A stretch of DNA of 38,249 nucleotides from an uncultured Bacilli bacterium (GTDB lineage: Bacteria; Bacillota_I; Bacilli_A; RF39; UBA660), in contig CANRPB010000005.1 in the NCBI GenBank assembly GCA_947632415.1, positions 1-38,249 on the forward strand. Reading direction: 5' to 3'. A model generated the notes under the pieces. That model searched no databases and had not been told where the DNA came from. It saw only the letters and a list, made by a program, of their open reading frames with translations. How positions within the stretch are numbered: position 1 is the stretch's first letter; every line of letters starts with the position of its first letter. The position numbers and the translations under genes were made by a program. Below are positions 1 through 38,249 of this stretch, in pieces.

Positions 1-17
1 TAATGTTTTTAAAAATA

Positions 18-47
18 TTTACAATAGTATTGGTAATTTGATACAAT
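18..47 (+). promoter_or_regulatory. Promoter for prs
   Basis: TTTACA at 18-23 and TACAAT at 42-47 are separated by 18 bp, close to the housekeeping sigma consensus. The predicted start near 54 leaves a short leader ahead of the TAGGAG ribosome binding site at 61-66. Assigned by consensus match only. Confidence 0.55.
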
Positions 48-74
48 CAATGTGTAAGGTTAGGAGTATGATTT

Positions 75-1205
75 ATGTCAAATGATAGTAAGAAATTAAA
101 ATTGATTGTTTTAAAGAGTGCTTTAGAGTTAGGACAAAAAGTTGACTCGCATTTAAAAAGTATTTATTCAACAGATAGTTCATTTATTTTAAATACTAGG
201 GAAACTTGGTTTAATGATGGACATGGTAAGGTTGAACTTATGGACTCTGTTCGTGGTCAAGATGTTTATATTTTTCAGGATATTGGTAATTATTCAATTC
301 CTTATGAGATGCATGGTTTTATTAACCATACATCGCCTAATGATTTGTCTCAACAATTGAGGGATACAATTGGTGCTTGTAAATGTCATCCCAATAGTCT
401 ATCAATAATTATGCCATTATTGTATGCTGGAAGACAACATCGTAGAAATGGCCGTGAGGCTTTAAGTTGTGCGGCTTATTTACGTGAGTTAGATGTTGAT
501 CCTTATGTAAAGAGAATTATTACTTTTGATGCGCATGATGAGGGTGTACAACAAGCTTTGGCATATACAGAGTTCGATAATTTTTTTGCTACTAATGCTA
601 TTTTAGAAAAATTTATTAATGATACTGATATTGAAAAATTAAAGAGAGTTATTTTTGTTGCCCCTGATTTTGGAGCAACAGGTAGAATGAATTTTTATTT
701 AAATTCATTTAATAGTGAGTATATTTTAAAGGATGCAGGAAGTTTTTATAAGAGAAGGGATTATAATACTATCGTTGATGGTAAGAATCCTATTATAGAA
801 CATTCTTATTCTGGAAGTAATGATATTGAGGGTTCTACGGCTATTGTTGTTGATGATATGATAGCGTCTGGTGGTTCGATGTTTGATGTTATTGATGAGT
901 TAAATAAAAAGGGAGTAGCGTATATTTATATTATCAGTACTTTTGCTTTATTTACTAAGGGAATTGATAAGTTTAAAGATTATTATGAGAAAGGAAAATT
1001 TGATGGTATTTATACAACAAATGTAAGTTATATTGATCCTAGATATTTAGAAGAACCATGGCTTAATGTTGTTGACTGTTCAGAATATATTGCTAAAATT
1101 ATATATAATTTAAATATGGGTGAAAGTATTTCTCAATTATTAAGAGATAAAAGTTATCCTGCTAAGGTATTGGCTAAAAAATTTGAAGAAAGTGGTAAAA
1201 AATAG
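75..1205 (+). CDS. prs: Ribose-phosphate pyrophosphokinase (PRPP synthetase), long variant
   Basis: This enzyme makes phosphoribosyl pyrophosphate from ribose 5-phosphate and ATP for nucleotide, histidine and tryptophan synthesis in the cytosol. The protein has 376 residues, longer than the roughly 315 of classical class I Prs. The second half carries the PRPP-binding loop VVDDMIASGGSM, the counterpart of the family VDDMIDTAGT loop. Upstream, PLLYAGRQHRR matches the ATP-site PYxxYARQDRK region, and FDAHDEGVQQAL stands where classical enzymes have DLHxxQIQGFF. These substitutions place it with the longer, divergent Prs-like proteins seen in many clostridia and relatives. The ATG at 75 has a TAGGAG Shine-Dalgarno 8 bp upstream. 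The gene is monocistronic, with its own promoter and a strong terminator behind it. Function is confident at family level; whether it is the only Prs of the cell is unknown. Confidence 0.88.
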   Translation: MSNDSKKLKLIVLKSALELGQKVDSHLKSIYSTDSSFILNTRETWFNDGHGKVELMDSVRGQDVYIFQDIGNYSIPYEMHGFINHTSPNDLSQQLRDTIGACKCHPNSLSIIMPLLYAGRQHRRNGREALSCAAYLRELDVDPYVKRIITFDAHDEGVQQALAYTEFDNFFATNAILEKFINDTDIEKLKRVIFVAPDFGATGRMNFYLNSFNSEYILKDAGSFYKRRDYNTIVDGKNPIIEHSYSGSNDIEGSTAIVVDDMIASGGSMFDVIDELNKKGVAYIYIISTFALFTKGIDKFKDYYEKGKFDGIYTTNVSYIDPRYLEEPWLNVVDCSEYIAKIIYNLNMGESISQLLRDKSYPAKVLAKKFEESGKK

Positions 1206-1219
1206 AAATTTTTTTTAAG

Positions 1220-1258
1220 AAGGGACTGTTTGGAATTAATTTTCAAAAGTCTTTTTTT
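1220..1258 (+). terminator. Rho-independent terminator after prs
   Basis: A long hairpin pairs 1220-1235 with 1241-1255, with one bulged G and some G-U pairs, and runs into seven T at 1252-1258. It separates prs from the yqfC operon. Confidence 0.8.
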
Positions 1259-1316
1259 GGTGTATGCTTTAATTAAAAAATAAGTTGTGTTGGAAAAATT
1301 TGCTTTTTAATTTTTA

Positions 1317-1347
1317 TTGTATATTAAAAACTTTTAATTAATAAAAT
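1317..1347 (+). promoter_or_regulatory. Weak promoter candidate for yqfC-yqfD
   Basis: TTGTAT at 1317-1322 and TAAAAT at 1342-1347 have a 19 bp spacer, longer than ideal. I saw no clear SigE-type elements, although yqfC and yqfD are SigE-dependent in Bacillus subtilis. If the -10 is right, the RNA would begin at about 1353, at the AGGTGG ribosome binding site itself. Confidence 0.35.
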
Positions 1348-1362
1348 TATATAGGTGGTTAA

Positions 1363-1602
1363 ATGAAACTAGTAGGGAAAGTGCGAAACTATCTTTTAGA
1401 TGAGGAGTTTAACATGAGGGTATTAAAGAGTAGAGTAAATGTTTGTAATTACGATTCTATTGGTTATTTTGATAGTGATATGGTGATTATTAATTATATG
1501 GATGGTGAAGTTAAGATTAAGGGTGAGAATTTGGTTGTGTCGAAGTTACTTAGTAATGAGGTTTTAATAAATGGTGATATAAAAAATATCGAAATGAGGT
1601 AA
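1363..1602 (+). CDS. yqfC: YqfC/YabP-family sporulation protein
   Basis: A 79-residue protein of the YabP/YqfC family, small beta-rich proteins made during sporulation in Bacillus and clostridia. Recognisable parts are the central segment with VIINYMDGEVKIKGENLVV and the C-terminal VLINGDIKNIEMR, which align with the family pattern of an acidic strand, a GxxLxV motif and a terminal GxIxxIE. The ATG at 1363 is preceded by AGGTGG, 4 nt from the start codon. yqfD begins 3 nt after the stop, so the two are translationally linked as in Bacillus. The presence of this pair suggests the lineage sporulates or descends from a spore former; it does not prove that this strain sporulates. Confidence 0.85.
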   Translation: MKLVGKVRNYLLDEEFNMRVLKSRVNVCNYDSIGYFDSDMVIINYMDGEVKIKGENLVVSKLLSNEVLINGDIKNIEMR

Positions 1603-1605
1603 TAT

Positions 1606-2784
1606 ATGAAAAATAAAATAGTCTATATGTTTATCAGTAAAGTTAGGTTAAGGATAATTGGCAAGAATATTAATAGATTTATTATGCGTATTCATAAGAA
1701 TAATATCGATATTTTGAAGTGTGATTATATAAATGATGATGAGGTTAGTATTGTTGTTTATAATAAGGATTATGAGTCTATTTTAAAGATAAAGACTATT
1801 TATAATATAGAGGTTTTGGATACTTTTGGTTTAATTAAAATTAAGAAAAATTTGCGTATTAATAGGTATTTAATTATTAGTCTTATTTTTGGTATTTTTT
1901 TGTTTAAGTTTCTTAGTAGTATTATTTTTGAGGTAGAGGTTGTTCATAATGATGTAAAGACGAGGGAGTTTTTAAAAAGGGAGTTGGCTTTATATAATAT
2001 TAAGGAGAAGAAGTTTAAGAAGAGTTATTCGCAAATTGAAGGGATAAAGGAGGAAATTTTAAATAAGTATAAGGATAAGATTGAGTGGCTTGAAATTGAG
2101 GAAAAGGGTACTAAGTATATAGTTAGGGTTGAGTTAAGGAAGATACTTGAAGAAAAAGTTGGCGATGAGAAACAGAATGTAATTGCTGGTAAGGATGCTG
2201 TTATCAAAGAGATTAAGGCGACTAGTGGTCAGATTGTAAAGTCTATTAATAATTATGTTAAGAAGGGTGATGTGGTTATAAGTGGTAATATTTACGCTAA
2301 TGAGGAGGTAAAGGATACGGTGCCGGCTCAAGGTACTGTTTATGGTGAGGTATGGTATGAGATAAATGTAACTTATCCTTTTGCTTATAGTGAAACGAGG
2401 GAGCTTGATAGGAAAAGAGATGTTTTGGTTTTAAAGTTTTTAAATAGGAGTATTGAGTTTTCTAGGAAACATTTTAAGAATAAGAAGGTTGATGAGCAGG
2501 TTTTACTTAAAAGTGGTGTGCTTCCTATATCTTTGGTTAGACAAAGGCAAACTGAGGTTTCTGTGATTGATCAGATTTTGACGGTTGATGAGGCGGCTAT
2601 TTTAGCTAAGGAAAAGGCTGTAAGTAAGATTTCTGAGAATTTGGATGATGATGAGTATATAATGAATTATAAGGTACTTAGTACTAATGTTAAGGAGAGT
2701 GAATTGGAGTTAAGTGTGTTTTTTTCGGTGTATGAGAATATAACGGAGTATGAAGTTATTGTTGATGACATGAATATTGAATAA
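1606..2784 (+). CDS. yqfD: Sporulation protein YqfD (membrane protein)
   Basis: This 392-residue protein matches the YqfD family in length and layout. It has a cytoplasmic N-terminal region of about 80 residues, one transmembrane helix at about residues 84-106 (ISLIFGIFLFKFLSSIIF), and a large extracytoplasmic part. That part contains the family signature near GTKYIVRVELRKI and a stretch with IVKSINNYVKKGDVVISG and a PAQGTVYGEVWYE motif resembling a biotinyl-lipoyl-like fold. It lies directly behind yqfC. In Bacillus yqfD mutants have a sporulation defect, but the molecular role is not settled. In Bacillus phoH and pgpH (yqfF) follow; here ybeY follows directly. Confidence 0.88.
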   Translation: MKNKIVYMFISKVRLRIIGKNINRFIMRIHKNNIDILKCDYINDDEVSIVVYNKDYESILKIKTIYNIEVLDTFGLIKIKKNLRINRYLIISLIFGIFLFKFLSSIIFEVEVVHNDVKTREFLKRELALYNIKEKKFKKSYSQIEGIKEEILNKYKDKIEWLEIEEKGTKYIVRVELRKILEEKVGDEKQNVIAGKDAVIKEIKATSGQIVKSINNYVKKGDVVISGNIYANEEVKDTVPAQGTVYGEVWYEINVTYPFAYSETRELDRKRDVLVLKFLNRSIEFSRKHFKNKKVDEQVLLKSGVLPISLVRQRQTEVSVIDQILTVDEAAILAKEKAVSKISENLDDDEYIMNYKVLSTNVKESELELSVFFSVYENITEYEVIVDDMNIE

Positions 2785-2813
2785 GATTTGTGGTTTTTTT
2801 TATTAAAAGAGTG

Positions 2814-2830
2814 TATAATATATCTAGGTG
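2814..2830 (+). promoter_or_regulatory. -10 box fused to AGGTG ribosome binding site of ybeY
   Basis: TATAAT at 2814-2819 is followed by TAGGTG at 2825-2830. A start 7 nt after the -10 would place the RNA 5' end at the A of AGGTG (2826), giving a 10 nt leader before the ATG at 2836. No good -35 is seen at 17 bp. It would allow ybeY to be expressed independently of the sporulation genes. Confidence 0.4.
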
Positions 2831-2835
2831 AAAAA

Positions 2836-3288
2836 ATGGATAATGTAGAAATATTTAATGAAACGAATGAGGAAATAAAGGATATTGGTGTTTTAAAGCC
2901 ATTGCTAGAGTATGCTCAAAAAGTAGAAGGTTTGGATGATACTGAGTTGGAGTTTAGTGTTATTATTGTGGATAATAAGAGAATCCATGAGATAAATAAG
3001 TTGTATCGAAATATTGATAGACCAACTGATGTTATTTCTTTTGCTTTGGAGGATTATAAGGATGTGGAGTTTGATAATTATAGGCCTCTTGGGGATATTT
3101 ATATTTCAATTGATAAGGTAAAGGAACAAGCGAATGAGTATGGGCATAGTGAACTTAGGGAGTTAGCTTTTTTAACGGTTCATGGTTTTTTACATTTGCT
3201 TGGTTATGATCATATGAAAAAAGAGGATGAAGAAATAATGTTTGCGCGTCAGGAGTTGATTTTAGATGGATTCGGTATCGAGAGATAA
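2836..3288 (+). CDS. ybeY: Endoribonuclease YbeY (16S rRNA maturation)
   Basis: YbeY is a zinc-dependent endoribonuclease that takes part in 16S rRNA 3'-end maturation and ribosome quality control. The signature HGFLHLLGYDH, with its three histidines, binds the metal and lies near the C-terminus, as expected. RPTDVISFAL and PLGDIYIS are the other conserved blocks. I start at the ATG at 2836 (150 residues), which has TAGGTG 5 nt upstream; the upstream TTG at 2788 in the same frame has no ribosome binding site. The C-terminal coding region overlaps dgkA by 23 bp. The neighbours dgkA and era are the same as in many Firmicutes. Confidence 0.93.
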   Translation: MDNVEIFNETNEEIKDIGVLKPLLEYAQKVEGLDDTELEFSVIIVDNKRIHEINKLYRNIDRPTDVISFALEDYKDVEFDNYRPLGDIYISIDKVKEQANEYGHSELRELAFLTVHGFLHLLGYDHMKKEDEEIMFARQELILDGFGIER

Positions 3289-3661
3289 GTTGAAGCAAAG
3301 AAGTGTAAAAAGACTTTTTAAGAGTTTTAAGTATGCGATTGATGGTATTATATATGCGTTTAAGTTTGAACAAAATATAATAGCGCATACTATAATTTGT
3401 ATAACAGTAATTATGCTTGGAATGTTACTTAAAATAGATCATTTTGAGTGGTTGGTTTGTTTTATATTATTTGGTTTGGTTATCGCTACGGAACTGATTA
3501 ATACTTCTATTGAGGCTATGGTTGATTTGATTTGCCCTAAGAAAGATCCACTTGCTAAAATTGCAAAGGATACGGCGAGTGGAGCAGTGTTGGTTTTTGC
3601 TTTGGTGTCAGTTATTGCTGGTTTAATTATTTTTGTACCTAAAATAGTTGCTTTATTATAG
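3266..3661 (+). CDS. dgkA: Undecaprenol/diacylglycerol kinase, DgkA family
   Basis: A 131-residue integral membrane kinase. In Gram-positive bacteria this family phosphorylates undecaprenol, feeding the lipid carrier used for peptidoglycan and cell-surface glycans. The core motif spans ELINTSIEAMVDLICP and continues with a KDPLAKIAKDTASGAVL-type stretch, containing the Glu, Asn and Asp residues of the active site. Three hydrophobic segments are visible at about residues 42-62, 64-84 and 107-128. The ATG at 3266 lies inside the end of ybeY with an AGGAG sequence upstream, so translation is probably coupled. A strong terminator follows. Given the large glycan cluster downstream, an undecaprenol role is more likely than diacylglycerol recycling. 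Confidence 0.9.
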   Translation: MDSVSRDKLKQRSVKRLFKSFKYAIDGIIYAFKFEQNIIAHTIICITVIMLGMLLKIDHFEWLVCFILFGLVIATELINTSIEAMVDLICPKKDPLAKIAKDTASGAVLVFALVSVIAGLIIFVPKIVALL

Positions 3662-3680
3662 TTTTGTAAGGTTGTATAAT

Positions 3681-3716
3681 AAAAACAGATTAAAGGGTTA
3701 TTCTTAATCTGTTTTT
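3681..3716. terminator. Bidirectional terminator between dgkA and the aquaporin gene
   Basis: A perfect 13 bp inverted repeat pairs 3681-3693 (five A, then CAGATTAA) with 3704-3716, around a 10 nt loop. T-runs occur at the 3' side on either strand. It sits between two convergent genes and can stop transcription from both. Confidence 0.85.
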
Positions 3717-3722
3717 AAGTAG

Positions 3723-4397
3723 TTATTTTTTTGTTGTTTTTAAAATGAATTTATAGTATAGTCCTGCTAAGATACAACCTATAATTGGCGCTACTATGAA
3801 TAGCCATACTTGACTTAAGGCTTCTCCTCCTTGTAGGACTGCTGGTGCCAAACTTCTAGCTGGGTTGACACTTGTGCCAGTGAATGGAATACCAAATAAG
3901 TGAACTAAAGTTAAGGTTAAACCAATTACAATTCCTGCTACTTGGCTATTTTCATTCTTATCTGTTACGCTTAAAATAGTTGTTATAAAAATGAATGTTA
4001 AGACTATTTCGACTATCATAGCAATTAGAATATTAACCTCAGTTTCTTTTCCGATGATACCTCCATATCCGTTTGCGCCTAGTGCTTCAAAACTTCCAAG
4101 GCATAGCGCTAATAACAATGAGCCTAAGAATGCTCCTAATACTTGAAATACAATGTACCAAACACATTCTTTTTTATCCATTTTTCCTGCAATTGTAAAT
4201 GCGATTGATACACATGGATTGATGTGGCATCCAGATATTTTTCCGACGCCATAAGCAGCGGCTATGATTACAAGTCCAAATGCGAGTGATGTTCCAATAA
4301 CACCATTAACAGTATTGCATCCTAGTATAACGGCTACGCCACATGCTATTAGCGTGAGCATCATTGTTCCTACGAATTCTGCAATGTATTTTTTCAT
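3723..4397 (-). CDS. Aquaporin (MIP family), AqpZ-like, with NPC variant motif
   Basis: A 224-residue six-helix channel of the major intrinsic protein family. Two half-helix motifs are visible: HINPCVSIAF in the first half, where the usual NPA is NPC, and GTSVNPARSLAPA in the second, which is canonical. The Arg after the second NPA and the His in VHLFGIPFTGT match the narrow selectivity filter of water-selective AqpZ, so water rather than glycerol is the likelier substrate. A perfect AAGGAGGTG Shine-Dalgarno lies just upstream of the ATG (reverse strand, 4397), and a TATAAT further upstream may be its -10. It is the only gene on the minus strand, set into a housekeeping block that is otherwise continuous in Bacillus, which suggests insertion between dgkA and cdd. 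Confidence 0.9.
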   Translation of the reverse strand: MKKYIAEFVGTMMLTLIACGVAVILGCNTVNGVIGTSLAFGLVIIAAAYGVGKISGCHINPCVSIAFTIAGKMDKKECVWYIVFQVLGAFLGSLLLALCLGSFEALGANGYGGIIGKETEVNILIAMIVEIVLTFIFITTILSVTDKNENSQVAGIVIGLTLTLVHLFGIPFTGTSVNPARSLAPAVLQGGEALSQVWLFIVAPIIGCILAGLYYKFILKTTKK

Positions 4398-4456
4398 AAA
4401 TTCACCTCCTTATAATAATTATACAATATTAATAAAAAATAAAAAACTAAAAACTC

Positions 4457-4485
4457 TTTAATCGTGGCTTTATTTGTGATATACT
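4457..4485 (+). promoter_or_regulatory. Extended -10 promoter for cdd-era
   Basis: TATACT at 4480-4485 carries the extended TGA just upstream (TG at 4477-4478). A weak TTTAAT -35 lies at 4457-4462 with a 17 bp spacer. It faces away from the divergently transcribed aquaporin gene. Confidence 0.5.
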
Positions 4486-4513
4486 GGTTTTAGCATGGTA
4501 AAAGGAGGAGAAT

Positions 4514-4900
4514 ATGAAGGAAAAGTTGTTAAAACTACGTGAGAATGCTTATGCTAAATATTCTAACTTTCCTGTTTCGTCAATTGTGGTTACTTATGAT
4601 GGGAAGGAATTTTGTGGAGTTAATGTTGAAGATGCCAGTTATAGGGCTGGGGCTTGTGCAGAGAGAGTGGCTTTGTTTTCTATGTTGGCTTCTGGGTATA
4701 AAAAGGGTGATGTTAAGGAGATACATGTTATGACTTCGGCTAAGAGTATTGGAACACCTTGTTTTGTGTGTAGACAAATGATATTTGAGTTATGTAGTAA
4801 AGATACGCCGATATTTTGTTATTCTATTGATGGTGATGTTAAAAAGTATACAGTGGAAGAATTGTGTCCTTATCCTTTTGGTGAGGAGGATTTAAAGTGA
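4514..4900 (+). CDS. cdd: Cytidine deaminase
   Basis: This enzyme deaminates cytidine and deoxycytidine to uridine and deoxyuridine in pyrimidine salvage. It has 128 residues, typical of the small homotetrameric family. The zinc site is clear: AGACAERVALF supplies one Cys and the catalytic Glu of the CAE motif, and GTPCFVCRQM gives the PCxxC pair. The ATG at 4514 follows AAAGGAGGAG. The stop overlaps the GTG of era by 4 nt (GTGA), the same cdd-era coupling found in Bacillus. Confidence 0.95.
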   Translation: MKEKLLKLRENAYAKYSNFPVSSIVVTYDGKEFCGVNVEDASYRAGACAERVALFSMLASGYKKGDVKEIHVMTSAKSIGTPCFVCRQMIFELCSKDTPIFCYSIDGDVKKYTVEELCPYPFGEEDLK

Positions 4901-5784
4901 AATCTGGTTTTGTAACGTTAATTGGACGGCCAAATGTTGGGAAGTCCACTTTAATAAATAGTATTGTTGGGAAAAAGGTTGCTATAACTTCTAATAAACC
5001 ACAAACAACTAGAAATATTATACAGGGTATATATAATGCTTCTGATTTGCAGATTGTGTTTGTTGATACTCCTGGTATTCATAAGCCTAGTCACAAACTT
5101 GGAAAAACGTTGAATAAACAGGCTTATTATTCTATTCAGGATGTTGATGTTGTTATGATGCTTATAGATGGAAGTGAGCCTTTAGGTAGTGGAGATAAGT
5201 ATATAATTGAGACTTTAAAAGAGATAAAAAAACCAGTTATATTAATAATAAATAAGATTGATAAGATGACTAAGGAAGATATATTAAAGAAGATAGATGA
5301 GTATAAAGATTTATATGATTTTAAGGAGATTATTCCTTTATCGGCGTTGAAGAAGGATAATGTTTATACGGTTGTCGATGTACTTAAGAATTATCTTACT
5401 GATAGTATTAAATATTATGAGGATGATATGTATACTAATAAGACAATACCTTTTATTGTTTCGGAAATTGTTAGGGAGAAAGTGTTTAATTTAACTGATG
5501 AGGAAGTTCCTCATTCTATAACTTGTGTAACGGAGAATATTGAACACAAAAATGAGCACTATGTTATTAATGTTGCGATTGTGGTTGATAGGGATTCGTT
5601 AAAGAAGATTGTTATTGGAAAGCATGGTAATAAAATAAAAGAGGTTGGAATAAGAGCTCGAAAAGAATTAGAGGAATTGTTGGGAGAAAAGATTTATTTG
5701 GAGTTGTTTGTGAAAACTATTCCTAAGTGGCGTGATAAAGAAAAGTATCTTTCTGAATTTGGTTATAATGATTTTTTAGAGTGA
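4897..5784 (+). CDS. era: GTPase Era (30S ribosome assembly)
   Basis: Era is an essential GTPase that binds the 3' end of 16S rRNA during 30S assembly. The 295-residue protein shows G1 GRPNVGKST near the N-terminus, switch I KPQTTRN, G3 DTPG, G4 NKID and G5 SAL. The C-terminal KH domain has VIGKHGNKIKEVGIRARKEL followed by the conserved PKWRDKEKYL tail. The start is a GTG at 4897 with GAGGAGG upstream, overlapping the end of cdd. All functional motifs are intact. Confidence 0.97.
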   Translation: MKSGFVTLIGRPNVGKSTLINSIVGKKVAITSNKPQTTRNIIQGIYNASDLQIVFVDTPGIHKPSHKLGKTLNKQAYYSIQDVDVVMMLIDGSEPLGSGDKYIIETLKEIKKPVILIINKIDKMTKEDILKKIDEYKDLYDFKEIIPLSALKKDNVYTVVDVLKNYLTDSIKYYEDDMYTNKTIPFIVSEIVREKVFNLTDEEVPHSITCVTENIEHKNEHYVINVAIVVDRDSLKKIVIGKHGNKIKEVGIRARKELEELLGEKIYLELFVKTIPKWRDKEKYLSEFGYNDFLE

Positions 5785-5825
5785 ATATTTTTTTAAATTA
5801 TAACCAATATATAATAGGTGATAAT

Positions 5826-5936
5826 ATGAAGGATTTGTTATGGAATTTATTCAGAAATACAGGAAAGATAGAGTATTATTTAAAGTTAAAGGAAGTAGAA
5901 AAAAATGAGAGAGATAGTAGAGGGAAAACGTTATAG
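5826..5936 (+). CDS. yqzL: YqzL-like small protein
   Basis: A 36-codon frame begins at ATG 5826 behind TAGGTG (5815-5820) and ends at TAG 5934-5936. Its N-terminus, MKDLLWNLFRNTGKIEYYLK, fits the YqzL family pattern: an aromatic near residue 6, an F-x-x-TG motif, then an acidic residue and YLxxKE. In Bacillus subtilis yqzL also lies between era and recO, so position and sequence agree. It overlaps the start of the DUF1653 gene by 32 bp in another frame. The family has no settled function. At 36 residues it is a little shorter than the Bacillus protein (about 47). Confidence 0.78.
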   Translation: MKDLLWNLFRNTGKIEYYLKLKEVEKNERDSRGKTL

Positions 5937-6123
5937 ACATTTTAAGGGTGATATTGTAACTGTGTTATATATTGCTAAGGACACTGAAACCTTGGAAAAG
6001 AAGGTTGTGTATATGCATAATGGACAAGTATGGGTTAGAGATTATAATATGTTTGTGTCTCTTGTTGATAGGGTCAAGTACCCTGATGTATCACAGGTTT
6101 ATCGTTTTGAGGAAGTATGTTAG
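5905..6123 (+). CDS. DUF1653 family protein
   Basis: A 72-residue cytoplasmic protein with the DUF1653 pattern: YRHFKGDIVTVLYIAKDTET in the first third, then a VVYMHNGQVWVRDYNMF block, ending in the usual RFEEV. The family is a small SH3-like or beta-barrel fold of unknown role, usually a stand-alone gene. The ATG at 5905 has AAAGGAAG 9 nt upstream. It overlaps yqzL at its 5' end and recO by 7 nt at its 3' end, so it is part of the era-recO operon. Identification is good, function unknown. Confidence 0.82.
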   Translation: MREIVEGKRYRHFKGDIVTVLYIAKDTETLEKKVVYMHNGQVWVRDYNMFVSLVDRVKYPDVSQVYRFEEVC

Positions 6124-6857
6124 AGAAAATAGAAGGTATAATTATATCTGAAAAGACATATAGTGAAACGAGTAAAATAATTGATATAATTACTAAAAAG
6201 TATGGTAAAATTAGTGTCCTTGCTAAGGGGGCTAAGACTTTGAAAAGCAAAGTGAGAAGTTCTTCGACTAAGTTAACTTTGGGCTGTTTTAATATAGTAT
6301 ATAAAGAAGGTAAACTTTCTAGTCTTGTAGATATTGATGTTATTAATTTTTATAAAAATATTAAAAAGGATATAATTAAAATAAGTTATGCTTCTTATAT
6401 ATTAGAGTTAGTAGAACAGGTAATAAAGCAGAATATGTCTGATGAATTATATGATAATTTGCTTGCGGCTTTGAATAAGATTGAAGATGGTTTAGATCCT
6501 TTGGTTATAACTAATATTTTAGAGTTGAAGTGTTTAAATTATTTGGGGGTAATGCCGGTAATAGATGCTTGTATTAAGTGTGGTAGTACCAATATCATAA
6601 CTATATCTAGTGATGCTGGTGGTTATTTGTGTAGGAATTGCCGAACCAGAGAGACTATTGTTGATGAAAGAACAGTAAAGTTGATTAGAATGTTTTATTA
6701 TGTTGACATGAATAAGATTTCTAAGTTAGATATAAGTTCTAAGGTGAAGGAAGAAATTAATTATTTTTTGAGTTGTTATTATGATAGATATACAGGGTTA
6801 TATTTAAAAAGTAAAAGTTTAATTGAAAAATTGTCAAAAGTAGGTGGGGTATGTTAG
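6117..6857 (+). CDS. recO: DNA repair protein RecO
   Basis: RecO works with RecR to load RecA onto single-stranded DNA and promotes strand annealing in the RecF pathway. The protein has 246 residues with an N-terminal OB fold starting EGIIISEKTYSETSKIIDI and containing KYGKISVLAKGAK. A helical domain follows, and a four-cysteine zinc site is seen as CIKCG and later CRNC. The ATG at 6117 is preceded by GAGGAAG and overlaps the DUF1653 stop by 7 nt. The gene downstream starts in the same ATGTTAG arrangement. The position next to era matches Bacillus. Confidence 0.93.
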   Translation: MLEKIEGIIISEKTYSETSKIIDIITKKYGKISVLAKGAKTLKSKVRSSSTKLTLGCFNIVYKEGKLSSLVDIDVINFYKNIKKDIIKISYASYILELVEQVIKQNMSDELYDNLLAALNKIEDGLDPLVITNILELKCLNYLGVMPVIDACIKCGSTNIITISSDAGGYLCRNCRTRETIVDERTVKLIRMFYYVDMNKISKLDISSKVKEEINYFLSCYYDRYTGLYLKSKSLIEKLSKVGGVC

Positions 6858-7285
6858 AAAAGTATAAGTATGTGTTTGTTCCGATTATAACTCTTTTGGT
6901 TTGTCAAACTTTAAAGTTTATTATTGAGTCGGTGATGACTAGGAAGTTTACTTGGGGAAGGCTGTTTAATGGCTCTGGTGGAATGCCAAGTTCTCATGCT
7001 TCTTTTTCGGTGTCATTAATGATGATGATTGGCCTGAATTTAGGGTTTGATAGTGTGGAGTTTGCTGTAGCACTGGTTTTTGCTTTTATTGTGTGCTATG
7101 ATGCGATGGGATTAAGAATGGAAAGTGGGAAACAGGCTGAGGCTATTAATAAGATTTTTGATGAAATATTTGAGAAAGATAAATTTACAAAGTTAAAGGA
7201 GAAACTTGGTCATAAACCGCAAGAGGTTTTGGTAGGGATTATTTTAGGTAGTTTGTCGGCTTTGTTTTTTACATATTTTATATAA
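6851..7285 (+). CDS. DUF212 / divergent PAP2 family membrane protein (YuiD-like)
   Basis: A 144-residue membrane protein of the divergent PAP2 family (DUF212, Bacillus YuiD). The core motif is GGMPSSHASFSVSL, followed by a YDAMGLRMESGKQAEAIN stretch; these correspond to parts of the acid phosphatase PAP2 signature. Hydrophobic helices cover about residues 8-25, 50-68, 75-95 and 124-143. The HxxEV element in GHKPQEVLVGIILG is also conserved. The start at 6851 overlaps the recO stop by 7 nt behind AGGTGGGG. The substrate is not established; related true PAP2 enzymes dephosphorylate lipid phosphates such as undecaprenyl pyrophosphate. Confidence 0.85.
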   Translation: MLEKYKYVFVPIITLLVCQTLKFIIESVMTRKFTWGRLFNGSGGMPSSHASFSVSLMMMIGLNLGFDSVEFAVALVFAFIVCYDAMGLRMESGKQAEAINKIFDEIFEKDKFTKLKEKLGHKPQEVLVGIILGSLSALFFTYFI

Positions 7286-7290
7286 ATATA

Positions 7291-7319
7291 TTTACAAATA
7301 ATTACACCAATAGTATAAT
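7291..7319 (+). promoter_or_regulatory. Promoter of the T-box/glyS transcript
   Basis: TTTACA at 7291-7296 and TATAAT at 7314-7319 with an exact 17 bp spacer. This is one of the best consensus promoters in the window. The predicted RNA start is about 7326, which fixes the length of the T-box leader at about 137 nt. Confidence 0.8.
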
Positions 7320-7325
7320 GATAGT

Positions 7326-7462
7326 GATATTGGGATGCGATGACTGGCTTGGAAACCATGAGCAATACATTTAAAGTTGATTCTTTTAGAATAAGTAAGG
7401 TGGAACCGCGGGGTAACTCGTCCTTAATTGTCTAGAAGATTTTTTTTGGAAAGGATGATTTT
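7326..7462 (+). promoter_or_regulatory. T-box leader of glycyl-tRNA synthetase, probably translational
   Basis: The T-box core AAGGTGGAACCGCGGGG lies at 7397-7413 and its partner CGTCCTT at 7419-7425, so the antiterminator/antisequestrator arm AAGG/CCTT is present. A possible short stem I pairs 7328-7332 with 7363-7367. Candidate Gly specifier codons are GGC at 7346-7348 or GGA at 7351-7353; I cannot decide between them. No terminator hairpin precedes the T-run at 7440-7447. Instead 7418-7425 is complementary to 7451-7458 (8 bp, one G-U), which covers the Shine-Dalgarno AAGGA of glyS. Uncharged tRNA-Gly would therefore expose the ribosome binding site. The T-box itself is certain; the translational mode is inferred. 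Confidence 0.88.
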
Positions 7463-8833
7463 ATGGAAAAAATATCGATGGAAAAGATGGCTAATTTGTG
7501 CAAACAATATGGTTTTATTTATCAAGGAAGTGAGATTTATGATGGTCTTGCGAATACTTGGGATTATGGTCCATTGGGTAGTAGATTAAAGAATAATATC
7601 AAGGATGCTTGGAGAAAGAAATTTATTCAAGAAAATAAAAATGCTTATGAGTTGGATGCTGGTATTTTGATGCATCCTAGGGTTTGGGAGGCTTCTGGTC
7701 ATGTTGGTGGTTTTTCTGATCCTTTAATTGATTGTAAAGAGTGTAAGACGAGGCATAGAGTTGATCATTTAATTGAAGACTTTGATGCTAGTGTTGTTGC
7801 TGATAAGATGACGGATGCTGAAATGATGGATTTTGTTAGGAAAAATAGTATTCCTTGTCCTAAGTGTGGTAAGTCTAATTATACTGATATTCGCGAGTTT
7901 AATTTAATGTTTGAGACTTATCGTGGTGTTACTAAGGATTCTAAGAATGTTGTTTATTTAAGACCTGAGAATGCGCAGGGTGAGTATGTTAATTTTCTTA
8001 ATGTTCAAAGGAGTATGCGTGCGAAGTTACCTTTTGCAATAGGACAGATTGGTAAGGCTTTTAGAAATGAGATTACACCAGGAAACTTTACGTTTAGGAC
8101 TATTGAATTTGAACAGATGGAATTTCAGACTTTTTGTAAAAAAGGAATGGATGAAGAGATATATAGTCATTATAAGGATTATGCTAAGAGGTATTTTAAT
8201 TATTTAGGTTTGTCTAGTGAAAATTTAAGGTATCATGATCATGATAAATTAGCGCATTATGCTAAAGAAGCATGTGATATTGAGTATAAATTTCCTTTTG
8301 GTTGGGGAGAGATTAATGGTACTCACAATCGTACTGATTTTGATTTGTCTAGGCATCAGGAGTTTAGCGGTAAGTCTTTAGAGTATTTAGATCCAGATAC
8401 TAATGAAAAGTATATTCCATATATTGTTGAGTCAACGGTTGGTTGTGATAGGACAGTATTAGCGGTTTTATTTGAAAGTTATTGTGAAGAAGTATTAGAG
8501 GATGGTACAACTAGAGAAGTATTGAAGTTAAAGCCTTTTTTGGCTCCTTATAAAGTGGCTGTTTTACCTCTTATGAAGAAGTTTCATAGTTCTAAGGCAT
8601 TAGAGATTTATGATTTATTGAGTAAGGAATTTATGACTTCCTATGATGAGTCTGGTAATATTGGTAAGAGGTATAGAAGACAGGATGTAATTGGAACACC
8701 TTATTGTGTTACAGTTGATGAGGATACGTTAAATTGTAATACAGTTACTGTAAGGGATAGGGATACTATGAAACAAGTAACTTTGAATATTGATGAGTTG
8801 GTTGATTATATTAAAGAGAGAGTAAAGTTTTAG
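7463..8833 (+). CDS. glyS: Glycyl-tRNA synthetase, alpha2 single-chain type
   Basis: A class II synthetase charging tRNA-Gly. The 456-residue chain is the homodimeric (eukaryote/archaea/Mycoplasma-like) form rather than the two-subunit GlyQ/GlyS of Bacillus subtilis. Motif 1 lies in the region of LANTWDYGPLG; motif 2 covers FRNEITPGNFTFRTIEFEQM; motif 3 is GCDRTVLAVL. Cysteine pairs CKEC and CPKCG form the inserted zinc-binding part. The anticodon-binding domain begins near LAPYKVAVLPL and ends with VTVRDRDTMKQ. The ATG at 7463 lies 8 nt after the GGAAAGGA ribosome binding site that the T-box can mask. A terminator follows. It sits where Bacillus has glyQS, after recO. Confidence 0.97.
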   Translation: MEKISMEKMANLCKQYGFIYQGSEIYDGLANTWDYGPLGSRLKNNIKDAWRKKFIQENKNAYELDAGILMHPRVWEASGHVGGFSDPLIDCKECKTRHRVDHLIEDFDASVVADKMTDAEMMDFVRKNSIPCPKCGKSNYTDIREFNLMFETYRGVTKDSKNVVYLRPENAQGEYVNFLNVQRSMRAKLPFAIGQIGKAFRNEITPGNFTFRTIEFEQMEFQTFCKKGMDEEIYSHYKDYAKRYFNYLGLSSENLRYHDHDKLAHYAKEACDIEYKFPFGWGEINGTHNRTDFDLSRHQEFSGKSLEYLDPDTNEKYIPYIVESTVGCDRTVLAVLFESYCEEVLEDGTTREVLKLKPFLAPYKVAVLPLMKKFHSSKALEIYDLLSKEFMTSYDESGNIGKRYRRQDVIGTPYCVTVDEDTLNCNTVTVRDRDTMKQVTLNIDELVDYIKERVKF

Positions 8834-8853
8834 GGCACATATGTGTCTTTTTT
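8834..8853 (+). terminator. Terminator after glyS
   Basis: A short hairpin, GGCACATATGTGTC at 8834-8847, is followed by six T (8848-8853) directly after the stop codon. The stem is short, so efficiency may be moderate. Confidence 0.65.
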
Positions 8854-8977
8854 GGTGTTAATGATTGTAATTAAGTTTGAAAATATATTTATAAATTTTT
8901 CATTTTAAAAGTTTCATGTAAAAATATTAAATTATCTTTGATTTGAAATTTTTATGGTTCAAAATTGTAAAAAGGTA

Positions 8978-9006
8978 TTTACTTATGGCAATTTATGTGC
9001 TAAAAT
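8978..9006 (+). promoter_or_regulatory. Promoter of the thioester adhesin gene
   Basis: TTTACT at 8978-8983, a 17 bp spacer and TAAAAT at 9001-9006, with an extended TGC before the -10. The RNA would start near 9013, about 20 nt before the ATG. Confidence 0.65.
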
Positions 9007-9033
9007 ACACAGATGTTTATAGGGGGAGATAGT

Positions 9034-10800
9034 ATGTTAAAAAAGGTTAGTTTATTTATGTTTTTGGCATTTTGCGCTTTATTTATATCGGTAGATGGTG
9101 TAAGTGCTGAGCAATGGGTATATCAAAAGATGGCTTTAACTTCTCATCATTTAATGAGTTACAATAATGATAGAGATGCTTTTGGTAGAGCTAATCTTCA
9201 TATAATTGAGGATGTAGATACAGCAAGTAGTTATAGTGCTGGTGATGGAGAAACGAGATATGCTTATTGTGCTGATGTTGATACAGGTGGATACAATGGA
9301 ACATATGTAAGATCTTTAATTAATAATAGTGACTATAATGGCAATGGAGCTAAAATGAGAGCAATTTTAAGTAGTTCTTATCCTTTTGTTACGTTAAATG
9401 AGATGAAGGCGTTATACAGGGAGCAAATGGGTGAAAATTTGTATAATGCTAATGCGATAAAAGATTTGACATATCAAGAGGCAATATATGTTTCGCAAGC
9501 TGCTGTTTGGACAATAAGTAATCCTAATAGAACTCCATTTACTTATTCACATAATATGGAAGATTCGGAAATGTTAAGTTTGACACATGGAAGAATTGGT
9601 TTAACTTGTGATTGGTCAGTAACAGATCCAAGTGCTGAAAATTATTGCTACCCATCAGTAGAAGCTACAAAATATGAAAAAAATGAAGCGGTTGTAGGTA
9701 AAAGAGTAAATGCTATGGTTGAGTGGTTATTATCACTTGATGGTAGTGAAATTGATGGAAGTGGAAATGTTAATGTCAATGTTGTTTCTAAGGAGTTAAC
9801 TTATGATAATAGCAAGGACAAGAATATAGCAATAGTAAAATTTAAAGTTAGTTTGGATAATTTAACAGGTGTTGATTCATTGTCTGAAACAAATGTTAAA
9901 GTAACTGATGCTAATTCTCAAGTAATTAATACTGATTATAAAGATGGTGTTTATACAATTACACAGGAGTATGATTCTAATATTAAAAATGTTAAGTTTG
10001 ATATTTCTGTCGATTATAGTTCAAGTTATGGAAAGAAAGCCTATTTATACAAATCAAGTGGACAACAAGATTTAGTAAGTGTTGAAAATAGTAGTGTTAC
10101 TAAGAATGCTAAAGCTAATGTTGAGATTGATAATGATGGAGGCGATGCTGAGTTTTCTAAGGTTGATATAACTAATCAGCAGGAACTTCCAGGGGCAACA
10201 TTAAGAGTTTTGGATGCTAATGGAAATTTAATTGAAGAGTGGGTTTCTACAAATGAAAAGCATATCATAAAAAATCTTAAAGAGGGTAAATATACTTTAG
10301 TTGAAATTATTGCTCCAGAAGGATATGTAACGGCTAATTCTGTTGAGTTTGAGGTAAAAAAAGGTGAAGTTACACAAGTTACTATGATTGATGATGTTAC
10401 TAAAGTTTTAATATCTAAGAAAGATTTTACGACTGAAGAAGAGGTTGTGGGTGCTAAACTTCAAATAAAAGACAAAGATGGTAATGTTATTTATGAATGG
10501 ATTTCGGGAACAGAACCATACTATATTGAAAAGTTACCTGTGGGTAAATATACATTAGTTGAAACAGTATATCCAAATGGCTATGAAGAGGGAATGATTG
10601 TTGATGGCGTTCTTGTATCAGAATATGATTTTGAAGTAGCTAATACTGGAGAAATTCAAACTATTGATGTATATAATAGAGCTAGTGTAATTACTGATGT
10701 ACCAAATACTGGAATTCATACATCTATTACTTTAGGAACTATTTTAATTATAACAGGTAGTTTAGTAGTATTTATTTCAAGAAAAAAGAGATTAAATTAA
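9034..10800 (+). CDS. Thioester-domain surface adhesin with two CnaB domains and sortase signal
   Basis: A 588-residue, probably wall-anchored protein. Residues 1-25 are a signal peptide ending VSA. A thioester domain follows: Cys79 in RYAYCADVD and Gln155 in YVSQAAVW match the Cys and the (S/T)QxA Gln that form the internal thioester in adhesins such as SfbI, which bond covalently to host proteins. After a beta-rich middle come two SpaA/CnaB-like domains: about 370-455 (Lys376, Glu424, Asp453/454) and about 457-550 (Lys462/463, Glu510, Asn548), with the residues for intramolecular isopeptide bonds. The C-terminus has VPNTG at 556-560, a hydrophobic helix and RKKRLN, an LPXTG-type sorting signal. 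I start at ATG 9034 because AGGGGGAG lies just upstream; the in-frame ATG 21 bp earlier has no ribosome binding site. The sortase is not in this window. Monocistronic. Confidence 0.88.
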   Translation: MLKKVSLFMFLAFCALFISVDGVSAEQWVYQKMALTSHHLMSYNNDRDAFGRANLHIIEDVDTASSYSAGDGETRYAYCADVDTGGYNGTYVRSLINNSDYNGNGAKMRAILSSSYPFVTLNEMKALYREQMGENLYNANAIKDLTYQEAIYVSQAAVWTISNPNRTPFTYSHNMEDSEMLSLTHGRIGLTCDWSVTDPSAENYCYPSVEATKYEKNEAVVGKRVNAMVEWLLSLDGSEIDGSGNVNVNVVSKELTYDNSKDKNIAIVKFKVSLDNLTGVDSLSETNVKVTDANSQVINTDYKDGVYTITQEYDSNIKNVKFDISVDYSSSYGKKAYLYKSSGQQDLVSVENSSVTKNAKANVEIDNDGGDAEFSKVDITNQQELPGATLRVLDANGNLIEEWVSTNEKHIIKNLKEGKYTLVEIIAPEGYVTANSVEFEVKKGEVTQVTMIDDVTKVLISKKDFTTEEEVVGAKLQIKDKDGNVIYEWISGTEPYYIEKLPVGKYTLVETVYPNGYEEGMIVDGVLVSEYDFEVANTGEIQTIDVYNRASVITDVPNTGIHTSITLGTILIITGSLVVFISRKKRLN

Positions 10801-10828
10801 AAACAGGATAAGTATAGCCTGTTTTTTT
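10801..10828 (+). terminator. Terminator 1 after the adhesin
   Basis: AAACAGG at 10801-10807 pairs with CCTGTTT at 10818-10824, then the T-run continues to 10828. It begins immediately after the stop codon. Confidence 0.82.
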
Positions 10829-10846
10829 AGTGATAAAATTTATGAG

Positions 10847-10867
10847 AACTAGACGTCTAGTTTTTTT
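10847..10867 (+). terminator. Terminator 2, perfect 16 bp palindrome
   Basis: AACTAGACGTCTAGTT at 10847-10862 is fully self-complementary and is followed by a T-run to 10867. As RNA it folds to a 6 bp stem with an ACGU loop. A second terminator 20 bp after the first insulates the next unit. As DNA the perfect palindrome could also be a protein site. Confidence 0.65.
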
Positions 10868-10892
10868 AAGACTTATTTTTTTATATACTTTT

Positions 10893-10920
10893 TTGTCGAA
10901 CTTTGTTATAATTATATTAT
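10893..10920 (+). promoter_or_regulatory. Promoter candidate for the glucosaminidase-dockerin unit
   Basis: TTGTCG at 10893-10898 and TATTAT at 10915-10920 have a 16 bp spacer; another -10-like TATAAT lies at 10907-10912. With the first choice the RNA starts at about 10927, the A of the AGGAGGG ribosome binding site. Confidence 0.4.
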
Positions 10921-10941
10921 CATGCTAGGAGGGTGTTATTT

Positions 10942-12927
10942 ATGAGTATTAAAAAATATTGGTTACATTCTTTTATTTGTATACTATTATTTTTAGTAAA
11001 TATAAATGTTTGTTATGGTTTAGATGGTATTGTTAATGGTACTAGTATTCATGTTAGAAGTGGTGCTGGGACGAGTTATGAAAGTTTAGGCAAAGTTGAT
11101 TTGCCATCGGTTTATACATTGCTTGATGAAAATAAGATATCTCCAACTGATGGAACTAGTGCTAATTGTTCTTATTGGTATAAAATATCATATAATAATC
11201 AGGATGGTTATATTTGTAGTATTTATCTAACGATTGTTTCTGATAAGGGAACAGCAGGGGGAACAGGGGATTTTGAGGCTGATTTGGTTCAGTTTCCTGA
11301 TAGTTACAAAGAAAGTTTACGTCAGTTACATAGTCTTTATCCTAATGCTACCTTCACTGCTTTTAATACGGGTTTAGATTGGCAAACGGTTGTAGATAAT
11401 GAGAATTATATAAAGTCAGGCTCTCCTAAAAATAGTGCTAGAAGTTTGATGCAGACTAAATATGATGGTTATAAATCAACTAATAGTATTGTCTATAATT
11501 GGGCAACTAATATTTGGAATACTAATATATCTGGTGGTGGATCATCGTGGTTTGCGGCTCATGAAGATGTTATATCATATTACTTGGATCCTAGAAATTT
11601 CTTAACTTATAATAGTGTTTTTATGTTTTTAAATCATGGATATTCTACTAATATCAATTATAATGAAGGTGCGATTGATAATATATTAAAAGGTAGTTTT
11701 ATGTCGGGTAATATGACTAATGATAATGTTCATAGTTTTGCTAATGCTTTTATTGATGCTGGTAGACAATCGGGTATTAGTCCATATTATTTAGCGGCTC
11801 GTGTTATTCAAGAGATAGGACGTAGTTCAACTAGGAGTAGTTATGTTAATGGTTCTAGTGGTTATTATAATTACTATAATATTGATGCTTCGGGAAATGA
11901 TCATTTGGCTAATGCTTTGAATCGGGCTAAGAATGAAGGCTGGGATGATGATTATAAGGCGATAGTAGGAGGTGCTAAGTTTATTGCTGATGGTTATGTA
12001 AGTACTGGTCAAAGCACTCTTTATTTAGAAAAATGGGATGTTGTTGATGGTGGAAATGGTTTTTATAGTCATCAGTACATGCAGAATATTCAGGCTCCTG
12101 TGAGTGAGGCTAATACTTTATATAATACATATCTACAAAATGATTTAATGACAGGAAATATGGAATTTTTAATACCTGTTTATACGGGTATGACAGCAGG
12201 TACTAAGTTACCAAATACAGGTAATCCTAATAATTATTTAAGGGAAGTAACTATTAATGGTTATGTTATTAATGGTTTTGATATTAATCAACTTGAGTAT
12301 AATTATAATGTTTCTTCTGTAACAAATCAGGTAGAAATAGGGGCTAATAAAATAGCTAATACATCAAGTGTTAATGGAATTGGAACTATTGAAATAAAAG
12401 ATAATAGTTATACTCATAGTATTACTGTTACAGCTGAAAATGGGAATGTAAGAACCTACAAGATTAATTTTACTAAGGATGATGATAAGCCAATTTCAAT
12501 CAGTGATATTATTAATTCTAAGGGTTATGTAAGTGATGGTGTGTATTTATCAGGAATAAATGTTGGAACTAGCGCTGATAGCCTTGCTGATAATTTAAAA
12601 TCAGGAATATCTAATATAAGTATAAGTATAACTAATAGTGCTGGTAGTATAAAGACAACTGATACAGTGGCAACAGGTGATAAAGTTACTATTACAAGTG
12701 GTAATGAAACTAAGACATATACTGTTATTATCTATGGCGATTTGAATGGTGATGGAAAAATTGCATCAAGTGATTATGTTTTTGTAAAAAATTATATAAT
12801 GGGTACTAAAGTTTTATTATCTGAGCAAATAAAAGCCGGTGATATAAATAAAGATGGTAGAAGCACATCAAGTGATTATGTACTTATAAAAAATCATATA
12901 ATGGGAACGAATATTATTAAACAATAA
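10942..12927 (+). CDS. Secreted SH3 / beta-N-acetylglucosaminidase with cadherin-like domain and type I dockerin
   Basis: A 661-residue secreted protein. The signal peptide is about residues 1-26. An SH3b domain follows (about 27-95, IHVRSGAGTSYESLG). The catalytic part has the pattern of GH73-like endo-beta-N-acetylglucosaminidases that cut peptidoglycan: FPDSYKESLRQLHSLYPN, YYLDPRNFL and SPYYLAARVIQEIG, with Glu291 the likely catalytic acid. Then comes a cadherin-like beta-sandwich (about 433-515). The C-terminus, from residue 600, holds two dockerin repeats, DLNGDGKIASSD and DINKDGRSTSSD, each with the Asp/Asn/Asp calcium ligands and Ser-Ser at the cohesin-recognition positions. I start at ATG 10942 (AGGAGGG upstream); a GTG 9 nt earlier overlaps that site. 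The gene behind, 11 bp away, is in the same operon. The muralytic activity is predicted, not shown. Confidence 0.87.
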   Translation: MSIKKYWLHSFICILLFLVNINVCYGLDGIVNGTSIHVRSGAGTSYESLGKVDLPSVYTLLDENKISPTDGTSANCSYWYKISYNNQDGYICSIYLTIVSDKGTAGGTGDFEADLVQFPDSYKESLRQLHSLYPNATFTAFNTGLDWQTVVDNENYIKSGSPKNSARSLMQTKYDGYKSTNSIVYNWATNIWNTNISGGGSSWFAAHEDVISYYLDPRNFLTYNSVFMFLNHGYSTNINYNEGAIDNILKGSFMSGNMTNDNVHSFANAFIDAGRQSGISPYYLAARVIQEIGRSSTRSSYVNGSSGYYNYYNIDASGNDHLANALNRAKNEGWDDDYKAIVGGAKFIADGYVSTGQSTLYLEKWDVVDGGNGFYSHQYMQNIQAPVSEANTLYNTYLQNDLMTGNMEFLIPVYTGMTAGTKLPNTGNPNNYLREVTINGYVINGFDINQLEYNYNVSSVTNQVEIGANKIANTSSVNGIGTIEIKDNSYTHSITVTAENGNVRTYKINFTKDDDKPISISDIINSKGYVSDGVYLSGINVGTSADSLADNLKSGISNISISITNSAGSIKTTDTVATGDKVTITSGNETKTYTVIIYGDLNGDGKIASSDYVFVKNYIMGTKVLLSEQIKAGDINKDGRSTSSDYVLIKNHIMGTNIIKQ

Positions 12928-12938
12928 AGGAGAGTATT

Positions 12939-14309
12939 ATGAAAATATTAAAGAAAACATTATTTTTAATTTCATTTTTGATATTAATTCCATTAGTAAA
13001 TGCTGGTTCATTTACGGCTGGTTCAAGTTCTACTAATCCAACTGTTGGTTCAAAAGTAACCATTACTGTAAATGGTAGTAATTTGGCTGGTAAGTTTACT
13101 GTTTCATCTTCAAATACAAGTGTTTTATCTGGTGGCGGAAGCATATGGGTGGAAAATGGAAGCAATAGTGTTACATTTGAGGCTAAAAGTGCTGGAAGCA
13201 CTGTTATAACTATAAATGCTTCTGATGTTTCAGATAGTTCAGATGGTAGTCCTATAACTGGAAGTAAAACGATAAACATAACTGTTGCTAATAGTGGTTC
13301 TAGAACGAATAATGGTGGAACTAATGCTATTACAAATAATAATACAATTAAGTCATCAATTAACTATTTAACAAAATTGGAAATAGAGGGTGTTCAATTA
13401 AGTCCTGCTTTTGATAAAAATACAATTGAATATGAAGTTTTATTGGAACCTGGGACAGAAAAGATAAATGTAATTGCTGAAAAAGAAAGTAGTGTATCAT
13501 ATGTAACTGGTGTTGGTGAAGTACAGGTTAGTGAAGGTGTTAATTTTATAAGTGTTGTTGTTACGGCTGAAAATGGTGCTAAAAAAACATACATAATTAA
13601 GGCTACTGTTCCAGAGGAAAATCCTATTATTGTTAATGTTGATGATAAAGAAATGACACTTGTTAAAAAAAGTGAGGCAATGCCAGGTAGTAGTGATTAC
13701 TATGTATTGGGTAGTGTGGTTATTAATGATATTGAAGTACCAGCATATATTAATGATATAACTGGCTATGTATTAGTTGCTTTGAAGGATAGTGAAGGCA
13801 ATGTTGAACTTTATCGTTATGATAAAGAAAATGCTTCATATTCAAAATATAATGAATTTGGTTTTAATGCTATTAGGATTAGTTTGGTTAATGCTCCAAG
13901 TATTCCGGATGGTTATAAGTTAGAAAAGATTGTTATAAATGATATTGAAGTGGAAGCCTATACTAAGGAGAATAGTTATCCTTTAGTGTATGGAATTAAT
14001 TTAGAAACGGGAAAATCAAGTTTTTATACGTATGATAGTTTAGAAAATACTATTCAAAGATATGAGGTTAATGAAACAAAAGAAAATTCGATTGATTATT
14101 CCTATTATATAATACTTGGATTATCTGGAGTTATTATATTTCAATTTATCATAATGATTATAGTTACTATTTCTAAAAATAGGAAACAAAAGAAAAAATT
14201 ACGTAATAAATTAGATACAAAAACTGAGTTTGAAAAAAATAATGAGAGTTTGTCAGAAAATACTAAAAATAACGATAATTCAGAACATGATGGCATGTAT
14301 AAATTTTAA
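12939..14309 (+). CDS. Membrane-anchored surface protein, Ig-like plus cadherin-like beta-sandwich
   Basis: A 456-residue exported protein that I do not recognise as a named family. Residues 1-22 are a signal peptide ending VNA. Residues 23-118 form a Ser/Thr/Gly-rich Ig-like beta domain that might take the place of a cohesin. After an Asn/Thr linker, residues about 147-225 are a cadherin-like beta-sandwich similar to the one in the preceding gene. Two imperfect repeats follow (about 243-308 and 309-375), each with a VINDIEV(P/E)AY core. A transmembrane helix at about 390-411 is followed by a Lys/Arg-rich and then Asn/Glu-rich cytoplasmic tail. AAGGAGAG precedes the ATG. Its co-transcription with a dockerin protein suggests it holds that protein at the cell surface. 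This is inference. Confidence 0.72.
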   Translation: MKILKKTLFLISFLILIPLVNAGSFTAGSSSTNPTVGSKVTITVNGSNLAGKFTVSSSNTSVLSGGGSIWVENGSNSVTFEAKSAGSTVITINASDVSDSSDGSPITGSKTINITVANSGSRTNNGGTNAITNNNTIKSSINYLTKLEIEGVQLSPAFDKNTIEYEVLLEPGTEKINVIAEKESSVSYVTGVGEVQVSEGVNFISVVVTAENGAKKTYIIKATVPEENPIIVNVDDKEMTLVKKSEAMPGSSDYYVLGSVVINDIEVPAYINDITGYVLVALKDSEGNVELYRYDKENASYSKYNEFGFNAIRISLVNAPSIPDGYKLEKIVINDIEVEAYTKENSYPLVYGINLETGKSSFYTYDSLENTIQRYEVNETKENSIDYSYYIILGLSGVIIFQFIIMIIVTISKNRKQKKKLRNKLDTKTEFEKNNESLSENTKNNDNSEHDGMYKF

Positions 14310-14310
14310 G

Positions 14311-14333
14311 AAACACTATATGGTGTTTTTTTT
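14311..14333 (+). terminator. Terminator after the surface-protein unit
   Basis: AAACAC at 14311-14316 pairs with GTGTTT at 14323-14328, and T continues to 14333. It separates the surface genes from the polysaccharide cluster. Confidence 0.75.
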
Positions 14334-14352
14334 CTTTTTTGTCGTATTATGT

Positions 14353-14381
14353 TTGTTTTATTAGGTAAAATAATATATAAT
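14353..14381 (+). promoter_or_regulatory. Promoter of the polysaccharide cluster
   Basis: TTGTTT at 14353-14358, 17 bp spacer, TATAAT at 14376-14381. The RNA is predicted to start at about 14388, the A of AGGTG. The 17 nt from the -10 through AGGTG are identical to those at 31312-31328. Confidence 0.65.
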
Positions 14382-14398
14382 GATAATAGGTGAAGAAA

Positions 14399-15457
14399 AT
14401 GAGTGATTTAATAGGTAAGATATTACTGATGATTTTTATACCTTTTGCTTTTGTTACTATAACTATGCCTTTTATAAGGAATTTAGCGTTACAAATTGGC
14501 GCTATTGATAAACCAAGAGGTAGACATATTCACAAGTCTGATATGCCTAAACTTGGTGGTTTAGCTATATTTTTAGGTTTTCTTCTTGGTTATATGATTT
14601 TTGGAGAACATAGTGAACAGATGAATTCTGTTTTAATTGGAAGTTTTATAATAATTTTAACTGGTATTATAGATGATATATGTGAGCTTAAACCTTTACC
14701 TAAATTAATTGGACAAGTTGTGGCAAGTAGTGTTATTGCTATTTATGGAAAAATATTATTAGTGGATGTTAGTGCTTTTGGTATTTATTTAAATTTTGGT
14801 GTTTTTACTTATCCGATAACGATATTATTTATTGTTGCTTGTATTAATTGTATTAATTTAATAGATGGTTTGGATGGTTTATCTGGGGGTATAAGTTCTA
14901 TTTATTATTTAACAATTGGAATAATTGCTAGTATAATGGGAAAATTTGATTTAGAATTTGTTTTGACGTTTACTATGCTTGGATCAACTTTAGGTTTTTT
15001 GGTTCATAATTTTTATCCTGCTAAGATTTTTGCGGGTGATTCGGGTAGTATGTTTATGGGTTTTACTATTGCAGTAATTGCTTTATTAGGTTTTAAAAAT
15101 GTTACTATGTCGTCTTTAATTATTCCATTATTGGTACTTGCTATACCAATTTTGGATACTTTATTTGCAATTATAAGACGTACTATTAAGGGTGAGAAAA
15201 TATATGTGGGTGATACATATCATATTCATCATCAATTTTTAAAAAGAAATTTTAGTCAAAGAAGTACAGTTTTAATAATTTATGCAATTGATATGTTATT
15301 TGCTTTAGCATCTATTGTTTATGTTTTAAAGGATAATAGATTGGGTTATATAATTTATGGTATATTACTAGTAATTGTCATTTTATTTGTTTGGAATACT
15401 AATGTAATATTTGATAGGAAAGAGTTAAAGAAGAAATTTAGATGTAGTAAAAAATGA
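14399..15457 (+). CDS. Undecaprenyl-phosphate sugar-1-phosphate transferase, WecA/TagO-like
   Basis: This polytopic membrane enzyme starts a surface glycan by moving a sugar 1-phosphate, usually GlcNAc-1-P, from UDP-sugar to undecaprenyl phosphate. The 352-residue protein has about ten hydrophobic helices. Diagnostic motifs are RGRHIHKSDMPKLGGLAIF near the N-terminus, the Asp pair in GIIDDICELKPLPK, NLIDGLDGLSGG, AGDSGSMFMGF and the C-terminal HIHHQFLKR loop, which is the WecA/TagO type rather than MraY. I start at ATG 14399 rather than the GTG 9 nt upstream, because that GTG lies inside the AGGTG ribosome binding site. As the first gene of the cluster with its own promoter, it is probably the committed step for the glycan made here. 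Confidence 0.9.
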   Translation: MSDLIGKILLMIFIPFAFVTITMPFIRNLALQIGAIDKPRGRHIHKSDMPKLGGLAIFLGFLLGYMIFGEHSEQMNSVLIGSFIIILTGIIDDICELKPLPKLIGQVVASSVIAIYGKILLVDVSAFGIYLNFGVFTYPITILFIVACINCINLIDGLDGLSGGISSIYYLTIGIIASIMGKFDLEFVLTFTMLGSTLGFLVHNFYPAKIFAGDSGSMFMGFTIAVIALLGFKNVTMSSLIIPLLVLAIPILDTLFAIIRRTIKGEKIYVGDTYHIHHQFLKRNFSQRSTVLIIYAIDMLFALASIVYVLKDNRLGYIIYGILLVIVILFVWNTNVIFDRKELKKKFRCSKK

Positions 15458-15479
15458 GTCAAAGTTTGGAGGTGACACT

Positions 15480-16418
15480 ATGCCTAAATTTAGTGTGATA
15501 ATTCCTGTTTATAATACTGAAAAATATCTTGAAAGATGTTTAGAAAGTGTTTTAAATCAAAATTTTAAAAATTATGAAATAATAATTATAAATGATGGCT
15601 CTACAGATGGTAGCAAGAAAATAATCGAAAAATACTTAAAAAAGCATAAAAACATTATTTATATTGAAAATAAAAGTAATAAAGGGTTAAGTAATGCAAG
15701 AAACAACGGTGTATTAGAATCTAATGGGGAGTATCTATTGTTTTTAGACTCTGATGATTATTACAATGAAGGATTTTTAAAAAAATTAAATGTAAATATA
15801 AAAGATAATGTTGACGTCATCAAATATAAAATTAGAGATGTTTTTGAGGATAAAAAAATTATCGAATATGGTGATCCATTATTTACAGTCACAGACGGAG
15901 TTTCAGCATTTAAATATTTATCAAAATCACATTATATAGAAGTTGCATGTACATATTGTTATAAAAAAAGTTTTTGGAAAAAAAATCAATTTAAATTCGC
16001 TGAAAATACATTTCATGAAGATTTTGGACTAATTCCTTTAGTTATTTTAAAAGCAAAATCGATAAAATGTCTAGATTATATTGGATATAATTATTTTCAA
16101 CGGTCTGGAAGTATTATGAATAGTGATGATTACGAAAAGACAAAGAAAAAGGCACTTGATTTTTTAGAACACTTTAAATTTTTAAAAAAAGAAAGTTCTA
16201 AAATTTCAGCTGACTTAGCAATTTTTAATAGTTATATTGCTAATTCATTAATAATAAAAGCGACAACGCTAAAAGGTGAGGATTATAGGAAATACATTAA
16301 AGAAATAAGAGAAAATAATGTGTTTGAAATGTTACTTGAAGATACATTTTTAAGAAAGATAAAAAAAATATTAATTTCTATTGATCCTAAAATATATTAT
16401 AAAATTGTAAGAAGGTAA
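15480..16418 (+). CDS. Glycosyltransferase family 2
   Basis: A 312-residue GT-A fold enzyme that adds a sugar from a nucleotide donor to the growing glycan. The N-terminus has FSVIIPVYNTEKYLERCLES, then IIINDGSTDGS and the DxD-type FLDSDDYY that binds the metal and nucleotide. GLSNARNNGV is the typical following motif. The C-terminal part is variable and basic, ending in a short amphipathic stretch, so it probably sits on the inner membrane. GGAGGTGA precedes the ATG. It is followed after 4 bp by another GT2 gene. Donor and acceptor cannot be predicted. Confidence 0.9.
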   Translation: MPKFSVIIPVYNTEKYLERCLESVLNQNFKNYEIIIINDGSTDGSKKIIEKYLKKHKNIIYIENKSNKGLSNARNNGVLESNGEYLLFLDSDDYYNEGFLKKLNVNIKDNVDVIKYKIRDVFEDKKIIEYGDPLFTVTDGVSAFKYLSKSHYIEVACTYCYKKSFWKKNQFKFAENTFHEDFGLIPLVILKAKSIKCLDYIGYNYFQRSGSIMNSDDYEKTKKKALDFLEHFKFLKKESSKISADLAIFNSYIANSLIIKATTLKGEDYRKYIKEIRENNVFEMLLEDTFLRKIKKILISIDPKIYYKIVRR

Positions 16419-16422
16419 AACT

Positions 16423-17370
16423 ATGGTTAAAGTTTCAGTAATTGTTCCAGTATATAATAGTGAAAAATATTTGAAAAGATGTTTAGATTCACTTGTCAAT
16501 CAAACATTGAAAGATATGGAATTTATAATTATAAATGATGGTTCAACCGATAATAGCGAGAAAATTATCAAAGAATATAAAGATAAAAGAATTAGATATT
16601 TCAAAAGAAATAATAGCGGTATAGGTGCGACAAGAAATTTTGGAATTGATAATTCGGAAGGACAGTTTATAGGATTTGTTGATAGTGATGATTATGTTGA
16701 AGAAGATATGTTTGAAAGAATGTACAATGAATGCATTAATAACAATTTAGATATTGTCGTTTGTGATTATTATAAAATAAAAAATGAAAAAAAAGAGATT
16801 ATCAATTTCGTTGACTTTGGAATAACGACTTTAAATGAAAAACCTAATTTACTAACTGATATTAATCTTGCTCCATGGAATAAGATTTATATAAAAAAAA
16901 TATTTGATAAAAAAACATATTATCCCGTTAATGTCAAATATGAAGATACACCCTTTGTCGCTATGATGTTATCAAAGGCAACACGTATAGGTAAACTTAA
17001 TTTGCCATTGTATAATTATATTGTACATTCTAATAGTCAAACTACTATAATTGACAGTAAGGTATTTGATATATTTAAAATAACAGATATATTACTTAAT
17101 GAATTAGGATGTAATGAATGCATAAAACAAAGTGTAGATGACTTAGTCATTTACTTAATCACTACATATACTATTAGTCAAAGATATATCAAAGAAAAAG
17201 AATTAAGAGATAAATTTATTAATAGCGCTTTCTCATACTTGAAATGTAAAATTCCAAATTATAAGAAAAGTAATTATTTTAAAAAAAGAAATTTTTTCAA
17301 AAAAATAATTGAAAAAAATAAAATTTTGACAAAAATTTATTGTAGTGCGTATGTATTATTAAAAAAGTAG
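16423..17370 (+). CDS. Glycosyltransferase family 2
   Basis: A 315-residue GT2 enzyme similar in plan to its upstream neighbour. Seen motifs: VSVIVPVYNSEKYLKRCLDS, FIINDGSTDNS, GIGATRNFGI and the DxD-like FVDSDDYV. The C-terminal third is Lys-rich. Its 5' end lies 4 bp after the previous stop with AGAAGG upstream. The two GT2 genes may have arisen by duplication, but the C-terminal halves differ enough that they probably form different linkages. The sequence from here on is richer in A than the housekeeping genes to the left. Confidence 0.9.
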   Translation: MVKVSVIVPVYNSEKYLKRCLDSLVNQTLKDMEFIIINDGSTDNSEKIIKEYKDKRIRYFKRNNSGIGATRNFGIDNSEGQFIGFVDSDDYVEEDMFERMYNECINNNLDIVVCDYYKIKNEKKEIINFVDFGITTLNEKPNLLTDINLAPWNKIYIKKIFDKKTYYPVNVKYEDTPFVAMMLSKATRIGKLNLPLYNYIVHSNSQTTIIDSKVFDIFKITDILLNELGCNECIKQSVDDLVIYLITTYTISQRYIKEKELRDKFINSAFSYLKCKIPNYKKSNYFKKRNFFKKIIEKNKILTKIYCSAYVLLKK

Positions 17371-17380
17371 TCTTAATTTA

Positions 17381-17410
17381 TTGAATTATAAACAAAATAT
17401 TTGATATAAT
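17381..17410 (+). promoter_or_regulatory. Internal promoter for the ABC exporter genes
   Basis: TTGAAT at 17381-17386, 18 bp spacer, TATAAT at 17405-17410. The -10 sits inside an inverted repeat, TTGATA-TAAT-TATCAA at 17401-17416, which could be an operator. Confidence 0.55.
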
Positions 17411-17433
17411 TATCAAGGATAGGAGTTGCAGTT

Positions 17434-18219
17434 ATGATAAAAAATATAATTATTAATTTTAAAAAATATACGTTTTTAATGAATCAGATGATTGCAAGAG
17501 ATTTTAAAGTTAAATATAAAAGATCGGTATTAGGAGTTTTATGGAGTTTACTTTATCCATTACTTATGATGAGTGTTATGGCTATTGTGTTCTCACAAAT
17601 GTTCAAGTTTAGTATGGAAGGTGTAAATTATTTAGTATATTTAATGAGTGGACTTGTCATATTCAATTATTTTAGTGAGGCCTCAAATACAGCAATGACT
17701 TCTATAGTTTCAAACTTTTCTTTATTAACAAAGGTTTATATTCCTAAGTATATTTTTCCTTTGTCAAAATGTTTATTCGTAGGAATTAACTTTCTTCTAT
17801 CTTTAATTCCATTGTTATTGATTATATTATTAACACATGCTCCAATTAGTATTTATTATGTTTTTTTGCCATATGCATTTATTTGTTTATTCTTGTTTAC
17901 TGTTGGAATTGGCTTTATTATGTCAGCAATATCTGTTTTTTTAAGGGACATGTTTTATATTTATGGAATATTGCTTACAATATGGAATTACTTTACACCA
18001 GTATTTTATGATATAAGCATATTGCCACAAAAGTTGCAATTTTTATTTAAATTTAACCCGTTATACCAATATATAACTTTTGTTAGAACGATACTTTTAG
18101 ATGCCCAAATGCCTACTTTGCAAAGTTTCATATGGTGTGGTAGTTCAGCCTTAATAGTATGTCTCATTGGCTGTTTAGTATTTAAATCAAAACAAGACAA
18201 ATTTATCTATTATGTTTAG
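17434..18219 (+). CDS. ABC-2 type polysaccharide/teichoic acid export permease (TagG/Wzm-like)
   Basis: The 261-residue membrane subunit of an ABC exporter for lipid-linked glycans. About six transmembrane helices are seen, at residues about 30-55, 63-83, 108-135, 142-168, 173-192 and 228-247. The N-terminal segment MIARDFKVKYKRSVLGVLWS is the amphipathic gate-helix region typical of TagG, Wzm and RgpC. The C-terminal FNPLYQYITFVR motif is also characteristic. Its partner ATPase follows 14 bp downstream. It would flip the undecaprenyl-linked polymer made by the neighbouring transferases. TagG for wall teichoic acid and Wzm for O-antigen-like polymers cannot be told apart here. Confidence 0.92.
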   Translation: MIKNIIINFKKYTFLMNQMIARDFKVKYKRSVLGVLWSLLYPLLMMSVMAIVFSQMFKFSMEGVNYLVYLMSGLVIFNYFSEASNTAMTSIVSNFSLLTKVYIPKYIFPLSKCLFVGINFLLSLIPLLLIILLTHAPISIYYVFLPYAFICLFLFTVGIGFIMSAISVFLRDMFYIYGILLTIWNYFTPVFYDISILPQKLQFLFKFNPLYQYITFVRTILLDAQMPTLQSFIWCGSSALIVCLIGCLVFKSKQDKFIYYV

Positions 18220-18233
18220 GAGGAAAAGATTTT

Positions 18234-18968
18234 ATGATTGAATTAAAAAATGTATCAATGAAATTTAATTTGGGTATTGAAAAAACTTTTTATTTAAAAG
18301 AAGCTTTCATAAGATTTTTTCAATTTAATAAGCGTAAAAAAAGTGAAGATTTTTATGCTCTTAAAAACATTAGTTTCAAAGTAAAAAAAGGTGAAGTAAT
18401 AGGATTGATTGGAAGTAATGGTGCTGGTAAAAGTACCTTATTAAAAGTTGTAAGTGGAGTAATGAAACCAACAAAAGGGAAAGTAATAGTTAATGGTGTT
18501 ATATCCCCAATGATAGAGTTAGGAGCTGGATTCGATACTGAATTGACAGCACGGGAAAATATTTATTTAAATGGTGCAGTATTGGGATATTCAAAAAAAT
18601 TTTTAGATGAAAAATTTGATGAAATTGTAGAGTTTTCAGAGTTAAAAGAATTTTTAGACGTTCCAGTCAAAAACTTTTCCTCTGGTATGACAGCTAAACT
18701 TGCTTTCTCAATTGCAACTGTTGTTGATCCGGAAATATTAATTGTTGATGAAATATTATCAGTTGGTGATATAAAATTTCAGGAAAAGAGTAAGAAGAAA
18801 ATGATGGAATTAATCAAAGGTGGTACTACAGTTTTATATGTATCGCACTCATTAGAATCTATAAAAGATTTGTGTACGAGGGTTATATGGTTAGAACATG
18901 GCGAAATTGTTAAAATAGGTGATACCGAAAAAATATGTGACGAATATTATAATAAACAGATGGGATAG
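18234..18968 (+). CDS. ABC exporter ATPase (TagH/Wzt-like), no C-terminal sugar-binding domain
   Basis: The nucleotide-binding partner of the permease upstream. The 244-residue protein has Walker A GSNGAGKST at 60-68, the Q-loop region, the ABC signature NFSSGMTAKLAFS, Walker B ILIVDEIL and the switch His in YVSHSL. The N-terminal region with FYLKEAFIRFF before the first strand is typical of the polysaccharide-export subclass. It stops just after the ATPase core, so it lacks the carbohydrate-binding domain that Wzt of chain-capped O antigens uses to recognise the polymer end. Export is therefore more likely independent of a capping residue. AGGAGG precedes the ATG. Confidence 0.92.
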   Translation: MIELKNVSMKFNLGIEKTFYLKEAFIRFFQFNKRKKSEDFYALKNISFKVKKGEVIGLIGSNGAGKSTLLKVVSGVMKPTKGKVIVNGVISPMIELGAGFDTELTARENIYLNGAVLGYSKKFLDEKFDEIVEFSELKEFLDVPVKNFSSGMTAKLAFSIATVVDPEILIVDEILSVGDIKFQEKSKKKMMELIKGGTTVLYVSHSLESIKDLCTRVIWLEHGEIVKIGDTEKICDEYYNKQMG

Positions 18969-18978
18969 GCGGTAATTG

Positions 18979-21030
18979 ATGTTAGAATATAATGATGTAA
19001 AAAAATATGATATTGTTCTTTGTGATATTTTTGATACCTTTATATTGAGAAATGTTTCACCAGAATATGTTAAGAAAATATGGTGCAATCACATTGTTAA
19101 GATTTTTGAACTTCCAATAAATATGATAGATTTATATGAGTTTAGAAATAGAATTGAAACAAATCTTTGCTCAGAAAATTTAAATTTAGGTTTCGACGCA
19201 GAATTTAAATACAAAGATTTAATATATAAAATTTATAATAATTATAGAAAATATTTATCTCATATTAATTATGAAAAATTTGAAAAGATATGTATTAAGT
19301 CGGAATTAGAGATAGAAAAAAAAGTTCAAAAAATAGATATTGACGTTATAAATGTATTAAAAAAATGTAAATCTAATGGTAAAAAAATATATTGTGTTTC
19401 CGATATGTATTTGTCAAAAGATATGATTAATGAAATATTTAATTTTCATAATATCAAAGATATATTTGATGATGTTTTTATTTCGTGTGATTTTTTAAAA
19501 AACAAAAAAAGTGGTGAGCTTTATAATTTAGTCTTAAAAGAAATTAAAATTTCAAAGGATAAAGTTATTATGATTGGGGACAATATTTATTCGGATTACA
19601 CAATTCCTAAAAATTTAGGAATTGATGCAATAAATATAAAACGTGAAAATATATATGATTTTTACAAATCATTTGATGCAAATATTAATTTTGAAACAAT
19701 ATATCAAAAATTCAAAAAATTATCTTTAACAAAAAATGAAAATTTTGAACATATAATATTTTCACTTTATTCATTCATTGAAAAATTATATTTTGATTTA
19801 TTAAAAAACAATCAAGAAGAGGTTATATTTTTATCTCGAGAAGGAGAATTTTTAAAAAAATTATTTGATATTTATGTTTCAAAAATTAGTAATAAAAGTA
19901 TTGAATCTAAGTATGCTATTGTGTCAAGAAAATCAACTTATTTGCCATCATTAAAAAATATAAAAGAGGAAAATTTTAGCACTTTATTAAAACAATATTC
20001 ATATATAAGTGTTAAAGATTTTTTACGAAGTTTGAACTTTGATGAAAATGAAATATCTGAAGTAATAAAAATCGTTATAGATAAGCCCAAGGAAAATTTA
20101 AAGAAAGAGTATTTGTTAAATAAAAAAGAAGTTAAAAAAATATCAGAAATTTTAACACTAGATTCTAATATTAAAGTTGCTTTCTTTGATAAGTCTAATG
20201 TGTATAAACGTTTGACTAAAAATGAAAAATTTGTCGAAATATTTGAAAAAAAACGCGTTGATCAAAAACAAAAATTTAGAGATTATTTTAATCAGATAAC
20301 TTCCTCAAAAAATGTTGCCTTAGTTGATATTGGATGGAACGGATCAATACAAGATAATATTCAAAGAATACTTGGAAAAGATTACAATATTACGGGATAT
20401 TACTTAGGATTACAGAAACGAGATAACATATATGAAAAAACGAAAAAGGGATTAATCTTTTCTAACGTTCCACAAAAAAGTTGCAATTTTAAATTATACA
20501 GCACAAATAGGAGTATTTATGAAATATTATTAGGAGCATCACATGGTAGTGCTAATAATTATGTGGAAAAAGATGGATTGGTGGTTCCAGCGTTATTTTC
20601 AAAGAAAGAAGAAAGAGATATCTACGAAAATTGTATTTCAAAAATACAAAAAGATATGTTAGAAGTTTTCTCTAACTTGTGTGATTTATTTAGTAATGGA
20701 TTTTATAATAATTTAATGTATCAAAAACTATTTAACAAAATTCATTTTAATATGATGTTTTCACCTAAAAAGGAACAAATAAAATTCTTCAATAGTGTTT
20801 ATCATTATGAAAATTTTGGGGTTTTTGAATTTACATCGTTTAATTCAACAAAAAAAATTGGACTAAAAAGGAAAATTAAAGAATATCTTAAGTTTTTTCT
20901 GAAATTTAATTCTTATTTTTATGATACTTTTTGGCCAACTCTTAAATTATATGATAATAATATGAAATTCGGAATGGTTATTTATAAAAATATGAAAAGA
21001 ATACAATTTTTATTAAAAAAAATTATATAG
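18979..21030 (+). CDS. HAD-domain protein, COG5610-like, of polysaccharide clusters
   Basis: A 683-residue soluble protein. The N-terminal third is a HAD-superfamily phosphatase-like domain: motif I DIFDTF (Asp16 and Asp19), motif II CVSDMYLS, a conserved Lys in KNKKSGELY and motif IV MIGDNIYSDY. The middle and C-terminal parts contain IFLSREGEFLKKLFDIY, VSRKSTYLPSL and VDIGWNGSIQDNIQ, the pattern of COG5610-like proteins found in capsule and O-antigen loci. Their role is unproved; a phosphatase or sugar-phosphate transfer function is possible. I start at ATG 18979 rather than the adjacent TTG 18976, with AGGCGGT upstream. The strongly A-rich coding sequence hints at a different origin from the housekeeping genes. 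Confidence 0.75.
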   Translation: MLEYNDVKKYDIVLCDIFDTFILRNVSPEYVKKIWCNHIVKIFELPINMIDLYEFRNRIETNLCSENLNLGFDAEFKYKDLIYKIYNNYRKYLSHINYEKFEKICIKSELEIEKKVQKIDIDVINVLKKCKSNGKKIYCVSDMYLSKDMINEIFNFHNIKDIFDDVFISCDFLKNKKSGELYNLVLKEIKISKDKVIMIGDNIYSDYTIPKNLGIDAINIKRENIYDFYKSFDANINFETIYQKFKKLSLTKNENFEHIIFSLYSFIEKLYFDLLKNNQEEVIFLSREGEFLKKLFDIYVSKISNKSIESKYAIVSRKSTYLPSLKNIKEENFSTLLKQYSYISVKDFLRSLNFDENEISEVIKIVIDKPKENLKKEYLLNKKEVKKISEILTLDSNIKVAFFDKSNVYKRLTKNEKFVEIFEKKRVDQKQKFRDYFNQITSSKNVALVDIGWNGSIQDNIQRILGKDYNITGYYLGLQKRDNIYEKTKKGLIFSNVPQKSCNFKLYSTNRSIYEILLGASHGSANNYVEKDGLVVPALFSKKEERDIYENCISKIQKDMLEVFSNLCDLFSNGFYNNLMYQKLFNKIHFNMMFSPKKEQIKFFNSVYHYENFGVFEFTSFNSTKKIGLKRKIKEYLKFFLKFNSYFYDTFWPTLKLYDNNMKFGMVIYKNMKRIQFLLKKII

Positions 21031-21043
21031 AGAGAGGTTTTAT

Positions 21044-22207
21044 ATGAAGTGTTTATTTACTTTGGGTTCTCCAGCAATTGGTGGGGGAACTAATGTGATT
21101 TTTGAACATGCTACATACATGGTTGATGCTGGTGAAGATGTGTATATTGTAACTGAAAAAAAGGTTTTACCTGAAGAATATTCATGGCATTCAAAAGCAA
21201 ATAAGTTGAAATGGGTTACTTATGAGGAAATAAAAGACATAAAATTTGATATTGCAATAGCAACTTGGTGGAGAACAGTTTATGAATTATATAGAGTAAA
21301 TGCCACTCATTATGCTTATTTTGTACAGTCAATAGAATCTAAATTTTATAGTGATAGTGAGCAATCAATTAAGTTGCTAGCAGAGATGACTTATTTATTA
21401 AATTTGAAAATAATTACAGAAGCAACATGGATAAAAGAATATTTAGAAAAAAATTATTTTTTAGATGTTCAATTAGTATTAAATGGTATACGCAAGGATG
21501 TGTTTAGTGAAAAAGGTGATATTTATCAAAAATGTGATGGACTTAGAGTTTTAGTAGAGGGTCCAATAGATGTTCCTTTCAAAAATGTTCCAAAAACAAT
21601 TGATTTAGTAAAGAAAAGTAATGCTGACGAAATATGGCTTTTAACATCTTCTGATATTGAAAAATATCCTGGTGTAGACAAAGTATTTTCAAAAATTCCT
21701 GTCAAAGATTGTTCTAAAATTTATAGATCATGTGATGTTATTGTAAAATTAAGTTATGTGGAAGGCATGTTTGGACCACCATTGGAAATGTTTCATTGTG
21801 GAGGGACATGCATTGTATATGATGTAACTGGTCATGATGAATACATATGCCATAATAAGAATGGACTTGTTGTTAAAACGGATGATGAACAAACTGTAAT
21901 TAATTATATTAATGAATTAAAAGAAAATTCGGATGAATTGAATAGGTTAAAAAAGAATGCTTTAAAAACAGCAAAAGAATGGCCATCATGGGATGTATCA
22001 TCGGAAGAATTTTATTTAGCAACAAAAAAAATTTATAAAAAGGAATCTATTTCACAACAAGAATTGGAAAAAAAGTCTAAGTTCTTTTTCGATATTTATG
22101 TAAAATTTGAAAATATGAATTTTTCATTTAAGAAATGTTTAGGTAATTATATGCGAAAGAAAAATTTTAAAATTTACAAACTTTATAGAAAATTGATTGG
22201 TAGATAA
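21044..22207 (+). CDS. Glycosyltransferase family 4-like (WsaF-like)
   Basis: A 387-residue GT-B type glycosyltransferase. The N-terminal Rossmann half starts with a Gly-rich loop (GSPAIGGGTNVIFEHA). The C-terminal half has VKLSYVEGMFGPPLEMFHCGG, in which the Glu and GPPLEMF correspond to the nucleotide-sugar binding EGFGLPxLEAM block of GT4. It resembles rhamnan-type transferases such as WsaF in the VTGHDEYICHNKNGLVV stretch. The C-terminus is basic. The following small coiled-coil gene begins just after its stop, which may matter because several enzymes of this kind carry a coiled coil in the same chain. Sugar specificity unknown. Confidence 0.82.
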   Translation: MKCLFTLGSPAIGGGTNVIFEHATYMVDAGEDVYIVTEKKVLPEEYSWHSKANKLKWVTYEEIKDIKFDIAIATWWRTVYELYRVNATHYAYFVQSIESKFYSDSEQSIKLLAEMTYLLNLKIITEATWIKEYLEKNYFLDVQLVLNGIRKDVFSEKGDIYQKCDGLRVLVEGPIDVPFKNVPKTIDLVKKSNADEIWLLTSSDIEKYPGVDKVFSKIPVKDCSKIYRSCDVIVKLSYVEGMFGPPLEMFHCGGTCIVYDVTGHDEYICHNKNGLVVKTDDEQTVINYINELKENSDELNRLKKNALKTAKEWPSWDVSSEEFYLATKKIYKKESISQQELEKKSKFFFDIYVKFENMNFSFKKCLGNYMRKKNFKIYKLYRKLIGR

Positions 22208-22211
22208 TTGT

Positions 22212-22487
22212 ATGAAAGAAAAAGCTATTATAGAAGAAAATGAGATTTTAAAAAAACAAATAGCTGAATTATATATAATTTTAAGAAACAATAAATTTTA
22301 TAAAATTAATGAGGAATATGGTCTTTGTGATAATATATATTTTGCTATTGAACAATTAAAAAATGAAAATAAGAATATTAAGGAGGAAAATATGGCTTTA
22401 CTATTAGAAAATCAAAATTTAAAAAATAATTTGTGCTACAAAATATATATTAAATTTAAAAGGATTTTTAAAAGTGAAAAAAAGTAA
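22212..22487 (+). CDS. Small coiled-coil protein between two glycosyltransferases
   Basis: A 91-residue protein of no family I recognise. Residues about 5-25 (EENEILKKQIAELYIIL) and about 52-75 (LKNENKNIKEENMALLLENQ) show heptad patterns with Leu/Ile at a and d positions, predicting two coiled-coil segments around a Tyr/Asn-rich middle. The C-terminus is basic (IKFKRIFKSEKK), suited to membrane contact. I prefer ATG 22212; a TTG at 22197 overlaps the previous stop. It overlaps the next gene by 14 bp, so translation is coupled. It could dimerise or tether the neighbouring transferases, or be the detached coiled coil of one of them. This is a guess from position. Confidence 0.65.
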   Translation: MKEKAIIEENEILKKQIAELYIILRNNKFYKINEEYGLCDNIYFAIEQLKNENKNIKEENMALLLENQNLKNNLCYKIYIKFKRIFKSEKK

Positions 22488-23466
22488 AAAAATTTTATTT
22501 GTTGTTGATGTTTATGGTTGGGCTTTCTATAACGATGCAAAGCAACTAGCGAGTAAATTAGACGATACATATTCATCTGATATTTTAATAATGAATGACA
22601 TTAATTTTAATGTGGTTGATATGTTTTTAATAGCGAAAGATTATGATTTGATTCATATATTTTGGAGAGGCTTTTTGTCAGATTTGGGAAATGAATTTAC
22701 CAAAGGATATATACATAATTTAGGATTATCTTTTAATGAATTTATTAATAATTATGTTTTAAATAAAAAAATAATAACAGCAGTATATGATCATACACTA
22801 TTAGAAAAAAATAAAATTAATAATTTTTTAAAGTATGTGACTAGTTATTATGTGTGTTCATCAAAACTTTTTGACATTTATAATAAATTAGATTTAATAA
22901 AAAAACCGGCAGCGGTAATTACTGATGGTGTTGATTTGAATTTTTTTTATAAAAAAACTAATAGATTAACTAAACATAAAGAATTTATTATTGGTTGGGC
23001 AGGTAATAGTAAATGGGGGAATTCAGATAATAAAGGCGTGAATTCTATACTTAAACCATGTATAGAAAATTTGCATAATAAAGGTTATAATATAAAATTA
23101 AATTTGGCTGATAGTAGTGAAAAAAAAATACCTATAACTGAAATGCCTGATTATTATACTGGCATTGATGTATATGTGTGTGTTTCAGAACATGAGGGTA
23201 CACCTAATCCTATATTAGAAGCAATGGCATGTGGTATTCCTATTATAAGCACGGATGTTGGTGTTGTAAACGATGTGTTTGGGCCAAAGCAAAAAGAATT
23301 TATACTAAAATCAAGAACGATAGAGTGTTTAGAAGAAGCAATATTAAAGTTATATTGTAATAGAAATTTAATAAAAGATTTATCTAGTGAAAATTTGGAG
23401 AGTATAAAAGAATTTTCATGGCATAATATTTCAAAAAAATATAATGACTTTTTAAAAAAAATATGA
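22474..23466 (+). CDS. Glycosyltransferase family 4/1
   Basis: A 330-residue GT-B glycosyltransferase. The C-terminal half is clear: IIGWAGNSKWG at the start of the second Rossmann domain and VCVSEHEGTPNPILEAMACG, with the Glu residues that contact the nucleotide sugar, then IPIISTDVGVVNDVFG. The start is a GTG at 22474, inside the end of the coiled-coil gene, with AAAGGATTTTT upstream; no ATG gives a better fit. The N-terminal half holds the acceptor site and is too variable to read. It is the last gene before a 98 bp gap that starts the Gtr-like section. Confidence 0.86.
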   Translation: MKKSKKILFVVDVYGWAFYNDAKQLASKLDDTYSSDILIMNDINFNVVDMFLIAKDYDLIHIFWRGFLSDLGNEFTKGYIHNLGLSFNEFINNYVLNKKIITAVYDHTLLEKNKINNFLKYVTSYYVCSSKLFDIYNKLDLIKKPAAVITDGVDLNFFYKKTNRLTKHKEFIIGWAGNSKWGNSDNKGVNSILKPCIENLHNKGYNIKLNLADSSEKKIPITEMPDYYTGIDVYVCVSEHEGTPNPILEAMACGIPIISTDVGVVNDVFGPKQKEFILKSRTIECLEEAILKLYCNRNLIKDLSSENLESIKEFSWHNISKKYNDFLKKI

Positions 23467-23564
23467 TTAAGATTTTTCTTCATTTATTTGAAAGAAAGTT
23501 ATAATCAAAAATATATTGTTAACAACTATGTAATCTTGAATGAAGAGAAAGGAATGAAGTTTTT

Positions 23565-24305
23565 ATGAAAAAAACAAATAATAAAGATAATTTATATATT
23601 GTTATACCTGCATATAATGAAGAAGAGAATATTGAAAGTGTCGCTAAGGAATGGTATCAAATTATTGATAAAATAGGCAATGATTCAAAACTTGTAATCA
23701 TTAATGATGGTTCTAAGGATAACACTTTAAAAAAATTAAAAAAATTAGCAAAGTCTATGGAAAATCTTATTGTATTAGATAAAGAAAATGGTGGACATGG
23801 AGATACTGTTTTATATGGATATAATTATGCTTTGGAAAACAACGCTGATTATATTTTCCAAACGGATTCAGACGGACAAACTTTACCCGATGAATTTTGG
23901 CCTTTTTGGAACGAAAGGGAAGAACATTCAGCGATAATTGGGTATAGAAATGGAAGACAAGACGGTTTTTCAAGAAAAATTGTTACTAAAACACTTAGAA
24001 TAGTTTTGTTATTAATTTTTCATTGTTGGGTAACTGATGCCAATACTCCTTTTAGATTAATGAATAAAGAAATATTAGAAAAATATTATCCAAAGATTCC
24101 AGAACACTTTAATTTGTCGAATGTTATGTTAACAGTTTTAATGGTGGATGCAAAAGAAGATGTTGAATTTAAACATATTACATTTAGGCCAAGACAAGGT
24201 GGAGTTAATTCAATTAATTTAAAGAAAATTACAAAGATTGGAATACAAGCTATAAAAGATTTTAGAAGGATAAAAAAAGAATTAAAAGTAAATAGAGGTA
24301 AATAA
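23565..24305 (+). CDS. Polyprenyl-phosphate glycosyltransferase, DPM1/GtrB-like (GT2)
   Basis: A 246-residue GT2 enzyme of the dolichyl-phosphate-mannose-synthase type. It has YIVIPAYNEEENIESV, VIINDGSKDNT, ENGGHGDTVLYGYNYAL and the DxD motif FQTDSDGQ, followed by ANTPFRLMNKEIL. Such enzymes make polyprenyl-phosphate sugars as donors for reactions outside the membrane. Unlike GtrB it has no C-terminal pair of transmembrane helices, so it resembles the soluble DPM1 form that needs a membrane partner. Downstream are a GT-C enzyme, Glf and GtrA, which together make the classical three-part decoration system. The sugar could be galactofuranose given Glf, but that is inferred. AGAAAGGAATG precedes the ATG. 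Confidence 0.85.
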   Translation: MKKTNNKDNLYIVIPAYNEEENIESVAKEWYQIIDKIGNDSKLVIINDGSKDNTLKKLKKLAKSMENLIVLDKENGGHGDTVLYGYNYALENNADYIFQTDSDGQTLPDEFWPFWNEREEHSAIIGYRNGRQDGFSRKIVTKTLRIVLLLIFHCWVTDANTPFRLMNKEILEKYYPKIPEHFNLSNVMLTVLMVDAKEDVEFKHITFRPRQGGVNSINLKKITKIGIQAIKDFRRIKKELKVNRGK

Positions 24306-24346
24306 ATAATTTGATGGGAATATAAAATTGTTTATAGGTGATTTTT

Positions 24347-26107
24347 ATGAAAAAAATTATAATTTCAAATTTAAAATGTATAATAATTTCTCTATGTTTT
24401 TCGTTAATATTTGGTTTTTTATTATCAAAATTCTTGTTTCCGGATTTTCAATTCGCAATTCTTAGTAGTGAAATGTCTGATTATATTTCTGTTGGAAATA
24501 GGGAAAATGTAAAGCTAGAAATTAATTGTGATAAAAATGATTGTTACGTTGATATACCAGAATATTATATTGGTAAAGAAATGAAAATATTTTACACAAA
24601 AGAAGGAAAAAACATTGAAAATTTATATGTAAATGGTAATATACAAAAAACATATAAAATTGAGTCATATGCGAATGATAGATATGATAATATAACATTA
24701 TTCAATATTGCTAGAGTTTCTAATTCTCGTTATTTTGCATTTTTCATAATTTCATTTTTAACATTATCACTTATGTTATTCATCTTTTCCAATAAAAAAG
24801 TTAAATTACATAATAACATAATAAAAGTTATAGGAAAAAAACATATTTTAATAACATCAATTATTATTTTATTAACTTTCGTATTTACTTGTGGTTGTGA
24901 TGCAAAAGTTATTATAAATGCTGCTCGATGGTTTGCCCAGGGAATTGATATTTACCAGTTTCAAATGAATTCTAGAAATTTACTTGGAACAGTTTATGCA
25001 GAGTTTCCATATAACCCATTATCGATGTTTCTTTATGGTGGTTTTTTTAAAATATATGGTTTAGTATTTAAAAATTTTCCATTGATAAGTGGTTATCCAC
25101 ATTTTCAAGTCTTTTCTATAAAAATCGTTAATTTAATTTTAATTCAAATTACTGTTTTAGCCACTTTATCATTTTTATATAAGGAGAAAAAAGTTGATAA
25201 GAAAAAAGTTTTATTAACTTATTATCTATCTATTTTTAATCCAATAACATTTTATGTAGCTTTTATATTTGTACAACTAGATTTATTCTCCTTATGTTTA
25301 TTAACGATAGGGTTTTTATTGTTGCCAAAGATTAGAGAAAAAAATTATTTGGGTGTTATGCTAGTTTCACTTGGACTAAATATTAAAACTCAGCTTTTAG
25401 TCATATTACCTATATTCTTGCTTTCATTATTTATATATTCATTTTCAAAGAATAATATAAAAAATGGATTGAAAAAATTCTTGTGTTCTTGTTACGTAAT
25501 AATAGTAATTTTCACAATTTTTATGGTAACTAACATAATATTAAAGACACCATATTACTTAGTTACATCTAACTTACAACAAGCTGAAAGACTATATTAT
25601 ACTATTGTTAATTATATGGGTTCTACATCGATTTATGTTTCAATACTATTTATAGGAATGGCAATATATTATTATGTTTTTAATATAAGAATAGATATCA
25701 AATTTTCAAATCTTGTTAAAATTAATCTTTTATATATGATGATTTTAATATTCTTATTAAGTTCATCAATTGTTCCCACTCCATCAATTTATGTTTTATC
25801 TTTACCAGCTTTTATTTTAATATTGTATGAGGAAGATGATTGGTTAAAAATTATTATAATATATTTATGTTCTATTGGTATAATTGTCTTACCAATGTTG
25901 AGTGATTATGGTGATATTACAATTTTGTTAAGTGGATTTAATAAAAAGTCACTTTTAAGCATTTTTTTAGATAACTGTGATAGTGATCAATATGTAAAAT
26001 TTAATAATATTATTTTTACAATATCAGTTGCTTCGATGTTGTCATACAGTTTATATGCTATAAAAAAATCAAAAAGATATTTGGAGGTTACAGATAATGA
26101 AGTATGA
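24347..26107 (+). CDS. Polytopic GT-C type glycosyltransferase
   Basis: A 586-residue membrane protein with about ten or more hydrophobic helices and a soluble beta-rich insert of about 90 residues after the first one (residues 40-135). In the first extracytoplasmic loop after the second helix, CDAKVIINAARWFAQGIDIY supplies an Asp like the catalytic acid of GT-C enzymes that use polyprenyl-phosphate sugars. FPYNPLSMFLYG and FVQLDLFSLCLLTIGFLLLP resemble the PIG-M/ALG and DUF2029-type transferases. I start at ATG 24347 behind TAGGTG; the GTG 9 nt earlier is part of that site. Its stop overlaps glf by 11 bp. It is likely the enzyme that transfers the lipid-linked sugar made by the DPM1-like neighbour. 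Confidence 0.7.
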   Translation: MKKIIISNLKCIIISLCFSLIFGFLLSKFLFPDFQFAILSSEMSDYISVGNRENVKLEINCDKNDCYVDIPEYYIGKEMKIFYTKEGKNIENLYVNGNIQKTYKIESYANDRYDNITLFNIARVSNSRYFAFFIISFLTLSLMLFIFSNKKVKLHNNIIKVIGKKHILITSIIILLTFVFTCGCDAKVIINAARWFAQGIDIYQFQMNSRNLLGTVYAEFPYNPLSMFLYGGFFKIYGLVFKNFPLISGYPHFQVFSIKIVNLILIQITVLATLSFLYKEKKVDKKKVLLTYYLSIFNPITFYVAFIFVQLDLFSLCLLTIGFLLLPKIREKNYLGVMLVSLGLNIKTQLLVILPIFLLSLFIYSFSKNNIKNGLKKFLCSCYVIIVIFTIFMVTNIILKTPYYLVTSNLQQAERLYYTIVNYMGSTSIYVSILFIGMAIYYYVFNIRIDIKFSNLVKINLLYMMILIFLLSSSIVPTPSIYVLSLPAFILILYEEDDWLKIIIIYLCSIGIIVLPMLSDYGDITILLSGFNKKSLLSIFLDNCDSDQYVKFNNIIFTISVASMLSYSLYAIKKSKRYLEVTDNEV

Positions 26108-27200
26108 TTATTTAATAGTTGGTGCTGGTCTTTTTGGTGCCACATTTGCAAACAAAGCAATAAGTATGGGGAAAAAAGTTTTGATAATTGATAAAAGAAA
26201 TCATATTGGTGGAAACATTTATACTGAAAATTTTGATGGCATTAATGTTCACAAGTATGGTGCCCATATTTTTCATACAAATTATAAGGATGTTTGGGAT
26301 TATGTTAATTCCTTTGTAGAATTCAATAGATATACAAATAGCCCAATTGCAAGATATAAAAATGAAACTTATAATTTGCCATTTAATATGAATACGTTTT
26401 CTAAAATATGGAATGATGTTTTTACGCCAGAAGATGCACTAAAACATATAGATGAAGAAAGAAAAGAAATGAATGGCAAAGAAATAACTAATCTTGAACA
26501 ACAGGCAATTTCTTTGGTTGGCAGAACAATATATGAAAAACTTATAAAAGGATATACTGAAAAACAATGGGGTATGAAATGTGTTGATTTACCTGCATTT
26601 ATTATTAAAAGATTACCAGTTAGATTGGTATATGATAATAATTATTTTGATGATAAATATCAAGGAATTCCTGAGGGGGGGTATACTCAATTAATAGAAA
26701 AAATGATTAAAGGTTGTGATGTATTATTAAATGAAGATTATTTCAATAAGAAAGATTATTATGATAAAATAGCAGAGAAGATTGTATTTACTGGTAAAAT
26801 TGATGAATTTTTCTCTTATCAGTATGGTAAATTAGAGTATAGGTCATTAAGGTTTGAAACAAAAATATTAGACATAGATAATTTTCAGGGTAACGCAGTT
26901 GTAAATTACACATCAAGTGATGTTCCATATACAAGAATTATCGAACATAAACATTTTGAAAAAATATCTAATCATGAAAAAACCGTTGTTACATATGAAT
27001 ATCCACAAGATTGGGATGAAGGTAAAGAAGCATATTATACTATAAATAATGAATATAATAATAATTTAGCAGAAAAATACAAAAAACTTGCTAATAATCA
27101 AGATAGAGTCATTTTTGGTGGAAGATTAGCAGAATATAAATATTATGATATGGATGACGTAATAAAGTCCGCTTTAATTTGTGCAGAAAAGGAATTATAA
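26097..27200 (+). CDS. glf: UDP-galactopyranose mutase
   Basis: A flavoenzyme that interconverts UDP-galactopyranose and UDP-galactofuranose. The 367-residue length and motifs match the family: the FAD-binding YLIVGAGLFGATFA at the N-terminus, GGNIYTENFDGINVHKYGAH, PFNMNTF, YTEKQWG and IPEGGYTQL. The C-terminal VIFGGRLAEYKYYDMDDVI is the usual ending. GGAGG lies just upstream of the ATG and the gene overlaps the GT-C gene by 11 bp. Its presence shows that the glycan built by this locus contains galactofuranose. GalE, which supplies UDP-galactose, is encoded 6 kb downstream. Confidence 0.96.
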   Translation: MKYDYLIVGAGLFGATFANKAISMGKKVLIIDKRNHIGGNIYTENFDGINVHKYGAHIFHTNYKDVWDYVNSFVEFNRYTNSPIARYKNETYNLPFNMNTFSKIWNDVFTPEDALKHIDEERKEMNGKEITNLEQQAISLVGRTIYEKLIKGYTEKQWGMKCVDLPAFIIKRLPVRLVYDNNYFDDKYQGIPEGGYTQLIEKMIKGCDVLLNEDYFNKKDYYDKIAEKIVFTGKIDEFFSYQYGKLEYRSLRFETKILDIDNFQGNAVVNYTSSDVPYTRIIEHKHFEKISNHEKTVVTYEYPQDWDEGKEAYYTINNEYNNNLAEKYKKLANNQDRVIFGGRLAEYKYYDMDDVIKSALICAEKEL

Positions 27201-27203
27201 GAT

Positions 27204-27653
27204 ATGAAAGCATTAATTAATAAATGTATAGATATCTATGTTAAAAAACAAGAAATTTTTAATTATCTAATAATAGGTGTTTTAACAACTATTGTTAATT
27301 TGATTACAAAATATACGTTACTTTTTACAGTTCTTGATGCGACAAATGCAAAACAACTACAAATTAGTATCATTATTTCTTGGATTGTTGCTGTATTATT
27401 TGCATATGTGACTAATAGAAAAATAGTGTTTAAAAGTAATTCATCAAATATAATAAATGAATTTATAAGATTTATAAGTGCACGATTAACTACACTTGTA
27501 GTTGAAATGATATATATGTGGTTCTTTATCACATTATTAAAATTAGATTCAAATATATGGGTTATAATATGGACTGTATCGTGTCAATTGTTCATTATAA
27601 TTTTAAATTATATTTTTAGCAAATTATTCGTTTTTAAAAGGAAAAAGAAATAA
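27204..27653 (+). CDS. GtrA family membrane protein (putative lipid-linked sugar flippase)
   Basis: A 149-residue protein with four hydrophobic helices at about 18-38, 50-70, 90-112 and 118-142. FNYLIIGVLTTIVNLITKYTL and FAYVTNRKIVFKS are the hallmarks of the GtrA family, which is thought to move polyprenyl-phosphate sugars across the membrane or to anchor the GtrB-like enzyme. It begins 3 nt after glf. With the DPM1-like gene and the GT-C gene it completes a Gtr-like set. The flippase role is a family proposal and is not proven. The long AT-rich gene-free stretch starts after it. Confidence 0.88.
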   Translation: MKALINKCIDIYVKKQEIFNYLIIGVLTTIVNLITKYTLLFTVLDATNAKQLQISIIISWIVAVLFAYVTNRKIVFKSNSSNIINEFIRFISARLTTLVVEMIYMWFFITLLKLDSNIWVIIWTVSCQLFIIILNYIFSKLFVFKRKKK

Positions 27654-27937
27654 TAATCTTTAATTATTTTATGCTGAATTAATAATAATATCAAAATCAT
27701 TTATCTCATTTTGTGATATTCATAAAAAACAACTGTTATACGGATCTAAAATAATATTGCTTTTATGTTATAAATATAAGATAATTGATTTATTTATAGG
27801 AATATAGATTTGATACATTATATATGTTTCATAATAATCTGAGCATAGAAAATTTTAAAAATAATTAATTTTTATTCTATATAATTAGAAATTATGGAAA
27901 ATATTGGATTATACAAACATTGAAAAAAAGATTTAAA

Positions 27938-28018
27938 ATAAGTAAATTATAAAAAAACATGTAAAAAAGTTAACCTGAAAGTTAACTAATATAATAAGTT
28001 AATTTACTTATCTTTTTT
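27938..28018. repeat. Nested inverted repeats ending in a T-run, terminator-like
   Basis: ATAAGTAAATTA at 27938-27949 is the exact complement of 28000-28011, which is followed by CTTTTTTT. The upstream arm is preceded by AAAAAAAG (27923-27930), so the match to the T-run resumes after a small interruption. Between the arms lies a second perfect hairpin, AGTTAAC (27968-27974) with GTTAACT (27981-27987). It probably ends the polysaccharide transcript, and could also be a small palindromic element. Confidence 0.55.
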
Positions 28019-28282
28019 TGTACGAAAGTATATCTTTACCTTTATATATATATTAAAATTTTTTAGCAATTTAATATTAATTATAACAAACATTAATAAT
28101 AAATATTAAATAACAATATTTACAATAAAATCCCCACTTTAGCATGATATCAAGATTTATTTAAATCAATCCCACTTAGAACAAATAGTTTATATGCGAT
28201 GTTATCATAAAAGATGTTTAAAATTTTATTTTAATAGCATTACTATTTTTTGAAAGAACTTTTTTAATATAACAATTTAGTG

Positions 28283-28288
28283 TATAAT
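28283..28288 (+). promoter_or_regulatory. -10 box for the CotH gene
   Basis: TATAAT lies 25 bp ahead of the ATG of the CotH gene. No convincing -35 is seen at 16-18 bp, since the region there is a run of T, so this is a weak assignment. Confidence 0.35.
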
Positions 28289-28313
28289 AGTAGCAAGTTT
28301 TTTGAGGTGAGAT

Positions 28314-29858
28314 ATGTATTATAATATGTTAAAAAAATATTCTTTTATATTTTTAATAGTATTGTTGTCCTTTATTTGTCTGCGAATATTTGTAATAGTT
28401 GATAACAAGGAAAGCAATGAGTCTATATATTCAACAAGAAAGGAATTAAAAGGTCATATTGCAAATATTACTATTAATAATGTTAGTGGTGTTTATAATA
28501 ATAACGATAATTCATTCTATTTTTATGTAAATAATTTAAACGATAGTAAAATTAATAATATAAAGATAAATTCATCTATTGATTTAGATTATAAAATAAT
28601 TGATAGAAATATTTTGAATTTTACAGATGGTAAATTGTTATTATACAATAATAAGTATTATCAAAATGTTAATTTAAAATTTGTATCTATACCAATAATC
28701 TCTATATCATCTACTCCTAATTTAAAAGAATCTTTAATTAATAAAAATCAAATTTCTAATCTTGCTCATGATATTATGTATAAGAATAATTTACAAAATG
28801 ATAAAATGTTAATAACTATAAACACTGGTGATGAACATTCAAATAATAATATTACATATAAAATGTATGGTGATTATCATGTTCGTGGTGGTTCAAGTCT
28901 ATTATATGATAAAAAATCATATAAAGTTAATCTATCCAAATCAATATTTTTATTTAATCAATCATTTTATAACGAATTTATTTTAGATGCATCATACACT
29001 GATTCATCAAAAATAAGAAATAAATTATCAAGTGATTTATGGAATGCAATAAATAATAATCAAAATGTGAACAATGACTTATATACAAGTTATGTGGAAC
29101 TATACATTGATGATGAGTATCAAGGATTATATATAATTAAAAATTCTGTTGACAAATATATGTTAAACTTATCTTCCGATGGCGTGCTAATAAAATACGA
29201 AACTGATATAAATGATTTTTATATTAATAATCTTTTATCAAATAATTTTAAATTAAATAATAATTTTTTTCTTAATTTTGAAATAAAGTATTCCAATAAT
29301 TATCAAAAATCATCTGAATTATTTGTTAATAGATTAAAAAATGTTTACGATAATGACTATAGTTATAAGTCAGTAGTAAATAATTATCATATTGACAATT
29401 ATGTTAATTATAAAGTTTTAATTGGTTTGATAATGGGAGTAGACAATACAACAAAAAATCAATATCTTTCCATGCAAAATAGTAAAGACAAATTGTTGAT
29501 AACACCTTGGGATATGGATTTGAGCTTTGGAGACAATTGGGATGTTAGCAGTTTTAATGGAGAATCATTCGATGCTAATAGTTATTTAAATGGTAATTGG
29601 TTGGATGAGTATGTTTTAGAATCAAATCAATTAAATAATTTAATAAAACAAAGATATTGGGAACTTAGAAAAGATACTATAACAATGGATAATATAAATA
29701 AATACTTAGATGAATACAAAGAATTACTTGTTAGTAGTGGTGCTGCTAAAAGAGATAGTGATAGATGGTATGATTATGATATCGAATATGAAATAGAACA
29801 AATAAGAAAGTGGGCAAATAACAGAATAATTTTTCTAGATGAATATTTTAAGATATAA
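28314..29858 (+). CDS. CotH kinase family protein, membrane anchored
   Basis: CotH proteins are atypical kinases; Bacillus CotH phosphorylates spore-coat proteins. This one has 514 residues. A hydrophobic segment at about 10-28 is an uncleaved signal anchor, so the bulk probably faces outward. The family core is visible: YHVRGGSSLLYDKKSYKVNL (phosphate-binding Arg/Lys block), LYIDDEYQGLYIIKN, GVDNTTKNQYLSMQN and TPWDMDLSFGDNWD with the metal-binding Asp residues. GAGGTGAG lies just before the ATG at 28314. VTC and DUF4956 genes follow, an association seen widely in gut Firmicutes. Despite the name, this architecture need not be linked to spores; the substrate is unknown. The coding sequence is very rich in Asn. 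Confidence 0.88.
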   Translation: MYYNMLKKYSFIFLIVLLSFICLRIFVIVDNKESNESIYSTRKELKGHIANITINNVSGVYNNNDNSFYFYVNNLNDSKINNIKINSSIDLDYKIIDRNILNFTDGKLLLYNNKYYQNVNLKFVSIPIISISSTPNLKESLINKNQISNLAHDIMYKNNLQNDKMLITINTGDEHSNNNITYKMYGDYHVRGGSSLLYDKKSYKVNLSKSIFLFNQSFYNEFILDASYTDSSKIRNKLSSDLWNAINNNQNVNNDLYTSYVELYIDDEYQGLYIIKNSVDKYMLNLSSDGVLIKYETDINDFYINNLLSNNFKLNNNFFLNFEIKYSNNYQKSSELFVNRLKNVYDNDYSYKSVVNNYHIDNYVNYKVLIGLIMGVDNTTKNQYLSMQNSKDKLLITPWDMDLSFGDNWDVSSFNGESFDANSYLNGNWLDEYVLESNQLNNLIKQRYWELRKDTITMDNINKYLDEYKELLVSSGAAKRDSDRWYDYDIEYEIEQIRKWANNRIIFLDEYFKI

Positions 29859-29909
29859 TTAATATGTTTTATGTGTTATAATATAACCATTATTTTTAGG
29901 AGGTAATCT

Positions 29910-30608
29910 ATGTTTAGATATGAAAAAAAATATAAAATAAATAATTTGCAAATTGAACAAATAAAAAATAGATTATCTTCTATAATGAATTTGGACAGCA
30001 ATTTAAGTAATGACGGATACTATAGTATTAGAAGTATTTATTTTGACGATTACTGTGATACTAACCTAAATCAAGTAATTAACGGGCTAAGTGAAAGATT
30101 CAAATATCGAATTCGTTTCTATAATTATAATGATAACTACATAATGCTTGAAAAAAAATACAAAATAAACAATATGACCAAAAAAACAAATTGTAAATTG
30201 ACATCTTCACAAGTTAATGATATTATAAACAACCGTGATATTGTCATAACCAAGGAAAACCCTAAACTATTAAATGAATTTTATTTAATGATAAAAACAA
30301 GAAACTATACTCCAAAAATAATAATTGACTATGATAGAGTAGCCTATGTATATAGTGCTGGTAATGTAAGAATAACAATCGATTATAATTTGTCATGCAG
30401 TTATAAAATAAAAGACATCTTTGATAAAAATTTACCTAAAATACCATTAATGGATGAAGGTTATGCTATACTGGAAGTAAAATATGATGAATTTATCCCA
30501 GATTTCATTAGATATGCATTACAACTCAATGAATTGGAAAGAATATCTTATTCTAAATACAGCACAGGTAGATTAATGATTAAAGATGTAATAGGAGGAT
30601 GCTTATGA
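29910..30608 (+). CDS. VTC-domain protein (polyphosphate-polymerase-like)
   Basis: A 232-residue stand-alone VTC domain. In eukaryotic Vtc4 this tunnel-shaped domain makes polyphosphate from ATP. The basic tunnel residues are retained: RYEKKYKI (Lys6, Lys7), Arg41 in IRSIYFDD, Arg67 and Arg69 in KYRIRFY, Lys82, Lys83 and Lys85 after MLE, Arg143 in DYDRVAYVY, the metal-binding Glu189 in AILEVKYDE, and Lys216 with Arg221 in SKYSTGR. The active site therefore looks intact. AGGAGGT lies 7 nt before the ATG, with a possible TATAAT at 29877-29882. Its stop overlaps the DUF4956 start as ATGA. It has no membrane segment, so DUF4956 probably recruits it to the membrane. Polyphosphate synthesis is predicted by homology only. 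Confidence 0.86.
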   Translation: MFRYEKKYKINNLQIEQIKNRLSSIMNLDSNLSNDGYYSIRSIYFDDYCDTNLNQVINGLSERFKYRIRFYNYNDNYIMLEKKYKINNMTKKTNCKLTSSQVNDIINNRDIVITKENPKLLNEFYLMIKTRNYTPKIIIDYDRVAYVYSAGNVRITIDYNLSCSYKIKDIFDKNLPKIPLMDEGYAILEVKYDEFIPDFIRYALQLNELERISYSKYSTGRLMIKDVIGGCL

Positions 30609-31276
30609 GTTTTTCAGATATTTTCAAAAAGAATTTTCTAGACAATTTTACAGGTAATATTAGTGTTCAATTAGTATTCATAACCCTAATAATGTCACTT
30701 TTATTTTCGATAATTGTGTTTTTTGTTTACAAAATATCAAGCAAAAATACCATCTATTCTAAAAATTTCAACATAACTATGTCATTGATATCAATAATAA
30801 CAGCCAGTGTTGTTTTATCGATGCAAGCCAATATTGTTGTATCTCTTGGAATGGTAGGTGCTTTATCAATTGTCAGATTTAGAACGGCTATAAAAGAACC
30901 ACGAGATTTATTATTTTTATTTTGGTCGATTAGTAATGGTATAATAATAGGAGCAGGTATATATTCAATAGTATTTATCTTAGCAATCGTAATAACCGTA
31001 GGATTACTTGGATTTGATTTAATACCAAGCACTAAAATACCATACTTATTAATTATTAATGTTGATAACATAGAAGCCCTTGATAACACGATTAAAATAT
31101 TAAAAGAAGAAAAAATAAAATATCATATAAAATCACGAAATATATCTAAAGGAAAGATTGATGCCGTGATAGAATTATCAACCAAAAAAACAGATCAACT
31201 GTTTGAAAATTTAAGCAAAATAAATGGAATTACTAACTTTAATTTATTAAGTCAAGATGGAGAATGTCAATTTTAA
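30605..31276 (+). CDS. DUF4956 family membrane protein
   Basis: A 223-residue protein with four hydrophobic helices at about 20-43, 56-76, 80-95 and 106-135. The conserved block SLGMVGALSIVRFRTAIKEPRDLLF lies between the second and fourth. A C-terminal cytoplasmic domain from about residue 145 has a beta-alpha-beta pattern resembling an ACT-like or MgtC C-terminal sensor (LLIINVDNIEALDNTIKIL). I start at ATG 30605, since AGGAGG (30593-30598) is 6 nt away and directly abuts the other ATG at 30599. The ATGA overlap couples it to the VTC gene. The family often accompanies VTC and CotH genes; its function is unknown, but a channel or anchor for the polymer is plausible. Confidence 0.85.
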   Translation: MSFSDIFKKNFLDNFTGNISVQLVFITLIMSLLFSIIVFFVYKISSKNTIYSKNFNITMSLISIITASVVLSMQANIVVSLGMVGALSIVRFRTAIKEPRDLLFLFWSISNGIIIGAGIYSIVFILAIVITVGLLGFDLIPSTKIPYLLIINVDNIEALDNTIKILKEEKIKYHIKSRNISKGKIDAVIELSTKKTDQLFENLSKINGITNFNLLSQDGECQF

Positions 31277-31287
31277 CATTCTTTTTT
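31261..31287 (+). terminator. Terminator overlapping the end of the DUF4956 gene
   Basis: AGAATGT at 31261-31267 pairs with ACATTCT at 31276-31282, followed by T to 31287. The stop codon lies in the loop. It closes the CotH-VTC-DUF4956 unit. Confidence 0.8.
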
Positions 31288-31288
31288 C

Positions 31289-31317
31289 TTTACTAAAAAA
31301 GTATATTCGTTTATAAT
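31289..31317 (+). promoter_or_regulatory. Promoter of the second glycan gene set
   Basis: TTTACT at 31289-31294, 17 bp spacer, TATAAT at 31312-31317. The predicted RNA start at about 31324 is the A of AGGTGG, so the leader is about 10 nt. The -10-to-AGGTG segment is identical to the one at 14376-14392. Confidence 0.7.
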
Positions 31318-31333
31318 GATAATAGGTGGTAAT

Positions 31334-32449
31334 ATGAAAAAAATAACGATCTTAGCGTTACACTTAGGGTATGGTGGTATCGAAAGAGCCATCACTGATC
31401 TAGCCAATAGTTTAGCAAACGATTATTCAGTAAATATTGTCTCCACCTACAAACTATATGATAAACCAGTAAATAAATTAGATAGAAAAGTAAAAGTTAC
31501 ATATTTAACAGATTTAAAACCAAATCAAAAAGAATTTAAACAAGCCTTAAAAAAATTAAAACTAATTACAACTATTAAAGAAGGAATAAAAGGTATAAAA
31601 ATACTTAAATTAAAAAAGCAATTAATGATAAACTACATAAAACAGTGTGATAGTGATATCATAATTTCCACACGTGATATTCATAACGAATGGTTGGGAT
31701 TATATGGTAATAATCAATCACTAAAAATAGGGTGGGAACACAATCATCACCATGGAAACATTAAATATGCAAACAAAATAATAAAAAGTGTTAAAAATTT
31801 AGATTATCTTGTTTTAGTTTCTAAAGATTTAAAAGAATTCTATCAAGATAAAGTAGTGCCAAAATGTGTATATATACCTAACTTAGTTGAAAAAGCCCCC
31901 AAAGTTTCTAAACTAGAAGAAAAAAATATAACTGCAATTGGTCGACTTTCTAAAGAAAAGGGTTTTAGTGATTTAATCGATGTTTTTGCCCTTGTTCATA
32001 ACAAATATCCAGACTGGAAACTTCATATAGTGGGAGATGGTGATGAAAAAGAAAAAATAATAACTAAAATAAAAAAATATAATCTAGAAAAAAATATTAT
32101 TCTCCATGGTTTTTTAGATAAAAATAAAATAGGAAAAGTTCTTGAAAAAACATCAATATACACTATGACATCATTAACTGAATCATTTGGTATTGTTTTA
32201 CTGGAAGCTTTTTCTTATGGTATACCATGTGTAGCCTTTGATAGTGCTGAAGGCGCAAGAGAATTAATTAGTAATAACTGGGACGGATACTTAATAAAAA
32301 ATCGTGATAATGAAGAAATGGCAAAGAGAATATGTCACTTAATAGGAAATTACAATAGAAGGTTTATCATGGGACAAAATGGCTTAAAAAAAATAAACCA
32401 GTATACATTAGATGAAGTCAAAAAAAAATGGATACAGATTATTAAGTAG
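31334..32449 (+). CDS. Glycosyltransferase family 4
   Basis: A 371-residue GT-B glycosyltransferase. The N-terminus shows LHLGYGGIERAITDLA, the acceptor-side glycine loop. The C-terminal half has ITAIGRLSKEKGFSDLIDVF, LHIVGDGDEKEKI and SLTESFGIVLLEAFSYG, with the two Glu of the EX7E motif. I start at ATG 31334 behind AGGTGG; the ATG 18 nt earlier falls within the promoter. It leads a small set ending at the Alg13/14-like pair. Similar capsule enzymes transfer glucose, galactose or N-acetyl sugars; the specificity cannot be read. Confidence 0.9.
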   Translation: MKKITILALHLGYGGIERAITDLANSLANDYSVNIVSTYKLYDKPVNKLDRKVKVTYLTDLKPNQKEFKQALKKLKLITTIKEGIKGIKILKLKKQLMINYIKQCDSDIIISTRDIHNEWLGLYGNNQSLKIGWEHNHHHGNIKYANKIIKSVKNLDYLVLVSKDLKEFYQDKVVPKCVYIPNLVEKAPKVSKLEEKNITAIGRLSKEKGFSDLIDVFALVHNKYPDWKLHIVGDGDEKEKIITKIKKYNLEKNIILHGFLDKNKIGKVLEKTSIYTMTSLTESFGIVLLEAFSYGIPCVAFDSAEGARELISNNWDGYLIKNRDNEEMAKRICHLIGNYNRRFIMGQNGLKKINQYTLDEVKKKWIQIIK

Positions 32450-32456
32450 GTGAAGT

Positions 32457-32924
32457 ATGAAAAAAGTATTATTTATATCAAGTACAGGTGGACATTTAAA
32501 TGAATTATTACAACTAAAAAAAACAATGAAAAAATATGACTCATACATCATCACTGAAAAAACAAAGTCAACAATGAGTTTGAAAAATAAATACCAGGAT
32601 AAAATTTATTACTTAGTTTACGGAACCAAATCACACTTTAGTTATATCTATAAATTTCCGTATAATGCTATTAAGAGTTTTTATTATTTTTTAAAAATTC
32701 GCCCTCAAGTTGTCGTTACAACCGGAGCGCATACAGCGGTAGTAATGTGTTATATCGCTAAATTATTTAGAAAAAAAGTCATCTATATCGAAACATTTGC
32801 CAATATTCATACTAAAACTATGTCAGGTAAACTAGTGTATCCAATAGCTGATATGTTTATCGTTCAATGGAAAAGTATGTTAAAACTTTACCCTAAGGCA
32901 GTATATGGAGGTTGGATTTTCTAA
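32457..32924 (+). CDS. Alg14-like subunit of a split glycosyltransferase (PssD/CpsF-like)
   Basis: A 155-residue membrane-associated subunit. MKKVLFISSTGGHLNELLQL is the typical start, with the SSTGGH motif, and VVTTGAHTAVVMCYIAKLF and IYIETFANIHTKTMSGKLVYP are characteristic of PssD, CpsF and the N-acetylglucosaminyltransferase partner Alg14. Alone it is inactive; it recruits the catalytic Alg13-like subunit, encoded by the next gene. The stop overlaps the next ATG as TAATG, giving a fixed ratio of both subunits. In streptococcal capsules the pair adds the second sugar, often galactose, to the lipid-linked glycan. TAGGTG precedes the ATG. Confidence 0.9.
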   Translation: MKKVLFISSTGGHLNELLQLKKTMKKYDSYIITEKTKSTMSLKNKYQDKIYYLVYGTKSHFSYIYKFPYNAIKSFYYFLKIRPQVVVTTGAHTAVVMCYIAKLFRKKVIYIETFANIHTKTMSGKLVYPIADMFIVQWKSMLKLYPKAVYGGWIF

Positions 32925-33400
32925 TGATATTTGTTTCTCTAGGTACACAAGATAAAAGCTTCACGCGACTTTTAAAAGCTATCGATAAAAATATTAATGA
33001 AGGAAATATTAAAGATAAAGTCGTAGTACAGGCAGGATGTACAAAGTATAAATCAGATAAAATGGAAATACATGATTTAATGTCTATGGAAGAGTTTGCT
33101 AATTATATTGAAAAATGTGATTTATTGATTACTCATGGAGGAGTGGGGACTATCTTGGATGGTCTTAAGCATCAAAAAAAAATCTTGGCTTTTCCTCGTT
33201 TGCGAGAATATGCTGAACATGTTAATAATCATCAACAGGAGATAATAAAAGAATTTTATGAAAATGGCTATATACTAACGGGTGATATAAAGGACTTGTC
33301 ATCTCTTCTAAAACAACTTGAAGATTTTACTCCTAAAAAATATAAGTCAAATAATTATAAGTTTAACAAAATAATAAGTAATTATATAGATAATATTTGA
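32924..33400 (+). CDS. Alg13-like catalytic subunit of a split glycosyltransferase (PssE/CpsG-like)
   Basis: A 158-residue GT28 C-terminal domain. It starts IFVSLGTQDKSFTRLLKAI and has the nucleotide-sugar site LLITHGGVGTILDGL followed by AFPRLREYAEHVNNHQQEI, as in PssE, CpsG and Alg13. With the Alg14-like protein upstream it forms one functional enzyme at the inner membrane. I start at ATG 32924, which overlaps the preceding stop and has GGAGG 11 nt upstream; a TTG 12 nt earlier lies within that site. The pair is downstream of a GT4 gene and upstream of galE, consistent with a galactose donor, though this is not established. Confidence 0.9.
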   Translation: MIFVSLGTQDKSFTRLLKAIDKNINEGNIKDKVVVQAGCTKYKSDKMEIHDLMSMEEFANYIEKCDLLITHGGVGTILDGLKHQKKILAFPRLREYAEHVNNHQQEIIKEFYENGYILTGDIKDLSSLLKQLEDFTPKKYKSNNYKFNKIISNYIDNI

Positions 33401-33424
33401 TTTTTAACTGTTTTGGGTTATAAT
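33397..33424 (+). promoter_or_regulatory. Promoter for galE
   Basis: TTGATT at 33397-33402 overlaps the preceding stop; TATAAT lies at 33419-33424, with a 16 bp spacer. Start is predicted near 33431, at the first G of GGAGGT, giving a 10 nt leader. Confidence 0.55.
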
Positions 33425-33440
33425 TATAATGGAGGTACAT

Positions 33441-34445
33441 ATGAAGATATTAGTTACAGGTGGAACTGGATATATAGGAAGTCATACTTGCGTAGAATTA
33501 TTGGATGCAGGTTATGAAATAGTTGTTATTGACAATTTTTCTAACTCCCAACCGGATGTATTGGACAAAATAAAAATGATCACTCGAAAAGATTTTAAAT
33601 TTTATAAGGGTGATGTTTGTGATAAAGAAATATTGCAGATGATATTCAAAGAAAACAAGATAGATGCTGTGGTACATTTTGCAGGTTTTAAGGCTGTAGG
33701 TGAATCAGTCATTAAGCCTCTTATGTATTATCGTAACAACATAGATTCAACATTATCACTACTAGAAGTAATGAACGAATATAATTGTAAAAAAATCGTA
33801 TTTTCATCAAGCGCTACTGTGTATGGGAAACCAGATAAATTACCAATCAAAGAGAACTTTTCTCTTAAAACTACAAATCCATATGGCGCAACTAAATTAA
33901 TGATTGAAGATATTTTAAGAGATTTGTATATATCAGATAATGACTGGAGTATAGCTATATTAAGATATTTTAATCCTATTGGTGCGCATGCCAGTGGTTT
34001 AATTGGAGAGAATCCTAATGATATACCTAATAACCTTATGCCATATATCGTTAAGGTAGCAACCAAAGAATTAGAATGTCTAAATATCTTTGGTGATGAT
34101 TATGATACTTTAGATGGAACTGGTGTTAGAGACTATATTCATGTTGTTGATTTAAGTAAAGGACATATTAAAGCAATTGAAAAGGTTATTAAAGACAAAG
34201 GCGTAGATGCTTATAATCTTGGAACTGGCCGAGGATATAGTGTTTTGGAGTTGGTTAATACGTTCATGAAAGTAAACAATGTTAAAATTAATTACAAAAT
34301 TGTAGGGAGACGTCCAGGTGATATCGATGCTTGTTATGCAGACCCAAGTTATGCTAAAGAAAAACTGGGATGGAGTGCTTCCTTAGGTATCGAGCAAATG
34401 TGCAAAGATGCCTACAACTTTATAAAAAAAATAGAGGAGATGTAA
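33441..34445 (+). CDS. galE: UDP-glucose 4-epimerase
   Basis: An NAD-dependent enzyme that interconverts UDP-glucose and UDP-galactose. The 334-residue protein has the Rossmann start MKILVTGGTGYIGSHT, then DNFSNS, VHFAGFKAVGES, the catalytic SSSATVYG with YGATK (Tyr-x-x-x-Lys), RYFNPIGAH and RDYIHVVDL. Each marks the extended short-chain dehydrogenase family and GalE in particular. ATG 33441 is chosen because GGAGGT lies just upstream; the ATG at 33429 lies before it. It feeds UDP-galactose to the glycan genes and, through Glf, UDP-galactofuranose. The next gene starts 2 nt after its stop. Confidence 0.95.
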   Translation: MKILVTGGTGYIGSHTCVELLDAGYEIVVIDNFSNSQPDVLDKIKMITRKDFKFYKGDVCDKEILQMIFKENKIDAVVHFAGFKAVGESVIKPLMYYRNNIDSTLSLLEVMNEYNCKKIVFSSSATVYGKPDKLPIKENFSLKTTNPYGATKLMIEDILRDLYISDNDWSIAILRYFNPIGAHASGLIGENPNDIPNNLMPYIVKVATKELECLNIFGDDYDTLDGTGVRDYIHVVDLSKGHIKAIEKVIKDKGVDAYNLGTGRGYSVLELVNTFMKVNNVKINYKIVGRRPGDIDACYADPSYAKEKLGWSASLGIEQMCKDAYNFIKKIEEM

Positions 34446-34447
34446 AA

Positions 34448-35473
34448 ATGAAAAGTGTTGCTATAAAAGCAAAAAGAGAATTTGAAATTAAAGAAATAGA
34501 AGAACCAAAGGTTAATAATAAAGATGTTATAGTTGAAGTAAAAAAGAGTGGTATTTGTGGTTCAGATATCCACTACTGGGTTAATGGAGAACCTAAGGGA
34601 TTAGTAATGGGACATGAGTTTTGTGGAAATGTCATTGATCCAGGTGATAGAGAAGATTTAAAAGTAGGAGATAGAGTAACTGCTTTACCAATCTCACCAT
34701 GTGGGAAGTGTTCTGCGTGTCAAAGTGGTAATATGCAATATTGTTCTCAAACTTGGAATGAGGCTGTTGGGTTATCTTTAAATAATCCAGGTGGTTTAGC
34801 ACCAAAATTAAGAGTTCGTTCGGATATGGTTTTAAAAATACCGGATAACGTAAGTTATGAAGAAGGGGCTATGGTAGAACCAACGGCTGTAGGACTTCAT
34901 GCTATTCACTTGGCTGACATAAAAGTAGGTGATAAAGTATTAGTAGTAGGTGGCGGAATAATTGGTCTAGTATCAGCGATGTTTGCTAAAAAAGAGGGAG
35001 CAAGTTTAGTAGCGCTTTCAGAGACGAATGATGCTCGTGGAAAAAAGGCGCAACAGTTAGGAGTAGCTGATATTTGGTATGATGCTAAAGATCCTGAATT
35101 AACAAACAAGATAATGCAAGAAACAAATGGTGGTTTTGATGTTGTAATTGAATGTGTTGGTGCTGCTCCAGCAGTTAATAGTGCATTAGTGAATGTAAAG
35201 CAAGGCGGAACAGTTGTCTTAGTCGGTGTTTCTAATGAACCAATTTCTTTTTACTCTATTATGGCAGTAATGAAAGAATTAAAGGTTCAAGGGGCTATAG
35301 CGTACACTAAGGAAGAGTTTAAAACATGTATTGATTTGATTGCTAATAAATTAATTGATGTTTCTAAATTTGTAGATGATATTGTAGGACTTGAAAAAGT
35401 GCAGTCTTCATATGAAAGATTAACATCTGGAAGTGACAGTGCTGTTAAAATATTAGTAGATCCTAATAAGTAG
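34448..35473 (+). CDS. Zinc-dependent medium-chain alcohol/polyol dehydrogenase
   Basis: A 341-residue MDR enzyme. The catalytic zinc ligands are Cys in SGICGSDIHYW and His-Glu in MGHEFCG; the structural zinc site is the four-cysteine stretch CGKCSACQSGNMQYC. The NAD-binding Rossmann domain has KVLVVGGGIIGLVSAMFA. The GSDIHYW and GHEFCG wording is closest to sorbitol or threonine dehydrogenases, so it may oxidise a polyol or L-threonine, but the substrate cannot be fixed. I start at ATG 34448 with GAGGAGA upstream; the longer in-frame candidate would lie within galE. It follows galE by 2 nt, so it is co-transcribed, and a terminator comes after. Confidence 0.85.
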   Translation: MKSVAIKAKREFEIKEIEEPKVNNKDVIVEVKKSGICGSDIHYWVNGEPKGLVMGHEFCGNVIDPGDREDLKVGDRVTALPISPCGKCSACQSGNMQYCSQTWNEAVGLSLNNPGGLAPKLRVRSDMVLKIPDNVSYEEGAMVEPTAVGLHAIHLADIKVGDKVLVVGGGIIGLVSAMFAKKEGASLVALSETNDARGKKAQQLGVADIWYDAKDPELTNKIMQETNGGFDVVIECVGAAPAVNSALVNVKQGGTVVLVGVSNEPISFYSIMAVMKELKVQGAIAYTKEEFKTCIDLIANKLIDVSKFVDDIVGLEKVQSSYERLTSGSDSAVKILVDPNK

Positions 35474-35474
35474 T

Positions 35475-35497
35475 AAATACGATTATATCGTATTTTT
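35475..35497 (+). terminator. Terminator after the dehydrogenase
   Basis: AAATACGA at 35475-35482 pairs perfectly with TCGTATTT at 35488-35495, and the T-run continues to 35497. It begins right after the stop codon. Confidence 0.82.
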
Positions 35498-35520
35498 CTA
35501 ATGTTAAAGGAAGTGATGAA

Positions 35521-38133
35521 GTGTTTTACAAACAAACTTTAGATGAAGTATTACAAGATTTAGATGCAAGTGAAGAAGGATTATCTGAGGATGAAGTTCA
35601 AAAGAGACTGAAAATATATGGTCAAAATATCATTGAAAACGAAAAGAAAGTAAGCAAAATATCTATTTTTCTAAAACAATTCCAAGATTCTATGATTATT
35701 ATGTTATTAATTGTATCGATTATTTCTTTTGTATATTCATATATTATGCATGAGTCTTTTACGGATACCATATTAATTGTTTTCATTGTTTTTCTAAATG
35801 CTTCAATGGGTTTTTTTCAAGAAACAAAGGCTGAAGCATCGCTCAATTCATTGAAAAAAGTAAATAATTGTAAAGTCAAAGTAAAAAGAAATAATATTAT
35901 ATATTTATGTGATTCGGCTAATCTAGTACCAGGAGATATTATTATTTTGGAGGCTGGTGATAAAATACCTGCTGATGCTCGAGTAATAAAAGAATATTCA
36001 TCATTAGTTGATGAGTCAATTTTAACTGGAGAAAGTTTGAGCGTAGAGAAAAATAGTAATGTCATTATTGATGATGTTATAATTAATGATAGATGTAATA
36101 TGGTATATTCAGGATGTGATATTATTCATGGTAATATAACTGCTGTTATTTGTACTACAGGAATGAAGACAGAACTTGGAAAAATAGCTTCTTCTATCAT
36201 AGATAAAAAGGATGTACCGACGCCACTACAATTAAAAATAAGTGAAATTAGTAAAAATTTATCAGTTATTGTTATTTTTATTATTGGTTTTGTCTTTGCA
36301 TACAATATATTGGTTTTACATAACAATATAATTGATATAATTATGCTTTGTATTTCGTTAATGGTATCAGCTGTTCCTGAGGGATTACCAGCTGTTATAT
36401 CTATATGCTTGTCTTTAGGAGTTAAAGAAATGACTAATAAAAAAGCTTTAGTTAAAACTTTATCGTCTGTAGAAACGTTGGGGGCAACAGAAGTCATATG
36501 TTCTGATAAAACAGGGACTATTACTAAAAATCAGATGACTGTTGTAAAAGCATATGTTTATAATAAGTCTATTGATGAGTCTTTAGATACCAAAGAACTT
36601 TTAAATAATATGGTTTTATGTAATGATGTTGAATTTAGTGATGGAAAATATATAGGAGATCCAACTGAAACGGCTTTAGTTTATTACGCTATTAAAAATG
36701 ATAAAAATATTATGGACAAAACGAAAAAATACGAAAGAATAGGACTTGTTCCATTTGATTCGGAACGTAAAATGATGAGTACAATTAATAGAGTGGGTAA
36801 TAAAAATATTATGTATTCTAAGGGAAGTTTGGAGTCTATATTAGATAGATGTTCTCATTATATTATTAATGGTAAAATTCAAGAATTATCAAAAAAAGAG
36901 AAAGATGATTTATATATAATTTATGAAGAACTTGCTAAAGAGGCATTGAGAGTAATAAGTTTTGCTTATAAGGAAGTGCCTGATATTAGTAGTTTGAAAG
37001 AGGATGAATTATTAGAATTAGAGGATGATTTAATTTTTAGTGGTATGGTTGGTATGATAGATCCTCCACGTGATAATGTAATTGATTCGATTAATAGTTG
37101 TAAGGAAGCAGGTATTATTCCTGTGATGATAACAGGTGATAGTTTGACGACGGCGTTAGCTATTGCTAAAAACATTGGTTTAGCAACTAAAGATAGTGAA
37201 GGTATCGAGGGAAAAGAATTACGAAATTATTCTGATGAAGAAATGATTAATTTAGTTAAAAAATATCGTGTATATGCAAGGGTATCACCAGAAGATAAGG
37301 TAAAAATTGTAAAGGCATGGCAAAAAAACAATAAAGTAGTGGCGATGACGGGGGATGGAGTAAATGATGCTCCCGCTATTAAACTTGCTCATATTGGAAT
37401 TGGTATGGGTCAAAGTGGAACTGAAGTAACTAAAAGCGTTGCTGATGTGATACTATTAGATGATTGTTTTAATACGATTGTTAGTGCTGTTCGTGAAGGG
37501 AGAAGAATATATAATAATATTAGAAATGTTATTTTATATTCTTTGTCGAGCAATTTTGCAGAATTATTTATAGTTATCGTTGGAATGTTTTTAAATATTA
37601 ATATTTTACTTCCTATTCAAATTCTTTTTATTGATTTGTTTACTGATGCAATATTATCAATATGTATGGCTTTTGAAAAAGAGGGAAATAATATAATGAA
37701 GGAACCACCACATAAATCTAGCAAGCATTTTTTTACACCGTTTATGACATATTTTTTAATTTTATCAGCGGTAATTGAGTCAGCACTTATTTATTGGGTG
37801 TATATATTAGGATATAAATATTTTAATTTTGAAATAGCGCAAAGTATGGCTTTTCTATGTTTAATTGTTCAAGAAATGATTTTTGCATTTAATTGTCGTA
37901 ATGTAAAAGAACCGTTGATTAAACATGGTATATTTAGTAATAAATTTATGAATATTGGGTTATTAATTTTAATTATATTTCAAATAATAATATTTATAAG
38001 TCCAATTAAAAGTTTACTACATGTAGTTACTCTTAATTTTTATCAGGTAATGATTATAGTAATTGTTAATATTATTGCTTTCTTAATAATTGAATTGATA
38101 AAACCGATTATGGCAAAATTTTTAAACGATTAG
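35521..38133 (+). CDS. P2-type cation-transporting ATPase (calcium-like)
   Basis: An 870-residue P-type ATPase. The N-terminal cation-ATPase domain is followed by the actuator loop with TGES at 169-172. The phosphorylation site CSDKTGTITKNQ has Asp329. The nucleotide domain carries GDPTETAL, and the hinge has MTGDGVNDAPAI. Helix 4 has VPEGLPAVIS, whose PEGLP is typical of P2A (SERCA/PMR1-like) calcium pumps rather than heavy-metal pumps. The C-terminal cation-ATPase domain has six helices, so the protein has the usual ten. The start is a GTG at 35521 with AAAGGAAG 7 nt upstream; the overlapping ATG at 35516 is out of frame. It is its own transcription unit. Ion specificity, Ca or Mn, is not certain. 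Confidence 0.92.
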   Translation: MFYKQTLDEVLQDLDASEEGLSEDEVQKRLKIYGQNIIENEKKVSKISIFLKQFQDSMIIMLLIVSIISFVYSYIMHESFTDTILIVFIVFLNASMGFFQETKAEASLNSLKKVNNCKVKVKRNNIIYLCDSANLVPGDIIILEAGDKIPADARVIKEYSSLVDESILTGESLSVEKNSNVIIDDVIINDRCNMVYSGCDIIHGNITAVICTTGMKTELGKIASSIIDKKDVPTPLQLKISEISKNLSVIVIFIIGFVFAYNILVLHNNIIDIIMLCISLMVSAVPEGLPAVISICLSLGVKEMTNKKALVKTLSSVETLGATEVICSDKTGTITKNQMTVVKAYVYNKSIDESLDTKELLNNMVLCNDVEFSDGKYIGDPTETALVYYAIKNDKNIMDKTKKYERIGLVPFDSERKMMSTINRVGNKNIMYSKGSLESILDRCSHYIINGKIQELSKKEKDDLYIIYEELAKEALRVISFAYKEVPDISSLKEDELLELEDDLIFSGMVGMIDPPRDNVIDSINSCKEAGIIPVMITGDSLTTALAIAKNIGLATKDSEGIEGKELRNYSDEEMINLVKKYRVYARVSPEDKVKIVKAWQKNNKVVAMTGDGVNDAPAIKLAHIGIGMGQSGTEVTKSVADVILLDDCFNTIVSAVREGRRIYNNIRNVILYSLSSNFAELFIVIVGMFLNINILLPIQILFIDLFTDAILSICMAFEKEGNNIMKEPPHKSSKHFFTPFMTYFLILSAVIESALIYWVYILGYKYFNFEIAQSMAFLCLIVQEMIFAFNCRNVKEPLIKHGIFSNKFMNIGLLILIIFQIIIFISPIKSLLHVVTLNFYQVMIIVIVNIIAFLIIELIKPIMAKFLND

Positions 38134-38149
38134 GGGTTTTATTTTGTTA

Positions 38150-38175
38150 AACTATATATTATAATATATATAGTT
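38150..38175. repeat. AT-rich inverted repeat abutting the tRNA gene
   Basis: AACTATATAT at 38150-38159 is the exact complement of 38166-38175, around the loop TATAAT. The repeat ends one base before the tRNA 5' end. It may act as an end signal for the ATPase transcript or as a promoter region (the TATAAT could be a -10); I cannot decide. Confidence 0.5.
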
Positions 38176-38249
38176 GCCAATTTAGTTTAGTGGTAAAACA
38201 GATGCATGGTAAGCATCAGAGGACAGTTCAATTCTGTCATTTGGCACCA
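38176..38249 (+). tRNA. tRNA-Thr (anticodon GGU), CCA encoded
   Basis: A 74 nt tRNA cloverleaf ending at the window edge with an encoded CCA. The acceptor stem pairs 38176-38182 with 38239-38245 in six of seven pairs (a T-T mismatch is at pair 6). The D stem is GTTT/AAAC, the anticodon stem GATGC/GCATC (38201-38205 and 38213-38217), and the loop ATGGTAA gives GGT at 38208-38210. The T stem is GACAG/CTGTC with the TTCAATT loop. G1-C72 and C2-G71 with G34, G35 and U36 match known threonine identity. Position 32 is A, which is unusual. The D arm resembles Gly tRNAs. Confidence 0.9.

Follow-up and report, generated by a model that had tools for sequence, protein, structure and literature searches.

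The window analysed here, a stretch of 38,249 nucleotides from the genome of an uncultured Bacilli bacterium (contig CANRPB010000005.1), contains an open reading frame, glyS (7463-8833, forward strand like all features of the locus described below), that encodes a single-chain glycyl-tRNA synthetase (GlyRS) of 456 amino acids; a homology search of family genomes recovered homologues with 56-77% identity across the whole family. Upstream of glyS, a -35 hexamer (TTTACA, 7291-7296) and a -10 hexamer (TATAAT, 7314-7319), separated by a 17-nt spacer, place the expected transcript start near position 7326, in agreement with an earlier reading of this DNA from the sequence alone. Judged from its sequence, the leader between this start and glyS (7326-7462) is a T-box that combines an ultrashort stem I, a GGA specifier and a kink-turn and has no stem II. 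The host genome (1.39 Mb in 119 contigs) carries genes for tRNA-Gly(UCC) and tRNA-Gly(GCC), both with the 3' end UCCA (U73), and seven other T-boxes with spans of 183-209 nt were found in it with Rfam. A tRNA with the anticodon CTA ('tRNA-Pyl') that was reported by ARAGORN elsewhere in this genome (L322, 1004-1081) is probably a false positive. Downstream of glyS, inspection by eye pointed to two large secreted-looking proteins, the first (9013-10800) with a pilin-like membrane anchor at its C terminus and the second (10933-12927) containing SH3-like and dockerin-like parts.

The T-box core and an ultrashort stem I

The core of the leader is canonical, as the sequence-only reading had recognized, with all of its elements present between 7396 and 7426. 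The antiterminator helix A1 (UAAGG, 7396-7400, paired with 7422-7426; 98.3% of alignment cells paired) and helix A2 (7408-7412/7417-7421, with a terminal G-U; 95.2% of cells paired, and double changes in four of its five pairs) covary and flank the T-box bulge UGGAACC (7401-7407), which conforms to the UGGN-ACC consensus and is complementary to the UCCA end of the cognate tRNA-Gly. The same bulge, TGGAACC in DNA, occurs in 114 of 115 distinct leaders of this type, and UGGA or UGGG is present in all of them. The match to the Rfam T-box family RF00230 (38 bits, E 4e-7) is far below the gathering score of 93 bits, a search threshold and not a biological feature. The low score is due to the long stem I that the model presupposes; the core itself aligns canonically.

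Stem I comprises only about 40 nt (7328-7367) and consists of a base (7328-7330/7365-7367; 68.0% of cells paired), a first helix (7336-7338/7362-7364; 96.7%), a kink-turn-like motif formed by GAUGA (7339-7343) and GA (7360-7361), a second helix (7345-7347/7356-7358; 90.0%) and an apical loop (7348-7355), with covariation in all three pairs of each of the three paired elements. The loop contains the glycine codon GGA (7351-7353), in keeping with the regulated gene glyS, followed by a purine, A7354. Among the 115 leaders the triplet is GGA in 110, GGC in four and GGU in one, and the next base is A in every case; since only these three variants are found at this loop position, GGA 7351-7353 was assigned as the specifier. 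A nearby GGC (7346-7348), also considered, sits in the stem and off the conserved loop position. The predominance of GGA contrasts with the glycine T-boxes collected in TBDB, in which 77% of specifiers are GGC and 17% are GGA (PMC7778990).

No stem II that could dock on stem I was found, the linker being too short for it both in the window (12 nt, 7368-7379) and in 114 relatives (13-25 nt up to GATTC). The purine string RRRxG expected before stem III is represented in the window by AGUUG, which is only a partial fit. Likewise, a long stem I with a distal double T-loop platform was found neither here nor in the 115 relatives, in line with the compact T-box without a distal platform that had been proposed earlier. 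A promoter-like pair of hexamers lies upstream of the kink-turn motif at a matching distance in 107 of 115 relatives, compared to 32 of 115 shuffled sequences, and the distance to the motif is 12-28 nt (42 nt in one case). Because this pair is so close to the kink-turn motif, a longer, hidden upstream part of stem I can be ruled out.

A terminator that encloses the antiterminator

The core is preceded by stem III (7380-7392, paired as 7380-7384/7388-7392 and followed by AA), an element of the predicted ON state that is paired in 87% of cells and has 13 double-change cells versus 3.9 +/- 1.7 in shuffled controls. Overlapping with it, the strand U7382-A7390 (UCUUUUAGA) forms 9 bp with U7431-A7439 (UCUAGAAGA), which lies directly 5' of a U8 tract (7440-7447), and this helix can be extended towards A1 by 7392-7394/7428-7430. 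The resulting intrinsic terminator follows the antiterminator and appears in the unconstrained minimum free energy (MFE) fold of 7326-7447 with a mean pair probability of 0.94. The total MFE of the leader was no better than that of shuffled sequences (z -0.07), and the evidence for the terminator is therefore comparative rather than based on the energy of a single sequence. Since the whole antiterminator sits in its loop, the hairpin is easily overlooked by a search for local hairpins, and a consensus scan of the window did not pick up the enclosing terminator.

Evidence for the helix was obtained by swap tests, in which each leader's strand was paired either with the partner from the same leader or with that from a different one. 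For 58 leaders with a non-consensus stem III, pairing with the own partner yielded -11.8 kcal/mol compared to -7.1 +/- 0.29 kcal/mol after swapping, and none of 500 swaps was as good. Because helix score had played a part in selecting this set, the test was repeated with 48 leaders chosen by the kink-turn and T-box core alone, using the longest T-run, with a similar outcome (own -10.99 versus swapped -7.71 +/- 0.25 kcal/mol; none of 500 swaps as good). In these 48 unselected relatives the longest T-run after the helix comprises 3-8 nt, with a median of 6. Moreover, double changes occur in all eight counted pairs of the terminator in an alignment of 91 sequences, amounting to 140 cells versus 28 +/- 4.4 in shuffled and at most 44 in slid controls, and the covariation score was 0.66 versus 0.20 in shuffled and at most 0.15 in slid controls; the covariance model alignment, having been fitted to the OFF structure, is biased in its favour, a bias of which the swap tests are free.

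In T-boxes with transcriptional control as described so far, the terminator takes its 5' strand from the 3' strands of A1 and A2 (PMC7583486). No terminator of this kind, which would exclude the antiterminator, was found in the window; the pairing partners are the stem III strand and 7431-7439, while A1 and A2 are kept. A classic terminator formed through CGUCC pairing before the U-run was likewise sought and not seen in the glyS leaders; it occurs elsewhere in the host genome, in the T-boxes L001 and L006. In the predicted structure, the terminator excludes stem III yet leaves both A1 and A2 intact. The glycine codon in the apical loop, the match between the bulge and UCCA and the terminator formed by the stem III strand at U8 can all be read from the primary sequence and its comparison among relatives.

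Complementarity to the Shine-Dalgarno sequence

In the sequence-only reading no terminator hairpin had been seen before the T-run, and control had tentatively been assigned to translation, with the 3' strand of the antiterminator (7418-7425) proposed to pair with 7451-7458. In such a translational T-box, this pairing would sequester the Shine-Dalgarno sequence when the tRNA is charged. The 8-bp complementarity does exist, with one G-U pair, and it overlaps the Shine-Dalgarno sequence AAGGA (7451-7455); in addition, translational T-boxes typically have a short stem I (PMC7583486). However, the two strands show no coevolution: pairing energies were the same with own and swapped partners (-7.05 versus -7.03 +/- 0.10 kcal/mol), 195 of 500 swaps being as good, and the 8-bp run is found only in the window among 101 leaders. 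The predicted mean pair probability of this helix is 0.003, the antiterminator strand is paired in both predicted states, and 12 of 113 leaders have their first ATG more than 60 nt (70-218 nt) past the U-run, although the ATG picked by rule may be wrong in a few of these. Together with the covarying terminator adjoining U8, these results render control by translation very improbable. The earlier reading had itself named a conserved terminator in relatives and a lack of covariation between the two strands as observations that would speak against it, and both were made. The match in the window is explained by the general complementarity of GUCCUU to the Shine-Dalgarno sequence, and no conserved Shine-Dalgarno sequestration, as in the actinobacterial ileS T-box, was found in the leaders.

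Control at both levels, with the terminator acting first and the Shine-Dalgarno sequence of escaping transcripts being sequestered in addition in this species, appears scarcely more probable. Although the window ranks fourth among 101 leaders in predicted Shine-Dalgarno pairing energy, both A1 and A2, which are part of both predicted states, would have to open for this pairing, and it is not conserved.

Stem III and the proposed switch

The leader is most likely a glycyl T-box, reduced to an ultrashort stem I and devoid of stem II, through which glyS is controlled by transcription attenuation; the switch would lie between stem III and the terminator. Uncharged tRNA-Gly would bridge the specifier and the T-box bulge, and the purine string of stem III may dock on the duplex of tRNA and bulge. 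Since stem III shares nucleotides with the terminator's 5' strand, its folding would block the terminator, and stem III, kept folded by the uncharged tRNA, would allow the polymerase to read on. Charged tRNA would be unable to dock, so that the downstream strand could invade stem III, the long hairpin would close around the antiterminator and transcription would stop. In contrast to canonical T-boxes, the OFF state would take apart stem III and not the antiterminator. We infer this coupling of stem III to the terminator by analogy: in characterized T-boxes the discriminator needs stem III to bind the 3' end of the tRNA (PMC7583486), and the purines flanking stem III dock on the duplex of tRNA and bulge (PMC7583486; PMC7778990). 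When no tRNA is bound, the OFF fold is predicted to be favoured over the ON fold by about 9 kcal/mol, so that either the tRNA has to make a large contribution or the outcome is set kinetically.

At least three relatives retain the terminator but appear to have no stem III, namely the glyS T-boxes L031 (1368-1482), L043 (91-201) and L237 (approximately 1495-1600, minus strand). The stem III switch leaves these leaders unexplained, which gives some room to a geometric version of the same RNA, in which a tRNA bridging stem I and the bulge would exclude the helix that moves stem I away. The far stronger covariation of the terminator (140 cells) than of stem III (13 cells) is also consistent with such a coupling, but the pairing of stem III in most cells of the alignment and its indispensability in characterized T-boxes argue against it, and we regard the geometric version as rather unlikely compared with the switch through stem III. 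In both L043 and L237 the bulge is altered to UGGAACA.

Relatives and distribution

The 115 leaders share the short stem I, the apical GGN followed by A and the linker too short for stem II, and all belong to one uncultured Bacilli family. They were collected from GlyRS homologues of family genomes with their upstream stretches and by a pattern scan of GenBank genomes, in which the records bore titles such as 'uncultured Bacilli', 'Tenericutes' or 'Erysipelotrichaceae' MAGs and some chance matches in unrelated phyla were dropped. Of 241 genomes of the order, well over a hundred scored above 70 bits with a model built from the leaders, and every one of these came from the one family. Occurrence beyond this family was considered and rejected: the best outside score in a sample of the class was 51.6 bits, and of the outside matches inspected (L240-L244), L240 has no T-box core readable by pattern, while in L241-L244 the stretch preceding the core is longer, with L241, L243 and L244 classified as classic.

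Three genomes of the family contain glyS T-boxes with a long stem I (L030, L075 and L239). They have the base, the kink-turn motif, the GGA specifier and the core in common with the ultrashort form, and L075 and L239 also share its enclosing terminator, but in all three stem I continues beyond the specifier loop into a distal region. In a GlyRS tree the deepest split has short forms on either side, and the three long forms sit at scattered tips, a pattern from which a single origin of the short form could not be derived; the scatter of the long forms could be due to deletion above the specifier loop, to regain or to exchange.

The enclosing layout is not confined to glyS. Among the seven other T-boxes of the host genome, four have an enclosing terminator (L002, L003, L004 and L007), two are of the classic CGUCC type and one is ambiguous; a sample of the family yielded 13 enclosing, nine classic and one ambiguous, including the long glyS T-boxes L075 and L239. 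In other families of the class, 29 of 32 classified loci are classic and three enclosing, two of these three being doubtful. When the swap test was applied to 17 non-glycine T-boxes from the host genome and the family, selected for having the enclosing layout, own partners gave -10.6 compared to -6.1 +/- 0.53 for swapped ones, with none of 1000 swaps as good. T-boxes that combine a non-glycine specificity, a long stem I and an enclosing terminator from the stem III strand comprise L002, L003, L004, L007, L236, L238, L247, L250 and others, and the genes behind such T-boxes include pheS, serS and aspS.

Comparison with known T-boxes

Similar to the transcriptional glyQS T-box of Bacillus and Geobacillus (RF00230), the glyS leader has a glycine specifier, no stem II, a flexible linker, a UGGA bulge, an A1/A2 antiterminator, stem III and transcription termination. 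In contrast to glyQS, its stem I has no distal platform for the tRNA elbow and carries the specifier in the apical loop, and the stem III strand forms a terminator that encloses A1 and A2. The actinobacterial ileS T-box (translational; class II in TBDB) likewise has an ultrashort stem I with an apical-loop specifier and no contact to the tRNA elbow, whereas it possesses a stem II and acts on translation. In a published review, stem II is described as essential where stem I is truncated, and transcriptional T-boxes as generally dependent on the elbow platform for fast tRNA binding (PMC7583486). Since truncated stem I sequences are found among the class I matches in TBDB (PMC7778990), a short stem I outside Actinobacteria is not new in itself. 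In the literature searched, we found no description of a glycine T-box that has neither platform nor stem II, and none of a terminator with the antiterminator inside it.

On balance, we lean towards a minimal transcriptional T-box that senses tRNA-Gly by codon and 3' end alone and switches by protecting stem III from an enclosing terminator. If true, this would represent an undescribed logic of the expression platform, common, within one Bacilli family, to T-boxes for several amino acids. The enclosing terminator would make stem III, lately recognized as a part of the sensor, a candidate switching element as well, which can be tested by mutation. Because the family apparently has neither platform nor stem II, the two known means by which T-boxes hold the tRNA body or stabilize the codon pairing, yet a conserved terminator, it offers a small natural RNA (about 120 nt) in which the minimal requirements of a T-box can be explored.

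A further observation concerns gene order. In eight loci (L018, L036, L037, L085, L143, L158, L160 and L177) the first gene of the T-box-led transcript encodes a protein with an M-K-x-F-I-x-S-S-S-R-like start, and in some of the eight glyS comes after that first gene.
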